DNA from: Oscillospiraceae bacterium Zagget12
GTDB taxonomy: Bacteria > Bacillota > Clostridia > UBA1381
DNA length: 64,000 nucleotides
Assembly (NCBI GenBank): GCA_001941225.1
Contig: MSHM01000009.1
Span: 1 to 64,000 of the forward strand
Direction: 5' to 3'
In this document: in pieces, positions 1 to 64,000 of the stretch
How the letters are laid out: each line of letters starts with the position of its first letter
Numbering within the stretch: the stretch's first letter is position 1
The notes under the pieces: generated by a model
Database searches by the model: none
Seen by the model: the letters and a program-made list of their open reading frames with translations, nothing else
Told to the model about the DNA's origin: nothing
Position numbers and translations under genes: made by a program

Positions 1-828
1 CTCTCTCTTATTTCAACAGCTTTTTTATGAAAGGTTTCGGCATCTTCAAACCTATGCATATCATAATATAGCGCCCCAAGATTATTATAGCTCGTAGCCA
101 GATAGAGTTCAAAAGCATCCGGACTTTTCTTGTATAGTCTCTCTCTTATTTCAACAGCTTTTTTATAAAAGGTTTCGGCATCTTCAAACCTATGTATATC
201 ATCATATAGCACCCCAAGATTGTTATAGCTTATAGCCAAATCGGATTCAAAAGCATCCGGACTTTTCTTGTATAGTCTCTCTCTTATTTCAACAGCTTTC
301 TTAAAAAAGTGTTCGGCATCTTCAAACCTATGTATAATATTGTACAGCCCACCAAGATTGTTATAGCTACCGGCCAGATCGGGTTCAAAAGCGTCAAAAT
401 TTTTCTTACATAGTCTCTTTCGTATTTCAACAGCTTTTTTATAAAAGGTTTCGGCATCTTCAAAATTATGTATATCATTATATAACACCCCAAGATTATT
501 ATAGCTCATAGCCAGATCGGGTTCAAAAGCGTCCGGATTTTTCTTGCTCAGTTTCGCATATATTTCAATAGCTTTTTTATAGAATGTCTCGGAATCTTCA
601 TATCCTTGTATATCATCATATAAAACTCCAAGATTATTATAGCTTTTAGCCAGAACAGGTTCAAAAGTATCCGGATTTTGCTTGCATAGTCTTTCTTGTA
701 TTTCAATAGCTTTTTTATGCAAGACCTCCGCCTCTTTATAGCTTTGTGTATCTCCGTATAAATTTCCTAACAGATTATATAAATATGCCCATTTTTCCTC
801 CGATGCCGGTTCATTGGGATTGGAATAA
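1..828. repeat. 138-bp tandem repeat encoding TPR units
   Basis: The motif beginning CTCTCTCTTATTTCAAC recurs at 1, 139, 277, 415, 553 and 691, an exact 138-bp spacing (46 codons) that keeps the reading frame. The copies at 1-414 are very similar in DNA sequence and those toward 690-828 more diverged, so the array has probably expanded by recent unequal recombination at its 3' (gene-distal) end. The array continues to the left window edge, so total copy number is unknown. Confidence 0.93.
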
Positions 829-1970
829 TAATATTGAAGTCGTTCCGCTGCATTAATTGCGGCTAAATAATCTTTTTGGGTATATAAGAATTTGGCATAA
901 TCATACAGCGCACCCTTATCCAAATTATGCTTTTCCGCCAGAGCGCAGGCTTTTTTGTAAATTTCGTTAATTTCCTCCGCTGTTTCGTAGCTCATTCCGT
1001 CCGCGCGCAGCGCCTCAATTCTTTGCAAAAGCTCGTTTACATTGGTTTGCAAGCGCTCCGTTATTCCGTCCGAAAGCAGCTCGTTATGGGATATATCGCG
1101 CAAAATTTCCTCGAGATTCAGCACCTCCAACGCGCCCTTATAATCTCCCGCCTCAAGCAGCCTATAGCCCTCCTTTTGCTTGTCGGACAAATTACCCGAC
1201 GACATATCCTCCGTCATTTTCTCGGCAAGATTGAGAGTTTGCTTTTCCAGCTCTCGGATTTTTTCCTCCGTATCAGCCTTTTTCTTCGCGATGTCGGAAT
1301 ATTTGATATAAATATCCATATCATTCGGATCCTTAACGTATTTTTCTCTGAGCGCGTAATATTCCTTTGTTATACCTTTCAGCTCCTCGTTTAGGCGCCA
1401 GATCGAGGTGTTGCCCTCAAACATGGGAATTTTACCGCAGTCCGCTATTTCTTGTCCGTTTACGCATATCTTGCTTTTCTGAACGTCTATCACGGAGCTG
1501 TCCAATTTCATAAGCTTAATCTGCATAAGCATTCCGAGCTTTAATGTGTCTATACTTTTATAGGTGTTATAATAATGCCTCATCTCTCCGTCCAGCATAT
1601 CCATAAAGGCTTTAACCTCGGCGTTGACCTCGCTTATATTATCTACATACTTTATGTATGTGACAATTTTGGGGCTGCTGCTGTTGCGCCAGCTTTCCAA
1701 CGCCACCTCGAATTCATGCCTTGTGTAGTCCCCGACCTTTTTGAAAAACAGGAAAAATACAAGCTCGCTTTCTCTGATTTCTTCGTCATATTGAGCCTGT
1801 TTTCCGCCCTCTGCCATAGCTTGGTCATAACTCTCGCATCTTATAAGGCTGAAATATATATCTCGGTCTATATATATATCATTCAGCTGTCTGACAAAAT
1901 CCCCCATTGCGATTCTGTCAAAATTCAAATCTTCGATAGATGACGCCAAAAATAGTTTTATTTTTTTCAT
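1..1970 (-). CDS. DUF4062/TIR-like N-terminus with TPR repeats, C-terminus beyond window
   Basis: Read on the minus strand this frame is open from an ATG at 1970 through the left window edge (about 656 codons seen). A purine-rich GGGGGAT site precedes the ATG, and the kinase gene upstream ends only 19 nt away, so both are probably one transcript. The first ~110 residues begin KKIKLFLASSIEDL and include RESELVFFLFF and TRHEFEVALE, the pattern of DUF4062/TIR-like Rossmannoid domains (family resemblance by eye). A charged, coiled-coil-like stretch follows, then TPR-type repeats with a 46-residue period containing 'SYNNLG' and 'FEDAETFYKKA'. TPR arrays behind such domains usually act as sensor or scaffold in conflict systems. 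Sensor/effector function is inference; the coding frame and repeats are directly visible. Confidence 0.82.
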   Translation of the reverse strand, partial: MKKIKLFLASSIEDLNFDRIAMGDFVRQLNDIYIDRDIYFSLIRCESYDQAMAEGGKQAQYDEEIRESELVFFLFFKKVGDYTRHEFEVALESWRNSSSPKIVTYIKYVDNISEVNAEVKAFMDMLDGEMRHYYNTYKSIDTLKLGMLMQIKLMKLDSSVIDVQKSKICVNGQEIADCGKIPMFEGNTSIWRLNEELKGITKEYYALREKYVKDPNDMDIYIKYSDIAKKKADTEEKIRELEKQTLNLAEKMTEDMSSGNLSDKQKEGYRLLEAGDYKGALEVLNLEEILRDISHNELLSDGITERLQTNVNELLQRIEALRADGMSYETAEEINEIYKKACALAEKHNLDKGALYDYAKFLYTQKDYLAAINAAERLQYYYSNPNEPASEEKWAYLYNLLGNLYGDTQSYKEAEVLHKKAIEIQERLCKQNPDTFEPVLAKSYNNLGVLYDDIQGYEDSETFYKKAIEIYAKLSKKNPDAFEPDLAMSYNNLGVLYNDIHNFEDAETFYKKAVEIRKRLCKKNFDAFEPDLAGSYNNLGGLYNIIHRFEDAEHFFKKAVEIRERLYKKSPDAFESDLAISYNNLGVLYDDIHRFEDAETFYKKAVEIRERLYKKSPDAFELYLATSYNNLGALYYDMHRFEDAETFHKKAVEIRE

Positions 1971-1989
1971 TGTTTTATCCCCCTTTTTA

Positions 1990-4900
1990 TTATTCAATAG
2001 ATTCCATTATTTTACGCAGCGCAGCGCCGACTCCGGTACCGCCCTTTGTTTCGTTTATTTCATTGGCAGCGTAAAGCGTTTTGATTCCAAGCTCATTTCC
2101 TCTGTTTCGCTGCATCTCGTTAACTGAATTATCGTACCAAGGCAATTCTATTGTGTCGGCAACCAGGACGGGAACGGAGTTTATTCCGAAACGCTGATTC
2201 AGCTGAGCGAGCTTGTAATAGAAATCCTGCTCAAGCTGCTCTCTTGCCTTACACTCGACAATTAAAGTCTTAAATCCTTTTGTCAGTATGACGTCAAGCT
2301 CATTGGTGATATTGTCCTTGTTCCAGACTATCTCGCAGCTGCTTGCAACATCATCAAAATAGTTCTGTTCAAGCGCCTTGTAATATACATACAATTCCAA
2401 TATGCGTCCCTCATTGGTCATTAACGCCTTGATTTGAGGAGACGAATAGGTAAAGCTGATAAAGGTTTCTCCGTTATATGTATTTTCGGTATAGTTGATA
2501 ATATATTTTTTCTCGTTAATATCCGTAAGCAGCCTTGTAAGACTGTCTGAAAATTCGGAATCGGATATATCTGAGGACAGCGCGCTTTTTTTCAGATTTT
2601 TCACCATTAAGTTATCGAAATAGATATTGGCGCGCTTATTGAACTTTTCCACTCTGATTTTGGACGCGTCATACAAATTATACGGGTTCGATAAAAGCTC
2701 GTCTATTTTTTTATACACTTCGGGAACGGTTTCCAGTGTAACCGCGCAGGTGGTTGAGTTGTGATATGAAACAGTCGGGCTGTCTCCCGTCAAGCGGTTG
2801 CTTATTTTTTGCAGCTCATATAAGATTTTTTCTACAGCGCCGCGGCAGAAGGACGGCACAAAATATGTTTTCTTTTCCGCGGCAGGCAGGTTTGTATCAC
2901 CTTTCGGCAGGTTAATGCTTAAAATCAAGTCATTGGACGCGGCGGCGGCTTTTAAAACCGAGCAAAGCTTTTTCCAAATTTTTTCTTTCTTTTGTTTCGC
3001 CGGATTTGACAATTTATATAATTTCCAAAAATATTTATAATCGAAAGGCATTTCCGGCAATGACGAAATGCTTTCCGCCTCCTGAAACTCGAACATATCG
3101 GAAACCCTCAGATAGTCCTTGCTGTCGGTATATCTTAAAAATTCACATTCGGAATCGGTGTAAAACTTACATTTTATTGAGTCATATGTATAAGAGGGCA
3201 CTATGCCGTAGCACCCGAGACCGCGCATTAATTTTGATGTGCCAGTTCTGTTTCGCTCAATGGCGCTGAAACATTTTTTCTTATTCTTTTGATTTGCCTT
3301 TAAATAGCTTGTAAGCTGCTTGCCGAGATTCTCGTCGCTTTCATATTCGATTATATCGATATTTCCGATTCTGTCGGATATTTTTTTAATATTTTCCTTA
3401 AATTCAAGGTTTACAATCTGCTTTGACACCGATTGCAGGAACAGCAAATTGACCTTAGCCTGCATTTTATGGCTCTTAATGCAATTTAAGGCATAGCGCA
3501 AAGCTCTTTCAAAGCCGTTCCTGTTGTAATACAGCTCGTCGGCGTCGATTACGTATGTAATAATCGAGGGATTTAAAAGCAACGGCGCAGACACATTGGC
3601 GAATAATATGTTATTGTTAAAATCACCCTTTTGCTCCGTTCCGAACGGTATGCACAAACGGATTCCCGTTGAATAGGTTAGGATAAATGGAATACCCAAA
3701 ACCAAATCCCTGTCGTATTTTTTAAAATCAATATATTGCTGACTTTTAAGTATCGGATAAAAGGAATTTTCAATTATTTTCAGCGTTTTATCTATTTCGG
3801 CGGCAAATTCCTCGGGCAAGGATTTCAGCTGATCCTTGAGGGCTTTGTTAAAATAGTCATAAAGATGCGTGCTGCCCTTCATTCCCTCGATTATTTCCTT
3901 TAAGCACAGGACAAACCTGTCAAAAGCTCTTAATGCGTCCTGATAAAATTTAAGGTTATTGCGTGTTGCATTAATCTCCGTCTGTAAAAATGACAGGTTC
4001 TTTGTCCTTTCGGCTCTTTCCTTGAAATGACGGTGGAGATTTACGGACATTCGGTCAAGCTCGTCCAAGGAGGATAATTTTTCATCGGAGGCATTGTCCC
4101 ACAGGGCGAAGTTATTGTTTTTCCACTCCGCCGTATTTAATGTCCATTCACTGTCGCTTAGAACCAAGCATGGGTGAAGTTTATTCTTTTTATCCTTTGT
4201 ATCGGTCAATAGGGTATTAAAATCCGTTAAAGTATCCCAACCCTGACAGATGTAATTTGCTATCCATCTTCTATGCTCGTATTTTGTCAGTGAATTTATA
4301 ACCGACTTCTTGCCGGAACATTCGTTTTTAAAGCGCGAGGTTGCCAATGCGGGATTTGACATATCATCGATTCCGACGCTGTGCAGCTTATACTTTATTG
4401 AAAGCACATTACTAAAGCAGGAATTAAAGTTATAAGGCGAGCTGAATTCGCCTTTAAGCTTTTGTATATCCACATTCAAAGAATTATTCCATAAAAGATG
4501 GCAGTTAAACGCCATTCTTTTCAAATCCTTATAATAATCGGATTCCGCTATCACGTTGTTCACATAAACGGGATATGCTTTGGCAAACTCTCTCGGCTTA
4601 CCGTACCATACAAAACACACCCGACTTTTATTATTAAGCAGCTCATTCCAATGCAGACATTCTTCAGCCACCTCATAATTAAGCTCATCATCGCCCAAAG
4701 CGACAAAAACATAAGAATATTTGGTATTTTCATTATTGCATATTGATTTTTCGACAATAGCTTTATTTCGCGCCTTATTTTCGCGCGTGAATCCCGTGCT
4801 TTGCTCATTGTCCTTTGCGGATACAAATTTCAGGCTGCCGAGGGATTCGGCGGGACTTATATTATCGACCGTGAAGAAACGCGTAAAAGCGGGACGCGAG

Positions 4901-6288
4901 CTTAAATAACGCTCCTTATCCGCCTTGATATTATTCGATATGGCGGTTATTCTTATATTGTAATTTTCAATTTGGGAAATTTCAAAAGCTATGTCGATAA
5001 ATTTTTGAGCGTATGTGCCCATTCCGAGCACAAGCACATCTATATTTCCGTCGCTGTCGCAAGCGTCGTATAGAGGGCGCTCAAAAAGCAGCCTCTGAAT
5101 GGCTCCGACCGCGCCCGAGCTGATTTCTTTATCCAGATATTCCTCAATATCAACAATTCTTATATCCTGACCGAGGTCAGTGATGAAATTTTTCGCCTCG
5201 CTCGGCAAAAGCAGCGCTCGTGCGCGGACAATATCTTTAAGCATAAATGAGCAGGCTTTATATCGTTTATCGGGATTGGACGCCAAAGAATTCTTAAGTA
5301 TTTTCACAAGAATATCGTGCAGCGCGGAATTGGAGTTTTTATCTGAGTATGTTATCAGCTTTGAGTTTGATACCAAATTATCGAGGTCATTATAATATTT
5401 TCTATCATAAATGCCGTCAAAATCGTCCGATATGATAATGGCATTAAACAGCGTCGCGCCGATTGAGTATATATCCGCCGCAAAGCCGCACCTTCCCCTT
5501 GACACCTCCGGAGCCGCAAAGCCGTCTGTTCCCGCGACCGCGACCAAATCACTGTCCAGGGAATAAATGGTATTGGCGTCATACAGGGAGATATTGCTTG
5601 AGTCAATTTCACCGTTCTCATCAATCAGAACCCCGAAATTATCCGGCTTTATATCCATATGTATCAGATTTGCCGTATGCAGCGCGCTTATACATTTGGT
5701 AAGAGTAAATACGGCGTTAAGAATATTGAATAAATGATGCTCCGGCTCTTTTGCTCTGCCGTTAATATCCTTTCTCACATCTTCCAAATATTTATTAAAT
5801 TGCTTGATTTTCTTGTCGTGTCTTGTCCAGACATAAACAGTTGCGGGTTGATTTTCGTTCTGGGTTACTCCCTCGTATAATTCAAACGGAGGTATATAAT
5901 TATTCAAGACCTCGCCGTAGGGCTTGTTTTTTGTTTTCGCCAGAGTGCAGTAAGCCTCCTTAAAGGCGTCTTTGGCTATATTGAAGTTATCAATTACGCA
6001 TTTTAATGTTTCGGCGATAACTAATTGATTTTTGCTGTCTCTTTCAAATGCCGAAAACTGCTTTGTATTGAAAAAATACTGGGGATAAAATTCCTTCAGT
6101 CGTCCGTGAGTTCCGTCACTTTCGCAGCGCGCCTCATAGCATATCGCCGACCCTCCTCCGGAGCCTATAGTCGAAATGACGGAAAAATCCGCACAGCTGC
6201 CTTTAATAGTCTTTCCCGTTTTGATATTTATTTTTCTGAGTGTAATATTGTCGTCCTTCATTAGTGGCTGTCTGCCGTCATTACTCAT
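1990..6288 (-). CDS. Ser/Thr kinase - Rossmann - RyR-like - PD-(D/E)XK nuclease fusion
   Basis: 1432 aa; AAGGAGA lies just before the ATG. Residues ~35-360 are a protein kinase: glycine loop IGSGGGS (41-47), likely K65, catalytic HMDIKPDN (210-217), YDAN in place of the usual DFG (metal-binding D237) and AAPE (258-261). The catalytic residues are kept, so an active kinase is expected. From ~415 a Rossmann-like segment (VLGMGTYAQ) begins, and around 665-712 the motif EHRRW...HPCLVL resembles a RyR-type ligand-binding domain. The ~720-1320 region is not recognised but holds Rossmannoid-looking strands. The C-terminus has NELDVILT...IVECKA (D1332, E1345, K1347), the D-x(n)-ExK signature of PD-(D/E)XK nucleases and close to the Card1/DUF1887 pattern. 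It lies between a PP2C phosphatase and a TPR protein. I infer a phosphorylation-controlled, ligand-sensing effector; domain boundaries are approximate. Confidence 0.85.
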   Translation of the reverse strand: MSNDGRQPLMKDDNITLRKINIKTGKTIKGSCADFSVISTIGSGGGSAICYEARCESDGTHGRLKEFYPQYFFNTKQFSAFERDSKNQLVIAETLKCVIDNFNIAKDAFKEAYCTLAKTKNKPYGEVLNNYIPPFELYEGVTQNENQPATVYVWTRHDKKIKQFNKYLEDVRKDINGRAKEPEHHLFNILNAVFTLTKCISALHTANLIHMDIKPDNFGVLIDENGEIDSSNISLYDANTIYSLDSDLVAVAGTDGFAAPEVSRGRCGFAADIYSIGATLFNAIIISDDFDGIYDRKYYNDLDNLVSNSKLITYSDKNSNSALHDILVKILKNSLASNPDKRYKACSFMLKDIVRARALLLPSEAKNFITDLGQDIRIVDIEEYLDKEISSGAVGAIQRLLFERPLYDACDSDGNIDVLVLGMGTYAQKFIDIAFEISQIENYNIRITAISNNIKADKERYLSSRPAFTRFFTVDNISPAESLGSLKFVSAKDNEQSTGFTRENKARNKAIVEKSICNNENTKYSYVFVALGDDELNYEVAEECLHWNELLNNKSRVCFVWYGKPREFAKAYPVYVNNVIAESDYYKDLKRMAFNCHLLWNNSLNVDIQKLKGEFSSPYNFNSCFSNVLSIKYKLHSVGIDDMSNPALATSRFKNECSGKKSVINSLTKYEHRRWIANYICQGWDTLTDFNTLLTDTKDKKNKLHPCLVLSDSEWTLNTAEWKNNNFALWDNASDEKLSSLDELDRMSVNLHRHFKERAERTKNLSFLQTEINATRNNLKFYQDALRAFDRFVLCLKEIIEGMKGSTHLYDYFNKALKDQLKSLPEEFAAEIDKTLKIIENSFYPILKSQQYIDFKKYDRDLVLGIPFILTYSTGIRLCIPFGTEQKGDFNNNILFANVSAPLLLNPSIITYVIDADELYYNRNGFERALRYALNCIKSHKMQAKVNLLFLQSVSKQIVNLEFKENIKKISDRIGNIDIIEYESDENLGKQLTSYLKANQKNKKKCFSAIERNRTGTSKLMRGLGCYGIVPSYTYDSIKCKFYTDSECEFLRYTDSKDYLRVSDMFEFQEAESISSLPEMPFDYKYFWKLYKLSNPAKQKKEKIWKKLCSVLKAAAASNDLILSINLPKGDTNLPAAEKKTYFVPSFCRGAVEKILYELQKISNRLTGDSPTVSYHNSTTCAVTLETVPEVYKKIDELLSNPYNLYDASKIRVEKFNKRANIYFDNLMVKNLKKSALSSDISDSEFSDSLTRLLTDINEKKYIINYTENTYNGETFISFTYSSPQIKALMTNEGRILELYVYYKALEQNYFDDVASSCEIVWNKDNITNELDVILTKGFKTLIVECKAREQLEQDFYYKLAQLNQRFGINSVPVLVADTIELPWYDNSVNEMQRNRGNELGIKTLYAANEINETKGGTGVGAALRKIMESIE

Positions 6289-6299
6289 TGTGATTCTCC

Positions 6300-6998
6300 T
6301 TACGCTATTTTCTCGTTTTCAAGATTCAATAATATATAACTGCAATCGTCCGTGTTGTTTTTATTCTTAAGGAAAGCCTCAAAAATCTCAAAATTTAAAT
6401 GCTTTATTGCGTGTAATATTTCCGGATTTAATATATTTTTATTGTATAATAATTTCCACGCGCCGTCGGAGCATAATAACAGACCCTGTATATTATCGGT
6501 ATGGAAAATATCGATGAATGTATACTCATCGGCGTCGGGATATGTTGTGAAACATAGTTCGTATGCCCCTTTTGCGTTAATCGCGTCGCAGCCGTCCTTT
6601 GAAAGTAAAAATATATGGCTGTCGCCCAGCTGAAAGCTGATGATTTTGCCGGTTCTTTTCTCCAAGCATACAAAGCAAATCGTGCTTGAATATGAATCAG
6701 ACGGTTCATTATCGTGCTTTGCGGCGATGGATATATTTCGTTTAATCTCGTCTAAAACTATGTTCGCCGTCTTTTTTCGGGAATAATTAAAAAACAGTCT
6801 GCCGCAGTTTAAAAATATATCCGATACTGTCTTACACGCGATTTCCGCTCCCTCTTTTCCTTTTTTGCAGGAGCTTACTCCGTCCGCCAGCGCGATGACC
6901 TCATATTCGTCATTTTGACCGTGTGTTATAACGTCCTGATTTCTTGAGCGGCGGTTGCCTTTTTTTGTATAGGTCATAATTTGGTTAATTTTCCACAT
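6300..6998 (-). CDS. PP2C-type Ser/Thr protein phosphatase
   Basis: 232 aa, the size of a compact bacterial PP2C catalytic domain. Visible motifs in order: RSRNQD (metal ligand D22), ALADGVSS (D39-G40), QLGDSHIFLL, LCSDGAW and TDDCSYILL near the end, matching the metal-binding aspartates of PPM phosphatases, so it should be active. It ends 11 nt before the kinase fusion, which makes the kinase its obvious counter-enzyme or substrate. The first ATG sits almost on top of GAAGGAG and overlaps the previous gene by 14 nt; a start seven codons later (MTYTKKGN) is possible. There are no transmembrane segments, so it is cytoplasmic. Confidence 0.9.
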   Translation of the reverse strand: MWKINQIMTYTKKGNRRSRNQDVITHGQNDEYEVIALADGVSSCKKGKEGAEIACKTVSDIFLNCGRLFFNYSRKKTANIVLDEIKRNISIAAKHDNEPSDSYSSTICFVCLEKRTGKIISFQLGDSHIFLLSKDGCDAINAKGAYELCFTTYPDADEYTFIDIFHTDNIQGLLLCSDGAWKLLYNKNILNPEILHAIKHLNFEIFEAFLKNKNNTDDCSYILLNLENEKIA

Positions 6999-7290
6999 CT
7001 CCTTCTTTATTTTTGCTCTTTTTCACATTATCATAATTTTTGAAAGCGAAGAATAATATTATGCTGTCAAACATATTTTTGGAGCTGATTTCTTGATACC
7101 CGGAGCAGGCAAGAATATCATTGATTCCGCAATATGTGAGGTATATTTTATTCTCCCTTTCATCGCGTCCGTTAAACAGAGAAACTTCAAATTCATTGCA
7201 AAATTTATTATAAAAACCATTGAAATTATTGAATCCAACTTCATCGGCGGCATTTTGCAGCATAAAAATATAATAATATAATATTATCAT
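6985..7290 (-). CDS. small protein between the 482-aa protein and PP2C, not recognised
   Basis: 101 aa if the first ATG is used; a start at codon 10 (MLQNAADEVG) is equally likely because neither has a clear ribosome binding site. The sequence is asparagine/phenylalanine-rich, ending in lysines and acidic residues, with no membrane segment or motif I can name. Its stop overlaps the PP2C start by 14 nt and it lies in the leftward operon, supporting real translation. It may be an accessory subunit of the kinase-phosphatase module or the remnant of a longer gene. Confidence 0.5.
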   Translation of the reverse strand: MIILYYYIFMLQNAADEVGFNNFNGFYNKFCNEFEVSLFNGRDERENKIYLTYCGINDILACSGYQEISSKNMFDSIILFFAFKNYDNVKKSKNKEGDVEN

Positions 7291-7355
7291 TTTTGTTCTG
7301 GTTACGTTATTCTCAATATTATCTTTTTTTAGGAAGATTGAGCTGAAAACGCCGT

Positions 7356-8804
7356 CTATGGTGGTTTTTTATATACAAATTTAAATTTGCCCTTTACCGT
7401 TTCAAGGATTTTCCTAAGCTCCTCATTTTGCAGGGAGTCGGGTATTTTTATCAGCTCGCCTGCCGCCTTTATCAGCGGAAGAGCGTTATCCTTAACAGTT
7501 CTGTCATCAACCCCTGAACGATCGGCTGTGACATCATTTGCGGCGGGCCACAGCCGAGTTAAAAGTTCTTTGTAAATATTTGCGGCATCGATATTTCCCG
7601 ATGCGGCTCTTATCGGATTTGTTCCCTCCTGTCCGCATATATAATTTTGTTTTACACGATATTTGAAGTTTTCTTCGTCAAGACCCATTATTTCCTTTAA
7701 ATAGGATTCGTAAGAAACAGTATCCTTTCCGCTGTGCTTTTGCTCCTGACTATTAATCAATCTGCTGTCGCTTGTTTTACACTCCTTAATCGTTTTTTTC
7801 GCTTTTACGAGTTTTTCATAAGCGGACATATCCGTTTTGCGAATATAATACAGATATATAACCTCAATAAAATTCTTGAAATTTATACCGTGACCGGTGG
7901 GCTCAACCTCCGTAGGATTGTCGGCGTTCAGTAAATTATTTATAAGATTGTCAGCGTAATATTCATAAAACAATCTTGTTTGAATGTCCGTATTCTTGTC
8001 AAATTTTTTGTTCGGTTCGCCGATATAATAGGACATATCAAATATTACCGCGAACCAATACAGCTTAACTCTTGTGGTATATTGATTATTAAATGTGCCG
8101 TTCGCAAGCTCATCAGACCAAATCAAAGGCTCCCATTGCTTTGAATCCTTGGAACAATCGGAAATATCGTCAAGCTTTGAAAAGATACCGTCCTGTATGC
8201 TTGAAATGCCCGCTGAAATTTCCTCCGCGTCCGACGTCTTTGATGTCCCCGTTATTTCAAACACATAATCTCTCAGTGCGTGGGACATACATCCTGTTTT
8301 AGGAAATTCCGCCGCCTTTAAAAATTGTCTGAAAATCAAAACGCGCGTCGGTGTGTTTTCCGAAAGCAGCTTCGGACTTATCTCGCTCATTCGGTCCTTT
8401 ACCAGGCGGGTGATATAATCGCCGGAGGACGCGTAATTTTTATATATATCTGAAAGCTCGTCATAAAACAGCCTGTCAAAATCCGCCTCTTTCGGCAGAG
8501 CCTCGGCATATTTGAGATATTCCTCGGCGGATTTGGCAACGTCCTCCGCGTCCGTATAATTTCTGCAAAGCCGTTTGGTTCCGTAGTTATCTTTATACTC
8601 CGTACGATCATTGCAGCCGGCAAGAATATCGGCTATTTTTCGTTCCGCCATTCCTTTTCCGTCCGCGGGAAGATTTTTGAAATCATCAACCAAAGCCTGT
8701 ACCTCCTCATAAGAATGCCATCGGTCGAAAAATCCGCCCATACTCTTCTTTGCCTCTGCGGCAAGCCTGGTAATTGTCCGTTGTACTGTGGTCGTGATAT
8801 CCAT
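7356..8804 (-). CDS. first gene of the kinase/phosphatase operon, not recognised
   Basis: 482 aa counted from MDITTTVQRTI; this ATG at 8804 has TTGGAGGA 8 nt upstream, while the longer frame (to 8870) would add a hydrophobic leader with no ribosome binding site and would run into the promoter. The protein is soluble-looking, rich in alpha-helix-type sequence (SYEEVQALVDDFKNLP; AEEYLKYAEALPKE), with a central WFAVIFDMSYYIGEP and several aromatic clusters. No family was recognised. As leader of the operon ending in the kinase-nuclease and TPR proteins it could be the target recogniser or a substrate; this is inference from position only. Confidence 0.75.
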   Translation of the reverse strand: MDITTTVQRTITRLAAEAKKSMGGFFDRWHSYEEVQALVDDFKNLPADGKGMAERKIADILAGCNDRTEYKDNYGTKRLCRNYTDAEDVAKSAEEYLKYAEALPKEADFDRLFYDELSDIYKNYASSGDYITRLVKDRMSEISPKLLSENTPTRVLIFRQFLKAAEFPKTGCMSHALRDYVFEITGTSKTSDAEEISAGISSIQDGIFSKLDDISDCSKDSKQWEPLIWSDELANGTFNNQYTTRVKLYWFAVIFDMSYYIGEPNKKFDKNTDIQTRLFYEYYADNLINNLLNADNPTEVEPTGHGINFKNFIEVIYLYYIRKTDMSAYEKLVKAKKTIKECKTSDSRLINSQEQKHSGKDTVSYESYLKEIMGLDEENFKYRVKQNYICGQEGTNPIRAASGNIDAANIYKELLTRLWPAANDVTADRSGVDDRTVKDNALPLIKAAGELIKIPDSLQNEELRKILETVKGKFKFVYKKPP

Positions 8805-8841
8805 ATAATTATTCCTCCAAACAATGTAAATTAATACAATA

Positions 8842-8870
8842 ACTATATCATACGCACGCGAATTTTTCAA
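8842..8870 (-). promoter_or_regulatory. promoter of the leftward kinase/phosphatase operon
   Basis: On the minus strand TTGAAA (8870-8865) and TATAGT (8847-8842) are separated by 17 nt, and the -10 lies about 38 nt before the start at 8804. This also argues that the shorter start is right. Confidence 0.6.
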
Positions 8871-9073
8871 TAAAATAGTATAATTTGCCGATTTTTATTA
8901 TTCACCTCTTTTCTCTGCCATTAATATATCATAGGATTTTGCTTTTTTGTAAAAGGGGTGTTATTTGACATTATAAATTTAATAAGATATAATATAGAAA
9001 ATTGATAACCCTTTCATAATTTTCGCTTAGGGTGTGATATAATATGATTAAAATAAAAAAGGAGATGTTTGTT

Positions 9074-9361
9074 ATGTATAAACCGACACCGATAGACACA
9101 AAGAATATCGTATTACAGGAGGAATTATTATCATTGACGGAAAAGATTGCCGAGAATGTCCATGATGTGTGGGCGGCGGGCAGAATCGCCGAGGGCTGGA
9201 CATACGGAGATGTAAAGGATGCGGCAAACAAAAAAACACCTTTGCTTATTCCTTATAATGAGCTGCCCGAAAGCGAAAAGGAGTACGACAGGAATACCGC
9301 TTTGGAAACCTTAAAATTAATTGTAAAATTAGGATATGAAATAACGCCTGCAAAAGGATAA
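9074..9361 (+). CDS. stand-alone RyR-domain protein
   Basis: 95 aa from the ATG at 9074, chosen because AGGAG lies 9 nt upstream; two earlier in-frame ATGs overlap that site. Nearly the whole chain matches the RyR domain: YKPTPIDT at the start, then ENVHDVWAAGRIAEGWTYG, TPLLIPYNELP, KEYDRNTALETL and GYEITP. In bacteria this domain occurs alone or fused to conflict-system proteins and is thought to bind a small ligand (family knowledge). It is divergent from the kinase operon, whose large protein carries its own RyR-like segment, which links the two by theme. It is followed by a strong terminator, so it is a single-gene unit. Confidence 0.92.
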   Translation: MYKPTPIDTKNIVLQEELLSLTEKIAENVHDVWAAGRIAEGWTYGDVKDAANKKTPLLIPYNELPESEKEYDRNTALETLKLIVKLGYEITPAKG

Positions 9362-9388
9362 TATCTTCGCGTGAATTTATCGAAAATG

Positions 9389-9436
9389 ATACCCGCTATG
9401 GTTTTTAATCAATACCATAGCGGGTATTTTTTATTT
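9389..9436 (+). terminator. terminator after the RyR gene
   Basis: A perfect 14-bp stem (ATACCCGCTATGGT at 9389-9402 pairs with 9414-9427), an 11-nt loop and a following T-rich tract form a textbook rho-independent terminator. Confidence 0.93.
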
Positions 9437-9536
9437 TTTTTCTCCAAATTTAGCCACCCTTTTAAGGTTTTCAAAAAACCCGTGTTATCATAATTAAAGA
9501 GGATTAAAGAAAAAATTTCAAGGAGAAGGTATTACG

Positions 9537-9923
9537 ATGATGAAAATAATGGTTAATAAGAAGTGCAAGCAATACAATAAGGCTGATAAGGCTACGAAGA
9601 AATCGATACAGGCGAATATTAGAAGGCTGTCGGAAAAGCTTTTTCTGGCTGACAAGGACGTAAACAACATATATAACAACGACAGTATTATATATGATCG
9701 GATAAATTCCGAAATTTTCGTTTACAAATGTCACGGCATCAATAATACTCAACTCAGGATTGTTTACGGTATGAAAAGGGTTGATAAGGATATTGTAATA
9801 TATCTGATTGATTTTGTAAATAAAAAGAGCAACGATAAGGCATATGTAAACTCTTTAAATATGAAATTTAAAAATATAAGTATTGCCGACTTGTCGTTTT
9901 GCGATATAGACGGCAGGGAATAA
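9537..9923 (+). CDS. small basic protein with RelE/HigB-like C-terminus
   Basis: 128 aa; CAAGGAGA precedes two adjacent ATG codons. Lysine-rich N-terminal half (KKCKQYNKADKATKK), then a segment IFVYKCHGINNTQLRIVYGM and VIYLIDFVNKKSND whose strand pattern, with 'lRivyg' and 'Kks.d' positions, looks like the RelE/ParE-type toxin fold. No antitoxin-like gene is adjacent, so a free-standing toxin is doubtful; an accessory role in the ATPase locus that follows 29 nt downstream is as likely. The family call is tentative. Confidence 0.6.
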   Translation: MMKIMVNKKCKQYNKADKATKKSIQANIRRLSEKLFLADKDVNNIYNNDSIIYDRINSEIFVYKCHGINNTQLRIVYGMKRVDKDIVIYLIDFVNKKSNDKAYVNSLNMKFKNISIADLSFCDIDGRE

Positions 9924-9952
9924 TATACAATTTAAAAAAGGAGGATATACCA

Positions 9953-10793
9953 ATGAGCTGTTACAGAGAGATAATGAGCAACAAAAACCTACCCTCGCAA
10001 TTCAAGCAATATGTATCCGTATGCGACTTGATGAAAAGCAAAAGCGTTCATCAAGGAATGTCTATGGAGCAAATTGTACCCGACTTGCTTTTGTTTTCGG
10101 AGCGTAAAGCGGAATATATTATCAATTCTTTTTGTCAGTATCTGACTGAGGAGGGATTTGATTTTATAGGCGAGAATCAAATTCTTAAGATTAAACTTCC
10201 GAAAATAAACGCTGAGAATAATACAAATATTTACAATAGAATTAACGATATGTTTATTCTTTCAAACAGTTTCAGAGGGGCGTTTAAAGGAATAGTTTGC
10301 ATTTATATCGACAACACAAACAATTTTAATTACGCTTTTACAGATGCGATGCAGTATATTAAAAGCAAGAGTGAGGGCTGCCTCAGGGTTATTGTTGTAA
10401 ACGATATGAAAGAGTATAAAAGAAGAGAGCTGGAAAAGGCTTTGTCTATGGCGTCATATAGGATATACACGGTTAAAAGCGACAGCCTATCGGCGGAAAA
10501 GGCGTGTATTTTCCTCGGCGTAAAGCTTGAAAAATACGGATTCAACCTCGATTCAAGCGCAAAAAATGCTCTTGGCATAATGGTAAATCAGCTTATAGAT
10601 TCTCACAAGCTGAAGAGCTTGTATGACGTGGACGAATATTTGAGCAATGACATTTTGTTCTTCCTGCTCGGAAATTCCGTAAATACCACAGTCACGGAGG
10701 ATATGATTAATCATTATTTTCAGCAGTGCATACTCTACGGAAAAAAAAGAAGAAACTCATCACATCGGTTTTATAGGTACAAGGGAGGAATAA
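9953..10793 (+). CDS. AAA-lid-like protein before the VirD4-like ATPase (frame disturbed at 3' end)
   Basis: Starts at ATG 9953 behind AAGGAGGAT. As written the frame runs on without stop into the next gene (to 10993), but an A8 run at 10741-10748 probably carries one base too many: with seven A's the gene ends ...GTREE at a TAA (10791-10793) inside the next gene's AAGGGAGGAA ribosome site, giving a 279-aa protein and a normal operon junction. The sequence has a Rossmann-like stretch (GIVCIYIDNTNNF, CLRVIVVNDM) and a C-terminal part (FNLDSSAKNALGIMV, TVTEDMINHYF) like an AAA+ lid, but no Walker A is seen. Function not recognised. Confidence 0.6.
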
Positions 10794-10795
10794 AT

Positions 10796-12357
10796 ATGTT
10801 TGAACAATTCGGAGACAGATTCGCCGCGGCGGAGGAAGTAAAGCAAGCGGGCGTTAAGGTAAACCTTAATGATGAAATATCGGCGGCGGGACTGCCGCTG
10901 ATGAGCGACGCGGAAAATGTTTGGGTGGACAACTCGGACAGCCATAGCCTTATTATCGGCGGCAGCGGAAGTAAAAAAAAAACAGACTGCTGATTTTCCT
11001 GACGATATATTTGCTTGCGAAAAACGGCGAAAATATATGCGCGTATGATCCCAAAGGGGAGAATTTGGCACGCACCGGCGCGTATTTAAAAGAACTCGGC
11101 TATTATATTATAACTCTTGATTTCCGCAATGTAGGCAAAAGGGGAGATTTCTGGAATCCTTTATGGCTTGCGTATAAGAAGTATAAAAGCGGAGATGTTG
11201 ACAAAGCTCAGGAAATGTTCACGGATTTTATTAATGTACTTGCCGAGCCGCAGCGTAAAAACACAAAAGACATCTTTTGGCCCGAAAGCGCCGCGTCCTT
11301 GGCGGCGGGCATTATCCTGTTATTGGCGGAGTGCGCCAAACCGGACGAAATGAATATAGCGAGCTTTGCGAGATTATGCTGCCAGGATAATATGGACAGA
11401 CTGGAATATTTGACAGACCAAATCCCCGAGGACAGCGTTGCGGGTATGAATTTAAAGGGAATAAAAACCTCTCCCGAAAAAACAAAGCAGTCAATATACA
11501 TATCCTTGTTCAGTATGATTTCAATATTTTTAAATCAGCAGAATCTCGTAAACGCGTTATCGGATTCGACGTTTGATATGGAGGATATTCCAAAGAGAAA
11601 AACGGCAGTGTATATAATAACGCCGGACGAGCGTACAACATATAATTTTGCGGTGTCGCTTTTTGTCAAACAGTTATATGATATTTTGATTTCCGCCGCT
11701 CAGGAGAGCCCATCGCTGCAGCTTGAAAGACGTATGAATTTCATTCTCGATGAATTCTGCAATATTCCCAAAATCAATGATTTTCCGACAATGATAAGCG
11801 CAGCGAGAAGTAGAAACATCAGATTTTTCCTTGTTACGCAGGGCTTAAGGCAGTTATATTCAAAGTACGGCGAGGAGGAATCGCAGACGATTATAGGTAA
11901 TTGCTCGAATCTTGTATACCTTTACAGCAGAAAACTTCCGCTGTTAAAAATGATAAGCGAATTATGCGGCGAGCGATATTTGTCGGACGGACGCACACGC
12001 CCGCTTATGACCACCTCGCAGCTCCAGCGACTGGACAAGCAAAAAGGCGAGGTCCTCATATTTTCCGGCAGATTGTATCCTTACGTCACACAGCTGCCGG
12101 ATATTGACGAATATGAGATGTTTAAAAATTATCCCGAGATGAAATCGCCGTCCTCTCAGGCAAAAGAGGCTAAGATACTATCCTTGAAAAAGCTTATTGA
12201 AGAAATAGAATGTGGTATACGACCGGTGCCGTTTACAAAACAGGAGGAATCATATGTTGATAAAATTAAATCGAAAAGCGGAAACAGTAAAATGTACGAC
12301 AATCTCCAAGACGAGCTCGAAAGAAGATTTGACGAATTATTTGGCGGCGATTGCTGA
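10796..12357 (+). pseudogene. VirD4/TraG-type coupling-protein ATPase, frameshifted in the P-loop
   Basis: ATG at 10796 follows AAGGGAGGAATAA. The first part (MFEQFGDRFAAAE...SLIIGGSGS) reaches the Walker A loop and is thrown out of frame at an A10 run (10973-10982); the rest continues in the next frame as LLIFLTIYLLAKNGENICAYDPKGE, with Walker B FILDEFCNIPKI, sensor VTQGLRQL, TIIGNCSN and C-terminal RRFDELFGG, all typical of soluble TraG/VirD4 (TraD_C/AAA_10) ATPases. No transmembrane N-terminus, relaxase or type IV secretion gene is nearby, so it is an orphan. Even with the frame restored the loop reads GGSGSKK(K)N, missing the usual GKT. Could be sequencing error, decay, or slippage; homology is certain, intactness is not. 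Confidence 0.85.
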
Positions 12358-13756
12358 TAAGATTACGTTTGATATATATTATATAAAGCTCTGCAATACG
12401 GACGAGCCTGTAATAAGGACAAAGACCTATTTGCTTAATCAGCCGTTTGGCAAAATTATAAATTTGACATATATAAGCATCGCCGATATGCGAGATCTGC
12501 CGTTTAAATTAAAAAATCAATATCTTTCACACCTCAACCAAGATACCACATACATTATTTATGATATTGCTTTATGTGAAAGCGGCGGCGAAGAAAGAAC
12601 GCATTTCAAAACCACGGACTTTCTGCTGGGCGACACCAAGAGGATAAAGGTGACGGAGGAATTTTTCGGAGAGCATATTTTCTTTGTGGTAAACAGGGAG
12701 GTAAAGCAATACGTCAAAACTCCGTACAACGGACGAGTGCAGAATTATATTCGTGAGGTAAACAGCCGTTACAGATACCGCCGTATCTGGAGGGTGGTTG
12801 CCGCGTATATGGAATATCGGCATAGTCTGCTGTTCGCCGATTGCGAAAGCCTGACAAATAAGGATAAGCGCAAGGTATTAATAGGCGCCTTGTGCGGCGA
12901 TGGGCAGGCGCAGTATGAGTATGGACGTCAATTTGAAACCGCGAATAATATTTTATATTTTTTATGGATGAAAGAGGCTATGAAAAACGGCTGCAAAAAG
13001 GCTTATTATATGAATTGCAGAACCATAACACACTCGGATTTTGACGTGCGTACAATAAACAGATATTATGAGGAAATGCTTGAATACGGATTTCCCGATG
13101 CCGCGCGAAAGTTGTATGAATATGAAATCAAAAAAGAGAATCCAAACGCGGAGAAAATCAAAGAATACACGGAAAAGGGATTCGCCGTCGGAGGACTTAT
13201 GGATTGTTACAGATACGCAATGGTACGCTCCTTTATATTGGGAAGATTCGATTCGATTTTTAATCACGAAGAGGCGCTGAAGGGCTTTGAAAAATTTTTT
13301 GAATTGTATGATAAAACAGCCGATTCAAACTACGATAAAAGTCTTTTAAGCTCCGTAATATTCAAGATGTATTATGCGTATGCGTGCGAATTGGATTTCG
13401 GCGGAGAGGACGCGCTTGATTATATGAAATCATTCAAATATTATAAAAAGGCGTTGAAAGACTCCGAAATGCTTGATGAATATATTTTGGATATAGGAAA
13501 GCAATTTTGCGAGGGAAAATATTTCAAGCCGAATATTGAGCACGGCATTAAATTGATTGGTATGCTTGCGGAAAAGAACAGCACCTCGGCGCAGGAGTAT
13601 ATTGCCGCGTTGGGGAATACATTAATGAAAAATCGACGATATTCGGCGGCTGAAAAATGCTATAAAATATGCTGCGGCTTTGACCGCCGATATTGCGATA
13701 AATATATAATAGCTAAGATGTACAGAGAGCTTGAGGAAAGGGGTAATTTAAAATGA
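12254..13756 (+). CDS. Sel1-like repeat protein of the ATPase locus
   Basis: 500 aa from ATG 12254, which has a strong CAGGAGGAAT site; it therefore overlaps the ATPase C-terminus by 104 nt in another frame. The N-terminal ~200 residues (MLIKLNRKAETVK, FDIYYIKLCNTDEP, ERTHFKTTDFLLGDTKR) are not recognised. From about residue 225 helical repeats resembling Sel1/TPR units appear (GDGQAQYEYGRQFE, FPDAARKLYEYE, KSFKYYKKALKD, ENIYS-like spacing), suited to protein-protein contact. It is followed by the HD gene with a 4-nt ATGA overlap. Likely a scaffold or sensor partner of the ATPase; that is inference from context. Confidence 0.7.
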   Translation: MLIKLNRKAETVKCTTISKTSSKEDLTNYLAAIADKITFDIYYIKLCNTDEPVIRTKTYLLNQPFGKIINLTYISIADMRDLPFKLKNQYLSHLNQDTTYIIYDIALCESGGEERTHFKTTDFLLGDTKRIKVTEEFFGEHIFFVVNREVKQYVKTPYNGRVQNYIREVNSRYRYRRIWRVVAAYMEYRHSLLFADCESLTNKDKRKVLIGALCGDGQAQYEYGRQFETANNILYFLWMKEAMKNGCKKAYYMNCRTITHSDFDVRTINRYYEEMLEYGFPDAARKLYEYEIKKENPNAEKIKEYTEKGFAVGGLMDCYRYAMVRSFILGRFDSIFNHEEALKGFEKFFELYDKTADSNYDKSLLSSVIFKMYYAYACELDFGGEDALDYMKSFKYYKKALKDSEMLDEYILDIGKQFCEGKYFKPNIEHGIKLIGMLAEKNSTSAQEYIAALGNTLMKNRRYSAAEKCYKICCGFDRRYCDKYIIAKMYRELEERGNLK

Positions 13757-14337
13757 TAAACAAAGCGATTATGTTTGCGGCGGATAAGGAGAAAAATAAT
13801 TTCGGTAAGTATTCCGGTTATCCTCGTATTATGCACACGATCAGAGTGGCTGACATTATATCTAAAATGACAGATGACGAAAATGTCATTGCCGCGGCAA
13901 TCTTATACAGCATTATGGAGGACTGCCGCATAGGATTAGATGAGGTGAAGGAGGAATTTGGCGATAGAATAACAAATTTAGTCGTTTTTGAGGACTTTTC
14001 AAAGGTATGGTCGGAACGTAAAGATGATGTGATTGATTTTTTATGCAATGATGCGAATGAGGCGCAGAAAAAAATCGTTTTCGCAAACGAGTTTGATAAT
14101 ATCAGAGAATTATATAAGAATTACGATAAAATCGGAGAGCAGATATGGGAAAGGTATGTTCCTAAAAATCAAGCGGAGAAATGTTATTTGGGTTTTATTG
14201 CCGCGTTTTCGGGATTGGAGGAATATGATGAGTATCATAAGTATGAGCAGCTTGTCTATGATGTGTTTGAAGAGGACTCGTTGTGGAAAAGAGTGAAGAG
14301 GTTTTTTGATGAAATCGAAGAGTCCTGGGAAATATAA
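13753..14337 (+). CDS. RelA/SpoT-type HD-domain protein with degenerate active site
   Basis: 194 aa, overlapping the Sel1 gene by 4 nt (ATGA). The layout matches small Clostridial HD hydrolases related to the (p)ppGpp hydrolase domain: INKAIMFAADKE, SGYPRIMHTIRVA, ENVIAAAILYSIMEDC, EFGDRITNLV, SERKDDVIDFL, NIRELYKNYDKIGEQIWERY. In those enzymes the metal-binding HD pair sits in 'LLHDxxED', but here it is LYSIMED, and 'aDKlsN' has become ANEFDN. The first histidine (MHT) remains. The loss of the HD pair suggests no hydrolysis and perhaps a binding or regulatory role. Terminal gene of the locus. Confidence 0.82.
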   Translation: MINKAIMFAADKEKNNFGKYSGYPRIMHTIRVADIISKMTDDENVIAAAILYSIMEDCRIGLDEVKEEFGDRITNLVVFEDFSKVWSERKDDVIDFLCNDANEAQKKIVFANEFDNIRELYKNYDKIGEQIWERYVPKNQAEKCYLGFIAAFSGLEEYDEYHKYEQLVYDVFEEDSLWKRVKRFFDEIEESWEI

Positions 14338-14353
14338 TTAAATTAAGATGCCC

Positions 14354-14392
14354 GCATAGCCGTAAACTCGCAAGGCGAGTTTACGGCTACGC
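14354..14392. terminator. perfect inverted repeat after the HD gene
   Basis: TAGCCGTAAACTCGC (14357-14371) and its exact complement (14375-14389) form a 15-bp stem with a 3-nt AAG loop, extended by GC pairs outside one mismatch. No T-run follows, so it may act as a weak terminator or mRNA-end stabiliser. Confidence 0.65.
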
Positions 14393-14520
14393 TGTATAAA
14401 GCACTGTATGCAACATAACATAATTGATGTATGTAGTAAAACAACTAAAAAAGGTGTAACCGGCGGGTTCATAATAGGCTCTGATTGCCGTTAGACCGGC
14501 TCAGCTACACTCTATAAAAA
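14393..14520. other. non-coding gap with one possible minus-strand hairpin
   Basis: No gene seen. At 14447-14513 the minus strand can fold with GTGTA and GCCGG segments pairing at both ends and then runs into TTTTTT, which looks like a terminator-type hairpin, but no minus-strand gene ends here apart from possible read-through from tRNA-Lys. Confidence 0.35.
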
Positions 14521-14921
14521 GTATATACAATTATGAGGGAAATGTCAAATATTTCGCGAAAGAAAATTCCGAAAACTACGGTCGGAACAACAAGCTTTAT
14601 GTTAGCGTCACATTAGGCAAAATAAAATCAGAAGATACGGTCGTCGCGCAGTCCGCCGACCAAATGAATGGGCAGCAGAGTAGTGCTCGCGTATCTTCTG
14701 ATACTGTAAGTATACCAGAACTATTAAAGAAAGTCAACCCCGAATACGGAACCTTTTTCAAATATATTCCACCGGAGCTGCTGAACGATAAACAGAACGC
14801 ATCAAAGTATATTGCGGTTAAGGACGAGGATTGGCGTTTAAAGGCAAATAAGTGCTTTTTGCAATCGTTTTATAGTCAAATTATAGTCAAACCCCAAAAA
14901 AGAAAAAGTTTCAAGAAAAAC
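14478..14921 (+). pseudogene. remnant of an unrecognised gene at the island edge
   Basis: A frame open from 14478 with no plausible early start reads YEGNVKYFAKENSENYG, LYVSVTLGKIKSEDTV, VSIPELLKKVNPEYGTFF and IPPELLNDKQ, with natural-looking composition, then degenerates into KPQKRKSFKKNKN and runs antisense across the tRNA terminator and tRNA. An internal ATG at 14664 has no ribosome binding site. I read it as the 3' part of a decayed gene, left next to tRNA-Lys, a common insertion boundary. The family is not recognised. Confidence 0.5.
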
Positions 14922-14957
14922 AAAAACGGCTCAAACCCAGTGTTTAAGCCGTTTTTT
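14922..14957 (-). terminator. terminator of tRNA-Lys
   Basis: ACGGCT-C-AAAC pairs with GTTT-A-AGCCGT around a CCAGT loop, with A-rich and T-rich flanks on both sides, so it works in either direction; on the minus strand it directly follows the tRNA 3' end. Confidence 0.85.
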
Positions 14958-14959
14958 GG

Positions 14960-15035
14960 TGGTACGCCATCGGGGGCTCGAACCCCGGACACCCTGATTA
15001 AGAGTCAGGCGCTCTACCAACTGAGCTAATAGCGC
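14960..15035 (-). tRNA. tRNA-Lys(CTT)
   Basis: Minus strand, 76 nt with encoded CCA. It begins GCGCTATTAGCTCAG (D-arm TTAGCTCAGTTGGTAGAGC), has the anticodon stem CCTGA/TCAGG around loop CTCTTAA (anticodon CTT, lysine) and the T-arm GGGGTTCGAGCCCC. The acceptor stem has two G-U pairs but is otherwise complete. It lies at the boundary between the accessory island and core genes. Confidence 0.97.
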
Positions 15036-15063
15036 ATATTATTTTGTTTCAACAACGAATAAT

Positions 15064-15092
15064 ATGATACCATATAAAAACGAGTTTGTCAA
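15064..15092 (-). promoter_or_regulatory. promoter of tRNA-Lys
   Basis: On the minus strand TTGACA (15092-15087), a 17-nt spacer and TATCAT (15069-15064) lie about 29 nt before the tRNA 5' end. Confidence 0.8.
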
Positions 15093-15134
15093 CACTTTTT
15101 TTCAAAAAAATTAAATTTTAAATTAATAATCGGG

Positions 15135-15164
15135 TTGACAAAAATACACTGTTTGATATATCAT
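15135..15164 (+). promoter_or_regulatory. promoter of the small protein/YdcF-like unit
   Basis: TTGACA (15135-15140) and TATCAT (15159-15164) with 18-nt spacing, about 27 nt before the ATG at 15192; divergent from the tRNA promoter. Confidence 0.65.
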
Positions 15165-15191
15165 ATATATAATAAATTACGGAGGTAAATT

Positions 15192-15368
15192 ATGGAGCCT
15201 AAGGATTATGTAGTTTCCGAAATAGAGAGTGAATATGCCTATCTCAGGCGGACGGATATTGAGTGCGGTACGGAGCTGTATATAGCGATGGCTCTGCTGC
15301 CTCCGGGAACGGATATAGGGACAAAGCTGCATTATGAATGTATGCAATACACAATAATCGAGGAGTGA
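15192..15368 (+). CDS. 58-aa conserved-looking small protein
   Basis: ATG at 15192 behind ACGGAGGTAA, ending at TGA 15366-15368. It begins MEPKDYVVSEIESEYAYL and contains TDIECGTELYIAMALLPP and LHYECMQYTIIEE; acidic, with no membrane segment. The strong ribosome site, the promoter and the 10-nt gap to the YdcF-like gene support it as a real gene. Not recognised; such short proteins, with a cysteine in 'DIECG' and 'YECM', could bind metal or a partner, which is a guess. Confidence 0.75.
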   Translation: MEPKDYVVSEIESEYAYLRRTDIECGTELYIAMALLPPGTDIGTKLHYECMQYTIIEE

Positions 15369-15378
15369 GGTCAACCGA

Positions 15379-16104
15379 ATGAGAGTTATACTGTTTTTAA
15401 TCGGTCTTTTGTTTTCCGCCGACGGCTTATATTACGCCATGGTAAATTCAATGGGAGCCGGTGAGGCGATTATAGTAGCGATAGGAATTATATTTATTCT
15501 ATGGAGCTCGTTTTATGATGCCTTTAAGGAAAAGGGCTTTCTTAAATTTTTAAAGGGATTGTTTATTTTCGGAATGAGCGCGCTTGTTTTATATTCCTGC
15601 TTTATATGCGGGTTTGGAATAATGGACAACTCAACGTATGATGAGGAATATGTAGTCGTGCTCGGAGCCGGACTGAACGGTAGCGAGCCGTCCCTTGTGC
15701 TGCGGGAACGATTGGAAAAGACCGTGGAATATCTGAGCAAAAACGACTATGCAACGGTGATTGTGAGCGGCGGACAGGGCAAGGGTGAAACGATTTCCGA
15801 GGCTTTGGCAATGCAAAATTACCTCGTGAGCCGCGGAATAAGCGACGACAGGATAATATTGGAAACGGAATCCGCAAGCACATATGAAAATTTTGAATTT
15901 TCAAAGCCCGTGCTGGACGGCGGCGTAGTATTTATCACAAGCGAATTTCATATTGCGCGCTCGATTCTGATGGCAAAATTAAACGGCATAGACGCCGCTC
16001 ATATAAGCGCGTCCACGCCGATAACGCTGCTGCCGGTATCCTGCGCACGCGAGGCGGCGGCTCAGATAGCGTCTATACGCTACTATATTCGTTCCGATGC
16101 CTGA
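15379..16104 (+). CDS. YdcF/SanA-like DUF218 membrane protein
   Basis: 241 aa. Hydrophobic N-terminus with about three membrane segments (to ~residue 80), then the DUF218 domain: EYVVVLGAGLNGSEPSLVL, RLEKTVEYL, VIVSGGQGKGE, SEALAMQNYL, ILETESASTYENF, VVFITSEFHIARS. This family (YdcF, SanA, ElyC) acts in envelope metabolism, with lipid-linked precursors suggested for some members; the substrate here is unknown. It follows the 58-aa gene by 10 nt and overlaps the convergent queH by 22 nt at their 3' ends. The final LPVSC...SIRYYIRSDA keeps the family length. Confidence 0.9.
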   Translation: MRVILFLIGLLFSADGLYYAMVNSMGAGEAIIVAIGIIFILWSSFYDAFKEKGFLKFLKGLFIFGMSALVLYSCFICGFGIMDNSTYDEEYVVVLGAGLNGSEPSLVLRERLEKTVEYLSKNDYATVIVSGGQGKGETISEALAMQNYLVSRGISDDRIILETESASTYENFEFSKPVLDGGVVFITSEFHIARSILMAKLNGIDAAHISASTPITLLPVSCAREAAAQIASIRYYIRSDA

Positions 16105-16706
16105 GCCTTTGAGTATATGCAGCCGCAGTAATTCTGCCTGTACAGTCCGTATATTTCGGAAAGCTCGCAGGAACGCTTATATCCGTTTCTTTTCTTGAAA
16201 TCCGAGAAAAGATAGCGAATTCCGTATTTTTCACTCAGCTCTTTACCGATTTCGTTAAGCATCTGCGCGTTTTTATGCGGACTTATGGAGAGAGTCGTGG
16301 TAAAATAATCAAAGCCGCCGCTTAAGGCGGCTTTTGCTGTTTCCTCAAGGCGAAGTCTGTAGCATTTAAAGCACCGTTCGCCGCCCTCTTTGAGATGCTC
16401 AAGCCCCTTTGCTGTTTCATAAAAGCGCTCACAGTCATATTTTCCCTCGACAAAGCGAACCGGACGCTTTAGCGGCATTTCATCTATAAGGCGGCGCATT
16501 TCGTCCACGCGCTTGACAAATTCACTCTCCGGCGATATATTTGGATTATAGTAAAGGATTGTTATGTCAAAGTATTCCGAGAGGTACTCAAGCACATAGC
16601 TTGAGCAGGGCGCGCAGCAGGCGTGCAGCAGAAGTGACGGAATTTTGCCGTTTTTCTGTATTTCGTCTATGGTTTTGTTAAGTATTATCTGGTAATTTTC
16701 TTTCAT
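16083..16706 (-). CDS. queH: epoxyqueuosine reductase QueH
   Basis: 207 aa from the ATG at 16706, which has CGGGAGAAA upstream; the longer frame has no site. LLHACCAPCSSYVLEYL near the N-terminus, YNPNISPESEF, RFVEGKYDCERFYE, CFKCYRLRLEETA, TTLSISPHKN and the ending QNYCGCIYS are characteristic of QueH (DUF208), with the conserved cysteine pairs for the Fe-S cluster and metal. It performs the last step of queuosine synthesis in tRNA wobble position 34, in the cytoplasm, replacing QueG. No other queuosine gene is in the window. Confidence 0.95.
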   Translation of the reverse strand: MKENYQIILNKTIDEIQKNGKIPSLLLHACCAPCSSYVLEYLSEYFDITILYYNPNISPESEFVKRVDEMRRLIDEMPLKRPVRFVEGKYDCERFYETAKGLEHLKEGGERCFKCYRLRLEETAKAALSGGFDYFTTTLSISPHKNAQMLNEIGKELSEKYGIRYLFSDFKKRNGYKRSCELSEIYGLYRQNYCGCIYSKAQASERI

Positions 16707-16792
16707 ATATTTTCTCCCGAATTTTGCTTGCAATAAAAACGGAATTCAGCGCGGAATGGTATATCTATACCTATAGCCGCGCCGCCGAAGTG

Positions 16793-17413
16793 TTATCTTA
16801 TGAAATTGGTTTTAATTTTCGGTTCCTGTTCGGGAATGGTTATACCCGCCTTTTTACCCGCATCTATGCACTTTAGGAGCCATGCCATATTGTTGCCGAG
16901 GGTACGCATTGTTTGCAGACCCTCAAGGTCTTGACAGACATCCTCCGGAGTTGAGCCGTGTACCTGGTTCCAATATTGAGAGGATACAACGGGCATACTG
17001 TTTATCGTGAAGTATTTATTAAGCTGGTCGAATGCCGCGCTTGCTCCGCCGCGTCGGCAGCTCACCACGGACGCGCCGGGCTTGCCTCTCATCTTTCCTC
17101 CCGCGGAATAGAACAATCTGTCCATAAACGATGTAAGCGCGCCCGATGCCGCCGCGTAATGCACGGGTGACCCGAATATAAATCCGTCCGCGCCGTCTGC
17201 TTTTCCGGCAAGCTTGTTTACCGAATCGTCAAATACGCATTTGCCCGCTTTGGCGCAGCCTCCGCAGCCGGTGCAGCCCGCTATGGCGCCGCAGCCTATC
17301 CAAAATATTTCGGTATCGATACCGTTCGCGTTAAGCGCTTTTTGCGCCTCGCAAAGCGCCGTGTATGTACAGCCCTTTTCACGCGGACTTCCGTTTACAA
17401 GAATTACTTTCAT
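16793..17413 (-). CDS. flavodoxin-like NAD(P)H-dependent FMN reductase / iron-sulfur flavoprotein
   Basis: 206 aa from MKVILVNGSPREKGCT, start chosen for the AGGGAGA site at the usual distance. NGSPR is the FMN phosphate loop of the flavodoxin-like fold. A cysteine cluster CTGCGGCAKAGKC lies after the second strand, as in iron-sulfur flavoproteins, and GSPVHYAAASGAL and MRGKPGASVVSCRRGG continue the fold. It likely passes electrons from NAD(P)H or ferredoxin to an unknown acceptor. It lies behind queH in the same direction, 86 nt upstream of queH's start, so co-transcription is possible. Confidence 0.88.
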   Translation of the reverse strand: MKVILVNGSPREKGCTYTALCEAQKALNANGIDTEIFWIGCGAIAGCTGCGGCAKAGKCVFDDSVNKLAGKADGADGFIFGSPVHYAAASGALTSFMDRLFYSAGGKMRGKPGASVVSCRRGGASAAFDQLNKYFTINSMPVVSSQYWNQVHGSTPEDVCQDLEGLQTMRTLGNNMAWLLKCIDAGKKAGITIPEQEPKIKTNFIR

Positions 17414-17504
17414 TTTAATTTCTCCCTTCATTGTTTTATCATATGACAAAATATATTTCTCTATTACATTTTACCACTTTTCTTATGAATTGTCCATACA
17501 AAAA

Positions 17505-17535
17505 GGCTTGCGGCGTTTTTTTGCCGCAAGCCCTG
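17505..17535 (-). terminator. terminator after pnp
   Basis: GCTTGCGGC and GCCGCAAGC flank a TTTTTT-containing loop on the minus strand, followed by T-rich sequence; it sits just past the pnp stop. Confidence 0.7.
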
Positions 17536-17543
17536 CATACATA

Positions 17544-19631
17544 TTATTCGGCGTCGTCAACCGCGTCCTTGTGCGAAAGTGATATTTTGCCTGTCTTTTT
17601 ATCGACGTCCATAACCTTAACCTTCAGCCAATCGCCCTCTTTAACGACATCTTCAACCTTTTCAACTCTATGATTTGCAAGCTTTGAAATGTGGCAAAGA
17701 CCGTCCTTGCCAGGCAGAATTTCAACGAACGCGCCGAACGGCTGTATTGTCTTAACAAGACCGGTGTAGATTTCGCCTACCTCCGGCTCCTTAACTATAG
17801 CCTCGATAGCGTCGCGCGCCGCCTTTCCGCTTTCCTGGTCGGCAGCGAAGATATAAATTGTGCCGTCCTCTTCAATGTCTATTTTAGCACCTGTTTCGGC
17901 AACGATTTTCTGTATAACCTTTCCGCTCTGACCGATTACCTCGCGGATTTTGTCAACGTCAATTTTCATTGTGTCAACCTTCGGAGCGTATTGCGAAAGC
18001 TCCTCTCTCGGAGCCGGAATAGCCTTCAGAAGTATTTCGTCGATGATATAGCATCTCGCTTTTCTTGTCTTTGCGAGCGCCTCCTCGATAACCTCGTAGG
18101 GCAGACCGTCGTTCTTTATATCAACCTGTATTGATGTGATACCCTTCTTTGTGCCGGCAACCTTGAAGTCCATCTCGCCGTAGAAGTCCTCAAGACCCTG
18201 AATATCAACCATTGTGGTAAAGCCTGTGTCCGTTGTGATAAGACCGCAGGAAATACCCGCAACAGGAGCCTTAATCGGAACGCCTGCCGCCATAAGCGCA
18301 AGCGTTGAACCGCACACGCTGCCCTGAGAGGTTGAACCGTTTGATGAAAGCACCTCGGAAACCACTCTGATAGCGTACGGGAATTCCTCCTCCGACGGAA
18401 GTACGGGAACAAGCGAACGCTCCGCAAGCGCGCCGTGACCGATTTCACGTCTGCCCGGACCTCTTGAAGGTCTTGTTTCGCCGACCGAGTATGACGGGAA
18501 GTTATAATGATGGATATATCTCTTTGTTTCGTCAAGGTCTATGCCGTCAAGTCTTTGATTTTCCGAAAGAGGAGCAAGTGTGGCTACCGAAAGAACCTGA
18601 GTTTGTCCTCTTGTGAACATACCGCTGCCGTGAGTTCTGGGAAGAAGGTCAACCTCCGCCGCAAGCGGTCTTATTTCGTCAAGACCTCTGCCGTCAACGC
18701 GTCTGCCCTGCACAAGCCAAGCGCGAACGATTTCCTTTTGCATTTTGTAAAGTATTTCGCCGATTTGCTCGTTTATGTCGGGGTATTGCTCCTCAAGAGC
18801 GGGAATAAGCTCGTCCGTGATAACGCCGATTCTCGCGTCGCGCACGTTTTTGTCGTCCGTGTCGAGAGCGTACTGTAGCTTTTCAAACGCCATATCCTTG
18901 ATTGCGTCATAAAGGTCGTGGTCAACGTCGTGTGACTCGTACTCGAATTTTTCCTTGCCGATTTCAGCCTGTATGCCGCTGATGAAGTCGCAAAGCTCTA
19001 TTATATGTTTGTGAGCGAATTTGATGCCCTCAAGCATAACGCTTTCTTCAACCTCGTTTGCGCCCGCCTCAATCATAACAACCTTTTGCTTTGTTCCGGC
19101 AACGGTTACAAGCATTTCACTCTTTGCTCTCTGCTCGACGGTCGGATTGATAACGTACTCGCCGTCAACAAGTCCGAGCCATACGCCACCTATGGGACCT
19201 GCCCAGGGAACGTCCGAGATTGATATTGCTATTGAAGTACCTATCATAGCGGCAACCTCGGGAGGATTGTCCTGCTCAACCGAAAGTACCGTCGCAACGA
19301 CCGATACGTCGTTTCTCAAATCCGACGGGAACAGCGGTCTTATAGGTCTGTCGATAACACGGCTCGTAAGAATAGCCTTTTCCGACGGCTTACCCTCTCT
19401 TTTGATGTATCCGCCCGGGATTTTACCTACGGAATACAGCTTTTCCTCGTAGTCCACACTCAGAGGGAAGAAGTCGATGCCCTCTCTCGGCGCGCGCGAC
19501 GCCGTCACGTTTACCATTACGACCGTGTCGCCGTAGCGTACAAGACAGTGACCGTTGGCAAGCTGCGCCATTTTGCCTGTTTCGATGATTAGCGGTCTGC
19601 CCGCAAGTGTTGTTTCAAATGTTCTGAACAT
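17544..19631 (-). CDS. pnp: polyribonucleotide nucleotidyltransferase (PNPase)
   Basis: 695 aa, normal length. Starts MFRTFETTLAGRPLIIETG behind AAAAGGAGAG. Two RNase PH domains are seen (first with ASRAPREGIDFFPL, second with GRGLDEIRPL, SYSVGETRPSRGPGRREIGHGAL), followed by a KH domain (DKIREVIGQSGKVI) and S1 domain (GEIYTGLVKTIQPFGAFVEI, GLCHISKLA). It degrades RNA 3' to 5' using phosphate. It lies downstream of rpsO, the classical rpsO-pnp arrangement, with a palindromic repeat between. A hairpin with CTTGCGGC/GCCGCAAG at about 17507-17530, past the 3' end, may terminate it. Confidence 0.98.
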   Translation of the reverse strand: MFRTFETTLAGRPLIIETGKMAQLANGHCLVRYGDTVVMVNVTASRAPREGIDFFPLSVDYEEKLYSVGKIPGGYIKREGKPSEKAILTSRVIDRPIRPLFPSDLRNDVSVVATVLSVEQDNPPEVAAMIGTSIAISISDVPWAGPIGGVWLGLVDGEYVINPTVEQRAKSEMLVTVAGTKQKVVMIEAGANEVEESVMLEGIKFAHKHIIELCDFISGIQAEIGKEKFEYESHDVDHDLYDAIKDMAFEKLQYALDTDDKNVRDARIGVITDELIPALEEQYPDINEQIGEILYKMQKEIVRAWLVQGRRVDGRGLDEIRPLAAEVDLLPRTHGSGMFTRGQTQVLSVATLAPLSENQRLDGIDLDETKRYIHHYNFPSYSVGETRPSRGPGRREIGHGALAERSLVPVLPSEEEFPYAIRVVSEVLSSNGSTSQGSVCGSTLALMAAGVPIKAPVAGISCGLITTDTGFTTMVDIQGLEDFYGEMDFKVAGTKKGITSIQVDIKNDGLPYEVIEEALAKTRKARCYIIDEILLKAIPAPREELSQYAPKVDTMKIDVDKIREVIGQSGKVIQKIVAETGAKIDIEEDGTIYIFAADQESGKAARDAIEAIVKEPEVGEIYTGLVKTIQPFGAFVEILPGKDGLCHISKLANHRVEKVEDVVKEGDWLKVKVMDVDKKTGKISLSHKDAVDDAE

Positions 19632-19711
19632 AGTTTTTTCTCTCCTTTTATTATTATTTTTTGGAGATATTTTTAGCAGATAAATACAATGATAAATTAC
19701 GTTTTGTTGTC

Positions 19712-19768
19712 AGCCTCCACTGACTAGGGGAGGTGGCGCGGCGTAAGCCGTGACGGAGGGGTTTATTA
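19712..19768. repeat. palindromic intergenic repeat (family A)
   Basis: CCTCCACTGACTAGGGGAGG-type palindrome with adjoining GGCGCGGCGTAAGCCGTGACGG hairpin. The same order (CCTYCCC..GGGRAGG, then a second short stem, then GTGACGGAKGRG) recurs at 28.6, 59.2 and 63.2 kb. Sits between rpsO and pnp, where it could affect mRNA processing. Confidence 0.75.
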
Positions 19769-19919
19769 AATCTCGTATTAATCCCCTCAGTCGCTTTACA
19801 GTCACCGCTATAATCGCCTATAACCCGCAATTTATCCCTCTGTTTATTTGCTAAACAAATATCTCCATAAATATATATAGGCAAACGAGAAAATCCCGTT
19901 TGCCCTAATATTCATATAA

Positions 19920-20186
19920 TTACTTTCTAAGACCGAGCTTAGCAACAAGAGTACGGTATCTTTCGATATCCTGACTCTTAAGGTAATTCATAAGACCACG
20001 TCTTTTACCGACCATCATAAGAAGACCTCTTCTTGAATGGTGATCCTTTTTGTGGACATTAAGATGCTCATTGTTAAGGTGGTTAATTCTCTCTGTAAGA
20101 AGTGCTACCTGCACTTCGGGAGAACCTGTATCACCCTCGTGAGTTGCAAATTCGGTAATGATTTGCTGCTTTCTTTCCTTTGTCAT
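19920..20186 (-). CDS. rpsO: 30S ribosomal protein S15
   Basis: 88 aa from [10 protein letters not shown]; this ATG is 8 nt from AGGAGG, better than the GTG three codons earlier. Sequence contains [34 protein letters not shown] and LNYLK-like [10 protein letters not shown], the S15 signature. It binds 16S rRNA in the 30S platform. Upstream of pnp as usual. The ~110 nt before it could hold the S15 autoregulatory site, but I cannot outline one. Confidence 0.98.
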
Positions 20187-20299
20187 CTTTTTCACCTCCT
20201 ATGATAAATCATCGCCCAATGCTGAGATGCCGTTGGTGATTCGGCTTTCTAAGGTATGGGTTCAATTTGTAAACTAAAAAATAAATTGTGCGCAGAAAA

Positions 20300-20512
20300 T
20301 CAGTTCTGCTTTGTTGTTCTGTTGAAACGCTTGTTGAACTTTTCAACTCTTCCGCCTGTATCTACAAGCTTTTGCTTACCTGTGAAGAACGGGTGGCACT
20401 TTGAGCAGATTTCAACCTGGATATTTTCCTTTGTTGAACCTGTTTCGATTACCTCTCCGCAAGCGCAGGTAATGGTAGTCTGCTTGTAATCGGGATGAAT
20501 TCCTTCTTTCAC
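20300..20512 (-). CDS. rpmE: 50S ribosomal protein L31, zinc-binding type
   Basis: 70 aa beginning with a GTG start ([18 protein letters not shown]), chosen because AAGGAGG lies 9 nt upstream; the longer frame has no support. It keeps two cysteine pairs (CACG and CSKCHPF), so it is the zinc-containing C+ form, and ends [15 protein letters not shown], as expected for L31. Confidence 0.97.
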
Positions 20513-20686
20513 TACCGTCTGCCTCCTTTTTAAATTTTGCGGTACAAAAAATACCACAATGTAGTATAACATATAATTATATTGTTTGCAAGTATTATTT
20601 TATGTTTTTTGCGAAAAAATTATTCGAATTGAGCAAAGCCGCATTTACGAAAAAATTTAAAAAACATTAAAAGCGCGGCATTGGTT

Positions 20687-21907
20687 TTATCTGAATATTT
20701 TCCTCACCTCGCCTGCCAAAAACAGTGAGCCGCACACGCATACCATACCGCCGCCGCATATTGTCAGAGCCTCCTTAAGTGCGCTTTCGGGATTGGCATT
20801 AACTGTGACGGGAACATTCATATCGGCAACGATTGCGGCGAGCTTTTCCGCCTTAAGGCACCGCGGCATATCAAGCTCGGTCGCGACAACGCGCTTTGCA
20901 ATCGGCGCGATTTCGCGTATGCACGAATTATAGTCCTTGTCCTCCATCATCGCTGTTACGAGGACTATATCTTTGTTCAGACTCAGCAGGGATTCTTTTA
21001 AAGCGCGTATACCGTCGATATTGTGTCCGCCGTCTATTATTACGTTTTCCGCGACAAACTCAAACCGTGCCGCCCATTTGGTATTGGCAAGACCCGATTT
21101 TACGGCGTTTTCGGGTATTTTGACACCCTTTTTTCCGAGGACGTTTATAATTTCAAGAACCACCGCCGCGTTCTGCGGCTGAAAGGCTCCTTTGAGCGAC
21201 AGGGTATACTCTTTTCCTTTGTAAATAAATCCGTTTTCGGTAATCTCCGGTACCTCCGCAAAAATCAGCTCCGCGCCCTTTTCCTTGGCGCTTTGCTTTA
21301 TTATGCTTTTTACCTCCGTATTCGGATATGAAACAACAGAGCCGTTTTCGCGTATTATGCCGCATTTTTCGCGGGCGATTTCCTCTATGGAATCGCCGAG
21401 GTATTGAGTGTGGTCAAGACCGATTTTGCATATAACGCTTACAAGACTGCCGTCTATAACATTGGTCGCGTCAAGCTTTCCGCCCATTCCGACCTCAAGA
21501 ACGACAAAATCACAATGCTTTTCATAAAAATATAAAAAAGCAACGGCGGTTACAAAGGCAAATTCCGATACCTGCGCGTCGTTTTCAGTCATAGCGGTTT
21601 TTACTCTCTCGGCGTATACGGTGAGGTCAAAATCCGAAATGTTTTCGCCGTTTACGCGTATGCGGTCGTTGAACACCTCGAGAAAGGGCGAGGTGAAAAG
21701 TCCGTTTTTGTATCCGCTCCGCTTAAGTATTTCCGCGGTCATCGCGGCGGTTGAGCCTTTGCCGTTTGTGCCGGCTATATGTATGAATTTCAGCTTTTTC
21801 TGCGGCGCTCCGAGCGCGTCAAGCAGCCTTGAGAGCTTTTCGTTCCCCAAGGGTCGGCGGAATTTCGGTATCGAGTGTATAAAGTTTAATGTTTCCGTAT
21901 AATTCAT
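20687..21907 (-). CDS. folC: folylpolyglutamate synthase/dihydrofolate synthase
   Basis: 406 aa from MNYTETLNFIHSIPKF; this ATG follows ACGGAG, while the ORF start 28 codons upstream lies in AT-rich leader. Mur-ligase-like ATPase: FIHIAGTNGKGSTAAM (P-loop), LFTSPFLEVFNDRIRVNG, VLEVGMGGKLDATNVID, IGLDHTQYLG, ENVIIDGGHNIDG, ending CGSLFLAGEVRKIF. It adds glutamates to folate in the cytoplasm. It faces the 22.1 kb gene across a short intergenic region. Confidence 0.96.
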   Translation of the reverse strand: MNYTETLNFIHSIPKFRRPLGNEKLSRLLDALGAPQKKLKFIHIAGTNGKGSTAAMTAEILKRSGYKNGLFTSPFLEVFNDRIRVNGENISDFDLTVYAERVKTAMTENDAQVSEFAFVTAVAFLYFYEKHCDFVVLEVGMGGKLDATNVIDGSLVSVICKIGLDHTQYLGDSIEEIAREKCGIIRENGSVVSYPNTEVKSIIKQSAKEKGAELIFAEVPEITENGFIYKGKEYTLSLKGAFQPQNAAVVLEIINVLGKKGVKIPENAVKSGLANTKWAARFEFVAENVIIDGGHNIDGIRALKESLLSLNKDIVLVTAMMEDKDYNSCIREIAPIAKRVVATELDMPRCLKAEKLAAIVADMNVPVTVNANPESALKEALTICGGGMVCVCGSLFLAGEVRKIFR

Positions 21908-22001
21908 TGTTTTCTCCGTGTAATTTGTTTTTCTTACATTATAATATTTTACCCGCGATAAGTCAAATATTGTCCGTAACAAAAAATTCATAAAAAATAT
22001 A

Positions 22002-22030
22002 TTGATTTTTTTCTGCTAAAGTGGTATATT
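22002..22030 (+). promoter_or_regulatory. promoter of the paralogous membrane protein pair
   Basis: TTGATT (22002-22007), 17-nt spacer, TATATT (22025-22030), 69 nt before the start at 22099. Confidence 0.6.
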
Positions 22031-22098
22031 GTAAAAGATGATGTAAAATGCGGGCAGGTATTTTATATTAATAACAAATGAAAGGAGCACAAGGGATT

Positions 22099-22749
22099 AT
22101 GAACAGAGGTCAAAAAAAGAAAGCATCTCAGTCGGATAAGATGATTAATTTCATTATCGCGGTGGTTATTTTAGTATTTCTTGCTGTAGGTGTGTATGCC
22201 ACATACGACAAAATATCAAGCGGAATAAGAGAAGAGGCTATTGCAAACGGAGAGGCTGAGGCAACGGTTGAATACCTTGCGGAGCAGTCCGGTATGACGG
22301 TTGACGATTATCTTGCTCAGTACGGACTTTCGCTTGGCGATTCGCTGAAGAAGAGCTCAACCGAAAGCGAAATGACGGGTTGTATGACAATCGCCAATTA
22401 CGCGCTTTATTCGGGACAGGAAACCGAAACGCTTTTGGACGGCTTTACCGATGCCGTTACGGAGGAAACAGTCTTGAATGATTTGAGCGCGATGCCGGCG
22501 GTAACGGTTTTGAGCGAGGAAGTCATTGCTCAGGATAAGGAAACATACGGCGTAAGCGATGATGAAGTAACGGACGAAACAACCTATGAGGAATTTCAGA
22601 ATTTGCTTTACGAAAAAATGATGGAAATGTATCAGGCGCAAGCGACCGAGGAATCCGCCGAGGACACCGAGTCCGAAACGGAAACCACAGAGGAAACTGC
22701 CGAAACGGAAACATCTGAAACGGAAACATCCGAAACAGATGCCGAATAA
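22099..22749 (+). CDS. single-pass membrane protein with acidic tail
   Basis: 216 aa from MNRGQKKKASQ; GGAG lies 11 nt upstream. A basic N-terminus is followed by one transmembrane helix (FIIAVVILVFLAVGVYA), then an outside domain with the motif VEYLAEQSGMTVDDYLAQYGL, an EVTDETTYEEFQNLL segment and a long Thr/Glu tail (TESETETTEE-like). The following gene has the same layout and motifs, so the two are paralogues from a tandem duplication. Both look like membrane-anchored surface proteins with an acidic spacer. Function not recognised. Confidence 0.82.
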   Translation: MNRGQKKKASQSDKMINFIIAVVILVFLAVGVYATYDKISSGIREEAIANGEAEATVEYLAEQSGMTVDDYLAQYGLSLGDSLKKSSTESEMTGCMTIANYALYSGQETETLLDGFTDAVTEETVLNDLSAMPAVTVLSEEVIAQDKETYGVSDDEVTDETTYEEFQNLLYEKMMEMYQAQATEESAEDTESETETTEETAETETSETETSETDAE

Positions 22750-22772
22750 TAATTAATAAGGAGATTATAACA

Positions 22773-23696
22773 GTGAGTGACGAAAAGAATTTCAATGAGG
22801 AAAACGAAGAAATTGAAGAGACTGTAGCTGAAAATACCGAGGAAACCGCAGCGGAAGAAATCGCAGAGGCGGTTGAATCGGCAGAAACAACCGAGACAGC
22901 GGAAACAGACGAAAGCGCTGATGAAGAAACCGCAGACACTGCCGAAACCGACGCGGACGCCGAAGATGTCAGCGAAACGGAAATCAATGAGGCTGTCGCG
23001 GCGGCAAAATCGGTGTTTGAAAGCGTTCAGAACGATTCAGACAACAAGTCAAAGAAAGGCGCAATTATCGCTATAATAGTGGCGGCTGTTGTTGTAATCG
23101 CGCTTATCGTTGTAGGCGTTGTGAAGTTTGCGCCGTCGTTATTCAACAAGTATAACAGACAGGGTTATATTGACGTAAGCGGACGTACTGTCGGAGAGGT
23201 TGCCGAGGAGTCGGGTATGGAGCTTGATGAATTTCTTGAGATGTTCGGATTGCCCGCCGATATGCCTGCCAACACAACAGAAAGCGCGGCTTACAATAAT
23301 ATTCCGTTTGTGAATATGGCTCAAACATACGGTATGACAACGGACGATTTAAAGGAAATCCTTGAGCTTGGCGATGAGGTTACCGATGAAACAACCTGGG
23401 GCGAGGCTGTTGACCAGGCTACATTGGGCGCATATGTCGGAGAGGATTATCTTGATTCCTTCAAAGAATATTACGGACTCGGAGATGACGTTACCGTGGA
23501 TACGCTATGGGGCGAAATCAGACAGACCGTTGAGGAAAAGCAGAGAGAAGAAAGAATAGAGTCCGAGAAGGAAGCGGAACAAGCCGCTCTTGAAGAAGAG
23601 GAAGAAGAGGCTGTTGAAACTGAAACAGAGGAAACAGACACAACCGATGACACCACTGACGATACAACCGATGAAACAGAAACCTCGGCTGAATAA
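22773..23696 (+). CDS. acidic membrane protein, paralogue of the preceding gene
   Basis: 307 aa starting at GTG 22773 behind AAGGAG. Unlike its neighbour it carries a ~95-residue Glu/Thr/Ala-rich cytoplasmic segment, then a membrane helix (GAIIAIIVAAVVVIALIVVGVV) and two copies of the shared motif (VGEVAEESGMELDEFLEMFGL; MAQTYGMTTDDLKEILELG) followed by VTDETTWGEA and DVTVDTLWGEI, and ends in an acidic, threonine-rich tail. Low-complexity acidic ends on both sides of the membrane are unusual. No family recognised. It closes the unit at a strong terminator. Confidence 0.82.
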   Translation: MSDEKNFNEENEEIEETVAENTEETAAEEIAEAVESAETTETAETDESADEETADTAETDADAEDVSETEINEAVAAAKSVFESVQNDSDNKSKKGAIIAIIVAAVVVIALIVVGVVKFAPSLFNKYNRQGYIDVSGRTVGEVAEESGMELDEFLEMFGLPADMPANTTESAAYNNIPFVNMAQTYGMTTDDLKEILELGDEVTDETTWGEAVDQATLGAYVGEDYLDSFKEYYGLGDDVTVDTLWGEIRQTVEEKQREERIESEKEAEQAALEEEEEEAVETETEETDTTDDTTDDTTDETETSAE

Positions 23697-23704
23697 TTAA
23701 GCAG

Positions 23705-23738
23705 AAAAAAAGCAGATTGTCCGGCAATCTGCTTTTTT
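23705..23738. terminator. bidirectional terminator between the membrane pair and bioY
   Basis: AGCAGATTG (23711-23719) pairs with CAATCTGCT (23725-23733), flanked by A7 and T6, so it serves both convergent genes. Confidence 0.93.
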
Positions 23739-23740
23739 GT

Positions 23741-24289
23741 TTACCTTGTAATAAAATTCAACTTCACAAGCGCGCTTTTAACGGTAAATCCGAGATAGGA
23801 CGCGACAACCGCTTTGGCAATATCGAAAGGTATAAAGGGAATTACGCACAATCCGAGGGATTCGACCAAGCCTGTTTTTTGCACGAGCATAAACTGGACT
23901 GTTCCGAGAGCGTAGCATACAATTATTCCCGCCAGGCAGGCGATAAATATTTTAAGCATCGCGAGCCATTTGTTATTGGGCAGCCTTCTTGTTAAAAATC
24001 CTATCAGCAGCGCCATAAGTATGTATGACCATATATATCCGCCCGTGGGACCGAACAAAACCTGAAATCCGCCCTTGAAACCCGAGAATACGGGAAGTCC
24101 GACCGCTCCGAGCAGTATGTATACAAGCACGGATATTGCTCCGAGCTTTGGACCTAAAATTACCGCCGTGAGCAAAACGGCGAAAACGCCCAGCGAAATC
24201 GGCACGGGACCTATGGGTATTGTGATTACGCAGAATACGCACATAATCGCCGCGAATACCGCGCACAGAACCATTGATTTTGTTTTCAT
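23741..24289 (-). CDS. bioY: biotin transporter substrate-binding subunit BioY
   Basis: 182 aa with about six membrane segments. Characteristic BioY sequences: ITIPIGPVPISLGVFAVLLTA, LGAISVLVYILLGAVGLPVFSGFKGG, LFGPTGGYIWSY and LGTVQFMLVQKTGL, FIPFDIAKAVVAS. It is the S component of an ECF-type biotin importer in the membrane; no dedicated AT subunits are nearby, so shared ECF energising proteins are expected. Its promoter overlaps a BirA box, which predicts repression when biotin is plentiful. Confidence 0.97.
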   Translation of the reverse strand: MKTKSMVLCAVFAAIMCVFCVITIPIGPVPISLGVFAVLLTAVILGPKLGAISVLVYILLGAVGLPVFSGFKGGFQVLFGPTGGYIWSYILMALLIGFLTRRLPNNKWLAMLKIFIACLAGIIVCYALGTVQFMLVQKTGLVESLGLCVIPFIPFDIAKAVVASYLGFTVKSALVKLNFITR

Positions 24290-24328
24290 AATTGAAACCT
24301 CCTGAGTTTAAAAATTTAATGCTTTTTA

Positions 24329-24357
24329 ATTATAATATAAAACGGCGTAATTGTCAA
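24329..24357 (-). promoter_or_regulatory. bioY promoter
   Basis: On the minus strand, TTGACA (24357-24352), 17-nt spacer, TATAAT (24334-24329): a perfect consensus promoter whose -35 hexamer lies inside one half of the BirA box. Confidence 0.9.
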
Positions 24358-24383
24358 CCACTATTTTAAATAAAGGTTTACAA
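24351..24383. promoter_or_regulatory. BirA biotin-repressor operator
   Basis: TTGTCAACC (24351-24359) and GGTTTACAA (24375-24383) are separated by 15 nt, matching the known BirA box (TTGTNAACC-N15-GGTTNACAA). It covers the bioY -35 element. It also ends 10 nt before the -35 of the divergent DUF2264 gene. Confidence 0.92.
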
Positions 24384-24392
24384 TTAAAAAGG

Positions 24393-24421
24393 TTTACTTT
24401 TTCGGCGTTAAGTGATATAAT
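24393..24421 (+). promoter_or_regulatory. promoter of the DUF2264 gene
   Basis: TTTACT (24393-24398), 17-nt spacer, TATAAT (24416-24421), about 50 nt upstream of the ATG. Confidence 0.75.
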
Positions 24422-24439
24422 TAAATTATCTATATATGT

Positions 24440-24455
24440 GCCGCCGAAAGGCGGC
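24440..24455 (+). promoter_or_regulatory. GCCGCC-GAAA-GGCGGC hairpin before the ribosome site
   Basis: Six G-C pairs closed by a GAAA tetraloop, followed 15 nt later by the ATG with CGGAGATTATT between. The same hairpin-ribosome-site cassette precedes valS and the HAD gene at 48522. Confidence 0.7.
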
Positions 24456-24470
24456 GGAACGGAGATTATT

Positions 24471-26150
24471 ATGTACGACAAGCAGTATTTTAAAAATGAG
24501 CTTATGGATATGCTAAATCCCATAGCTATATTTTATGACGGAGGCAATGTGCGCTTTGCCAAGCACAGCGCGTGGTATGAAAACGCGTCCGCGGATATGG
24601 AGGCGTTTGCGCGTCCCTTGTGGGGACTTGTGCCGTTTTGGGCAGGCGGCGGCAGTGATTCGCGCTTTGAAAAGCTGTACATTGACGGCTTGATTGACGG
24701 CGCGGGCAGAAACAGCAAAGGATTTTGGGGCGACTGTCACGATAGGGATCAGCGCTTTGTTGAAATGGCGTCGATAGCCTACGGACTTATATTCGCGCCG
24801 GATAAGATATGGGAGCCTCTTTCGGACAGCGAAAAGGACAGGCTTGAAAAATGGCTTGTTTCAATCAACGATAAAGAAGTATGCGACAGCAACTGGATAT
24901 TTTTCAGAATACTTGTAAATACCGCAATGAAAAAAATCGGCAGAGCCTACAGTGCCGAGGTGATGGAAAAGGATTTCGCGAGAATTGACGAGTTTTATCT
25001 CGGCGGCGGCTGGTATAAGGACGGAATACACGGTCAGACCGATTATTATATACCGTTCGCGTTCCATTTTTACGGACTTGTCTACGCCATAGCGATGGGC
25101 GGTGAGGACAAGGAAAGAGCCGATAAATTTAAAAAACGCGCCTGCGAGTTCGCAAAAACCTTTATTTACTGGTTCGACGAGGACGGCGAGGCGCTGCCCT
25201 ACGGACGCTCGCTAACATACCGATTCGCGCAGACCGCGTTCTGGAGCGCGTGCGCGGCGGCGGATATAAGACCGTTTCCGTTGGAGGTTATAAAGGGAAT
25301 AATCGTCCGCAATATTGAGAGCTGGCAAAGCAAGGATATATTTGACAACTCGGGTATTCTCACCGTCGGATATGACTATCCCAATTTGGTTATGGCGGAG
25401 CATTATAACGCGCACGGCTCGCCCTATTGGGGACTTAAGGCGTATATATTTCTTATGCTGCCCGACGAGCACGAATTTTGGAGCTGCGCCGCGGCGCCGA
25501 TGCCTAAGCTTGACGCGCTGAAACAAATAAAAGAGGCGCAAATGATTGTATCGCGCAGAAACGGAAAGAGCGTCGCTTATGTTTGCGGAAACAACACGTA
25601 TTTTGACTGCGGACAGATAATACCGAAGTATCTGAAATTCGCCTACAGCGCGCATTTCGGATTTAATGTTATGCGCAGCTGCATAAGCGCGGCGGAGGCG
25701 GCGTGCGACAGTATGCTGACCTTTGAGCTTGACGGAATGATTATGGTTCGCCGTCATTTTACCTCGTGCAGCGTCGAGGACGACAGAATTATTACAGAAT
25801 GGTCGCCGTTTAAGGGAATTGATGTAAAATCCACCGTTATTCCTACAGATTACGGGCATATAAGGGAGCACGAGATAAAATCCGAGTATGACTGCGCCGC
25901 GTGTGACGCGGGCTTTGCCGTAGCGTCGCGCGACAGCGATAATTGCGTTATGGGCGCGGAAAAGAGCGCGTATGCCGAAAACAGCTTTCAGCGCTGCGAG
26001 GTGTTGTCCGAAACCGGCGGCGAGTATGTTATTATTCCCGCGTCGCCGAATACCAATATAAAATATCAAAAAACAGTCATTCCCGCTGTAAGATATGAAA
26101 TAAAACAGGGAATAACAAAGATAAGGACGATTATAAAGGACTGCATATAA
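24471..26150 (+). CDS. DUF2264-family protein, likely polysaccharide hydrolase
   Basis: 559 aa from MYDKQYFKNELMDML; start chosen for CGGAGATTATT after the hairpin, and because the longer frame (to 24351) covers the promoter. Sequence has the DUF2264 pattern: SAWYENASADMEAFARPLWG, FWGDCHDRDQRFVEMA, DSNWIFFRILVN, GGGWYKDGIHGQTDYY, WFDEDGEALPYGRSLTYRFAQ and MAEHYNAHGSPYWGLKAY, an (alpha/alpha)-barrel with a C-terminal beta part. Relatives include uronic-acid-acting glycosidases (I believe CAZy GH154, to be confirmed). No signal peptide, so it acts on imported oligosaccharides. Fits with the lyase and GH88 in the window. Confidence 0.82.
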   Translation: MYDKQYFKNELMDMLNPIAIFYDGGNVRFAKHSAWYENASADMEAFARPLWGLVPFWAGGGSDSRFEKLYIDGLIDGAGRNSKGFWGDCHDRDQRFVEMASIAYGLIFAPDKIWEPLSDSEKDRLEKWLVSINDKEVCDSNWIFFRILVNTAMKKIGRAYSAEVMEKDFARIDEFYLGGGWYKDGIHGQTDYYIPFAFHFYGLVYAIAMGGEDKERADKFKKRACEFAKTFIYWFDEDGEALPYGRSLTYRFAQTAFWSACAAADIRPFPLEVIKGIIVRNIESWQSKDIFDNSGILTVGYDYPNLVMAEHYNAHGSPYWGLKAYIFLMLPDEHEFWSCAAAPMPKLDALKQIKEAQMIVSRRNGKSVAYVCGNNTYFDCGQIIPKYLKFAYSAHFGFNVMRSCISAAEAACDSMLTFELDGMIMVRRHFTSCSVEDDRIITEWSPFKGIDVKSTVIPTDYGHIREHEIKSEYDCAACDAGFAVASRDSDNCVMGAEKSAYAENSFQRCEVLSETGGEYVIIPASPNTNIKYQKTVIPAVRYEIKQGITKIRTIIKDCI

Positions 26151-26165
26151 AGAATGGAGATTATT

Positions 26166-26339
26166 ATGATACCTAACGATTCGGCAATATTGCTCAGCTT
26201 TGTAAACACAAAGCTGCGTGATTTTTACGGCAGCTTTGATGAGATGTGCTCCGATATGCAGCTTGACGGAGATGAGATAAAGGAAAAGCTGTCGCTTATA
26301 GGATACGAGTATAAACAGGAAAGAAATCAGTTTGTATAG
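26166..26339 (+). CDS. DUF4250 protein
   Basis: 57 aa from MIPNDSAILLSFVNTKLRDFY with GGAGATTATT upstream; followed by DGDEIKEKLSLIGYEYKQERNQFV. This matches the short DUF4250 family common in Clostridia. The family function is unknown. Separated by 15 nt from the DUF2264 gene and 9 nt from the CYTH gene, so likely in one operon. Confidence 0.88.
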   Translation: MIPNDSAILLSFVNTKLRDFYGSFDEMCSDMQLDGDEIKEKLSLIGYEYKQERNQFV

Positions 26340-26348
26340 GAGAAAGCT

Positions 26349-26903
26349 ATGACAGAAACAGAGATGAAAAGCATTATAGACGAGGAAACCTATAAAAGGG
26401 TGAAAAGGGCGTTTAATTGGGACAGCGTAAAGGAGCAGGTAAACAATTATTATACCGACGAAAACGGAATACTGCGCGAAAAGCGCGTGATGGTGCGCGT
26501 AAGAGTGGTTGACGGTGTGTCCAAGATACAGGTAAAGCTGCATAAAAACGCGGCAAGTCCGCTCCAGATATGCGAGGAAACCGAGTATGAAATCGAGAAC
26601 GCGCCGGAGGTGATAGACGCCGACACGGCAAGGAACATTACCGGTATGGACGTCGGAGAGCTGCGCAAAATCGGCAGCGCGACAACCCTGCGCCGCGTAA
26701 AGCGCCATAACGGCTCGGAGCTGTGCCTTGATATGACGACATATTTCGATAAGACGGATTATGAGGCGGAGGTTGAATACGAGGGCAAAATGAGCGCGGA
26801 GCTGCTTATGAAACTTATGAATCTCGGCGTGACGTTTGACAAAAACAGCGTCGGTAAGTTCGCGCGTTTCCTTGCGGAATATGAAAAACACAACAATATA
26901 TAG
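26349..26903 (+). CDS. CYTH-domain protein (triphosphate tunnel family)
   Basis: 184 aa. The N-terminal ETEMKSIIDEETYKRV carries the E-x-E-x-K pattern of CYTH enzymes, then NNYYTDENGILREKRVMVRVRV, KIQVKLHKNAA, LCLDMTTYFDKTDYEAEVEYEG, the alternating charged strands that line the tunnel. Such proteins hydrolyse tripolyphosphate or thiamine triphosphate, or bind nucleotides; which one here is unknown. AGGAGAAAGCT precedes the start. Confidence 0.88.
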   Translation: MTETEMKSIIDEETYKRVKRAFNWDSVKEQVNNYYTDENGILREKRVMVRVRVVDGVSKIQVKLHKNAASPLQICEETEYEIENAPEVIDADTARNITGMDVGELRKIGSATTLRRVKRHNGSELCLDMTTYFDKTDYEAEVEYEGKMSAELLMKLMNLGVTFDKNSVGKFARFLAEYEKHNNI

Positions 26904-26935
26904 GACATTTATTTATTATGAAAGGCTGTGCGCGT

Positions 26936-27736
26936 ATGATAGAGGAATTAAAGCAAATCGCCCGCGAGGCGGGTAAAATTATGCTTGAAAGCAAGGATTT
27001 CGGAATTTACAGCAAAGGAACCGCCGCGAATTATGTTTCCGATATTGACATAAAGGTAGAGAATTTTCTGCGCGAAAGGCTTTTTGCGTTGTGTCCCGAC
27101 GCCGCTTTTATCGGCGAGGAAAGCTCGGAAAACGATTACGGCGCGGATAAGCAATGGATAGTCGACCCGATAGACGGCACGGCGAATTTTGTGCGCGGTA
27201 TGGATATGAGCGCGGTGTCGATAGCGTTTGCCGAGGGCGGTGCCGTCACGGCGGGCGCGGTGTATAATCCCTACTTAGACAAAATGTTTTACGCCGAAAA
27301 GGGCGGCGGAGCGTATATGAACGGCGAGAGAATATATGTTTCCGAAATACCGCTTGAAAATTCCTTATTCAGCATTGCTATGAGCGTTTACAAAAAGGAA
27401 TACGCTCCGATGTGCTTTGACCTGGCGGAAAGGATACATATGCAATGCGAGGATATTCGCAGGATAGGCAGCGCGGCTATAGAGCTGTGTAATTTGGCGG
27501 CGGGCAAGACGGAGATGTTTTTTGAGGCGCGCCTGTATCCCTGGGATTATGCCGCGGCGTCGCTTTTTATAAGCGAGGCGGGCGGATATATAGGCTCTAT
27601 GAGCGGCGGTTTGGTTTATGATAAGGTTATTCCGGTGATTGCGGCAAACTCAAAGGAAAGCTTTGAGCTTTTGCAAAAGGAGGCGCGCGAATGTTTCGCG
27701 GGTTGTGTTGATTTGAAAAACGGAGAGGATATATGA
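26936..27736 (+). CDS. inositol monophosphatase family protein
   Basis: 266 aa from MIEELKQIAREAGKIML; the ATG at 26918 is an alternative start. Metal-binding motifs are present: FIGEES (E), WIVDPIDGTANFVRG (DPIDGT) and YPWDYAAASLFISEAGG (WD), the full IMPase signature. SuhB/CysQ-like phosphatases act on inositol phosphates, PAP or NADP; substrate undetermined. Overlaps the PP2C gene by 4 nt (ATGA). Confidence 0.93.
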   Translation: MIEELKQIAREAGKIMLESKDFGIYSKGTAANYVSDIDIKVENFLRERLFALCPDAAFIGEESSENDYGADKQWIVDPIDGTANFVRGMDMSAVSIAFAEGGAVTAGAVYNPYLDKMFYAEKGGGAYMNGERIYVSEIPLENSLFSIAMSVYKKEYAPMCFDLAERIHMQCEDIRRIGSAAIELCNLAAGKTEMFFEARLYPWDYAAASLFISEAGGYIGSMSGGLVYDKVIPVIAANSKESFELLQKEARECFAGCVDLKNGEDI

Positions 27737-28449
27737 GAGCTGTATCGGTAAGCAACGCGGGCGGAAGAAAAAATAATGAGGACCGCATAGGCTATGCGGG
27801 CGCGGACGGAATATGGTGCTTTGTGCTGTGCGACGGCTTGGGCGGACAGCTTTGCGGAGATGCCGCGGCGGAAATTGTTCGCGACGCGGTTTGCGGCGCG
27901 TTTGAAAAAAATCCTGAGCTGTCGGGTAAGGCTCTTTATCGGTATATGGAAATGGCGGCATCGATGCTCGGCGAGGAACGCGAAAATGACGAGAGCAGAT
28001 ATAATATGTCCTCGACGGCTGTCACGCTCTTGACCGACGGTGAACGCGCGGTATGGGCGCACGCCGGCGACAGCAGACTTTATTATATCTCGGACGGCAA
28101 AATATCAAGCATAACCGACGATCATTCTCTTGCGTTCGCGGAATTTAAGCGCGGAATGATTACATATGACGAAATACGCAGAAGTCCGAACCAAAATAAG
28201 CTTTTGAGATGTATCAATGATGTGTATGATTTCAATCCCGATGTTTCCGACGTTATAAAGCTCAAAAAAGGCGACGCGTTTTTGATGTGTACGGACGGAT
28301 TTTGGGAATATGTTACCGAGAACGATATTGAAAGTACACTGAGCGCTGCCGCGTCACCCGCGCAGTGGCTTGAAAAAATGCTTGAGGTGCTGCATAAAAA
28401 CGAAATTGAAGAAAACGATAATTACAGCGCGATTGCCGTTATGATATAA
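27733..28449 (+). CDS. second PP2C-type phosphatase
   Basis: 238 aa. RKNNEDRIGYA, FVLCDGLGGQLCGDAAAE, WAHAGDSRLYYI, DDHSL, MCTDGFWEYV and ENDNYSAIAV give the complete PPM/PP2C motif set with DGxGG. No kinase is adjacent, unlike the PP2C at 6300. The terminal gene of the 24.4 kb unit; translation is coupled to the IMPase gene by the 4-nt overlap. It is closer to ordinary PrpC-type phosphatases than the accessory one. Confidence 0.94.
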   Translation: MRAVSVSNAGGRKNNEDRIGYAGADGIWCFVLCDGLGGQLCGDAAAEIVRDAVCGAFEKNPELSGKALYRYMEMAASMLGEERENDESRYNMSSTAVTLLTDGERAVWAHAGDSRLYYISDGKISSITDDHSLAFAEFKRGMITYDEIRRSPNQNKLLRCINDVYDFNPDVSDVIKLKKGDAFLMCTDGFWEYVTENDIESTLSAAASPAQWLEKMLEVLHKNEIEENDNYSAIAVMI

Positions 28450-28525
28450 CGCTCACGCACAGCTGTAAAATTATCTCGTATGGGTGGCGCCCTCGACGAC
28501 CCGAGGTTCCCCTATAAGAGGTTCG

Positions 28526-28556
28526 GGCGACCACAAGGGTCGCCTTTTTTGCGTGT
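28526..28556 (+). terminator. terminator after the PP2C operon
   Basis: GGCGACC pairs with GGTCGCC around ACAAG, followed by TTTTTT; the hairpin also recurs at 28783-28808. Confidence 0.85.
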
Positions 28557-28561
28557 CGGAA

Positions 28562-28820
28562 AATTCTCCCCTACAACCACAGCAGGGGATTTAGCGTTAT
28601 TTTAAATATAGCGCAATCCCTCATCTGTCGGCTACGCCGACACCTTCCCCCGGGGGAAGGCTTAGGACTTGCGGCAAATTTGATTAGCCTTCCCCTCAGG
28701 GGAAGGTGGCACACGCCGCAGGCGGGTGACGGATGAGGGTTAGCCCGCCCTTACAACCACGCCGGCAAATTTATATCGTATGGGCGACCCTTGTGGTCGC
28801 CCTTTTTTGCGTGCTGGCAA
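28562..28820. repeat. cluster of palindromic repeats in a 550-bp intergenic region
   Basis: 28616-28662 (CCCTCATCTGTCGGC..CACCTTCCCC CGGGGGAAGG) and 28685-28746 (GCCTTCCCCTCAGGGGAAGG..GACGGATGAGGG) are two inverted family A copies that could pair into one large stem. 28774-28808 is family B (GTATGGGCGACC..GGTCGCCC TTTTTT). Nothing coding is seen from 28450 to 29000. Confidence 0.85.
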
Positions 28821-28932
28821 ATTAACCTCGCCGGCGACCCTCGACGAGCCGCATTTACGGCGGCGAAACGTGTGAAAACGTCCCGACGAACGCGCCGTTA
28901 CACAAAAAACACAAGTAATTGAAAGATAACTA

Positions 28933-28961
28933 TTGAAAAATCTGTATTTTTGCGATATAAT
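28933..28961 (+). promoter_or_regulatory. promoter of ilvA-like operon
   Basis: TTGAAA (28933-28938), 17-nt spacer, TATAAT (28956-28961), 39 nt before the ATG. Confidence 0.75.
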
Positions 28962-29000
28962 TATACGATAAGGATAAGCAACGAAAGGAACTGTTAAAAA

Positions 29001-30209
29001 ATGGATTTGGATTTAAAGCAAATTGAACTTGCGGCAAAGCGTTTGGAGCCGACAATTCACAGAACAAAAATCGAGTCGTCAAAAACATTCTCCGATATGA
29101 CGGGCGGAGAAATATATTTGAAATTTGAAAATCAGCAAAAGACAGGCTCGTTCAAAATAAGGGGCGCATCAAATAAAATCGCGGCGCTTGTTGAAAGAGG
29201 AGAAATAACCTCGGCGGTCGCGTCGTCGGCGGGCAATCACGCGCAGGGTGTGGCTTATGCGTCACACGTACACGGAATTCCCGCGACAATAGTAATGCCC
29301 AAATCAACGCCTATAGCAAAGGTAAGCGCAACCGAGGGCTACGGCGCGAAGGTGGTACTGCATGGCGACTGCTACGACGACGCCTACAACAAAGCCGTTG
29401 AAATTCAGGAAAAAGAGGGCGCTACATTTCTGCACCCGTATGACGATATAGAGGTTATGGCGGGTCAGGGCACTCTCGGTATTGAAATTTTAGAGGATTT
29501 GCCCACGGTTGATATAGTAATCGTTCCCGCGGGCGGCGGCGGACTTTTGGCGGGAGTCGCGGCGTGCATAAAGCAGATAAATCCGCGCGTTAAAATAATC
29601 GGCGTTCAAGCCGAGGGCGCGCCGGCTATAAGTATGTCATTCAAGCAGAAAAAGCTTGTCACCACCGATTCCGCGACAACCATTGCCGACGGTATTGCGG
29701 TAAAGGTTCCCGGAACAAATACGGTTGAGCTTATAAATAAGTATGCCGACGATGTTGTAACCGTTTCGGATGCGGAAATTTCAGCCGTGATACTTCTTCT
29801 TTTGGAACGCACAAAGCAGGTCGTAGAGCCGGCGGGCGCAACTCCGCTTGCCGCTGTGCTGAACGGCAAGGTTGACGTTAAGGGCAAAAAGGTAGCCTGC
29901 GTTCTGTCCGGCGGTAATATCGACGTGAGCTTTATTCAGAGAATTATCGAGCTTGGTCTTGCCTCGCGTGAGAGAAAGCTCAAGTTCAGAACAACACTTC
30001 TTGATATTCCCGGAAGTCTGGAGCATCTTTCAAGAGTGTTGTCGGACGAAAACGCGAATATTATTATGGTTCAGTATGACCGTTGGAGCGCGAACCTTGA
30101 CCCGAACGAGGCTATTATCCATATCGCCTGCGAGGTCGGCGGCAAGGAGCACGGCGAGAGAACCGTTAAGGCGCTTGAAAAGCATGGCTATAAGGTGACA
30201 AAGGAATAG
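29001..30209 (+). CDS. ilvA: threonine ammonia-lyase (threonine dehydratase) with ACT domain
   Basis: 402 aa. PLP enzyme: KTGSFKIRGA carries the Schiff-base lysine (K52), SSAGNHAQGVAYA and PAGGGGLLAGVA bind the cofactor and phosphate. After ~residue 325 a C-terminal ACT-type domain (RTTLLDIPGSLEHLSRVLSDENANI) is present, giving the ~400-aa form seen in Clostridia, shorter than biosynthetic E. coli IlvA with its two ACT-like domains. It converts threonine to 2-oxobutanoate and ammonia. Catabolic versus isoleucine role is not decided by sequence. AACGAAAGGAAC precedes the start. Confidence 0.93.
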   Translation: MDLDLKQIELAAKRLEPTIHRTKIESSKTFSDMTGGEIYLKFENQQKTGSFKIRGASNKIAALVERGEITSAVASSAGNHAQGVAYASHVHGIPATIVMPKSTPIAKVSATEGYGAKVVLHGDCYDDAYNKAVEIQEKEGATFLHPYDDIEVMAGQGTLGIEILEDLPTVDIVIVPAGGGGLLAGVAACIKQINPRVKIIGVQAEGAPAISMSFKQKKLVTTDSATTIADGIAVKVPGTNTVELINKYADDVVTVSDAEISAVILLLLERTKQVVEPAGATPLAAVLNGKVDVKGKKVACVLSGGNIDVSFIQRIIELGLASRERKLKFRTTLLDIPGSLEHLSRVLSDENANIIMVQYDRWSANLDPNEAIIHIACEVGGKEHGERTVKALEKHGYKVTKE

Positions 30210-30212
30210 GTT

Positions 30213-31400
30213 ATGATTAAAAAATCTCTTATTTCACTGATGTATGAGGCGGCGTCGATACAGCGCTGGAACGACCATATCCGTCCCTGGACGGGATTTA
30301 CCGAGCTTGACAAGCAGGCTCATAAGATGTTCTACGCCTATGTTCTCGCTAAGTGCGAGGGCGACGGAGTGGATTGGATTAGGCTTGCCGAGGGCGGAAT
30401 TTTCGAGTTTTTCCACCGCATTATATTGACCGATATAAAGCCGCCTATTTATCATAAGCTTGTCAAGGAAAAGGGAACGCAGATTGACAGCTGGGTGCTT
30501 TCCGAATTAAAGGCGCATATGGAGGGCATCGGCGGCGGATTTTTCGGGAGAATGGAAAAATATTATCTCGACAAGGACTATTCATCTCTCGAAAAAAAGA
30601 TTTTAAAGGCGGCGCATTACCACGCGAGTAATTGGGAATTTAAAATTATATATCCGATGAATCCCGAAACCTTCGGCATCGAGCAGGTAAAGACCGAAAT
30701 GGCGCAGGGACTGGCGGCGTGCGATACGTTCAAGGGATTTCGTTATTTTGCGGGCAGCGAATATTTGCAGCAGTTTTTGTCGCTTATAGGAAAGCTCAGG
30801 TATCAGCAGCGCTGGTCAAAGGCGGTGAGAATGCCGCAGACATTCGTTATGGGACATATGCTTGTCGTGGCGATACTTTCGTATTTTATGACGCTCGAGC
30901 TTGACAATCCGTGCGGAAAAAGACTTCAAAACAACTTTTTCGCCGGACTTTTCCATGACCTGCCCGAGGTTTTGACGCGCGATATTGTGTCGCCCGTCAA
31001 GAACAGCGTAAAGGGACTGGACAGCATCATCAGCGAAATAGAGGACGAGCAGACGAAAGAGGTTATATATCCTCTTCTGCCGCCGTCGTGGCACGGCGAG
31101 ATTGAGTATTATACTCAGAATGAGTTTGACTCGAAAATAATCGACAGCGGCGCGGTAAAAACGGTTACGTCGGATATTGTAAACGAGAAATACAACGATG
31201 ATAAATTCAATCCGATTGACGGACAAATTATCCGCGGCTGCGATCATCTTTCTGCGTATATCGAGGCGTATATGTCGCTTAATTACGGCATAATGTCCGA
31301 CCAGATGATGAGCGGCTACACGCATTTGAGAGAAAGATATAAGGATAAGATTATCGGCGGAATTAATTTCAGCGAATTATTTAACTATTTTGAATTATGA
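30213..31400 (+). CDS. YfbR-like HD-domain protein
   Basis: 395 aa, starting 3 nt after ilvA. HD residues are visible: first half FTELDKQAHKMFYAYVL, second half QTFVMGHMLVVAI, NNFFAGLFHDLPEVLTRDIVSPVK (HD with DLPE) and IIRGCDHLSAYIEAY, as in YfbR-type HD phosphohydrolases; the length suggests two related halves. YfbR relatives hydrolyse deoxynucleoside monophosphates, but the substrate of this long Clostridial form is unknown. Coupled with recX by a 4-nt overlap. Confidence 0.87.
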   Translation: MIKKSLISLMYEAASIQRWNDHIRPWTGFTELDKQAHKMFYAYVLAKCEGDGVDWIRLAEGGIFEFFHRIILTDIKPPIYHKLVKEKGTQIDSWVLSELKAHMEGIGGGFFGRMEKYYLDKDYSSLEKKILKAAHYHASNWEFKIIYPMNPETFGIEQVKTEMAQGLAACDTFKGFRYFAGSEYLQQFLSLIGKLRYQQRWSKAVRMPQTFVMGHMLVVAILSYFMTLELDNPCGKRLQNNFFAGLFHDLPEVLTRDIVSPVKNSVKGLDSIISEIEDEQTKEVIYPLLPPSWHGEIEYYTQNEFDSKIIDSGAVKTVTSDIVNEKYNDDKFNPIDGQIIRGCDHLSAYIEAYMSLNYGIMSDQMMSGYTHLRERYKDKIIGGINFSELFNYFEL

Positions 31401-31876
31401 GATATGACAAAGAACAAAGGGAATTGACCTTTGAAGAGGCAAAGGATAAGGCGCTGCGGCTTTTGGAATTTCGCGCTCACAGCGAAAAGGAGCTTGCGGA
31501 TAAGCTGAAAAGAGCCGGCGCAAAGGAATACGACATAGAGGAAATTCTTGAGTTTTGCCGCAATTACGGCTTTGTGAACGACAGAAATTACGCTCTTTCA
31601 AAGGCGAGGGACTTAAAGAACCTTAAAAAATACGGCGTAAGGCGTATAAAGTCGGAGCTTTACAGCAAGGGTATTCCGGCGGAATATATCGAGGAGGCTG
31701 TATCGGAGCTTGACTATGAGGAAAACGACCTTTTGCCCTTGGTAGAAAAAAAGCTTAAAGGCGATTTTGAAAAGAAAAACGTGGATAAATGTATAAGGTA
31801 TTTCATATACCGCGGATACAGCTTTTCGGATATTAAAAGCTGTATTGAAAATATCAAACAGGAATATGGAGAATAG
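31397..31876 (+). CDS. recX: RecX family regulatory protein
   Basis: 159 aa. Tandem three-helix repeats typical of RecX: EEAKDKALRLLEFRAHSEKELADKL, YDIEEILEFCRNYGFVNDRNYA, KKYGVRRIKSELYSKGIPAEYIEEA, and SFSDIKSCIEN. RecX binds RecA filaments and limits strand exchange. recA itself is not in the window. Translation is coupled to the upstream gene (overlap ATGA). Confidence 0.93.
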   Translation: MRYDKEQRELTFEEAKDKALRLLEFRAHSEKELADKLKRAGAKEYDIEEILEFCRNYGFVNDRNYALSKARDLKNLKKYGVRRIKSELYSKGIPAEYIEEAVSELDYEENDLLPLVEKKLKGDFEKKNVDKCIRYFIYRGYSFSDIKSCIENIKQEYGE

Positions 31877-31880
31877 ATTT

Positions 31881-33206
31881 ATGTATAACATCGGTCTTGT
31901 TTCGCTCGGCTGCGCGAAAAATCAGACGGACGCCGAAATAATGCTGGGTATACTTGCGGAGGACGGCTTTAATATAACATACGACCCGTCCGACGCGGAC
32001 GTAATAATAGTGAATACCTGCGGCTTTATCGAGTCCGCAAAGCAGGAATCAATAGACGCCATACTTGAAATGGCTCAGTATAAAGAGGGAAGATGCAGGC
32101 TGCTTATCGCGACGGGCTGCCTCGCGGAGCGCTACAGCAGTGATATTTTGATTGAGCTGCCGGAGGTGGACGCGATAGTCGGCACCGGCGATTATGATAA
32201 AATCGCGCAGGTAATACGCGCCGCGTTTGACGGCGAAAAAAAGGTAATATGCGGACATAGGGACAGAACTCCGGAGGAGAGGCTGCCGAGGATATTATCC
32301 ACGCCGCCGTACACGGCGTATCTGAAAATTGCCGACGGCTGCGACAATAACTGCACCTACTGCGCGATTCCCTTGATACGCGGACATTTTCGGAGCAGAA
32401 AAACAGAGGACATAGTCGATGAGGCGCGGCGTCTTGCTCAAAGCGGCGTAAAGGAGCTTATATTAATCGCGCAGGACACCACGCGCTACGGTGTGGATTT
32501 ATACGGCAAATACAGCCTTGACGCTCTTTTGGAGGAGCTTGTCAAAATCGACGGTATAGAATGGATAAGAGCGCATTATTATTATCCCGAGGCGATTACA
32601 GAAAGCCTTATAGACACAATGGCAAGGTATAATAAGATATGCAATTACATAGATATGCCCGTGCAGCACGGCAATAACGATATTCTGAGAAGAATGGCGC
32701 GGCGCACAACGCAGGAGGAAATGCTCGAAAAAATAAAATACATCAGGGAGAAAATTCCCGACTGCACAATAAGAACGTCAATCATAGTCGGATTCCCGGG
32801 CGAAACGGAGGAGCAGTTTAACGACCTTTGCGAGTTTGTTAAAAAAGTGAAGTTTGACAGAATGGGTGTCTTCACGTATTCGAGAGAAGAGGACACCGCC
32901 GCGGCGGATTTCCCGAACCAGATAGACGAGGAAATCAAAGAAAGCCGCCTTGACACTCTTATGACGATACAGCAGGGTATTTCGCTTGAGCTGAACAAAG
33001 CAAAGCTCGGAAAGACAGTTGAGGTGCTTGTTGAGGGCTATGATGAGGACAGCTTTTTGTTCTACGGCAGGAGCCGCGGCGACAGCATTGACGTTGACGG
33101 CAAGGTATATTTCGCCACGGAGGACGAGGTTAATGCGGGCGATATTATAAAGGTAAAAATTTTGGACGCGGACGAGTACGACCTAACGGGTCAGGCGGAG
33201 GTGTGA
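31881..33206 (+). CDS. rimO: ribosomal protein S12 methylthiotransferase RimO
   Basis: 441 aa counted from MYNIGLVSLGCAKNQTDAE; the ATG at 31881 has ATGGAGAA upstream, and 31866 is an alternative. UPF0004 cysteine motif (SLGCAKN, NTCGFIESAK, ATGCLAERY), radical-SAM cluster CDNNCTYCAIP, then TRAM domain from ~residue 380. The order and IRGHFRSR favour RimO over MiaB. It methylthiolates Asp88 of S12 using two Fe-S clusters. Confidence 0.96.
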   Translation: MYNIGLVSLGCAKNQTDAEIMLGILAEDGFNITYDPSDADVIIVNTCGFIESAKQESIDAILEMAQYKEGRCRLLIATGCLAERYSSDILIELPEVDAIVGTGDYDKIAQVIRAAFDGEKKVICGHRDRTPEERLPRILSTPPYTAYLKIADGCDNNCTYCAIPLIRGHFRSRKTEDIVDEARRLAQSGVKELILIAQDTTRYGVDLYGKYSLDALLEELVKIDGIEWIRAHYYYPEAITESLIDTMARYNKICNYIDMPVQHGNNDILRRMARRTTQEEMLEKIKYIREKIPDCTIRTSIIVGFPGETEEQFNDLCEFVKKVKFDRMGVFTYSREEDTAAADFPNQIDEEIKESRLDTLMTIQQGISLELNKAKLGKTVEVLVEGYDEDSFLFYGRSRGDSIDVDGKVYFATEDEVNAGDIIKVKILDADEYDLTGQAEV

Positions 33207-33209
33207 TGT

Positions 33210-33758
33210 ATGAATACAGCGAATAAAATAACAATGATACGCGTATTTCTTGTGCCGGTATTTATGGTTTTGTTTATGATTGACAATACCGTGTGCCATT
33301 ACGCGGCTTTGGGAGTGTTTATTCTTGCGTCGGTAACAGACGCGATAGACGGTTATGTGGCAAGGAAATATAATCAGACGACAACATTCGGAAAGTTTGT
33401 GGACCCGCTTGCGGATAAGGTGCTTACAACGTCGGCTTTCCTTATACTTATGTATTACGACCGTATGTCCGTATGGGCGCTGATGATAGTGCTTACGCGT
33501 GAATTTATGGTTGCGGGCGTGAGGCTGGTTGCCGCGGGAGAGGGCAAGGTTGTTGCCGCGAGTATGTGGGGCAAGCTGAAAACCGTAACGCAGATGATTG
33601 CGGTAATCGCGGCTATGCTGCTTTTGCCGTATGAGAGATTTTTGGGTGTGCGCGCATCGTTGATTTCGGATATACTCATATGGATTTCGGTTGCGTTCAC
33701 AATAATCTCGGGTATAGATTACCTTGCAAAAAATTGGAAACTGATGGAAATGAAATAG
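33210..33758 (+). CDS. pgsA: CDP-diacylglycerol-glycerol-3-phosphate 3-phosphatidyltransferase
   Basis: 182 aa, about four membrane helices. The CDP-alcohol phosphotransferase signature is complete: [20 protein letters not shown] then DPLADKV, with the metal-binding aspartates. N-terminal [15 protein letters not shown] is PgsA-like. It makes phosphatidylglycerol phosphate in the membrane. rimO-pgsA adjacency is usual in Firmicutes. Confidence 0.96.
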
Positions 33759-33772
33759 ACGGAGGAAATACA

Positions 33773-34411
33773 ATGGAAGAAATAATAAACACACTGAAAT
33801 TTGACGCGAGCGGGCTTATCCCCGCCGTTGTGCAGAATATAGAAACGGGCGAGGTGCTTATGGTCGCTTATATGAACGCGGACACCATCAGGAAAACCGT
33901 TGAAACGGGCAGAGCCACGTTTTGGTCAAGAAGTCGCCGAGAGGTGTGGGTAAAGGGTGAAACCTCCGGTAATTATATGTATGTAAAGGAAATACGCGTT
34001 GACTGCGACTGCGACTGTCTTGTTTTGCTTGTAAATCCGGCGGGCAACGCGTGCCATACAGGCAACAGAAGTTGTTTCTTCAGAAAGATTGAGGACGGAA
34101 AGCTTGTCGAGGACAAAAACGAAAAAATAAAATCCGATGTGTTCGCGCGCGAACAGGCTGTTGTTATCGACAGGAAGGAAAATCCCGAGGACGGAAGTTA
34201 TACAAATTATCTGTTTGACAAGGGCGAGGACAAAATCCTGAAAAAGGTCGGCGAGGAGGCGGCGGAGGTCGTTATCGCGGGAAAGAACCGCGATAAGGAC
34301 GAAATCAGCTACGAGGTTGCCGATTTAATATATCATCTTACCGTAATGCTTGTGGATAACGGAATGACCTGGGAGGATATTTACGCGGAAATGGAGCGCC
34401 GCAGAAATTAA
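33773..34411 (+). CDS. hisIE: bifunctional phosphoribosyl-AMP cyclohydrolase/phosphoribosyl-ATP diphosphatase
   Basis: 212 aa from [21 protein letters not shown], start set by GGAGGAAATACA. The HisI half has [22 protein letters not shown] and metal ligands in [14 protein letters not shown] and [11 protein letters not shown]; the HisE half has [28 protein letters not shown]. These are steps 2 and 3 of histidine synthesis. No other his gene is in the window, so it is a stand-alone member. Confidence 0.95.
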
Positions 34412-34432
34412 AAGCGAAAGGGTGTGCGTATT

Positions 34433-34621
34433 GTGACGGCAATAAAAATTGCGGCTCTTGTGATTGGGCTTATCGCGCTTATTCTTACCTTTAAGACTAA
34501 GCTTGTGATTGAAAAGGTACTGAAAAGGGAGCCGACCGAAGAGATGGTTCTGCGAGTCAAATACATCGCGCTCGCACTTGCGGTCATAGCGTTTTTAAGC
34601 GTATTCATATTAGCAAGATAG
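34433..34621 (+). CDS. small two-helix membrane protein
   Basis: 62 aa from GTG 34433 behind GAAAGGG (GTG 34424 is an alternative start). Two hydrophobic segments (AALVIGLIALILTF and ALALAVIAFLSVFILA) flank a charged loop KLVIEKVLKREPTEEMVLRVKY. No family recognised; small proteins of this layout appear before tRNA synthetase genes in some Clostridia, but that is only a recollection. Directly follows hisIE. Confidence 0.65.
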   Translation: MTAIKIAALVIGLIALILTFKTKLVIEKVLKREPTEEMVLRVKYIALALAVIAFLSVFILAR

Positions 34622-34624
34622 GAG

Positions 34625-34670
34625 TTAATGCGAAAAATAAACGGCGCATTTTGTTTATTTTCCGCATTAA
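34625..34670 (+). terminator. long hairpin before valS
   Basis: TTAATGCG-AAAAATAAAC (34625-34642) pairs with GTTTATTTTC-CGCATTAA (34653-34670), 18 bp with one mismatch and a 10-nt loop; only a short T-rich tail, so terminator or mRNA element. Confidence 0.6.
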
Positions 34671-34677
34671 TATTTAT

Positions 34678-34692
34678 GCCGCCGCAGGCGGC
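34678..34692 (+). promoter_or_regulatory. GCCGCC-GCA-GGCGGC hairpin before valS ribosome site
   Basis: Six G-C pairs around a GCA loop, followed by GGAATGGAGGATTAAT and the valS ATG; the same cassette is found at 24440 and 48539. Confidence 0.7.
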
Positions 34693-34713
34693 GGAATGGA
34701 GGATTAATCATAG

Positions 34714-37356
34714 ATGGAAGATGCAAAAAATATAGCAAAAAATTATAATCCCGCCGATTTCGAGGACAGGCTCTATAACGAGTGGGTTGAAAAGGGATAT
34801 TTCCACGCGGAGGTTGATAAGAATAAAAAGCCTTTTACCATAGTTATCCCGCCCCCGAACGTAACGGGACAGCTCCATATGGGACACGCGCTTGACGAAA
34901 CCTTGCAGGATATTCTTATCAGATATAAGAGAATGCAGGGCTACAGCGCGCTTTGGGTACCCGGCACGGATCACGCCGGTATCGCCACGCAGATAAAGGT
35001 CGAGGCGGAGCTGCGCGAAAAAGAGGGACTTACGCGTTACGATTTGGGACGTGAAAAATTCCTTGAAAGAGTGTGGGATTGGAAGAACCAATACGGCAGC
35101 AGAATAATAAATCAGCTTAAGAAAATCGGCTCGTCCTGCGATTGGGACAGAGAGCGTTTCACTATGGACGAGGGCTGCTCCAAGGCTGTTAAAGAGGTGT
35201 TCGTAAATCTTTATAATAAGGGACTTATATACCAAGGCTCGCGAATAATAAATTGGTGTCCGCATTGCATCACCGCGCTGTCAGACGCGGAGGTTGAGCA
35301 CGCGGAGCAAGCAGGTCATTTCTGGCATATCAAGTACCCGATAAAGGACAGCGATGATTTTGTTATAATCGCGACAACACGTCCCGAAACGCTGTTCGGC
35401 GATACAGCCGTGGCGGTAAATCCGGAGGATGACAGATATAAGGATTTAATCGGCAAAATGCTTGTTCTGCCGCTTGTCGGACGTGAAATTCCCGTTATCG
35501 CGGACGAATATGTCGATAAGGAATTCGGTACCGGCTGCGTTAAGATTACGCCCGCGCACGACCCGAACGACTTTGAGGTCGGAGAGCGCCATAATCTTGA
35601 ACAAATTAAGGTTATGAACGATGACGCGACTATGAATTCATATGCCGGAAAATATGAGGGTATGGACAGATATGAGTGCCGCAAGGCTATGATAAAGGAT
35701 CTTGAGGAGCAGGGGCTGCTTGTAAAGGTTGAGGATCACAGCCATAATGTAGGTCAGTGCTACCGCTGCGGAACAACCGTGGAGCCGATTGTTTCAAAGC
35801 AGTGGTTCGTTAAGATGAAACCTCTTGCCAAGCCCGCGATTGACGCCGTTAAGAATAAGGAAACGGTATTTGTTCCGGAGCATTTTGAAAAGGTTTATTT
35901 CCATTGGCTTGAAAATATCCGCGATTGGTGTATATCCCGTCAGCTTTGGTGGGGACACAGAATCCCCGCATTCTACTGTGACGACTGCGGCGAGATGGTT
36001 GTAACAAAGGAGGATAAGGCGGTTTGCCCGAAGTGCGGCAAGGAGATGCGCCAGGATCCCGACACACTCGATACGTGGTTCTCGTCCGCACTGTGGCCTT
36101 TCTCAACGCTCGGTTGGCCGGATAAGACGGAGGATTTGGAGTATTTCTATCCGACAAGCGTGCTTGTGACGGGTTACGATATAATACCGTTTTGGGTAAT
36201 GAGAATGATGTTCTCGGCGCTTGAGCATACGGGCGAGGTACCGTTCAAACACGTATTCATACACGGACTTGTGCGTGACAGTCAAGGCAGAAAGATGAGC
36301 AAGTCGCTGGGTAACGGCATTGACCCGTTGGAAATTGTCGATAAATACGGCGCGGACGCGCTCCGCTTTACTCTTGCGACGGGCAATGCTCCCGGAAATG
36401 ATATGCGTTTCTATATCGAGAGAGTCGAGGCGAGCCGTAATTTTGCGAATAAGATATGGAACGCGTCGCGCTTTACGCTGATGAATCTTGACATTACCGA
36501 AAGCAAGCTGCCCGATTTAAAGGATTTGCAGCTTGAGGATAAGTGGATACTTTCGAGATACAATGATGTTGTAAAGGTTGTCACGGAAAATCTTGACAAG
36601 TTCGAGCTGGGAGTTGCTCTTTCAAATCTTTATGATTTTATTTGGGAAAACTTCTGCGACTGGTATATCGAGCTTGTAAAGCCGAGATTATTCGACAAGG
36701 AAAACCCAACGGGTAAAACGGCGCAGTATGTTCTGACATATGTGCTTTCAAACACAATGAAACTTTTGCACCCGTTTATGCCGTTTATCACCGAGGAAAT
36801 ATGGCAGCATCTGCCTCATGAGGGCGAGAGCATAATGATAAGCGAATGGCCGGTATATGATGAAAAGCTGAGCTTTCCGCAGGACGAGGAGAGTATGGAG
36901 CTTATTATGCGCGCAATCAGCGCGATAAGAAACCGCAGAGCGGAAATGAATGTTCCGCCGTCAAAGAAGGCGAAGGTCGTTATCGTTACGGAAAAGACCG
37001 ATGTGTTTAAGCAGGGAACGGCGTTCTTTGAAAAGCTCGCGTCCGCGAGCGAGGCGGCAGTTCAAAGCGATAAGAGCGGCATAAGCGATAACGCGGTTAA
37101 TATAGTGGTTCCGTCGGCGGAGATATATCTGCCTCTTGACGAGCTTGTTGACAAAAACAAGGAGCTTGAAAGACTGAATAAGGAAAAGAAAGACCTTGAA
37201 AGCGAGATAAAGCGCGTTGAGGGCAAGCTCTCAAATGCCGGATTTGTAAACAAAGCGCCCCAAAAGGTAGTAGACGAGGAAAGGGCAAAGGGCGAAAAGT
37301 ATAAGGAAATGCTTGAAAAGGTGCTTGCAAGCATCAAAACAATGGAAAATATGTAA
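34714..37356 (+). CDS. valS: valyl-tRNA synthetase
   Basis: 880 aa. Class I signature GQLHMGHAL (HIGH), editing domain with [31 protein letters not shown] (KMSKS), anticodon-binding region and a C-terminal coiled coil ([23 protein letters not shown]), as in bacterial ValRS. It charges tRNA-Val. The 5' region has no T-box seen, only two hairpins. The start is weakly set: GGAGGATTAATCATAG precedes the ATG with a long spacing. Confidence 0.98.
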
Positions 37357-37381
37357 AATAGAGGCTGTCGACAGCTTGTAT

Positions 37382-37426
37382 AAATATCCCATATCCGTAT
37401 TTTGCGGTATGGGATATTTTTTTTGA
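37382..37426 (+). terminator. terminator after valS
   Basis: AAATATCCCATA..CCG pairs with CGG..TATGGGATATTT around a short loop, followed by T-run. Confidence 0.92.
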
Positions 37427-37435
37427 AAAAAACAC

Positions 37436-37464
37436 TTGACAAAGGCGAATACATCTGATAAAAT
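37436..37464 (+). promoter_or_regulatory. infC operon promoter
   Basis: TTGACA (37436-37441), 17-nt spacer, TAAAAT (37459-37464). Confidence 0.85.
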
Positions 37465-37471
37465 ATATGGG

Positions 37472-37608
37472 AAATAAAACAAGCAGAACAATCCGTTCTC
37501 ACCGTACGGCGAAGGCTTTGCGGTAAATACATAGATATTTTATAATATCGGTGTGTGCGGGTGCGTTTTGCAGCCGTTTTTTGTTTATGTTTTAAGGAGG
37601 GATTAACC
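37472..37608 (+). promoter_or_regulatory. infC leader, probable L20-type autoregulatory RNA
   Basis: A ~135-nt leader lies between the promoter and infC. It contains GTTCTCACCGTACGGC and GGCTTTGCGGTAAATAC, similar to the leader that L20 binds in Firmicutes by mimicking its 23S site, and a GCAGCCGTTTTTT segment just before the ribosome site that could act as an attenuator. Inference from position and resemblance; the full fold was not computed. Confidence 0.6.
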
Positions 37609-38121
37609 ATTAGTAAGAATGATTTACAAATCAACGAGCAAATCCGCGACAATGAAGTACGCGTAGTGTCCGCCGACGGCTCTCAGCTGGGCTTGATGAG
37701 CGCAAAAGAGGCTCAGGATTTAGCGTATGAAAAGGGTATGGATTTGGTCAAGATTGCGCCGCAGGCAAAGCCGCCGGTATGCAAGATTATGGACTACGGA
37801 AAGTATAAGTTTGAGCTTAACAAGCATGAAAAGGAAAACAGAAAGAACCAAAAGGTTGTAAACATCAAAGAGGTTCAGCTGTCGCCTTCGATTGACACGA
37901 ATGATTTCAATACAAAGTGCAGCCACGCGATAAAGTTCCTCAAAAAAGGCGACAAGGTAAAGGTAATTGTCCGTTTCCGCGGTCGTGAGCTGAGTCATTC
38001 GCAAATTGGTTATACACTGCTTGAAAGATTTGCAGAACAGGCGAAAGAGGCTGGCAGCGTTGAAAAACCTGCCAAGCTTGAGGGCAGAAATATGACAATG
38101 TTTCTTGCACCGTTATCATAA
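37609..38121 (+). CDS. infC: translation initiation factor IF-3, ATT start
   Basis: 170 aa if started at ATT 37609 (ISKNDLQINEQIRDNEVRV), 8 nt after AAGGAGGG. The GTG frame upstream lies in the leader and has no ribosome site. An AUU start is the well-known autoregulation device of infC: IF-3 rejects it. N-domain (VRVVSADGSQLGLMS), linker KFELNKHEKENRKNQKVVNIKEVQLSP and C-domain KVKVIVRFRGRELSH follow. First gene of infC-rpmI-rplT. Confidence 0.96.
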   Translation: MSKNDLQINEQIRDNEVRVVSADGSQLGLMSAKEAQDLAYEKGMDLVKIAPQAKPPVCKIMDYGKYKFELNKHEKENRKNQKVVNIKEVQLSPSIDTNDFNTKCSHAIKFLKKGDKVKVIVRFRGRELSHSQIGYTLLERFAEQAKEAGSVEKPAKLEGRNMTMFLAPLS

Positions 38122-38154
38122 GATAATTTTAAAATTCGGAAGGAGTGTTAAATT

Positions 38155-38358
38155 ATGCCTAAAACTAAGATAAAGACACACAGAGGCGCCGCTAAAAGAT
38201 TCAACGTAACTAAGAATGGTAAGGTTAAGATGAACAAGGCGTTCAGAAGACACATTCTGAACAAAAAGACCACAAAGAGAAAAAGACATCTGAGAAAACA
38301 GGCTTACTGCTCAAAGGCTAACGCGGCAGTTATCAAAAAGCTTATTCCTTACAAATAA
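38155..38358 (+). CDS. rpmI: 50S ribosomal protein L35
   Basis: 67 aa, [21 protein letters not shown] then [15 protein letters not shown], the L35 signature; AAGGAGTG before the start. It lies between infC and rplT as in most bacteria. Confidence 0.98.
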
Positions 38359-38380
38359 TTCGAAAGAGAGGTAGAAACTA

Positions 38381-38734
38381 ATGGCAAGAGTAAAAGGTGC
38401 GCTAAATACAAGAAAAAGACATAAGAAGATATTAAAGCTTGCTAAGGGCTTTAGAGGCGCTGAGAGCAAGCAGTTCAGAGTTGCCAACCAAGCCGTTATG
38501 CGTTCAATGCAGAATGCTTACGTGGGCAGAAAGAGAAGAAAGAGAGATTTCCGTCGTCTTTGGATTACGAGAATTTCCGCTGCCTGCAAGATGAACGGCA
38601 TCAACTATTCAACATTTATGAACGGCTTGAAGAAGTCGGGCATCGAAATGAACAGAAAGATGCTTTCAGAGGTTGCAATCGCAGATCCGGCGGCTTTCAC
38701 AAAGCTTGTTGAAACCGCAAAGGCTGCTCTTTAA
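38381..38734 (+). CDS. rplT: 50S ribosomal protein L20
   Basis: 117 aa, [48 protein letters not shown]. It nucleates 50S assembly and in Firmicutes represses this operon through its leader. Terminator follows at once. Confidence 0.98.
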
Positions 38735-38753
38735 TTTTGAAAATATCACTACA

Positions 38754-38790
38754 AGGCGGTACATTCGTGTATCGCCTGTATTTTTATAAA
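38754..38790 (+). terminator. terminator of infC operon
   Basis: AGGCGGTACA and TGTATCGCCT pair (one G-T) around TTCG, followed by T5. Confidence 0.88.
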
Positions 38791-38820
38791 AAAATTTTTT
38801 TGATAAATTTTAAAAATAGG

Positions 38821-38849
38821 TGTAACCTTTTTTGTTTTCAAACGTTATA
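38821..38849 (+). promoter_or_regulatory. putative ECF sigma autoregulatory promoter
   Basis: TGTAACC (38821-38827) with the AAC of ECF -35 elements and CGTTATA (38843-38849) with the CGT of -10 elements at ECF-like spacing, ~85 nt before the sigma gene, with no good TTGACA/TATAAT pair. Confidence 0.55.
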
Positions 38850-38932
38850 TTAGTAAAAGCAACAAAAAATGACCTTCAAAATCGGTTGGCAGGTCGGATT
38901 TAGGAAACACCCCAAGGATACGAGGTGAGGCT

Positions 38933-39412
38933 ATGAACATAACTGATGATTTATACAAGGAGCATTATCACGGCGCTCTGCTGTATATATACTCGATTTG
39001 CGGTAATTATCATTTGGCGGAGGACATTGTAAGCGATTCGTTTTATAAGGCGCTTACCTCATATAACGATACCGAGGAACGCTTTAAGCTCTGGCTTTTC
39101 AGGGTGTGCAGAAACGCGCTTGTCGATTACATAAGAAAGAATAAGCGTAATGTTGAAATGGACGAGAATTTAAGCGATAAAACCGATGTCGCGGACACCG
39201 TAATCGCTCAGGAAAAGTACCGCGCGCTGTATCACGCGGTCGAAATTCTCGATGACGAGTACCGAGAGGCGATTACGCTGTTCTATTTCAACGATATGAG
39301 CATAGCCGAAATCGCGGTGATTATGAATAAAACCGCCGCCGCCGTCAAGGTAACTCTTTACAGGGCGAGAAAGAAACTGAAAAAGCTTTTGGAGGTAGAT
39401 TATGGAATTTAA
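38933..39412 (+). CDS. ECF-type RNA polymerase sigma factor
   Basis: 159 aa. Region 2: AEDIVSDSFYKALTSY, FKLWLFRVCRNALVDYIRKNKR; region 4: LDDEYREAITLFYFNDMSIAEIAVIMNKTAAAVKVTLYRARKKLKK. GAGGTGAGG precedes the ATG. It overlaps its putative anti-sigma gene by 11 nt. The ECF group is not recognised; a target is probably the secreted protein at 40013. Confidence 0.94.
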   Translation: MNITDDLYKEHYHGALLYIYSICGNYHLAEDIVSDSFYKALTSYNDTEERFKLWLFRVCRNALVDYIRKNKRNVEMDENLSDKTDVADTVIAQEKYRALYHAVEILDDEYREAITLFYFNDMSIAEIAVIMNKTAAAVKVTLYRARKKLKKLLEVDYGI

Positions 39413-39965
39413 GGAATTGTATCAAAAATATATCGCGGGAAATTGCACGGACGAGGAAAAGGCGTTCGTGGAAGAGGAAATAAAAAGAGCGCAAGCCGTA
39501 AGCGATGAGGTTTTCAAGGACCGCAAGGCGGTTGAGTTTACGCCGGTGACGGACGAGGAGGTTTTAAAGGCAAAGAACCAATTTGCAGCGAAAAACCTTG
39601 TGAAAACCGTTGTAATTTCCCTCGCGATAGGCATAGCTCTCATAGCCGTTGTGACGGCGGCTGTTTTCGGACTCGCCGTTCACGGAGCAAGAAAAAATAT
39701 GCGCTACAGCGGCGCTGAGGCGGAAACGATGGTTGCCGAATATATCGTTGACTATGTCGGAACGAATATGGGCAGACAAATAAGCGGAGAGGACATCAAT
39801 ATAAATTATATATACGAAGATGAGCGCGATTTGCAGATGCGTTTTCCTTTGAGCCGCTGCTATTACATCTTCGAATATGAGGTTCGCGCATCGGGATTTG
39901 AATTTGAAGTTGAATTTAATCCCAAAACGGGAGAATGTATTATAACTGATATTGACCGCGATTAA
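39402..39965 (+). CDS. transmembrane anti-sigma-type protein
   Basis: 187 aa, overlapping the sigma gene by 11 nt (ATGGAATTT). A short cytoplasmic part (ELYQKYIAGNCTDEEKAFVEEEI, a zinc-finger-like AS domain without the usual HxxxCxxC) precedes one membrane helix (VKTVVISLAIGIALIAVVTAAVFGLAVHG) and an outside domain with PepSY-like repeat ending (FEFEVEFNPKTGECIITDIDRD). The CTDEEK stretch matches common Clostridial anti-sigma factors by pattern. Likely holds the ECF factor until a signal arrives outside. Confidence 0.82.
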   Translation: MEFKELYQKYIAGNCTDEEKAFVEEEIKRAQAVSDEVFKDRKAVEFTPVTDEEVLKAKNQFAAKNLVKTVVISLAIGIALIAVVTAAVFGLAVHGARKNMRYSGAEAETMVAEYIVDYVGTNMGRQISGEDININYIYEDERDLQMRFPLSRCYYIFEYEVRASGFEFEVEFNPKTGECIITDIDRD

Positions 39966-40012
39966 AATCCGGTAAAAATATTAAAAATATAATAATAAAG
40001 GAGGCAATTATT

Positions 40013-41230
40013 ATGAAAAAGAAAGCTATTTCGGCTATAATCACAGCAGCGGCGATATTTATATCCTGCTCCGGCATTGCGATAGCGCAGCCGAACGAAA
40101 CAGTAAAGGCGACACTTTCGCCGCAGTTCACAATAGTGGTTGACAGCGTTGAACGCGATTTCTATAACGCGGACGGCGACGAGGTATTCCCGATTGTCTA
40201 TAACGGCACAACGTATTTGCCGCTGCGCGCTATAGGCGAGCTTATGGATAAAAACGTGAATTGGGATCAGTCAACTCTTACAATCACATTATCCGGAACA
40301 AGAAACGACAGCACCGTAACCGGCGAGGAAAATGACAACGCCGAGAAAGAGGAAATCAGCGCGGAGGTAAGGTACGACTTCACGATTGTTGTTGACGGAG
40401 CTGTTCAGAGCTTTAAGGACGCCAACGGCAGCGCGGTTTATCCGATACTTTACGAAGGCTCGACATATCTTCCGCTGCGCGCGATAGGCACTCTTATGGG
40501 TAAGAGCGTAGGTTGGAACGCAGACACGGAAACTGTGTATATCGGCGGCGATGAAAACGAAACAATCGTAACCGACGCGGACACCTTCAATTCGGAAACA
40601 GTGACCGACGCGGACAGCTTTAACTCGGCTGTGCCGGAAAGACAGGACGGAGATAAAAAGGGTAATTATGAAAACAATCGGCAGACCCCGCCCGAAAATC
40701 AGCAGACAAACCGCCCTGACGGCAACGGCGGCAAGGACGTAATTCCCGAGCAGGGCTATGAAACCGGCATAACTCTTGAGGAGGCAAAGGCGGCTGCTCT
40801 TAACGCCGCGGGACTGAGCGAGAGCGACGTGACATTCACAAAAGCAAAGCTCGACTATGACGACGGCATACTTGTATACGATATTGAATTTCGTTACGGA
40901 ACAACGGAGTACGAATATGAAATAAACGCGTCAACCGGCGCGGTGGTTTCATCTGAGCGCGATAATAACAATAAAGCAAGCAATACAAATTCAGGCACAA
41001 ATTCAACCGCAAATTCCGCAAGCATCACGCTTGAAGAGGCAAAGGAAATCGCCCTCAGCGCCGCGGGACTTGACGCGGGCAGTGTGACATTCACAAAAGC
41101 AAAGCTTGACAAGGACGACGGCATACTCGTATATGAAATCGAATTTCGTTACGGAACAACGGAGTACGAATACGAAATAAACGCGGCAACCGGCGCGGTG
41201 GTAAGCTATGATGTTGACATTGACGATTGA
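40013..41230 (+). CDS. secreted protein with two copper-amine-oxidase-N-like and two PepSY-like domains
   Basis: 405 aa. Signal peptide KKKAISAIITAAAIFISCSGIAIAQ; then two ~60-residue stalk domains (FTIVVDSVERDFYNADG...TTYLPLRAIGELM and FTIVVDGAVQSFKDANG...STYLPLRAIGTLM), a Pro/Asn/Gln-rich linker, and two PepSY-like units (LEEAKAAALNAAGLSESDVTF; LEEAKEIALSAAGLDAGSVTF) each ending FRYGTTEYEYEINA. The units are internal duplications with DNA-level similarity. Probably controlled by, or signals to, the sigma/anti-sigma pair just upstream; function inferred only. Confidence 0.85.
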   Translation: MKKKAISAIITAAAIFISCSGIAIAQPNETVKATLSPQFTIVVDSVERDFYNADGDEVFPIVYNGTTYLPLRAIGELMDKNVNWDQSTLTITLSGTRNDSTVTGEENDNAEKEEISAEVRYDFTIVVDGAVQSFKDANGSAVYPILYEGSTYLPLRAIGTLMGKSVGWNADTETVYIGGDENETIVTDADTFNSETVTDADSFNSAVPERQDGDKKGNYENNRQTPPENQQTNRPDGNGGKDVIPEQGYETGITLEEAKAAALNAAGLSESDVTFTKAKLDYDDGILVYDIEFRYGTTEYEYEINASTGAVVSSERDNNNKASNTNSGTNSTANSASITLEEAKEIALSAAGLDAGSVTFTKAKLDKDDGILVYEIEFRYGTTEYEYEINAATGAVVSYDVDIDD

Positions 41231-41265
41231 AATTTTAAATAAGCCGTAAGGCTTTGGTACAGGGA

Positions 41266-41300
41266 GCAGACAAAACCGCAGACGGTTTTGTCTGCTTTGC
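41266..41300 (+). terminator. hairpin after the PepSY protein gene
   Basis: GCAGACAAAACCG (41266-41278) pairs fully with CGGTTTTGTCTGC (41283-41295) around CAGA; no T-run. A near-identical GACAAAACC..GGTTTTGTC hairpin lies at 45954. Confidence 0.65.
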
Positions 41301-41328
41301 TGATTGTATGGAAAGAGAGGATATTAAA

Positions 41329-41772
41329 ATGAAAAAGGTATATCTTGCGGGCTGGGACGTATTTAAACCGGACGCGATACAGGAGGGCAGGAGGCTGAAA
41401 GAGCTGTGCGCCAAATACGGATTTGAGGGATTATATCCGCTCGATAACGAGTGCGACGGCGCAAAGGAGATTTATGAGGGCAACACCGCGCTCATACGAG
41501 AGGCGGACTGCGTTATAGCAAACGTAAACGCTTTTCGCGGCTGTGAACCCGACTCCGGAACGGCTTTTGAAATAGGATACGCCGCGGCGCTCGGGAAAAC
41601 GGTAATAGCGTATCTTTCGGAAAAAAGACCGATGATTGAATGGGTAAAGGACGAAAACGGATTTACGGTGGAGGATTTCGGCTATCCCGTGAATCTTATG
41701 ATTGCCGAGGGAGCGGAAATAGTTATCGGCACGGCTGAGGACGCGCTGAAAAAGCTAAAAGAAAAATTTTAA
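41329..41772 (+). CDS. nucleoside 2-deoxyribosyltransferase family protein
   Basis: 147 aa from MKKVYLAGWDVFKPDA with GAGAGGATATTAAA before it; the longer frame lies in the hairpin region. YLAG, YPLDNE, IREADCVIANVNAFRGCEPDSGTAFEIGYAAALGK is the DUF2264-unrelated 'nuc_deoxyrib_tr' motif with catalytic Glu in TAFEIG. The enzyme exchanges bases on 2-deoxynucleosides in salvage. No partner genes nearby; precedes the pan operon but has a separate promoter behind it. Confidence 0.92.
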   Translation: MKKVYLAGWDVFKPDAIQEGRRLKELCAKYGFEGLYPLDNECDGAKEIYEGNTALIREADCVIANVNAFRGCEPDSGTAFEIGYAAALGKTVIAYLSEKRPMIEWVKDENGFTVEDFGYPVNLMIAEGAEIVIGTAEDALKKLKEKF

Positions 41773-41774
41773 TC

Positions 41775-41803
41775 TTGTAATATACATAAAAGTATGGTAA
41801 AAT
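41775..41803 (+). promoter_or_regulatory. pan operon promoter
   Basis: TTGTAA (41775-41780), 17-nt spacer, TAAAAT (41798-41803), 80 nt before panG. Confidence 0.65.
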
Positions 41804-41883
41804 AAAAACGATGGGCAGTATTTCTATGAAAATTGCACCGAATTTTTACAGTCGTTGCGGTGGTATTGTCGGAGGGAGATAAT

Positions 41884-42675
41884 ATGAGCGCAATAGGATT
41901 TATCGGAGCGGGAAAATGCGGTATGAGCCTGGCTTACTATTTCAGAAGTAAGGGCATAAAAGTAACCGGTTTTTCTTCGCGAAGTAATAATACAGAGGAT
42001 TTTAAAAGGTTAAGCCGTGAGGAATTGGTACGGACAAGCGATATGATTTTTATAACGGTGACCGATACCGCGATTCCCGAGGTTTGGAATAAAATAAGGC
42101 ATATGGATTTAACGGATAAAGTAATATGCCATTGCAGCGGCTCTGTGTCAAGTGAAATTTTTAAAGAGGCAAATCCCGAAAGGGTTTGCTCTGTTCATCC
42201 GATGATGGCGTTTAACAGCCGTCATACGTCAATAAGCGCAATATCCGAGGCGTTTTTCACCGTTGAGGGCGGAAAAACGGCTGTGGATAGGCTATCCGAA
42301 ATTCTTTCATTATGCGGAAACGGATTTAAAGTGATTACAAGCGAAAATAAGGCGAAATATCACGCGGCGGCGTGCTTTGCGTCTAATTTTGTGGTGTCGG
42401 TATGCCGTAAGGCGTTCGAGCTTCTTAATGAGTGCGGATTTTCCGAGGAGGAGGCGCGTGCCGCGCTTGAACCGCTTATGCGTGAAAATATGGAAAATAT
42501 CATAACCGTAGGCTGTAAAAACGCCGTAACCGGACCCGCCGCGCGCGGAGATGCGGTGACGATTGACCGTCATATGAAAGTATTGGACGAGAAAACAAAG
42601 GAATTGTACAGGGAATTAACAGAGGTTATACTTGATATGGAGGATAAAAATGAAAAACACAACCTTAACCTTTAA
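41884..42675 (+). CDS. panG: ketopantoate reductase, PanG type (DUF2520)
   Basis: 263 aa from [20 protein letters not shown] with GGAGGGAGAT upstream. Rossmann NADP loop [37 protein letters not shown], then the DUF2520 half [20 protein letters not shown] and [11 protein letters not shown]. It is not PanE; PanG-type enzymes were described for Francisella and occur in Clostridia (family knowledge). Its place directly before panB, panC and panD, with a 26-nt overlap into panB, strongly supports this role. It reduces 2-dehydropantoate to pantoate. Confidence 0.9.
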
Positions 42676-43486
42676 AAGCGCAAAGGAGCGAAACGAGAAA
42701 ATAACAATGCTGACCGCATACGATTATTCAACCGCAAAATTGGAGGACGATGCGGGAGTGGAGTCGATTCTTGTCGGCGATTCGCTCGGAATGACGATGC
42801 TTGGCTATGAAAATACATTATATGTAACGATGGAGGATATGATTCACCATAGCGCGGCAGTCGCGCGCGGCGCGAAAAATGCTATGGTTGTGACGGATAT
42901 GCCGTTTATGTCGTATCAGACCTCCGTGTATGACACCGTTGTGAACGCGGGCAGGCTCATAAAAGAGGGACACGCCGATGCCGTAAAGTTAGAGGGCGGA
43001 GTCAAGGTTGCGGAGCATATCCGCGCCGTTGTTGACGCGTCAATTCCCGTTATGGGTCATATCGGAATGACGCCTCAGTCCGTGAACGCGTTCGGCGGAT
43101 TTAAGGTGCAGGGCAAGTCTTTAGAGGACGCAAGGAGGGTAATCGAGGACGCGAAGGCTGTCGAAAAGGCGGGCGCTTTTGCCGTTGTGCTTGAATGTGT
43201 TCCCGCCGCGCTTGCGGAGTATATAACAAAAATTCTTACTATTCCCACAATCGGTATCGGCGCGGGAAACGGCTGTGACGGACAGGTGCTGGTGTATCAG
43301 GATATGCTTGCGATGTATTCCGATTTCACACCCAAATTCGTAAAGAAATTCGGCAATATAGGCGATGAAATGAAAGAGAGCTTTAAAAAGTATTGCGGCG
43401 AGGTAAAATCGGGCGAGTTCCCCGCAAAGGAGCATACCTTTAAAATAGACGACGCGGTTATGAAAATTGTAACGGAGGATAAATAA
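42650..43486 (+). CDS. panB: 3-methyl-2-oxobutanoate hydroxymethyltransferase
   Basis: 278 aa from [32 protein letters not shown] is the ribosome site inside panG. Typical Pan[77 protein letters not shown]. It forms ketopantoate from ketoisovalerate and methylene-THF. Confidence 0.97.
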
Positions 43487-43487
43487 A

Positions 43488-44327
43488 ATGCGGATTATTA
43501 AAACAATAGACGAGGTCAGAAAAATCGTAAAGGAATGGAAAAGGGAAGGACTTACCGTGGGACTTGTGCCGACAATGGGTTATCTTCACGAGGGACATAA
43601 AAGCCTTATTGAAAGGGCGGTTAAGGAAAACGACCGCGTTGTGGTAAGCGACTTTGTAAATCCGACGCAGTTCGGACCGAACGAGGACTTTGAAAGCTAT
43701 CCGAGAGATATAGACGCGGACGCGGCGCTTTGCGCGGACGCGGGCGCGAGCATTATCTTCAATCCCGATGCCGATGAGATGTATGACGGCGCTCTTACGT
43801 TTGTGGATATGAACAAAATAACAAAGGTGCTTTGCGGAAAAACGCGTCCGATACATTTTTCGGGAGTATGCACCGTTGTGAGCAAGCTTTTTAATATCGT
43901 CACTCCGGACAGAGCGTATTTCGGGCAAAAGGACGCGCAGCAGCTTTGCGTTATACGCAAAATGGTTAAGGATTTGAATTTTGATATAGAAATTGTCGGC
44001 TGTCCCATTATCCGCGAGGCGGACGGACTTGCAAAGAGCAGCAGAAACACTTACCTGAGCGCGGACGAGCGCAAGGCGGCGCTTTGCCTTTCCCATTCGC
44101 TTGGGATAGGCTATGATTTAATCGCCGACGGCGAAAGGGACGTTAAGACGATTACCGGCGCGATAAGGGCGGAGATTGAAAAGGAACCGCTTGCAAGGAC
44201 TGACTATGTGGAAATAGTTGATTTCAATAAGCTTGAACCGCTTGAGGAAGTAAAAACGCCGCTGCTTTGCGCGATGGCGGTGTATATAGGCAAAACGCGT
44301 CTTATAGATAATTTCATTATGGAATAA
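43488..44327 (+). CDS. panC: pantothenate synthetase
   Basis: 279 aa, one nucleotide after pan[18 protein letters not shown] (nucleotide-binding), [44 protein letters not shown] and [15 protein letters not shown] are complete PanC motifs. It joins pantoate and beta-alanine with ATP. Confidence 0.98.
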
Positions 44328-44340
44328 GGAGTTGTCGGTT

Positions 44341-44724
44341 ATGGAATTAACAATGCTGAAAGGGAAAATACACCGCGCGACGGTTACGCAGGCGGAGCTT
44401 GATTATGTCGGCAGTATCACGGTTGACACGGCTCTTTTAAGGGCGGCGGGAATACTTGAATATGAAAAGGTTCAAATTGTCGATATAAATAACGGCGAGA
44501 GATTTGAAACGTACACCATTGCGGGCGAGGAAAATTCGGGCGTTATATGCCTTAACGGCGCGGCGGCAAGATGCGTGCAAAAGGGCGACAGGATAATCAT
44601 TATGGCTTACTGCTCCATGGACGCCGCGGAGGCGGGGGAGCATAAGCCGACAGTGGTATTCGTTGACGAGAACAATAAAATATCGAAGATTTCAAGCTAT
44701 GAAAAGCACGGAGAAATAAAATAA
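44341..44724 (+). CDS. panD: aspartate 1-decarboxylase proenzyme
   Basis: 127 aa from ATG 44341 with AAGGAG nine nucleotides upstream (a TTG three codons earlier is inside that site). [25 protein letters not shown] holds the G-S self-cleavage site that makes the pyruvoyl group; [13 protein letters not shown] and VFVDENNKI complete the fold. It supplies beta-alanine to panC, so the operon is self-sufficient for pantothenate from ketoisovalerate. Confidence 0.97.
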
Positions 44725-44736
44725 GGATTTAAAGCT

Positions 44737-45912
44737 ATGATAACAAAAGAACAACTTAAAAAATACCCCGAAATTTCGGAAGATGAATTAAATTCGGCAT
44801 TAGATAAAGCCGTGGAGCTTGTAAAAATAAATACCGAGGAATTTTTTGACTGTTTTCCGAAAGCGAACAGCGAGAATAATTTTTACGGAAAGTCGGACAA
44901 TACCGACTGGACGGAGGGATTTTGGACAGGCGAGGTATGGCTCGCGTATGAGCGATGCGGCGATGAACGCCTTAAGACGGCGGCGCTTTGTCAGGTGGAT
45001 TCGTTTCTTAACAGAATAGAGAACCGCATAAATGTGTGTCACCATGATATGGGTTTTCTGTACAGTCCGTCCTGCGTTGCGGCGGTAAAGCTTACGGGCA
45101 GTGAAAAGGGAAAGAGAGCCGCGCTTTTGGCGGCGGATAATCTGATGACGCGCTTTCATAAAAATGGACAGTTTTTTCAGGCGTGGGGCGCTATGGGCGA
45201 TAGGGATAATTACCGGCTTATCATCGACTGCCTTATGAATATGCCGCTTTTGTTTTGGGCGAGCGAGGTGACCGGCGACGGACGCTACGCGGATAAGGCA
45301 AAGGCGCATATAAAGACCGCGATGGATTATGTGGTGCGTGATGATAATTCCACATATCATACGTATTTCTTTGACCCCGATACGGGAAAGAGCCTGAGAG
45401 GCGTTACAAATCAGGGAAACCGTGACGGCAGCGCGTGGGCGCGCGGACAGGCGTGGGGCATATACGGCAGCGCTCTTGCTTATGAAAAAATCGGCGATGA
45501 AAGATATGCCGATATATTCAGACGCGTTACGGACTACTTTATTGAGCATTTGCCCTATGATTTGGTTCCGTACTGGGATTTTGATTTTGACACCGGCAGC
45601 AGCGAGCCGCGCGACTCCTCGGCGGGCGTAATCGCCGTGTGCGGTATGCTGGAAATGGCTAAAAGACTGCCGAGCGAAGAGGCGGAATATTACACCGGCG
45701 CGGCAAAGCGCATTTTAAAAGCTGTCGCGGATTCGTGCGCGGTGAAAGATGCACACCGGTCGAACGGACTTCTTCTCCACGGCACATACGCGCGTAAAAC
45801 GCCCACAAACGCTTGCCACAACGGCGGCGTGGACGAGTGCAACACATGGGGAGATTATTTCTATATGGAGGCGCTGACGCGTCTTACAAAGAATTGGAAA
45901 CTGTATTGGTAA
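44737..45912 (+). CDS. glycoside hydrolase family 88, unsaturated glucuronyl/galacturonyl hydrolase
   Basis: 391 aa. (alpha/alpha)-barrel pattern: TDWTEGFWTGEVWLAYERCGD, HHDMGFLYSPSC, FQAWGAMGD, DCLMNMPLLFWASEVTGD, RDGSAWARGQAWGIYG, and HNGGVDECNTWGDYFYMEAL. GH88 enzymes remove 4,5-unsaturated uronic acids from lyase products, a natural partner of the rhamnogalacturonan lyase in this window. No signal peptide, so cytoplasmic. It lies 12 nt after panD, in the same direction, though unrelated in pathway. GH88 versus GH105 is decided by eye. Confidence 0.87.
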   Translation: MITKEQLKKYPEISEDELNSALDKAVELVKINTEEFFDCFPKANSENNFYGKSDNTDWTEGFWTGEVWLAYERCGDERLKTAALCQVDSFLNRIENRINVCHHDMGFLYSPSCVAAVKLTGSEKGKRAALLAADNLMTRFHKNGQFFQAWGAMGDRDNYRLIIDCLMNMPLLFWASEVTGDGRYADKAKAHIKTAMDYVVRDDNSTYHTYFFDPDTGKSLRGVTNQGNRDGSAWARGQAWGIYGSALAYEKIGDERYADIFRRVTDYFIEHLPYDLVPYWDFDFDTGSSEPRDSSAGVIAVCGMLEMAKRLPSEEAEYYTGAAKRILKAVADSCAVKDAHRSNGLLLHGTYARKTPTNACHNGGVDECNTWGDYFYMEALTRLTKNWKLYW

Positions 45913-45953
45913 GACAGACGCAAATCCGAAAATCCGATAACCCAAGAACAAAA

Positions 45954-45980
45954 TAGACAAAACCTAACCGGTTTTGTCTA
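45954..45980. terminator. hairpin between GH88 and DUF4186 genes
   Basis: TAGACAAAACC (45954-45964) and GGTTTTGTCTA (45970-45980) pair fully; a second hairpin CTCCC..GGGGAG lies at 45989-46010. Convergent genes meet here. Confidence 0.7.
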
Positions 45981-46011
45981 CAGTCCCAGCCTCCCTTTCA
46001 CAAGGGGAGGC

Positions 46012-46365
46012 TTATTTCATTTCTTTTTCAATCCATGCCATAAGCAGGTTTACGATTTTTTCCTGTTGAATTTGCGAAAGCTCCGTGTTTTTGGGTACGC
46101 GGTACCACTTGTTCAGACAGCCGCGGCAGCAGCAGGCGGTCGCGTGCTGAGCGATAAATACAGGGTGAGAGCGCATCGGCGTCTGCTTTCCGTCGTTTGG
46201 AATGACGGCGGGCGCAAGGCGCTCTCTTACGAAATCGCGCGCGTGGGAACGTATGGTGTCCATACCCTTTTGCCGGACGTATTCCTTATCCTTTTCCTTT
46301 AAATGAAAGCCGGCGCGAAAGCTTGATTTTTCAAGCCTCGAAAGCGCCTGTTCTATTGTCTGCAT
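46012..46365 (-). CDS. DUF4186 protein
   Basis: 117 aa. SFRAGFHLKEKDKEYVRQKGMDTIRSHARDFVRERLAPA and QTPMRSHPVFIAQHATACCCRGCLNKWY are the DUF4186 pattern, with a CCC..C cluster and histidines that may bind metal. Family function unknown. It begins five nucleotides beyond malQ's stop? No: it follows malQ in the same direction, with the malQ stop 4 nt after its own start region, so they are separate or overlapping only in transcript. Confidence 0.88.
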   Translation of the reverse strand: MQTIEQALSRLEKSSFRAGFHLKEKDKEYVRQKGMDTIRSHARDFVRERLAPAVIPNDGKQTPMRSHPVFIAQHATACCCRGCLNKWYRVPKNTELSQIQQEKIVNLLMAWIEKEMK

Positions 46366-46369
46366 AAAA

Positions 46370-47848
46370 TCACTGTCTTTCGCATCTGCCGTATGTACGG
46401 GTTATGTCGGCGATTTTTTCGGCAAGCTTTTTCGTCGCGTCGCGCTTGCCCATACGCCATTGCCAGTTGCCGCCGAGTGTGGACGGGATATTCATTCTCG
46501 CGCTTTCGTCAAGCTGTAAATAATCTTGCATTTGTATTATGGCGGTGTCGCTGACGCTCGCCATTGCCGTTTTGATTATTTTCCACGCCAAATCGTCCTC
46601 GGCGTCGAGATATTTTTTGCAAAAATCGAGCGTGTCCTTGTCAAGCTCCTTAAGCCAGCCCAAAAGAGTGTTGTTATCGTGCGTGCCGGCGTATACGACG
46701 CTGTTTGAGGTGTATGTATGAGGAAGATAATTGCTTTCCTCGCGCGGGTCAAACGCGAATTCAAGCACCTTCATACCCGGAAATCCCGACTTTTTGAGCA
46801 GCTTATGAACGTCCTCCGTAAGGAATCCCAAATCCTCCGCTATAATCGGCAGATCGCCGAGAGCTTTTTTAACCGCGTCGAATAAATCCATACCGGGACC
46901 CTTGAGCCATTTTCCGTGCTCGGCGGTTTTGTCGCCGCTCGGGATTGAATAATATCCCTCAAAGCCTCTGAAATGGTCTATGCGGACAACATCATAAAGA
47001 GAGATTGCCGCGCGTATTCTGTCAATCCACCAATCGAACCCGAATTCCTTGTGGCGTTTCCAGTTGTAGAGCGGATTGCCCCAAAGCTGACCGGTTGGCG
47101 AGAACGCGTCGGGCGGACAACCGGCGACGGCTGTAGGCATTAAATCCCCGTCAAGCTCAAAAAGGTCGGGATATACCCATACATCGGCGCTGTCAAGCGC
47201 GACATAAATCGGAATATCTCCTATTATGGAAATTCCGTTATTGTTCGCGTATTTTTTCAGCTTGTCCCACTGCTCAAAGAATTTGAACTGCAAAAATTCC
47301 CAGAACATCACGTCGTCCTCATGCGCGGATTTAAACTCCCAAAGCGAGTGCGGGTCGCGTTTTCTTAGCCCGTCCTTCCATTCAAGCCAGGATTTGCCGC
47401 CGTTATCGTCCTTTATGCTCATAAAAAGCGCGTAATTTGAAATCCATTTTTCGTTTTTTTCAAGGAACGCGTTAAATTCGGTCAAATCGCCCTTTTTGAA
47501 ATTGTTGAAAGCCTTACGCAGAATTTTAAATCGGTTTTTGTATATAATTTCGTAATCCACTCTTTTTTTGTCCGCGCCCCAGCTCAGCTTATCACAGTCG
47601 GTCTTTTTCAAAAGTCCCTCCTCGCACAGCATATCGAGGTCTATAAAGTACGGATTGCCGGCGTTTGTCGAAAACGACTGATACGGCGAATCTCCGTAGC
47701 TGGTGGGACCCACCGGCAATATCTGCCAGCAGCGCTGCTTTGCGCTTTTCAAAAAATCAACAAATTTATACGCCTCTTTACCGAGCGTACCTATGCCGTA
47801 ATCGGACGGCAGCGATGATATGTGCATTAATATTCCGCTTGTTCTCAT
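46370..47848 (-). CDS. malQ: 4-alpha-glucanotransferase
   Basis: 492 aa from MRTSGILMHISSLPSDYGIGTLG with TGGGAGGAAACACAAA upstream (the longer frame to 48028 overlaps the HAD gene). GH77 motifs: SFSTNAGNPYFIDLD, VDYEIIYKNRFKIL, IIGDIPIYVALDSADVW, VRIDHFRGFEGYYSIP (nucleophile region), PIIAEDLGFL, YAGTHDNNTLLGW. It rearranges maltodextrins; glycogen genes are not in the window. DUF4186 follows 4 nt after its stop on the same strand. Confidence 0.97.
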   Translation of the reverse strand: MRTSGILMHISSLPSDYGIGTLGKEAYKFVDFLKSAKQRCWQILPVGPTSYGDSPYQSFSTNAGNPYFIDLDMLCEEGLLKKTDCDKLSWGADKKRVDYEIIYKNRFKILRKAFNNFKKGDLTEFNAFLEKNEKWISNYALFMSIKDDNGGKSWLEWKDGLRKRDPHSLWEFKSAHEDDVMFWEFLQFKFFEQWDKLKKYANNNGISIIGDIPIYVALDSADVWVYPDLFELDGDLMPTAVAGCPPDAFSPTGQLWGNPLYNWKRHKEFGFDWWIDRIRAAISLYDVVRIDHFRGFEGYYSIPSGDKTAEHGKWLKGPGMDLFDAVKKALGDLPIIAEDLGFLTEDVHKLLKKSGFPGMKVLEFAFDPREESNYLPHTYTSNSVVYAGTHDNNTLLGWLKELDKDTLDFCKKYLDAEDDLAWKIIKTAMASVSDTAIIQMQDYLQLDESARMNIPSTLGGNWQWRMGKRDATKKLAEKIADITRTYGRCERQ

Positions 47849-47865
47849 TTTGTGTTTCCTCCCAC

Positions 47866-48522
47866 TTAAATTAATTGTAAAATAACGTGCGGATTTTCCG
47901 CGATATAGTCCGCGCCCGCCTGCACAAGCTCCGTTTTTGAGCGGAATCCCCATAGCACTCCTACAGAGGTCATTCCGGCGTTTTTCGCGGTTAATATGTC
48001 CACGTTGGTATCTCCGAGGAACAGACATTCCGACGGATCGGCTTTGAGAGCCGCGGCAATTTCAAGCGCCGAGCGCGGGTCGGGCTTTGTCGGCATACCG
48101 TCTATAACGCCGCATACCGCGTCAAAGCAGCCTTCGCCGAATATATTGTCCGTCACAAAATGCACCACGTTGTCGGGCTTGTTGGAGCATACCGCTGTTT
48201 TGACGCCCTTTTCCTTAAGAGCCGCTATCAGCTCCGGTATGCCGTCATAGGCGTTTGTATCGTAAAGATAGTCTTTTTCATAGTTTTCGTCGTATACATC
48301 GCGAACCTTTTCAAACATATCCGCCGTGTCGTTTCCGTGCGCGGCGAGAATGCGGTGAATAAGCTTGTCGCGTCCGTCGCCAACGTACATTTTGTAGTCC
48401 TCCGTGGGAATAGGCTCCATACCGTAGGCGGATAACGCCATATTTCCGAAATGCGCTATCGCGCGGATTGTGTCTGTCAGCGTACCGTCAAGATCGAATA
48501 TACACGCTTTAATGTTGCTCAT
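47866..48522 (-). CDS. HAD-family phosphatase, phosphoglycolate phosphatase-like
   Basis: 218 aa. HAD motifs: FDLDGTLTDTIRAI (nucleophile D), VCSNKPDNVVHF (motif II), TKPDPRSALEI (K), FLGDTNVDILTAKNAGM (motif III) with alpha-helical cap between. Gph-like by length. Its start has CGGAGGATTATT directly after the GCCGCC hairpin. Substrate not determined; could be pyrophosphatase PpaX-like. Upstream of malQ in the same direction, 17 nt apart. Confidence 0.9.
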   Translation of the reverse strand: MSNIKACIFDLDGTLTDTIRAIAHFGNMALSAYGMEPIPTEDYKMYVGDGRDKLIHRILAAHGNDTADMFEKVRDVYDENYEKDYLYDTNAYDGIPELIAALKEKGVKTAVCSNKPDNVVHFVTDNIFGEGCFDAVCGVIDGMPTKPDPRSALEIAAALKADPSECLFLGDTNVDILTAKNAGMTSVGVLWGFRSKTELVQAGADYIAENPHVILQLI

Positions 48523-48538
48523 AATAATCCTCCGTTTC

Positions 48539-48552
48539 GCCGCCGAGGCGGC
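48539..48552 (-). promoter_or_regulatory. GCCGCC-TC-GGCGGC hairpin before HAD gene ribosome site
   Basis: Minus-strand hairpin of six G-C pairs with GAAACGGAGGATTATT and the ATG following; third copy of the cassette at 24440 and 34678. Confidence 0.7.
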
Positions 48553-48634
48553 ATAAATTCTTCCCGAGTATTAATTATATATCGTAAAAACTGTTATGTC
48601 AATGTGAATAGATTATGAATTTTTTTATATACAC

Positions 48635-48663
48635 TTGATTTTTGAAATTCTATGTGGTAGTAT
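48635..48663 (+). promoter_or_regulatory. promoter of lipoprotein gene
   Basis: TTGATT (48635-48640), 17-nt spacer, TAGTAT (48658-48663), 32 nt before the ATG. Confidence 0.6.
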
Positions 48664-48695
48664 AGGTTTGAAATTCATTTAGGGGGAAAAATGAT

Positions 48696-49295
48696 ATGAA
48701 GAAAAGACTGTTAATAACAGCGGCGGCGCTGATGCTGATATTGTCGGCGGCGGGCTGCGGACAGACCAATGATGCCGATACTGCCGCGCAGGATAACCAA
48801 AATACAGAACAGACAGATGTTTCCGACGCGTATACCACGGAAAGAGTATATTCCGAGGATCAGGAATATTCGGAATATGTGGATATGGACGCCGTAGTGG
48901 GCGAGGAGGCTACATCGGAGTCGTCAAAGGACGAGTATGAGGGTACATTGGGCAACGCCGAGATAACCATTTCCGACGCAAAGCTTATACAGTATGAGGA
49001 CGAGGACGTCGCGGTTGTATCCTTTAAGTACAAGAATACCGGCGACGAGGATATGCCGTTCACCGGTGCGCTAAAGGTAGAGGCACTGCAAAATAACGCG
49101 TCACTTCCGGCGGCTACCGTAGTGGGCGTTGAGGGCGTTGAAATGCTTTCAATGGTGGAGAACGTGTCCAAGGGCGACACAATCACCGTTCAAAAGGCGT
49201 ACAAGCTGCGCGACAGGTCGCAGCTCACCGTTCAGGTTACCGAGTTTAACCCCACGGACGATTCTATGCTTGTGAAAACCTTTGATTTTGAATAA
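48696..49295 (+). CDS. secreted lipoprotein, DUF5067-like
   Basis: 199 aa. Lipoprotein signal KKRLLITAAALMLILSAAGCGQ (lipobox SAAGC), an acidic Asp/Gln/Glu-rich spacer, then a beta-sandwich domain TLGNAEITISDAKLIQ, VVSFKYKNTGDEDMPFTGALKVEALQN, KGDTITVQKAYKLRDRSQLTVQVTEF resembling DUF5067 lipoproteins. It is anchored outside the membrane. Function unknown. Own promoter and terminator make it a single-gene unit. Confidence 0.85.
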   Translation: MKKRLLITAAALMLILSAAGCGQTNDADTAAQDNQNTEQTDVSDAYTTERVYSEDQEYSEYVDMDAVVGEEATSESSKDEYEGTLGNAEITISDAKLIQYEDEDVAVVSFKYKNTGDEDMPFTGALKVEALQNNASLPAATVVGVEGVEMLSMVENVSKGDTITVQKAYKLRDRSQLTVQVTEFNPTDDSMLVKTFDFE

Positions 49296-49305
49296 TCGGA
49301 TATAA

Positions 49306-49339
49306 AAAACCTCCGCGCCGATACGCGGAGGATTTTTTT
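49306..49339 (+). terminator. terminator after lipoprotein
   Basis: CCTCCGCG (49310-49317) pairs with CGCGGAGG (49324-49331), then T7. Confidence 0.93.
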
Positions 49340-49372
49340 CTATACATTGTCAATGATATTTGATTGATTTGC

Positions 49373-49401
49373 TTGACTTTTTATATGCAATCGGGTATAA
49401 T
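49373..49401 (+). promoter_or_regulatory. promoter of MATE gene
   Basis: TTGACT (49373-49378), 17-nt spacer, TATAAT (49396-49401). Confidence 0.8.
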
Positions 49402-49478
49402 GTTTTGCGCTTGATAATACAAATATAAAACCTTTGCGTATTGCGGCACGGTAAAAATCAAGATTTACGGAGGGAAAT

Positions 49479-50806
49479 ATGACGATACAGCTATCAGAGC
49501 ATTTTACATATAAAAAACTGCTGCGATTCACCTTGCCGTCAATTATAATGATGATATTCACATCGATTTACGGCATTGTGGACGGATTTTTTGTTTCAAA
49601 TTTTGTCGGAAAAACATCGTTTACCGCGGTCAATTTTATTATGCCGTTTTTAATGATACTCGGTGCCGTGGGATTTATGTTCGGCGCGGGCGGAAACGCG
49701 CTTATCGCCAAAACAATGGGCGAGGGCAGGACGGAAAAGGCGCGCAGGCTGTTCTCACTGTTTGTGTATGTTTCGGTGATTTACGGAATTATTATCGCCG
49801 CGCTCGGAATAATATTTATCCGTTCGGTTGCCGCCGCGCTCGGCGCGGAGGGTGAAATGCTCGACAACTGCGTGCTTTACGGACGTATTATATTGACGGC
49901 GCTGCCCGCGTATATGCTGCAATTTGAGTTTCAGAGCTTTTTGTCGCGGCGGAAAAACCGCAGCTCGGTCTTGCGGTGACGGTTGCCGCGGGCGTTACAA
50001 ATATGGTATTGGACGCTCTTTTGGTGGCGGTGTTCCCGTTCGGACTTAAGGGAGCGGCTGCCGCGACAGCGCTCAGCCAGTGCGTCGGCGGTATCGTCCC
50101 GCTTATATATTTCTGCCGTCCCAATTCAAGCACACTGCGCCTTACCCGCACAAAATTTGACGGCAAATCTCTGCTTAAAGCCTGCGCGAACGGTTCGTCG
50201 GAGCTTATGTCAAATATATCTATGTCAATCGTAGGTATGCTTTATAATGTGCGTCTGATTAGATATGCCGGTGAGGACGGCGTTGCCGCTTACGGAGTAT
50301 TGATGTATGTAAATATGATATTCATCGCGGCATTTATAGGCTATGCCGTCGGAACCGCGCCCGTTATAAGCTATCATTACGGCGCGGAAAATCACGGCGA
50401 GCTGAAAAGCCTGCTTAGAAAAAGCCTTGTTATTATAGGAATATTTTCGGTTTTGATGTTTGCGGCGGCGCAGCTCCTGTCAAAGCCGCTGTCAATGATA
50501 TTTGTAAGCTATGACGAGAGCCTGCTCAATTTGACGCTTAGAGGATTTGCAATTTACTCATTCTCGTTCCTGTTCGCGGGAATAGCCATTTACGGCTCAT
50601 CATTCTTCACCGCGCTCAACAACGGATTGGTGTCGGCGGCGATTTCGTTCCTCAGGACATTGCTTTTCCAGGTCGCGGCGGTCTTGGTTTTTCCGCTCAT
50701 TTGGGGAGTTGACGGAATTTGGCTGTCCATTGTAGCCGCGGAGCTTATGGCGGCGGTCACAACAACTGTATTTTGGATTGCACTGAGGAAAAAATATAAA
50801 TATTAA
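49479..50806 (+). pseudogene. MATE-family efflux transporter, split by a one-base frameshift
   Basis: Two frames together give one MATE protein. The first (166 aa, MTIQLSEHFTYKKLLRFTLPSIIMMI...) ends SFLSRRKNRSSVLR; one additional T in the T5 run at 49938-49942 would instead read SFFVAAEKPQLGLAVTVAAGVTNMVLDALLVAVFPFGL and continue to 50806. MatE motifs include GIVDGFFVSNFVG, FGAGGNALIAKTMGEG and, later, VGTAPVISYHYGAEN, with 12 membrane helices expected over both parts. If real, the gene is inactive; a homopolymer sequencing error is as likely. Substrate unknown. Confidence 0.88.
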
Positions 50807-50837
50807 ACCGACCGCTGCATTTTCGCGGTTAGTATAA

Positions 50838-50972
50838 AACAGTCCGGCGGCAAGGTGGCTGAACTCTGTGCTTGATGAATTGGTATACGAAAAACCCGAC
50901 GCCTCAAAATACAAAATCGAATACGGTCAGGTTATCGAAAAAGCTTTAAAAACTCCGTGTGCTATGGAATAA
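50838..50972 (+). pseudogene. short remnant after MATE gene
   Basis: Frame with no proper start reads SPAARWLNSVLDELVYEKPDASK and KIEYGQVIEKALKTPCAME before TAA. Composition looks protein-like, without a ribosome site. May be the tail of a lost gene. Family not recognised. Confidence 0.35.
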
Positions 50973-51090
50973 TATATGAATAAATCCGTAAAATTTTCGC
51001 GTAAAATTAATTTAGTTATATCGGAAATATTGACAAACAATGCCGAAAGTAATATAATCTCATAGGAAAAAATCAATAAGGAGAAAATCA

Positions 51091-52281
51091 ATGAGTAACG
51101 AAGAATCAAAATACGGATTTGCAACACAATGTATACATTCGGGAAACAAGCCCGACGCGGAAACGGGAGCGATTGAACGCCCGATAACGATGGCGAACAG
51201 CTACGTTCTGCCGTATGATCCGTCAAAGGTAAACTGGTCAAGCGCGGACGACGATAAGCCGATTTACACGCGTAACGGCGGCGCGAATCAGATGTATTTG
51301 CAGGAAAGAATGGCGCTTTTGGAGGGCGGCGAATCGGCGGTTGTATTGTCGAGCGGCGTGGCGGCTCTTTCGGGAACATTTTTCTCTCTTTTAAAGAGCG
51401 GCGACCACGTAATTTTTTCGGACGTAACATACATAGCTGTTTACAGACTTCTGAACGAATTGTTCAACAATAAATTCGAGGTTGAAACAACAATTCTTGA
51501 CGCGTCGGATTTGGACGCCGTGGAGAAAGCGATAAAACCGAACACAAAGCTGATACACATAGAAAGCCCGGGCAATCCTACTCTTAAAATCACGGACATC
51601 AAGGCTGTTGCCGATATTGCGCATAAGCACGGCGTACTTCTTTCGGTTGACAATACCTTTTCATCGCCGTATAATCAAAAGCCGCTTGAATTGGGCGCGG
51701 ACATAGTTATCGAAAGCCTTACAAAGTATATAAACGGTCACGGCGACGCGATGGGCGGAGCGGTGATTTCGACCAAAGAAATCATAGACAAAATCAAGGC
51801 GCAGGCAATGGTAAACCTGGGCGGCACAATAAGTCCCTTTAACGCGTGGCTTATAATGCGCGGCTCGTCCACGCTGCCGCTGAGAATGAAACAGCATAAT
51901 GAAAACGGTCAAAAGGTGGCTGAATATCTTGAAAGTCTGCCGTGTGTAACCTTTGTCGCGTGCCCGGGACTTAAGAGCTTTAAGGGTCACGATATTGCCG
52001 CGAAACAGATGAGCGGATTCGGCGGTATGCTTTCATTCGGCATCAAAGCCGACCACGATAAGCATAATGAATTTGTAAGCCACTTAAAGGTTATAACCTC
52101 GGCGGTATCGTTGGGACACGGCGCGAGCTTAATCGCGTTCCTCGGCGAGGACGACGAGCGCCAGTATCTGTTTCCGGAGGAATTCCACAACGGTTTCTTC
52201 CGTATGAGCGTGGGAACGGAGGATGCGGAGGATATTATAGCCGATCTTGACAACGCCTTTAGGGCGGTCGGACTGCTTTAA
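51091..52281 (+). CDS. Cys/Met metabolism PLP enzyme (methionine gamma-lyase/cystathionine gamma-synthase-like)
   Basis: 396 aa; ATAAGGAGAAAATCA precedes ATG. Trans-sulfuration fold: FATQCIHSGNKPDAETGAIERPI, YTRNGGANQMYLQERMALLEGG, VLSSGVAALSGT, IESPGNPTLKITDI, SVDNTFSSPYNQKPLELGADIVIESLTKYINGHGD with PLP lysine K212. The substrate (methionine, cystathionine, O-acetylhomoserine) cannot be set by eye. A single gene between the MATE gene and a terminator; no SAM riboswitch or S-box was seen upstream. Confidence 0.92.
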   Translation: MSNEESKYGFATQCIHSGNKPDAETGAIERPITMANSYVLPYDPSKVNWSSADDDKPIYTRNGGANQMYLQERMALLEGGESAVVLSSGVAALSGTFFSLLKSGDHVIFSDVTYIAVYRLLNELFNNKFEVETTILDASDLDAVEKAIKPNTKLIHIESPGNPTLKITDIKAVADIAHKHGVLLSVDNTFSSPYNQKPLELGADIVIESLTKYINGHGDAMGGAVISTKEIIDKIKAQAMVNLGGTISPFNAWLIMRGSSTLPLRMKQHNENGQKVAEYLESLPCVTFVACPGLKSFKGHDIAAKQMSGFGGMLSFGIKADHDKHNEFVSHLKVITSAVSLGHGASLIAFLGEDDERQYLFPEEFHNGFFRMSVGTEDAEDIIADLDNAFRAVGLL

Positions 52282-52332
52282 AATATCGGATAGATAGACA
52301 CAATACGGCTTGTGAATGTAAAAGTAAACTAA

Positions 52333-52374
52333 AACAGCGGGACTGCGCATTTTTCAGTCCCGCTGTTTTTTTTA
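52333..52374. terminator. bidirectional terminator
   Basis: AACAGCGGGACTG (52333-52345) pairs with CAGTCCCGCTGTT (52355-52367), followed by T8; serves both convergent genes. Confidence 0.95.
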
Positions 52375-53028
52375 TTTTACAAGCAGCCTTTCAACCGGCT
52401 TTCTCAAAAGCTTATTGAACATTTTAACAGTAAGTCCGGTGCAGAGCGCGGCTATTACGATACCCTCTCTTGTGCCGTTAATATTTCTGAAGAATATCAG
52501 CGCAAGCACAACCGAAACAACGACGCAGAAAACGTCAAAAACAATTTTCACGTTTCCGAAATCCTTGTGGACGGTGTCCGAAACAGCTTTTACAAACGCC
52601 TCGCCGGAGTTCATTATAACATTCGCGATAACCGAAAGCGATATTCCGAAACCGAGAACGAGTGTTCCGATGATTACCATAGCAAGCTTAACGGCGTAAA
52701 TATCCGCGCTGAAAAACGAAACGAGCCACGTTCCGAAGTCGGTGAAGTAGCCGAACAAAATTGACAGCGGAATTTGCAGCAGCTGAATGATTTGGAATTT
52801 CCGCCTCAGGATTACAACTTGCCCTACAATAAGCGCGCAGTTCCATATTATAAGCCAATTACCGAGTGATAAAAACTCAAATTTCAGGCTCAATACATTC
52901 GCCACTGACGAGATGGGCGATACGCCCAAGCCGCCCTTTCGCGTTATCGCGACGCCCAACGCCGAGAAAAACAGGCTTATTATAAATAAAATATATCTTT
53001 TTGCAATTTCCTTTGTACTTTGTTTCAT
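52372..53028 (-). CDS. YczE/YitT-like DUF6198 integral membrane protein
   Basis: 218 aa with five or six hydrophobic helices. KRYILFIISLFFSALGVAITRKGGLGVSPISSVANVLS, GNWLIIWNCALIVGQVVILRR, LQIPLSILFGYFTDF and RLAMVIIGTLVLGFGISL-type strings are characteristic of the YczE family (YitT-like). Transport or regulatory function not known. Overlaps nothing; shares direction with the TetM-like gene upstream, 13 nt from the NYN fragment. Confidence 0.87.
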   Translation of the reverse strand: MKQSTKEIAKRYILFIISLFFSALGVAITRKGGLGVSPISSVANVLSLKFEFLSLGNWLIIWNCALIVGQVVILRRKFQIIQLLQIPLSILFGYFTDFGTWLVSFFSADIYAVKLAMVIIGTLVLGFGISLSVIANVIMNSGEAFVKAVSDTVHKDFGNVKIVFDVFCVVVSVVLALIFFRNINGTREGIVIAALCTGLTVKMFNKLLRKPVERLLVK

Positions 53029-53041
53029 TTTTCATACCCTC

Positions 53042-53406
53042 TCATTTGTTTTGTGAAATAATTTCTGTGATTGCCTTTTCAGCAAGGCGAATTTCGTGTA
53101 AAAATTCTCTTGCCGAAACGCGCGTCGCGCCGCCGGCGAGAATTATAATCTGTTCCAGGCTGTCGGAGGTGGCGACGCGTACCCGATGCTTTTCACCGAG
53201 AGAGCGCGTTGTTTTCTTGATATACATATCGGCGGTTTCCGCCTCCTTTGTGTAAACCACATTTATATTGTGAATTTTTTCCACGCTGCCCGTGTTGCCC
53301 TTGACCTTGTACGCGTCAAAGACAAGTATCAGCTCACATTGCCTAAAGCCCTGATAATTGCAGAGAATGTCTATAAGGCGGTCGCGCGCCGCGTCAAGAC
53401 TTTTTT
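53042..53406 (-). pseudogene. C-terminal part of NYN (YacP-like) nuclease domain, out of frame
   Basis: Continues the TetM-like protein after a one-base shift at the T6 run 53401-53406 (A6 on the coding strand): the restored frame reads KSLDAARDRLIDILCNYQGFRQCELILVFDAYKVKGN then VEKIHNINVVYTKEAETADMYIKK and VATSDSLEQIIILAGGATRVSAREF. This is the YacP/NYN fold with D in VFDAYK and ATSDSLEQ. One missing base separates it from LLVDGYNIIFAW in the upstream frame. Confidence 0.85.
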
Positions 53407-55605
53407 CGGCGATTCCTTAAGGAAGTCCCACGCGAATATTATATTGTAGCCGTCCACAAGCAGATATTCCTTGCCCGTTTTCGCCGGCTTTGCCTTTGAA
53501 GGCTTTTTCTGCGGCGGCGCGGATTTCTTCACCGTATATGACGCGGTTTTGCGTTTTACGGGACCGTAGACGCGCTCAAAAATCCGCATAAGCTCGTTGT
53601 CGTCCGCTACCGCCTCGAGATATTCCTCGGCGCGGCGGTGAATATCCTCGGATTCCTCCTCGTCTGCGTCAAGGCGCAGCCCGTCCAGGTGCATATAGTC
53701 ATATACCTTGTCCCATTTGACTACAAATCCGGCTCCGTGCGAGCAGAATACGGAGTCGGCGGGATTTTCGGTATCCTTTTCGCTGTCGTAGCCGATTTGC
53801 TCTATAACCTCCTCGGCGTTTTGACACGGCTCATATCCGCTTAAAATGCAGTTAAGCCGTCCCTTGCCGCTCGTGTAGGCTATTACATCTTTGGAGTAAT
53901 CGCGCATTGCCGAAACGGGCGCGCTGCCGGAAATAATCGTCATATCGCCGTAGGTTTCCGGCTGACCGAAGGTTCCGCCCATCTGCTGAATATCGGTCAT
54001 AGCGCGTCCCACGCTTTCGGTCGGAATTTCAAGATTAAACTCGTACCACGGCTCAAGCAGAACGCACTGTGCTGTTTTAAGTCCCTGCCTTACGGCGCGG
54101 TATGTCGCCTGACGGAAATCACCGCCCTCTGTGTGCTTTTGGTGAGCGCGTCCCGCTGCGAGCGTTATTTTCATATCCGTAATAGGCGAGCCTGTCAAAA
54201 CGCCTATGTGCGTTTTTTCTTTAAGATGTGTTAGTATAAGTCTCTGCCAGTTGCGGTCCAAGGAATCCTCGCCGCAGCTTGACGCGAAGGTAAGACCGCT
54301 GCCTTTTTCGGCGGGTTCCATAAGCAAATGCACCTCGGCGTAATGGCGCAGCGGCTCATAATGCCCGACACCCTCAACCGGCGCGGCGATTGTTTCCTTA
54401 TAGGCGACCTTTCCGTGAGTAAATTCAACCTCAAAGCCGAAACGGTCGGCTATAACGCGCTTTAATACCTCAAGCTGAACCTCGCCCATAACCTGTACGT
54501 GAATTTCCTGTAACTGTTCGCTCCAAATAATATGCAGCTGAGGATCCTCCTCCTCAAGACGGCGTAAATCCGTGAGCGCGGTGTGTACGTCAATGCCGTC
54601 GGGCAGCTCCGTTTTGTAGGTAAGCACGCTTTCAAGAACGGCGTTCTTGGCGTCGCGCTCACAGCCGAGTCCCTCGCCCGGATATGTCATTGAGAGTCCC
54701 GTAACCGCGCATATCATACCCGGCAGCGCCTCATCGACGGTTTTGTATTTCGCGCCGGAATAAATACGGATTTGATTTACCTTTTCGCTCCACTCATTTT
54801 TTCCGCTGCCCTCAAGCCGCGCCTTGACCTTAAGCGAACCGCCGGTGATTTTCATATGCGTAAGGCGCATACCCTGCTCGTCCTCGGAAATTTTAAAGAC
54901 CCTCGCGCCGAACTTATCATCATATACAATACGCCTTGTATAAAGGCTCAAGCCTTCAAGAAACTCCTTTACGCCCTCCGTTTTGAGCGCGGAGCCGAAA
55001 AAGCAGGGGAATATCTTTCTTGTGACAATCGCGTTGCGCACGTCATCGGTTTTCACCTTGCCGTCGGACAGAAAGGAGTTCATAATATTTTCATCGCACA
55101 TAGCGAGGCTTTCCATAAATTCCTCGCTGTCCCTTTCGCCGCCGAAATCAATGCAGCCGTCGCCGAAACGGTATTTAAGCTCCGCCGTAAGCTTGGCGCG
55201 GTCTGCGTTTAAGTCCATTTTGTTTATGAATATAAAGGTCGGCACATTGTAACGCTTTAAAAGCCGCCAAAGCGTTTCGGTATGGTTCTGTACTCCGTCC
55301 GTGCCGCTGATTACAAGAACAGCGTAGTCAAGCACGCTCAGCGCGCGCTCCGTTTCGGTTGAAAAGTCAACGTGACCCGGTGTGTCCAACAGGGTAAACT
55401 CCGCGTTATGAAAGCGCATAACCGCCTGCTTTGAAAAAATGGTAATGCCCCTGTCGCGCTCTATCGCGTGCGTGTCAAGAAAGGCGTCGCCGTGATCGAC
55501 GCGCCCCAATGAGCGTATTTCGCCCGCGGTATAAAGCATACCCTCGGACAGCGTTGTTTTGCCCGAATCCACATGGGCAAGTATTCCTATCACAAGTCTG
55601 TTCAT
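53371..55605 (-). CDS. TetM/TetW-like ribosomal-protection GTPase with NYN N-part at the end
   Basis: 744 aa as written, start at ATG 55605. EF-G-like GTPase: AHVDSGKTTLSEGML (P-loop), DTPGHVDF (G3), INKMDLN (G4); then domains II to V (GICVIGLS-like GLSMTYPGEGLG, GVGHYEPLRHYAEVHLLMEPAEKGSG, GYEPCQNAEEVIEQIGYD). A linker SAPPQKKPSKAKPAKTG leads to EYLLVDGYNIIFAWDF, the start of an NYN nuclease domain cut by a frameshift. The intact fusion would be about 854 aa, found as a Clostridial translation-factor variant. Resistance to tetracycline is possible but unproven; intrinsic role in translation is as likely. Confidence 0.9.
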   Translation of the reverse strand: MNRLVIGILAHVDSGKTTLSEGMLYTAGEIRSLGRVDHGDAFLDTHAIERDRGITIFSKQAVMRFHNAEFTLLDTPGHVDFSTETERALSVLDYAVLVISGTDGVQNHTETLWRLLKRYNVPTFIFINKMDLNADRAKLTAELKYRFGDGCIDFGGERDSEEFMESLAMCDENIMNSFLSDGKVKTDDVRNAIVTRKIFPCFFGSALKTEGVKEFLEGLSLYTRRIVYDDKFGARVFKISEDEQGMRLTHMKITGGSLKVKARLEGSGKNEWSEKVNQIRIYSGAKYKTVDEALPGMICAVTGLSMTYPGEGLGCERDAKNAVLESVLTYKTELPDGIDVHTALTDLRRLEEEDPQLHIIWSEQLQEIHVQVMGEVQLEVLKRVIADRFGFEVEFTHGKVAYKETIAAPVEGVGHYEPLRHYAEVHLLMEPAEKGSGLTFASSCGEDSLDRNWQRLILTHLKEKTHIGVLTGSPITDMKITLAAGRAHQKHTEGGDFRQATYRAVRQGLKTAQCVLLEPWYEFNLEIPTESVGRAMTDIQQMGGTFGQPETYGDMTIISGSAPVSAMRDYSKDVIAYTSGKGRLNCILSGYEPCQNAEEVIEQIGYDSEKDTENPADSVFCSHGAGFVVKWDKVYDYMHLDGLRLDADEEESEDIHRRAEEYLEAVADDNELMRIFERVYGPVKRKTASYTVKKSAPPQKKPSKAKPAKTGKEYLLVDGYNIIFAWDFLKESPKKVLTRRATAL

Positions 55606-55658
55606 AATATAATCTCCGCCGCGTTGAGGTATAAAAAATGCCGCAAAAGCGGCAGTTT

Positions 55659-56006
55659 TCAGTTTTCCTCAACGTGAATAAGCATTTGCTCTATAATCTT
55701 TTTAACATGGTCATCGTCAATGGAATAAAACGCGTTTTTCCCATCTCGGCGCGATTTTATAAGCCGCGCCTGCTTAAGCGTTTTAAGCTGATGGCTTATT
55801 GCGGACTGGCTCATTCCAAGCTCTCCGGCGATGTCGTAAACGCACAGCTCCTTATCAAACAGCGCCCATAGGATTCTTATTCTCGTGTTGTCCCCGAATA
55901 CCTTAAACATTTCCGCAAGGTTATTAATTATGTTATCATCGGGAATCTGATTTTTCAGTCTGTCCACAATCTGAGGATTGTATTGACATGAGCTGCACAT
56001 ATCCAT
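55659..56006 (-). CDS. ArsR/SmtB-family metal-sensing repressor
   Basis: 115 aa from MDMCSSCQYNPQIVDRL with GGGAGCG before it. Winged helix: MFKVFGDNTRIRILWALFDKELCVYDIAGELGMSQSAISHQLKTLKQARLIKSRRDGKNAFYSI. At the end DDDHVKKIIEQMLIHVEE has the alpha-5 zinc site spacing D-x-H-x10-H-x2-E of SmtB/CzrA. Two cysteines (CSSC) at the N-terminus could add a second site as in CadC. The alpha-3 'CVC' motif is changed to CVY. No efflux pump is next to it; it faces the RG lyase gene. Confidence 0.93.
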   Translation of the reverse strand: MDMCSSCQYNPQIVDRLKNQIPDDNIINNLAEMFKVFGDNTRIRILWALFDKELCVYDIAGELGMSQSAISHQLKTLKQARLIKSRRDGKNAFYSIDDDHVKKIIEQMLIHVEEN

Positions 56007-56046
56007 TTTCGCCGCTCCCTTCGTATGCTCATACATTCATATATTT

Positions 56047-56075
56047 ATTATACTCGCTTTATTCCGATTTGTCAA
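56047..56075 (-). promoter_or_regulatory. arsR-type gene promoter
   Basis: On the minus strand TTGACA (56075-56070), 17-nt spacer, TATAAT (56052-56047), ideal consensus, about 40 nt before the start; autoregulation likely, operator not identified. Confidence 0.85.
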
Positions 56076-56203
56076 ATGTACTTAAAAATCCGATTAAATT
56101 TTATAAAAATCAGAATTAAATTATAAATACCCACAAAAGTTTTTACAAATATGTTAAAATAAATATTATGAGTAAAAACGTACAAAACGAAAGGAGATAT
56201 ATT

Positions 56204-59113
56204 ATGAAGAAAAATAAAATTTTGTCAGCGGTTATCGCCGCGGCAATGCTTTCATCGTCGGCGGTTTCCGTGTTTGCGGCGGAGGTGGGAGACAGCCTTA
56301 AGATTGCAAATTACGATGAGTCGGCTGCCGAAACGCAGGCTCTGATTGATGCAAGACCCGATATTCAGCGTCCGATGGAAAATCTAAACAGAGGCGCGGT
56401 TGCGGTAAATATGGGTGATTATACATATATTTCGTGGCGTTGGCTCGGCACTGAGAGCACGGATACAAAATATAATGTATACCGCGGCGACACGCTTATC
56501 ACTTCGGAGCCGATAAACGCGACAAACTATACCGACATAAATCCGACCGGAGAGACATATAAAATAGCTCCCGTGCTTGACGGAACGGAGGGCGACCTTG
56601 AAACGGCACAGTCTTGGGACAGCGATTATCTTGAAATTCCCATTCAAAAGCCGGAGGACAATACAATTCAGGGAGAGAGCTACACATATACGCCCGGCGA
56701 CGCGTCCGTCGGCGACCTTGACGGCGACGGCGAATATGAAATCGTTCTCAAATGGGACCCGTCAAACTCTAAGGACGCCGCTCAAGCGGGCTATACCGGA
56801 GAATGTATAATCGACGCCTACGAGACGGACGGCACATTGTTGTGGCGCGTGAATATGGGACCGAATATACGCGCCGGCGCACATGACACTCAATTTATGG
56901 TATACGATTACGACGGCGACGGCAAGGCTGAAATGGCGTGCCGCACGGCGGACGGAACGATTGCGGGCGACGGAACGGTTATAGGCGACGCGGACAGGAA
57001 TTATGCGATAGTCAGCGATGGAAAAAATCTTACGGGACCGCTTTATTTGACCGTGTTCAACGGCGCCGACGGCTCCGTAATCGACACTGTTGATTATGAC
57101 CCGCAGACCACGGGCAAAACCGAAAGCGGAATTGCCTGGGACATCACAGCTTGGGGCGACGGCTGGGGCAACAGAAGTGAGAGGTATCTCGCGTCGGTTG
57201 CGTACCTTGACGGCGAAAGACCGAGTATGGTGTTCGCGAGAGGATATTATACCGGTCCCGAGGGCGACACGGGCGGCAGAACGGTAATTGCCGCGTATGA
57301 CCTTGTGGACGGAAAAATAGTGCAGAAATGGCGCTTTGATACGCTTGATTACAATAATAAGTATATCGGACAGGGCAACCACTCTATGAGCGCGGCGGAC
57401 GTTGATTATGACGGCTGCGATGAGCTTATTTACGGCGCGCTTGCCATAGATAACGACGGTACGCCGATGTATTCGACAGGCTTGGGACACGGCGACGCGC
57501 AGCACGTAGGCGATCTTGACCCGTCAAGACCGGGACTTGAGGTATATTCCTGCCACGAGGAAACGGGTTCCGATTACGGCTATGAAATGCGCGACGCGCG
57601 CACCGGTGAAATCCTGTACGGAGAGCGTACCGGCAACGATAACGGACGCGGCACATCGGACGATATTGACCCGAATTATCCGGGCTGCGAGGGCTGGTCG
57701 GCGGCAGGCATTCTGACCGCTGCGGACGGCACCGTAATTTCAACAAGCTACACAATGCCCGCGAACTTCCTATGCTACTGGGACGGAGATTTGGGACGCG
57801 AGGTTCAGGATAATATTTACATAAGCAAATGGAACAGCGATGCCGCAAAGGTTGAAACAATATTCACCGCGTCGGGCTGCACGTCCGTAAACGGCACAAA
57901 GGCTAATCCGTCGCTTACGGCGGATCTTTTCGGCGACTGGCGCGAGGAGGTAATGTATCCCACAAAGGACGGCAGCGCGCTCAGAATTTATACTACAACA
58001 ACGCCCACAAGCTACAAAATACCTACTCTTATGCACGATATTCAGTACAGAATGCACGTTGCGTATCAGAATACCTGCTATAATCAGCCGACACATTTGA
58101 GCTATTACCTCGGCTACGACACCGAAACGATACCCGTGCCGCAGATGTACACGGTAGGGGATAACGCGAAAAATCCCGACCTTGCACAGAAGTCCTGGAG
58201 CATAGACGACCTGTACACCGGCGAAAAGGTTGAGCTTGTGCTTGACACTCCGACGGCACTTGTAAACGGCGTTCCGCAGAGAGTTGACAATGATAATGAA
58301 GATGTTGTTCCGTATCTTGCGGAGGGCGACAGAACTCTCGTTCCGCTCAGATTTATTTCGGAGGCGTTCGGCGCGGAGGTAAGCTGGAACGGCGATACTC
58401 AAGGAATAACAATAGAGCTTGACGGAGATGAAATTCTTATGAATATAGGCTCCGCCGATTATACGGTAAACGGCGCCGCAATGCAGATGGACGTTGCGCC
58501 GGTAATAATGAATGAAAGAACAATGGTTCCGCTCCGCGCGATAGCCGAATCCCTTTCAAAGAAGGTGTATTACAGCGACGGATATATCGCCGTAAGCGAT
58601 GTTGAGATGAGCATTGACGGCGCGGCGGCGAGAAAGGAAAGCATCAAGTCCGCTCCGGTTCCGGAAAAGGTTGAGCGCGTGGCGATTAACGGCACGGGCG
58701 AGAAATATTATTCAAATCAGCTCGACGTTTACGCGGTTGAGGCGAGCGATAACGACGGTAATGTTGAAACGGGCGCGGTTGACCTTGACATAAGCACGCG
58801 CTGGTCGGCATACGGTCCGAATACGCTCACGATAGACCTCGGCGATACGCAGGAGGTAACCGGCGTTGCGATAGCTATGTGGAAGGGCAGCGAGAGAATT
58901 TATCCGTTCACAATCGAATATTCTGAGGACGGAGAAACCTGGCAGACGGCGCTTTCAAAGACGCAAAATACCGGCGAAACAGAGGAATTTGAAAAGTATA
59001 CGTTCCCCGAAACCGTCAGCGCGAGATATATCCGCTATAACGGCGACGGCGCGACCGACCCGACAAAGAATTATTGTCATATAAGTGAAATAGCCGTGCT
59101 CGGCGCGGAATAA
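56204..59113 (+). CDS. rhamnogalacturonan lyase (PL11) with stalk and discoidin-like modules
   Basis: 969 aa from MKKNKILSAVIAAAM; AAAGGAGA precedes this ATG. Signal peptide to ~residue 30 (VFAAE). PL11 eight-bladed propeller to ~residue 670: DIQRPMENLNRGAVAV, YISWRWLGTE, SVGDLDGDGEYEIVLKWDPSN, YDYDGDGKAEMACRTADG, GQGNHSMSAADVDYDGCDEL, GLGHGDAQHVGDL, SLTADLFGDWREEVMYP. Then a copper-amine-oxidase-N-like stalk (DRTLVPLRFISEAFGA; RTMVPLRAIAESL) and a C-terminal F5/8-type carbohydrate-binding sandwich (LTIDLGDTQEVTGVAIAM). Secreted enzyme that cuts the rhamnogalacturonan-I backbone; products would go to GH88. Confidence 0.94.
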   Translation: MKKNKILSAVIAAAMLSSSAVSVFAAEVGDSLKIANYDESAAETQALIDARPDIQRPMENLNRGAVAVNMGDYTYISWRWLGTESTDTKYNVYRGDTLITSEPINATNYTDINPTGETYKIAPVLDGTEGDLETAQSWDSDYLEIPIQKPEDNTIQGESYTYTPGDASVGDLDGDGEYEIVLKWDPSNSKDAAQAGYTGECIIDAYETDGTLLWRVNMGPNIRAGAHDTQFMVYDYDGDGKAEMACRTADGTIAGDGTVIGDADRNYAIVSDGKNLTGPLYLTVFNGADGSVIDTVDYDPQTTGKTESGIAWDITAWGDGWGNRSERYLASVAYLDGERPSMVFARGYYTGPEGDTGGRTVIAAYDLVDGKIVQKWRFDTLDYNNKYIGQGNHSMSAADVDYDGCDELIYGALAIDNDGTPMYSTGLGHGDAQHVGDLDPSRPGLEVYSCHEETGSDYGYEMRDARTGEILYGERTGNDNGRGTSDDIDPNYPGCEGWSAAGILTAADGTVISTSYTMPANFLCYWDGDLGREVQDNIYISKWNSDAAKVETIFTASGCTSVNGTKANPSLTADLFGDWREEVMYPTKDGSALRIYTTTTPTSYKIPTLMHDIQYRMHVAYQNTCYNQPTHLSYYLGYDTETIPVPQMYTVGDNAKNPDLAQKSWSIDDLYTGEKVELVLDTPTALVNGVPQRVDNDNEDVVPYLAEGDRTLVPLRFISEAFGAEVSWNGDTQGITIELDGDEILMNIGSADYTVNGAAMQMDVAPVIMNERTMVPLRAIAESLSKKVYYSDGYIAVSDVEMSIDGAAARKESIKSAPVPEKVERVAINGTGEKYYSNQLDVYAVEASDNDGNVETGAVDLDISTRWSAYGPNTLTIDLGDTQEVTGVAIAMWKGSERIYPFTIEYSEDGETWQTALSKTQNTGETEEFEKYTFPETVSARYIRYNGDGATDPTKNYCHISEIAVLGAE

Positions 59114-59114
59114 T

Positions 59115-59157
59115 AAAAACTGTAGGTGTTTGACTGTCAAACACCTACAGTTTTTTT
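59115..59157 (+). terminator. terminator after RG lyase
   Basis: ACTGTAGGTGTTTGA (59119-59133) pairs with the perfect complement (59137-59151) around CTG, followed by T7. Confidence 0.96.
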
Positions 59158-59189
59158 CTTTGGCTTGTTAATTTCCCGCAAACCCTAAG

Positions 59190-59250
59190 CCTTCCCCCTG
59201 GGGGAAGGTGGCACACGCCGTAGGCGGGTGACGGATGAGGGTCAGCCCGC
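59190..59250. repeat. palindromic intergenic repeat (family A)
   Basis: AGCCTTCCCCCTGGGGGAAGG, then GGCACACGCCGTAGGCGGGTG, then ACGGATGAGGGT, the same order as at 28685-28740; 59251-59348 beyond it holds no gene. Confidence 0.85.
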
Positions 59251-59348
59251 ACCCCAAAAATCCACCCTGTGGGTGCAAGTGTCACCACAAAACCCCGCCA
59301 CCGGTAGTGACAAATCAAAAAAATTATGCAAAAAATCCATAAAAACCC

Positions 59349-59377
59349 TTGACAAAGTATCGGGGGGGGGTTATAAT
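59349..59377 (+). promoter_or_regulatory. promoter with G9 tract in its spacer
   Basis: TTGACA (59349-59354) and TATAAT (59372-59377) stand exactly 17 nt apart, and nine consecutive G (59362-59370) fill half the spacer. The start codon is 64 nt downstream. Slippage of the G-tract would change the spacing, so the sequence as written is the optimal, likely ON, form. Confidence 0.9.
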
Positions 59378-59440
59378 TATTGTGTATATAAATCCAAAAA
59401 TATACAAAAATAAATTTTCATACAAAAAAGGAGGACAATT

Positions 59441-62400
59441 ATGAAAAAGCTCAGAAAATTTTTAGCTCTCATCACGGCGACGGCTATGCTTACCGCAGGC
59501 GCGGCAATACCGGCGTTCGCCGAAGTTGATGATGAGCAGGCTGAAACAGCGGCAGTCACACTGTTCGCGGAAGAAACCGGTTCATCAACCGTTGCGACTA
59601 TCGGCGATGCGGAATACACCGATTTGGCAAGCGCATTTTCAGCGGCAGCCGACGGCGACACCGTTACACTGGCAGACGATGTAACGCTTAACAGCTCGCT
59701 TGTGCTTAGCCTTAGCAGCAAATCCGTAACATTGGATTTGAACGGCAAGACAATCACATTCGCTTACAGCGAAGGCACTTTTGGCGGTGCTACGCTGTCA
59801 GACGGCGCATGGGGACTTAAGGTTACAAGCGGTACCCTCACGATTGAGGATACAGCAGGCAACGGCGGAATCACGGCAACCGACGAAAATACATACGTTG
59901 ATGTGGTAGGCGCGTCAACCGACGGAACACTTAATATTCTCGGCGGTACATATTCCACCAACTCAATTTATGAGGCGGTAGTATTCGGAGCAGGCAACGC
60001 GGTTATTAACATTTACGGCGGTACATTCACCAACTCGGCAACAAGCTATAAGTATAATTCTACTTATACTAACGGATTGGTTCTGAATATCGGTAACAGC
60101 TCAACCGCGACAATCAATGTTAAGGGCGGTACATTTACAGGCTACAGCCCCGTGAACGGTGATGACAATGTTGACACCGGTTCATTCGTAGCGTCAGGCT
60201 ATACATACACTGACGGTACAGTATCGGCAGATACAGCGGTTGCAACAGTAGACGGCGTAGGCTATGCTACACTTGAGGACGCACTCGCGGCTGCAAGCGA
60301 CGGCACAACAGTTACGCTTTCGGACGACTTAACCGTTGAGTCACAGCTGACAATCAGCAAAGACATCACATTGGATTTGAACGGCTGTACGCTTACAAAC
60401 AACTTTGTAAACACAGACGGCAGCGGCATATACAGATTCTCATTGATTACAACAGCCGATGTAACCATTAAGAACGGTACTTATACAGTAACCGCGGCGA
60501 ATGACGGCGATGTTGAAACAAGAGGCATTGTTGAATCGTCGGGCAATCTTACGCTTGACGGCGTAACCGCGTCATGCACAGGTATAAATGTCGGCAACTA
60601 TGCTGAGGGCGGAACGCTCACAATTACGGATTCAACGATTTCCGGCAGTTACGCGGTAGGCTCGTTTGCAAACAAGAGTACCGTGGTTATCACAGGCTCG
60701 ACTCTTACGGCTACCACCTGCGGCTTGTATCACAACGGTTCATATTACGGACTTAATATGACTGTTACCGATACAGTTATAGATATAACCGGCGTTTATA
60801 TTTCGGGCAGCACATACACAACCGCAAATAACGGCGGCGTAAATCAGCAGGCTACATTTACAAATTGTACGATTACGGGCGCGACCGGTATCGAGGTTAA
60901 GTATACCGATTTGACATTGAATAATTGTACAATAACAGCAACGGCTGAAACACCTACGTTTACGCAGTATAATAACGGTTCGACGACAACAGGCTTTGCG
61001 GTTGTTGCGACGGATAACTCTATGGAGCCGGATGATCCCAAGCCGGGCTGTACTGTAACGATTACGGACGGCACATATACCGGTCTTGTAGGATTGTCGC
61101 AGCTTATTGGCGATGATAGCGATGATTATGAGGATTTCGTAGAATCAACATATGTAATTTACAGCGGCACATTTGATTGTGACGTATCCGCTTATGTTGC
61201 CTCCAACCACTATTATGACGAGGCAACCGGTTCGGTATTGCAGTCAAACACAATCGTAACGGACAACGGCGAGGCGGAGCTTGAAAACGGCGCATCGGCT
61301 AAGGTTACTCTTACCGATTTGGAGAGTACTCTTAAATCAATGGACGATGTATACGACGCAACCGAGGTTTCTACAATCGAGGTTGTTGTAACAACAGATG
61401 AATCAGAGGTTGACGAGTTCGTTTCACCAACCACAACTCCCGAAACCACATTAAGCCCGAACGCTATCGGCGTGGATATTTCGGTTGTAAAGACCGATAG
61501 TGCCGGTGTGGCGACAACAATTCCTGTAGAAAACCAGGAGGTAGAAATTGAATTACCGATTGCATTTGAAGAAGGCAGTGTAACGGTTTATCTTATTGCC
61601 GATAGCGGAACCGAAGTTGTAACTCCGGTCACCGTCAGCGGCAATGTAGTTAAATTCACAGCGCCGTCATTCTCGACATATTATATTGACGGTAACCCGG
61701 CAACGGTTGACAGTACAAACATAGCTGATAGCGTAACGCTTAAGCTTGAAGAGGTAACAACGGGCGTAGCGGGTTCGTATTATATCAGACTGTACGCTGA
61801 TGAAGTCAGCGGCGCAACAAGGTACATCAACCGCTTTATGGCGGCGGAGCTTGCGTTCGAGCTTGATGACAGCTCAGGCTATGATATAACCAATATCGGC
61901 GCGGTTTCAATCACGCCGGCATCGTATATCAATGTTGTAAACAACGGCAACGGCGAGTATGAGTTTAACGTAAACGGTGATATAGATACAAGCACCGGCG
62001 AGGAAGTCAGCGATATAACCGGAGCTTATGTAACATTGGGAATCTTGAACGTAACCGGCGACGGTAACTTTAGGCTTTTGCTTAATAATGACAGTACAAC
62101 ATTCGCAAGCAACACGGCTAACCAGGTTCAGACTGCGGAATATTCAAATAATATCGTAAGCACGTATACGGTAGACGGCAGTACACTGAATTACAGCTCA
62201 CCTGTCGCAAGCGGCAATATACAACTTAAGCAGACACAGCTTACAATCAATGTATTGTTCCCGAACACCGTAAGCGCGCAGGCTGTAGCATACAACGATA
62301 TGAAGGTTACATTAAACGGCGTGAATATGACGAATAATGAAATCGACTTCGGCGGCGACAGCTTGACCGCAACCGGTGCTACAATATCGGCGGTAGACGG

Positions 62401-62818
62401 CACATCGTATGATTACGAGGACGCAACCGGCTACACAACGACTGTAACAGTATACAGAAATTACGCGACAACCCTTGTATTCGAGGGAGCGGGCTACAGA
62501 ACCTACAGAACGTCGATTACTCCGTCAGGCAGCACGGCGACTGTAACGGTATGGAATAACGCTATGAGCCAGGATATGTATGTCGCAACTTCAACCGATA
62601 ACGCGATGGGTAGTATTGAAAAGGCAGTAACATTCCTCGCGGGCGATATTGTCGCTGATGAGAATATCAACCTGTACGATTTGTCGGCGGTAGTATCTTA
62701 CTTCGGTAAAGAAAATACAGTAACCGCTGCATCTGAGTTCGCTAAGTATGACCTTGACCGCGACGGTAAGATTGACTCAAAGGATATAGCAATGGTACTT
62801 GTATCTTGGGATAAATAA
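59441..62818 (+). CDS. large secreted beta-helix protein with C-terminal dockerin
   Basis: 1125 aa; AAAGGAGGACAATT before the ATG. Signal peptide KKLRKFLALITATAMLTAGAAIPAFA. Residues ~45-560 hold two similar units (YTDLASAFSAAADGDTVTLADDV; YATLEDALAAASDGTTVTLSDDL) each followed by LDLNGKT-type beta-helix rungs (GGTFTNS, NCTITG). A beta-sandwich part (~770-1060) follows, and the last ~59 residues (GDIVADENINLYDLSAVVSYFGKENTV...YDLDRDGKIDSKDIAMVL) form a type I dockerin with two calcium loops. It may attach to a cohesin-bearing scaffold or cell surface; no catalytic motif is visible. Natural phase variation is suggested by its promoter. Confidence 0.88.
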   Translation: MKKLRKFLALITATAMLTAGAAIPAFAEVDDEQAETAAVTLFAEETGSSTVATIGDAEYTDLASAFSAAADGDTVTLADDVTLNSSLVLSLSSKSVTLDLNGKTITFAYSEGTFGGATLSDGAWGLKVTSGTLTIEDTAGNGGITATDENTYVDVVGASTDGTLNILGGTYSTNSIYEAVVFGAGNAVINIYGGTFTNSATSYKYNSTYTNGLVLNIGNSSTATINVKGGTFTGYSPVNGDDNVDTGSFVASGYTYTDGTVSADTAVATVDGVGYATLEDALAAASDGTTVTLSDDLTVESQLTISKDITLDLNGCTLTNNFVNTDGSGIYRFSLITTADVTIKNGTYTVTAANDGDVETRGIVESSGNLTLDGVTASCTGINVGNYAEGGTLTITDSTISGSYAVGSFANKSTVVITGSTLTATTCGLYHNGSYYGLNMTVTDTVIDITGVYISGSTYTTANNGGVNQQATFTNCTITGATGIEVKYTDLTLNNCTITATAETPTFTQYNNGSTTTGFAVVATDNSMEPDDPKPGCTVTITDGTYTGLVGLSQLIGDDSDDYEDFVESTYVIYSGTFDCDVSAYVASNHYYDEATGSVLQSNTIVTDNGEAELENGASAKVTLTDLESTLKSMDDVYDATEVSTIEVVVTTDESEVDEFVSPTTTPETTLSPNAIGVDISVVKTDSAGVATTIPVENQEVEIELPIAFEEGSVTVYLIADSGTEVVTPVTVSGNVVKFTAPSFSTYYIDGNPATVDSTNIADSVTLKLEEVTTGVAGSYYIRLYADEVSGATRYINRFMAAELAFELDDSSGYDITNIGAVSITPASYINVVNNGNGEYEFNVNGDIDTSTGEEVSDITGAYVTLGILNVTGDGNFRLLLNNDSTTFASNTANQVQTAEYSNNIVSTYTVDGSTLNYSSPVASGNIQLKQTQLTINVLFPNTVSAQAVAYNDMKVTLNGVNMTNNEIDFGGDSLTATGATISAVDGTSYDYEDATGYTTTVTVYRNYATTLVFEGAGYRTYRTSITPSGSTATVTVWNNAMSQDMYVATSTDNAMGSIEKAVTFLAGDIVADENINLYDLSAVVSYFGKENTVTAASEFAKYDLDRDGKIDSKDIAMVLVSWDK

Positions 62819-63050
62819 CGTACAATAAACTTCGTATCTTATCCGTTTTCAAGGCTTGAAGTGCAAACGCACGTCAGCGCCTTTCAAACGAATAACCTAC
62901 TCGTTTCTTGAACGTTATTACATAACGTACAATAAACGGCGCATTTCACGCTTTTTCAAGCCTTGACGTACCAATGTACGACGGCGGCTTTCAAAAACGC
63001 AAACTGCTTGTTTCTTGAACGTTATTACATAACGCCCAATAAACGGCGTA
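62817..63050. repeat. 107-bp tandem repeat downstream of the dockerin gene
   Basis: AACGTACAATAAAC begins at 62817 and 62924 and as AACGCCCAATAAAC at 63031, exact 107-nt spacing; each unit ends CTTGAACGTTATTACATAACG. Two full imperfect copies plus a partial third. Nothing coding is seen. Confidence 0.9.
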
Positions 63051-63116
63051 TTTGGAATACTAATTAAATAGTGTCCTCCAAGGAAACATTAAATGAAATG
63101 TTGACTTGTGTAAAAG

Positions 63117-63146
63117 CGGCAGTGGATTTCCACTGCCGTTTTTTTA
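63117..63146 (+). terminator. terminator downstream of the tandem repeats
   Basis: CGGCAGTGG (63117-63125) and CCACTGCCG (63130-63138) pair around ATTT, followed by T7. This is the first clear terminator after the dockerin gene. Confidence 0.92.
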
Positions 63147-63149
63147 TGT

Positions 63150-63490
63150 TATATTTTCGGCAACGCTCTGCAAGGCTCCCCTACGAGGGGAGCTGTCGCC
63201 GAAAGGCGACTGAGGGGTCTTACGCAAATTTACCCTCATTCGTCACCCGCTTACAGCGGGCGCCACCTTCCCCCAGGGGAAGGCTGCCATATTTGCCGCA
63301 AACCCTAAGCCTTCCCCTTGGGGGTGAACGATTTGCAAAGCAAATTGTTCACCTAGTAGGGGAGGCTCCCGGTGCCGACAAATCCACCTCGTAGGGGCGC
63401 CCATTGGGCGCCCGCGGGCGGGCAATGCCCGCCCCTACAAGCACAGCCGGCAAATCCACCTCGTAAGGGCGCCCATTGGTCGCCCGCGCT
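63150..63490. repeat. cluster of palindromic repeats, families A and B
   Basis: 63170-63218 (GCTCCCCTACGAGGGGAGC, then GTCGCCGAAAGGCGAC, then TGAGGGG), 63236-63287 (CCCTCATTCGTCACCCGC..CACCTTCCCCCAGGGGAAGG) and 63384-63490 (two copies of family B: AATCCACCTCGTAGGGGCGCCCATTGGGCGCC). The hairpin CAAATTGTTCACC lies near 63326-63352. No gene between 63147 and 63587. Confidence 0.85.
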
Positions 63491-63526
63491 GCAATCCGCA
63501 AAAATATACGCACAAATGATAATTTG

Positions 63527-63555
63527 TTGCAAAACAACGCAAAATGTAGTATAAT
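63527..63555 (+). promoter_or_regulatory. murT promoter
   Basis: TTGCAA (63527-63532), 17-nt spacer, TATAAT (63550-63555), 33 nt before murT. Confidence 0.75.
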
Positions 63556-63587
63556 CATATATCATAGCTTGAAAGGAAACAAATGAA

Positions 63588-64000
63588 ATGAGAAAGTTAC
63601 TTGCGGTATGGCTTGGCAAGCTGCTCACAATAGCCGGCAAAATAGCGGGGAAGAAGTCCTCGTCATCGCCGGGGCATTACGCTCTTAAAATCTGTCCCGA
63701 CCTTGTCGGCGTGCTGAACAAGTGCGTGACAAAGGGAATAATCGTAACCTGCGGCACGAACGGAAAAACCACCACCAACAACCTGATGGCATCGGCTCTT
63801 GAGGCAAAGGGGTACAAGGTTATCTGCAACAGGCTCGGCGCGAATATGCTGAGCGGCATAGCCACCACGGTTTTACAGGAAATGAGCATATTCGGCTCTC
63901 TCAAGGCGGACTATGCCTGTCTTGAAATTGACGAGGCGTACACGCCGATAGTATTCGACTATGTAAAGCCGGACGTTATGGTGATTACAAATCTCTTCCG
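63588..64000 (+). CDS. murT: lipid II isoglutaminyl synthase subunit MurT, 3' part beyond window
   Basis: 137 codons seen. Start at the second ATG (63588); the first (63583) runs straight into TGA. GAAAGGA lies 10 nt upstream. MRKLLAVWLGKLLTIAGKIAGKKSSS, SSPGHYALKICPDLVGVL, TCGTNGKTTTNNLMA (Mur P-loop), NRLGANMLSGIATT and EIDEAYTPIVF are typical of MurT, which amidates lipid II glutamate together with GatD. GatD should lie just beyond the right edge. Confidence 0.92.
   Translation, partial: MRKLLAVWLGKLLTIAGKIAGKKSSSSPGHYALKICPDLVGVLNKCVTKGIIVTCGTNGKTTTNNLMASALEAKGYKVICNRLGANMLSGIATTVLQEMSIFGSLKADYACLEIDEAYTPIVFDYVKPDVMVITNLF

What the first reader, a model, noticed from the sequence alone, without database searches (positions are those of the whole stretch)
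9537..14337. Orphan VirD4/TraG ATPase locus with Sel1 and inactive HD proteins
A coupling-type ATPase without relaxase or secretion genes lies in an operon with an AAA-lid-like protein, Sel1 repeats, a RelE-like protein and an HD protein. ATPases of this superfamily (HerA, TraG-like) have been adopted in defence; this could be a second module beside the kinase system.
Basis: partly seen in the sequence, partly recalled or inferred. Interest (0 to 1): 0.65.

Follow-up and report, generated by a model that had tools for sequence, protein, structure and literature searches.

The report
Conjugation-type motor tied to a protease
The window carries a cut-loose relative of the motor that pumps DNA during bacterial mating; in related gut bacteria the same motor, always beside a dead AAA+ partner, often sits next to a ClpP protease gene and never next to the mating genes we tested, which points to a possible new kind of protein-destroying machine in stress- or defence-type gene clusters.

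Summary
The locus is real, but the VirD4/TraG gene is not intact: the pseudo-AAA gene and the ATPase gene each carry a frame break at an A-run (A8 at 10741, A10 at 10973), where relatives read through. Homologues (22 loci including the window) are soluble VirD4-type ATPases without N-terminal membrane helices, mostly with an odd P-loop (GxxGSKK[STN]). None of 17 conjugation seed proteins matches any of the 22 loci, while 7 of 7 conjugative controls match; so this is not a decayed conjugative element. In all 18 loci of two subtypes the ATPase lies beside a AAA+-fold protein, degenerate at Walker A. In 9 of those 18 a ClpP peptidase gene lies in the same cluster. The other 9, window included, have no cluster ClpP; their pseudo-AAA ends in an [ILMF]GF tail resembling the ClpX tripeptide that docks on ClpP (1 of 9 in the ClpP loci). 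In a third subtype (4 loci) the ATPase is followed by a DUF4062-STAND protein. Neighbours include TIR, CHAT, kinase, PP2C and RyR genes. Best reading: a coupling-protein-type motor plus pseudo-AAA adaptor that feeds protein to ClpP. The association is strong; the biochemistry is inferred. Whether the window copy works is open.

The parts
9044..9361 (+). RyR-domain protein, 105 aa, just upstream of the run; membership in the unit uncertain
   Evidence: Pfam RyR 6.7e-36; in L179 (G057:C105) a RyR-domain gene lies directly beside a ClpP gene
9537..9923 (+). small protein called RelE-like, 128 aa
   Evidence: marginal PADLOC CARF-RelE match 0.0018; conserved upstream of the pseudo-AAA gene in L037/L038 (55% identity to L038)
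9953..10793 (+). pseudo-AAA gene (AAA+ fold with lid, no Walker A lysine); frame broken at the A8 run; the other frame ends ...HHIGFIGTREE then TAA at 10791, as in L038
   Evidence: 40% identity to L038; AlphaFold of L038 homologue pLDDT 70, pTM 0.56, Foldseek best hit CbbX 1.3e-5; C-terminal reading
10741..10748 (+). A8 run at which the pseudo-AAA frame breaks
10796..12357 (+). VirD4/TraG-type ATPase gene, broken in frame at the A10 run inside the P-loop codons
   Evidence: Pfam T4SS-DNA_transf 2e-37; 68% identity to the intact 521-aa L003/L038 proteins; start ATG at 10796
10973..10982 (+). A10 run; relatives L037/L038 read AGTAAGAAAAACAG here without a break
12254..13756 (+). helical-repeat-like protein ('Sel1'); true start uncertain because it overlaps the ATPase end
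   Evidence: 37% identity to L038 11469-12962 at the same place; no Pfam Sel1 match
13753..14337 (+). SpoT-like HD_4 domain protein with the HD dyad missing
   Evidence: Pfam HD_4 8.9e-11; ILYSIMED read by eye
1990..6288 (-). context: kinase with C-terminal Card1-like PDDEXK nuclease
   Evidence: Pfam Pkinase 5.6e-14, Card1_endonuc 1.2e-7; same architecture beside the ATPase-ClpP cluster in L093
6300..6998 (-). context: PP2C phosphatase
   Evidence: Pfam PP2C_2 2.7e-21

Best explanation
The locus belongs to a so far undescribed family of gene modules of Clostridia in which a soluble, coupling-protein-type (VirD4/TraG) hexameric motor works with a AAA+-fold pseudo-ATPase and the ClpP peptidase. 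Proposed mechanism: a signalling or sensor protein of the neighbourhood (kinase/PP2C, RyR, TIR, CHAT or STAND, depending on the locus) triggers the unit; the motor threads a protein substrate, as coupling proteins do in secretion, but hands it to ClpP instead of a secretion channel. In half of the pseudo-AAA loci ClpP is encoded in the cluster; in the other half, the window's subtype, the pseudo-AAA ends in an [ILMF]GF tail that would dock on the hydrophobic pockets of the housekeeping ClpP, as the ClpX loop does. Shown: the family, loss of the membrane domain, absence of conjugation genes, the neighbouring pseudo-AAA, the neighbouring ClpP in 9 loci, the tail. Inferred: that the three proteins form one machine, that protein (not DNA) is the substrate, that the tail binds ClpP, that the purpose is stress response or defence. 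Whether the window copy itself is active is undecided because of two frame breaks.
For: Pseudo-AAA beside the ATPase in 17 of 17 HMM-tested A/B loci, plus the window by BLAST. 15 of those 17 trained the models, but the A-subtype model finds the B copies in 9 of 9 and the B-subtype model finds the A copies in 7 of 8; hhalign of the two groups gives prob 99.0, E 5.6e-18. ClpP in 9 of these loci, with Ser and His kept in 9 of 9 and Asp in 7 of 9. 0 of 91 comparison loci with other VirD4-type genes has either partner. In 7 of 7 searched genomes of the ClpP subtype the cluster ClpP is a second copy beside a housekeeping ClpP, and the cluster ClpPs group apart from the housekeeping ones (90/93). A further ClpP sits directly beside a VirD4-type gene of another P-loop type in L181. 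Tail [ILMVF]G[FL] in the last 15 residues: 9 of 9 without cluster ClpP, 1 of 9 with; this consensus binds ClpP pockets in Clp ATPases (PMC8745299, passages). Fold of the motor: Z 31.3 to Cag-beta, which handles a protein substrate, and 29.5 to TrwB from residue 90 on. No N-terminal membrane segment. No conjugation seeds in 22 of 22 loci.
Against: No ClpP in the window module, in the other 8 loci of its subtype, or in the 4 STAND-type loci. In the window both core genes are broken in frame. The P-loop of the window lineage reads GSGSKKN, with Asn for Ser/Thr, so ATPase activity is uncertain. Two of 9 cluster ClpPs have Asn for the catalytic Asp. The tail is not proof of ClpP docking: one of three other clostridial AAA_lid_6 proteins also ends in MIGF (L184), and L091 has both ClpP and an MGL tail. 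The fold is also close to DNA pumps (DndH 23.2, HerA 20.7). No complex could be modelled.
Confidence: 0.45

Rival explanations
1. DNA-pumping defence module of the HerA type: the motor translocates on or senses DNA, as in HerA-DUF4297 or HerA-SIR2, and the neighbouring kinase-nuclease, TIR or STAND proteins are the effectors; ClpP only turns components over.
For: Fold within the FtsK-HerA superfamily, Z 18-21 to HerA and HerA defence complexes; defence-type neighbours: TIR, CHAT, STAND, kinase, type I restriction genes read by eye in L137.
Against: The fold is clearly closer to coupling proteins (Z 29.5-31.3) than to HerA; no nuclease or SIR2 gene recurs next to the motor; the recurrent partners are a pseudo-AAA, ClpP and a membrane HExxH protein.
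Confidence: 0.27
2. The window copy is a dead or dying pseudogene cluster; only the relatives are functional.
For: Two frame breaks in the two core genes; the P-loop is hit.
Against: Both breaks lie exactly in A-runs, the only two runs of 8 or more inside genes of this 64-kb window (positions, placement against the ORF lists by eye), which fits sequencing or assembly indels in a metagenome assembly, or slippage; the rest of both genes, and the flanking genes, are open and conserved.
Confidence: 0.25
3. Phase-variable module: the A8 and A10 tracts switch the pseudo-AAA and ATPase on and off by slippage.
For: The longest homopolymer of the window sits in the P-loop codons, where relatives have a broken tract.
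Against: A/T runs of 8 or more are no more frequent than chance here (2 seen, 1.4 expected in the 4.8-kb region); no second assembly of this species was available to show a different tract length.
Confidence: 0.15
4. Scaffold or signalling complex without motor activity: both the pseudo-AAA and the ATPase with KKN P-loop have lost hydrolysis and serve as regulators.
For: Unusual P-loop: Gly before the Lys replaced in most members, Thr/Ser replaced by Asn in the window lineage.
Against: The Lys is kept in all members read and Ser/Thr in most; Walker B Asp-Glu is kept in nearly all; P-loops of the same superfamily with a replaced Gly (GSYKT, GTMKS) occur in other VirD4-type relatives.
Confidence: 0.12
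5. Relic of a conjugative element.
For: Sequence and fold are those of a coupling protein; a tRNA-Lys lies near the end of the run.
Against: 0 of 22 family loci match any of 17 conjugation seeds, 7 of 7 conjugative controls do; a relaxase shares the cluster's contig in only 1 of 14 genomes (G396, about 26 kb away); the soluble form is shared by the whole family.
Confidence: 0.04

Closest known systems
VirD4/TraG type IV coupling proteins (TrwB, Cag-beta; NCBIfam CD1115 family)
   Same: Sequence family (T4SS-DNA_transf 2e-37), fold including the helical domain (Z 29.5-31.3), Walker B Asp-Glu
   Different: No N-terminal membrane domain, odd P-loop, no relaxase or secretion genes, pseudo-AAA and often ClpP next door; below the curated CD1115 cut-off (231 against 250 bits)
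HerA-DUF4297, HerA-SIR2 and DndH-type defence ATPases
   Same: FtsK-HerA superfamily motor recruited away from its parent function (Z 18-23); conflict-type neighbours
   Different: Partner is a pseudo-AAA and a peptidase rather than a nuclease or NADase; motor closer to coupling proteins
ClpXP and other ClpP-dependent AAA+ proteases
   Same: ClpP peptidase with Ser and His kept; [LIV]-G-[FL]-like tripeptide (PMC8745299, passages)
   Different: The only plausible motor is a VirD4-type ATPase, not a AAA+ unfoldase; the AAA+ partner lacks Walker A; the tripeptide is a C-terminal tail, not an internal loop
CbbX (AAA+ Rubisco activase)
   Same: Best Foldseek match of the pseudo-AAA model (3syl, E 1.3e-5)
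   Different: No P-loop lysine; no Rubisco context
NTP-dependent conflict systems (VMAP/iSTAND ternary systems; eLife 2020, PMC7159879, passages seen)
   Same: Mixtures of STAND, kinase, Sel1 and inactive motor domains; that paper mentions inactive FtsK ATPases
   Different: 'TraG', 'RyR' and 'DUF4062' have 0 occurrences in its main text; 'ClpP' was not among the terms searched in that paper

Membership tests
Conjugative type IV coupling protein | Coupling-protein fold with RecA-like motor and all-helical domain | tested here: met
   AlphaFold of L038 homologue pLDDT 87.8, pTM 0.84; VIA Z 31.3 Cag-beta (rmsd 3.5, 430 aligned), 29.5 TrwB (rmsd 3.4, 390 aligned)
Conjugative type IV coupling protein | N-terminal transmembrane domain | tested here: not met
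   In the 19 A/B/C loci with a readable P-loop it lies within about 115 residues of the start; maximal 19-residue hydropathy under 1.0 wherever that was computed, against 1.4-3.0 in most conjugative VirD4. The automatic P-loop regex misplaced it in L039, L041, L141 and L142, where the position was read by eye. The window gene is broken, so its close kin L037/L038 were used
Conjugative type IV coupling protein | Encoded with relaxase and secretion-channel genes | tested here: not met
   0 of 22 loci with any of 17 seeds; no relaxase in G000
Conjugative type IV coupling protein | Canonical Walker A GxxxxGK[ST] | tested here: not met
   GGSGSKKN in L037/L038 and the same codons in the window
HerA-nuclease or HerA-SIR2 defence system | HerA-type motor closest by fold | tested here: not met
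   HerA Z 20.7 against 31.3 for Cag-beta
HerA-nuclease or HerA-SIR2 defence system | Nuclease, DUF4297 or SIR2 partner in the same operon | tested here: inconclusive
   None among the window genes 9537-14337 by Pfam and PADLOC; a Card1-like nuclease end is in the divergent kinase gene 1990-6288
ClpP-dependent ATP-driven protease | ClpP gene in the module | tested here: not met
   Not in the window or the 8 other loci of its subtype; met in 9 of 9 loci of the sister subtype; G000 has a housekeeping ClpP elsewhere (C5:108338)
ClpP-dependent ATP-driven protease | Ser-His-Asp triad in cluster ClpP | tested here: inconclusive
   Ser and His 9 of 9, Asp 7 of 9 (Asn in L092, L093)
ClpP-dependent ATP-driven protease | (L/I/V)-G-(F/L) docking tripeptide on the ATPase or its partner | tested here: met
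   As a C-terminal tail with a slightly wider first position (I, L, M, F): 9 of 9 pseudo-AAA without cluster ClpP, the window's in the other frame; docking not tested
Active AAA+ ATPase (CbbX type) | Walker A lysine | tested here: not met
   No GK[ST] in any of the A or B pseudo-AAA sequences, read by eye in alignments; L094 reads GNGRTT

The most novel reading that the evidence does not exclude
A new class of ATP-dependent protease in which the motor is not a AAA+ unfoldase but a cytosolic conjugative coupling-protein relative, joined to ClpP directly or through a pseudo-AAA adaptor with a C-terminal IGF-like tail, and wired to immune-type sensors. Coupling proteins would then be true protein unfoldases.
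Probability: 0.4. Interest if true: 0.93.

Novelty: categorically new. Interest (0 to 1): 0.8.

Why it matters
If true, it adds a second motor superfamily to ATP-dependent proteolysis and shows how a DNA/protein pump of conjugation was rewired. It would also make an open question testable: which enzyme unfolds the protein substrate in type IV secretion is stated to be unclear (PMC5826034, passages seen). A soluble coupling-protein relative that feeds ClpP would give a simple in-solution assay for unfolding by such motors. It also flags a family of conflict-type loci in Clostridia that the one defence library searched (PADLOC) does not name: no match for the window's pseudo-AAA or ATPase halves.

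Tried and rejected
Decayed conjugative element: rejected. Presence on plasmids or phages: tblastn of the L038 ATPase gave only distant matches (all under 60% identity; best rows 24-33% in plasmids, 25-29% in phages), nothing like the family; two IMG/VR contigs (L110, L111) carry it but look chromosomal or mobile-element-like. Fusion of the pseudo-AAA into the STAND-type ATPases: the C-terminal extension of L042-L045 does not match it (hhalign prob 0.2). PDB sequence searches with the pseudo-AAA profiles gave no significant match. A tRNA-end repeat as attachment site: none found in the window. L143 (G1030) and L112 (G1002) matched the profile searches but were left out of the 22 because no pseudo-AAA, ClpP or STAND partner was seen; L112 enters the tree as an ungrouped row. 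L046-L049 were found by the same search and are kept as secretion-linked relatives: they lie inside the 99* branch with the family. G1082 (L180) has an extra ClpP without a VirD4-type neighbour. Literature: searches found no description of a VirD4/TraG-ClpP pair; only that library was searched and it lacks most subscription papers and all bioRxiv preprints. The genome-contig scan and genome samples are samples, not censuses.

Caveats on counts: only 32 of 86 comparison loci measured have 1.2 kb or more on both sides, so absence of ClpP beside conjugative VirD4 is under-tested, though larger loci among them are also negative. L037/L038, L039/L041, L141/L142, L111/L139 and L042-L045 are related sets, so independent lineages are fewer than loci. 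L139's ATPase gene is interrupted by a reverse-transcriptase gene. The tail background (17 of 344 ORFs of 150 aa or more) includes pseudo-AAA genes themselves.
Full report
What is in the window. Genes 9537-14337 run in one direction: a small protein (9537-9923), a pseudo-AAA protein (9953-10793), a VirD4/TraG-type ATPase (10796-12357), a helical-repeat-like protein (to 13756) and a SpoT-like HD_4 protein without its HD dyad (13753-14337). A RyR-domain gene (9044-9361) lies upstream; divergent from it are a kinase with a Card1-like nuclease end, a PP2C phosphatase and a 504-aa protein. Pfam supports the ATPase strongly (T4SS-DNA_transf 2e-37) and the HD domain (8.9e-11), but not Sel1 repeats; RelE rests on one marginal match.

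Two frame breaks. The mechanical ORFs 9899-10993 and 11011-12357 are not two proteins: relatives L037/L038 have a separate 276-aa pseudo-AAA and an intact 521-aa ATPase. In the window an A8 run (10741-10748) breaks the first gene just before its tail, and an A10 run (10973-10982) breaks the second inside the P-loop codons, where L037/L038 read AGTAAGAAAAACAG. With one A fewer the first gene ends ETHHIGFIGTREE followed by TAA and, two bases on, the ATG of the ATPase, the arrangement of L038. The window holds six homopolymer runs of 8 or more; by comparison with the ORF lists only these two lie inside genes (by eye). Such runs are not more frequent than chance. A separate gene, a MATE-type transporter (49479-50806), is also split, but at a short run. 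Sequencing error, slippage and real decay cannot be told apart here.

The family. A search of 95 genomes of the order with the intact L003 ATPase gave a gap: members at 2.7e-91 or better (G026, G000, G057), all others at 1.9e-46 or weaker. A scan of genome contigs gave 32 loci, of which L037-L045 belong to the family, L046-L049 are secretion-linked relatives and L050-L068 Bacillaceae relatives. Class, phylum and order samples (391, 398 and 394 genomes) added G345, G420, G396, G233, G1346, G1240, G1182, G1315, G1243 and G1114, all of the same class; L038 is G357, and L042 is taken as G1082, by equal contig lengths. In the phylum sample the window's own genome was the only family member (the other 5 matches had GS/GA-TRSGKSR P-loops). 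Viral-contig scans added L110 and L111. This gives 22 loci: window, L037-L045, L091-L094, L110, L111, L136-L139, L141, L142.

Features of the motor. P-loops are GGSGSKKN, GSTGSKKS, GNTGAKKS, GASGSKK[TS], GSTASKKS, GETGSKKT, GATGSKKT, GSTGSKKT, GASGFKKS and ASSGMKKS; exceptions are L094 (GKSGKGKS), L110 (GGTGSGKS) and L141/L142 (GDSGSGKT). There is no N-terminal membrane segment, unlike most conjugative relatives. The tree (66 rows, SH-aLRT) puts all family members in a 28-row branch (99*) together with the four secretion-linked Bacilli proteins and two ungrouped rows; 15 of the pseudo-AAA-linked members form a branch with support 91, while L094 and L141/L142 fall outside that branch. The family is therefore not shown to be one clade free of secretion-linked relatives. 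The AlphaFold model of L038 (pLDDT 87.8, pTM 0.84) is closest to Cag-beta (Z 31.3) and TrwB (29.5, aligned from TrwB residue 90), then VirB4 (24.1), DndH (23.2) and HerA (20.7).

No conjugation genes. VirB4, VirB6 and PrgI seeds from L046/L049 hit no family locus. A larger set of 17 seeds, relaxase and MobC included, hit 0 of 22 family loci and 7 of 7 conjugative controls; the seeds come from those controls, so this shows absence of that kind of gene, not of every possible secretion gene. A relaxase HMM found 14 hits in 8 of 14 genomes; only G396 has one on the cluster's contig, about 26 kb away.

The pseudo-AAA. Each A/B ATPase gene has a 160-330-aa gene directly beside it. Both subtypes match each other (hhalign prob 99.0, E 5.6e-18). 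The model built on the first subtype detects 9 of 9 of the second, and the reverse model 7 of 8; neither detects anything in 91 comparison loci. The L038 protein is predicted as a AAA+ core plus four-helix lid (pLDDT 70, pTM 0.56), best Foldseek hit CbbX 1.3e-5; VIA gives Z 11.7 to HslU with many AAA+ unfoldases tied within 1. No Walker A lysine is present (by eye).

ClpP. In L091, L092, L093, L110, L111, L137, L138 and L139 a ClpP gene (Pfam or profile E 4e-53 or better) follows the ATPase, mostly abutting or overlapping; in L094 it precedes the pseudo-AAA. Each of 15 genomes searched has a housekeeping ClpP; in the 7 ClpP-subtype genomes the cluster copy is additional. Cluster ClpPs fall together (90/93) with two further non-cluster copies. 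On the ATPase tree ClpP loci are not one group (4 changes, at least 2 forced), so ClpP was gained or lost more than once. In L181 (G1182:C29) another ClpP directly adjoins a VirD4-type gene of a different P-loop type.

The tail. In the 9 loci without cluster ClpP the pseudo-AAA carries IGF, LGF, MGF or FGF within its last 15 residues (the window's in the other frame); among 9 ClpP loci only L091 (MGL) does. Clp ATPases dock on ClpP through (L/I/V)-G-(F/L) loops (PMC8745299, passages). One of three other clostridial AAA_lid_6 proteins has a similar tail (L184), two do not, so the tail may be older than the ClpP link.

Neighbours. DUF4062-STAND directly downstream in 4 of 4 L042-L045; CHAT-TPR with two further upstream genes in L037, L038, L092; TIR in L093, L111; kinase in the window, L040, L093, L094; a membrane protein with an HExxH motif (read by eye) in L040, L091, L092, L111, L137; HSP70 and Sel1 in L041. 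These are conflict-type genes, but no single effector recurs in all.

Conclusion. The association of a soluble coupling-type motor with a pseudo-AAA, and in half of these loci with ClpP, is well supported by independent comparisons; the machine, its substrate and its purpose are inferred. I file it under no known family: for conjugative coupling proteins, three tested features fail; for ClpP proteases, the window's own module lacks ClpP.

Noticed in passing
L181 4289-6462 (G1182:C29): A second, different VirD4-type gene (GPSGAGKT P-loop, 506 aa) directly beside a ClpP gene, with no pseudo-AAA seen.
   Followed up: partly
L179 5844-10800 (G057:C105): ClpP gene beside a RyR-domain gene, a metallophosphatase-like gene, and a 1120-aa protein that reads like a ClpB-type AAA fused to an FtsH-type AAA protease.
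   Followed up: no
L040 11478-12299, L091 4308-5384, L092 2867-3925, L111 12242-13339, L137 7382-8479: A recurrent membrane protein with an HExxH motif near the motor gene, without a significant Pfam match in the two members tested.
   Followed up: partly
L093 180-1745: TIR-like N-terminus joined to a kinase domain (PADLOC kinase models 5.8e-38) near the module.
   Followed up: no
L092 179-2555 and L111 6659-9044: The same three genes (small protein, 192-194-aa protein, CitMHS-type transporter) occur beside the module in two unrelated contigs.
   Followed up: no
window 49479-50806: MATE-type transporter split in two frames at a short T run.
   Followed up: partly
L139 10523-12346: Reverse-transcriptase gene (group II intron type by eye) inserted within the VirD4-type gene.
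   Followed up: no
L110 4359-5009, L043 7447-8145, L179 5111-5809: Metallophosphatase-like genes with similar starts recur near the module or its ClpP.
   Followed up: no
window 14664-15035: ORF running into the tRNA-Lys gene at the right end of the run; no repeat of the tRNA end elsewhere in the window.
   Followed up: partly

Follow-up and report, generated by a model that had tools for sequence, protein, structure and literature searches.

The closest described parallel to the locus analysed here is the porA promoter of Neisseria meningitidis, which carries a poly-G tract between its −10 and −35 elements (PMC3639595). A change from 11G to 10G at this tract halves surface expression, with escape from bactericidal antibody (PMC3639595). 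Homopolymers can also act within reading frames, as at the poly-G tract of N. meningitidis lgtG (PMC3639595), and homopolymeric tracts have been surveyed (PMC2831843). Two reports on Helicobacter pylori describe repeat tracts in both the promoter region and the reading frame of the adhesin gene sabA (PMC2715451, PMC4081817), and two further reports describe invertible promoters that randomly switch surface or other functions in gut bacteria (PMC8748976, PMC11892184).

In the window (the whole stretch of 64,000 nucleotides that was analysed), a run of nine G lies in the promoter spacer of a dockerin protein gene. The likeness to porA lies in a coding-strand poly-G run of 9–11 G within the spacer ahead of a major surface protein; one-base changes alter porA expression. 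The porA gene, however, belongs to a Gram-negative pathogen and encodes an outer-membrane porin, whereas the present lineage is of clostridial type, the proteins are secreted dockerin and S-layer-homology (SLH) proteins, and several paralogous genes of a single genome share the promoter type. A switch of this kind is already known and has so far been described mainly in pathogens. What appears new, as judged from the open-licence literature, is the application of such a switch to surface proteins of the dockerin and SLH kinds and its occurrence at several loci per genome in bacteria that are uncultured and apparently commensal; in that literature we found no work joining phase variation with dockerins and no report of poly-G promoter switching in gut Clostridia. 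We put the probability at about 0.8 that this run of nine G acts as a porA-type contingency locus, in which slippage would drive transcriptional phase variation across a multi-gene surface repertoire.

The promoter and its gene

The features of the locus, in window coordinates, are as follows.

56168–59113, + strand: upstream gene, context and not switched; rhamnogalacturonan lyase family 11 with Cu_amine_oxidN1 and F5/8-C (Pfam)
59115–59155, + strand: terminator-like hairpin at the end of the upstream gene; 19-pair stem and T tail, 20-nt perfect inverted repeat
59349–59354, + strand: −35 element TTGACA, perfect consensus
59362–59370, + strand: run of nine G inside the spacer, proposed as the slippage switch, read directly from the sequence
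59372–59377, + strand: −10 element TATAAT, perfect consensus, 17 nt past the −35 element
59428–59434, + strand: ribosome-binding site AAGGAGG, 6 nt ahead of the ATG at 59441
59441–62818, + strand: candidate switched gene; 1125-aa predicted secreted protein with a C-terminal dockerin at residues 1067–1119 (open reading frame, Pfam)

An earlier note on this DNA had placed TTGACA and TATAAT 17 nt apart with nine G filling the spacer. The spacing was confirmed and both hexamers are perfect, together scoring 12/12 against consensus. The spacer at 59349–59377 reads AAGTATC-GGGGGGGGG-T (17 nt), so that the run is of exactly nine G but occupies 9 of the 17 bases rather than the whole spacer. It is the only G run of eight or more in the 64-kb window. 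As in switches of the porA type, the homopolymer sits between the −35 and −10 elements of a functional-looking promoter, it is long enough for slippage (about eight or more) and far above chance, and the product carries marks of secretion or surface exposure, namely a signal-like N-terminus (judged by eye) and a dockerin. The tract at this promoter is known in a single assembled length, G9.

The terminator-like hairpin at 59115–59155 closes the upstream gene, so the dockerin gene most likely has its own promoter. Invertible promoters differ in being driven by DNA inversion; between 59110 and 59440 we found no inverted repeats flanking the promoter except the terminator hairpin. A search of viral contigs for copies of the exact 59349–59377 promoter, as strain copies, found none. 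Elsewhere in the window, a second perfect TTGACA-17-TATAAT promoter (56047–56075, − strand) has no G tract and lies upstream of a 125-aa regulator-like open reading frame (55659–56036), providing an in-window contrast to the poly-G promoter. A dispersed intergenic repeat around GTGACGGATGAGGG has four matches in the window (28726–28739, 39546–39559, 59228–59241 and 63233–63246) against 0.15 expected; it is also present upstream of other dockerin genes and resembles a small mobile element or a REP-like one.

The claim that this promoter drives a 1125-aa dockerin protein held up as well: AAGGAGG at 59428–59434 and the ATG at 59441 open that reading frame, and its C-terminal type I dockerin matches Pfam PF00404 at 30.9 bits against a cut-off of 22.9, with a six-frame search match at C9:62639–62797 (C9 being the contig of the window). 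We call the protein secreted on the basis of a clear signal-peptide-like N-terminus, judged by eye. The proposed beta-helix found weaker backing. A single-sequence model of residues 30–600 has a mean pLDDT of 51, the structures that it weakly matches are for the most part beta-helix proteins, tailspikes and pectin methylesterases among them, and Pfam Beta_helix was detected only in a paralogue; a beta-helix part is plausible at this level of model confidence. The upstream lyase gene suggests a pectin-using organism. Separately, a six-frame search gave a cohesin match above cut-off at C27:146691–147002, which hmmscan of the open reading frame did not report. This cohesin-like domain is part of a secreted protein of 404 aa that also has Cu_amine_oxidN1 and to which the dockerin proteins may dock.

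The mechanism we propose begins at replication, when the G run would gain or lose one base by slipped-strand mispairing. A gain or loss of one or more bases would alter the spacing between the −35 and −10 elements and thereby shift binding by a sigma-70-type RNA polymerase, so that transcription of the dockerin gene at 59441 could be raised, lowered or silenced. The assembled form, G9 with a spacer of 17, would correspond to the classical optimum, and the promoter is predicted to be ON as assembled. The analysis itself establishes the promoter architecture and how it recurs, its strand specificity, its association with secreted proteins and the differences in tract length among copies and orthologues. 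Slippage in living cells, its effect on transcription and any benefit are what we infer here; possible benefits include evasion of phage or immunity, varied adhesion and varied substrate use.

Poly-G tracts across the genome and its family

A single locus alone would carry little weight, and an ordinary strong promoter could by coincidence hold nine G. The genome assembly (1.9 Mb, 44 contigs, 77% complete) contains 11 G runs of eight or more and 52 perfect TTGACA-N17-TATAAT sites. Two of these 52 have a long G run in the spacer, on C9 (G9) and at C35:14212–14240 (G12), where 0.0014 would be expected (P about 8 × 10⁻⁷). Five of the 11 G runs sit between TTGACA and TA(T/C)AAT:

C9:59362: poly-G spacer promoter, G9, spacer 17
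C27:142909: poly-G spacer promoter, G11, spacer 18
C29:50078: poly-G spacer promoter, G9, spacer 18
C36:7881: poly-G spacer promoter, G9, spacer 16
C35:14218: poly-G spacer promoter, G12, spacer 17

With two such sites among perfect 17-nt promoters, five in all, and the pattern repeated in relatives, coincidence is refuted, and we give it a negligible probability.

Behind the five promoters lie genes for four dockerin proteins and one SLH protein. A Pfam search found ten dockerin genes in the genome, and five G tracts fall inside the 400 nt that precede a dockerin gene, against 0.012 expected (P about 6 × 10⁻¹³). The link is not absolute, as the dockerin genes on C5, C8 and at C36:25270 have no G tract. 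The poly-G-driven dockerin gene at C27:139724–142851 has a broken frame in the assembly, and an intact homologue is found in the congener G006 on contig C157. Other tracts were considered and set aside. At C41:37350 a G12 run follows TTGACA about 0.3 kb upstream of a dockerin gene, but it lies 21 nt before a poor −10 element and was not counted as a spacer promoter; the tracts on C17, on C23 and at C36:21182 show no clear promoter and no clean frame switch. The G8 at C23:185626 falls in the 5′ part of a sigma-factor-like open reading frame, whose upstream frame hinges on tract length.

A further G9 (C27:123514–123522) belongs to the reading frame of a gene rather than to a promoter. It directly follows an early start codon with a good ribosome site, in a gene at C27:119469–123524 with a 1351-aa dockerin open reading frame. 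At G8 or G11 a signal peptide is joined to the 1351-aa frame, whereas at G7, G9 and G10 translation meets a stop after 13–15 residues; the frame is thus open at every third length. Because G9 stops after 15 residues, this dockerin gene is OFF as assembled. The arrangement resembles loci of the lgtG type in that the tract follows the gene start and the frame is open at G8 or G11 only; it differs in gene class and organism, and in that a frame tract and promoter tracts occur within one gene family. Promoter tracts together with this frame tract indicate that both transcription and translation apparently serve to switch surface dockerins. In sabA, slippage tracts likewise control an adhesin gene at both levels, but there one gene has both tract types, whereas here the two types are divided among paralogues and the promoter run is poly-G in the core spacer.

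The same promoter type occurs in 10 of 70 same-family genomes. All 21 readable downstream open reading frames in the family have a signal-like N-terminus (by eye, not by a dedicated predictor), and the encoded proteins include dockerin, SLH, BspA-type LRR, GH26-like and Cu_amine_oxidN1 proteins. The poly-G spacer pattern gave 17 matches in 8 of 199 genomes, poly-C in its place was found in 0 of 199, and the poly-G promoter pattern read backwards was absent from every genome scanned. In G037, a relative from another genus, at least six dockerin genes have their promoter or leader marked by a G tract. At C27:9375 in that genome, G11 lies within a short upstream open reading frame that has its own ribosome site and precedes a dockerin gene. 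Tract length there sets whether the small frame meets an immediate stop or runs out of frame over the dockerin start, a possible leader-ORF switch.

Tract length, spacers and rival readings

Tract lengths differ among same-flank copies, among orthologues and between overlapping contig ends, in each case at sister loci of the G9 promoter. In Ca. Ancillula, 13 copies of TTGACAAGC-Gn-TGCTATAAT have n of 10, 11, 12, 13 or 14. Orthologous promoters of genomes G011 and G007 carry G9 or G10 in one and G11 in the other. Within G011, contig C19 at its end and contig C27 at its start overlap in one locus, where the flanks (67 and 27 nt) are identical and the tract is G10 in one and G9 in the other.

These differences bear on whether the G run is instead a fixed element with no switching: a protein-binding site, for an activator or a repressor, or a structural promoter element in which stiff G-tract DNA tunes promoter strength. 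We consider this unlikely. It would account for a tract found on the coding strand and within the spacer without exception, and some orthologous tracts do have equal length (G011:C2 and G007:C4, both G11). A binding site should nevertheless hold its length, yet same-flank copies run from G10 to G14 in one genome; it should tolerate interruptions, yet tracts in the sampled loci are uninterrupted and G5–G6 spacers are absent there. The G tract inside the frame of a same-family gene stands where promoter binding makes no sense.

Spacer lengths are consistent with the slippage switch. Poly-G promoters have spacers of 14–21 nt, with 17 nt in 16 of 150 (counting tracts down to G7 in 50 genomes), whereas ordinary consensus promoters in the same public loci have a spacer of 17 in 16 of 27 (P = 1 × 10⁻⁷). 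Such a spread is the expected look of assembled snapshots of a switching spacer. A strict avoidance of spacer 17 (5 of 125) weakened to the 16 of 150 above once tracts down to G7 were counted; the apparent avoidance in the first sample came largely from requiring G9 or more. Loss of mismatch repair as the cause of tract instability is ruled out by the presence of MutS in the genome itself and in 27 of 29 genomes tested, and any slippage would accordingly proceed at the rate of a cell with working repair.

Short-read sequencing is known to handle poly-G poorly. The genomes concerned are metagenome-assembled and their contigs break at tracts, which raises the alternative of an assembly or base-calling artefact, or of relic tracts with no present function. 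Three dockerin-gene contigs of G006 (C106, C120 and C157) begin or finish at the −10 element or inside the G run, and contig C145 of G037 finishes in G15 directly ahead of the −10 element. Among the public matches listed, 9 of 119 sites are no more than 100 nt from the end of a contig, where 1.3 would be expected (P = 8 × 10⁻⁶); the control for this excess comprised ten non-promoter G runs, too few to exclude a homopolymer artefact. The breaks and the contig-end excess may partly reflect homopolymer sequencing trouble, and sequencing or PCR homopolymer error can produce contig breaks and differences of ±1 G in short-read assemblies. Against artefact or relic as the whole explanation, intact hexamers bound the tracts at several loci of one genome and in 50 public genomes that include cultured strains, and the family tracts specifically precede genes for secreted proteins. 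We regard this alternative as very improbable.

The earlier note's central proposal of a phase-variable promoter thus gains support from five poly-G spacer promoters, from relatives, from frame tracts and from length variation at sister loci.

Breadth across bacteria and meaning

An exact-pattern scan of one genome per species recovered at least 119 loci, mostly from gut samples. Lineages among the matches listed are clostridial, Bacilli/Mollicute-like, Saccharibacteria, Ca. Ancillula, Selenomonadaceae, spirochaete and Helicobacter, together with Streptobacillus notomytis; a few environmental Chloroflexi matches may be a repeat family rather than promoters. Also among the matches listed, 66 of 98 downstream open reading frames look secreted or membrane-bound by a crude hydrophobicity rule. 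Whole-genome counts in 50 public genomes from that scan gave 238 poly-G spacer promoters, with five or more in 14 of the 50 and the highest counts in Ca. Ancillula (25), two rabbit-gut Bacilli (23 and 20) and S. notomytis (21). The 21 promoters of S. notomytis (G219) occur in one cultured strain. Further cultured carriers include Hydrogenoanaerobacterium saccharovorans An564, with 7 sites, and Pumilibacter muris CLA-AA-M08, with 2.

The carriers are unrelated, mostly gut or host-associated lineages. The earlier note had called the present genome clostridial and apparently commensal; the lineage is indeed of clostridial type, and a commensal life is our presumption alongside poly-G relatives that are mostly gut- or host-associated. 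The same arrangement at several surface-protein genes here and in many bacteria makes it probable that the poly-G promoters form a set of switches, on/off or up/down, that are thrown at random. On balance we favour, with less assurance than for the locus itself, the broader reading that they represent a widespread and convergent form of transcriptional phase variation, acting at multiple loci in bacteria that are uncultured and mostly host-associated (clostridial, Bacilli/Mollicute-like, Saccharibacteria, Ca. Ancillula, Selenomonadaceae and Streptobacillus), where a genome could switch as many as about 25 genes.

If true, this broader reading would contradict the idea that it is essentially pathogens whose genomes hold many phase-variable loci. 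The work that we found on random switching in gut bacteria concerns invertible promoters; poly-G slippage switches would escape it. The 50 public genomes with 238 promoters make the question testable in existing reads. In the present genome the device would be shared over a paralogous repertoire, with four dockerin genes and one SLH gene switched by promoter and one dockerin gene by its frame tract, and many different sets of surface proteins would therefore be expected among the cells of one clone. Gene content alone, then, does not reveal which surface proteins such a bacterium shows.
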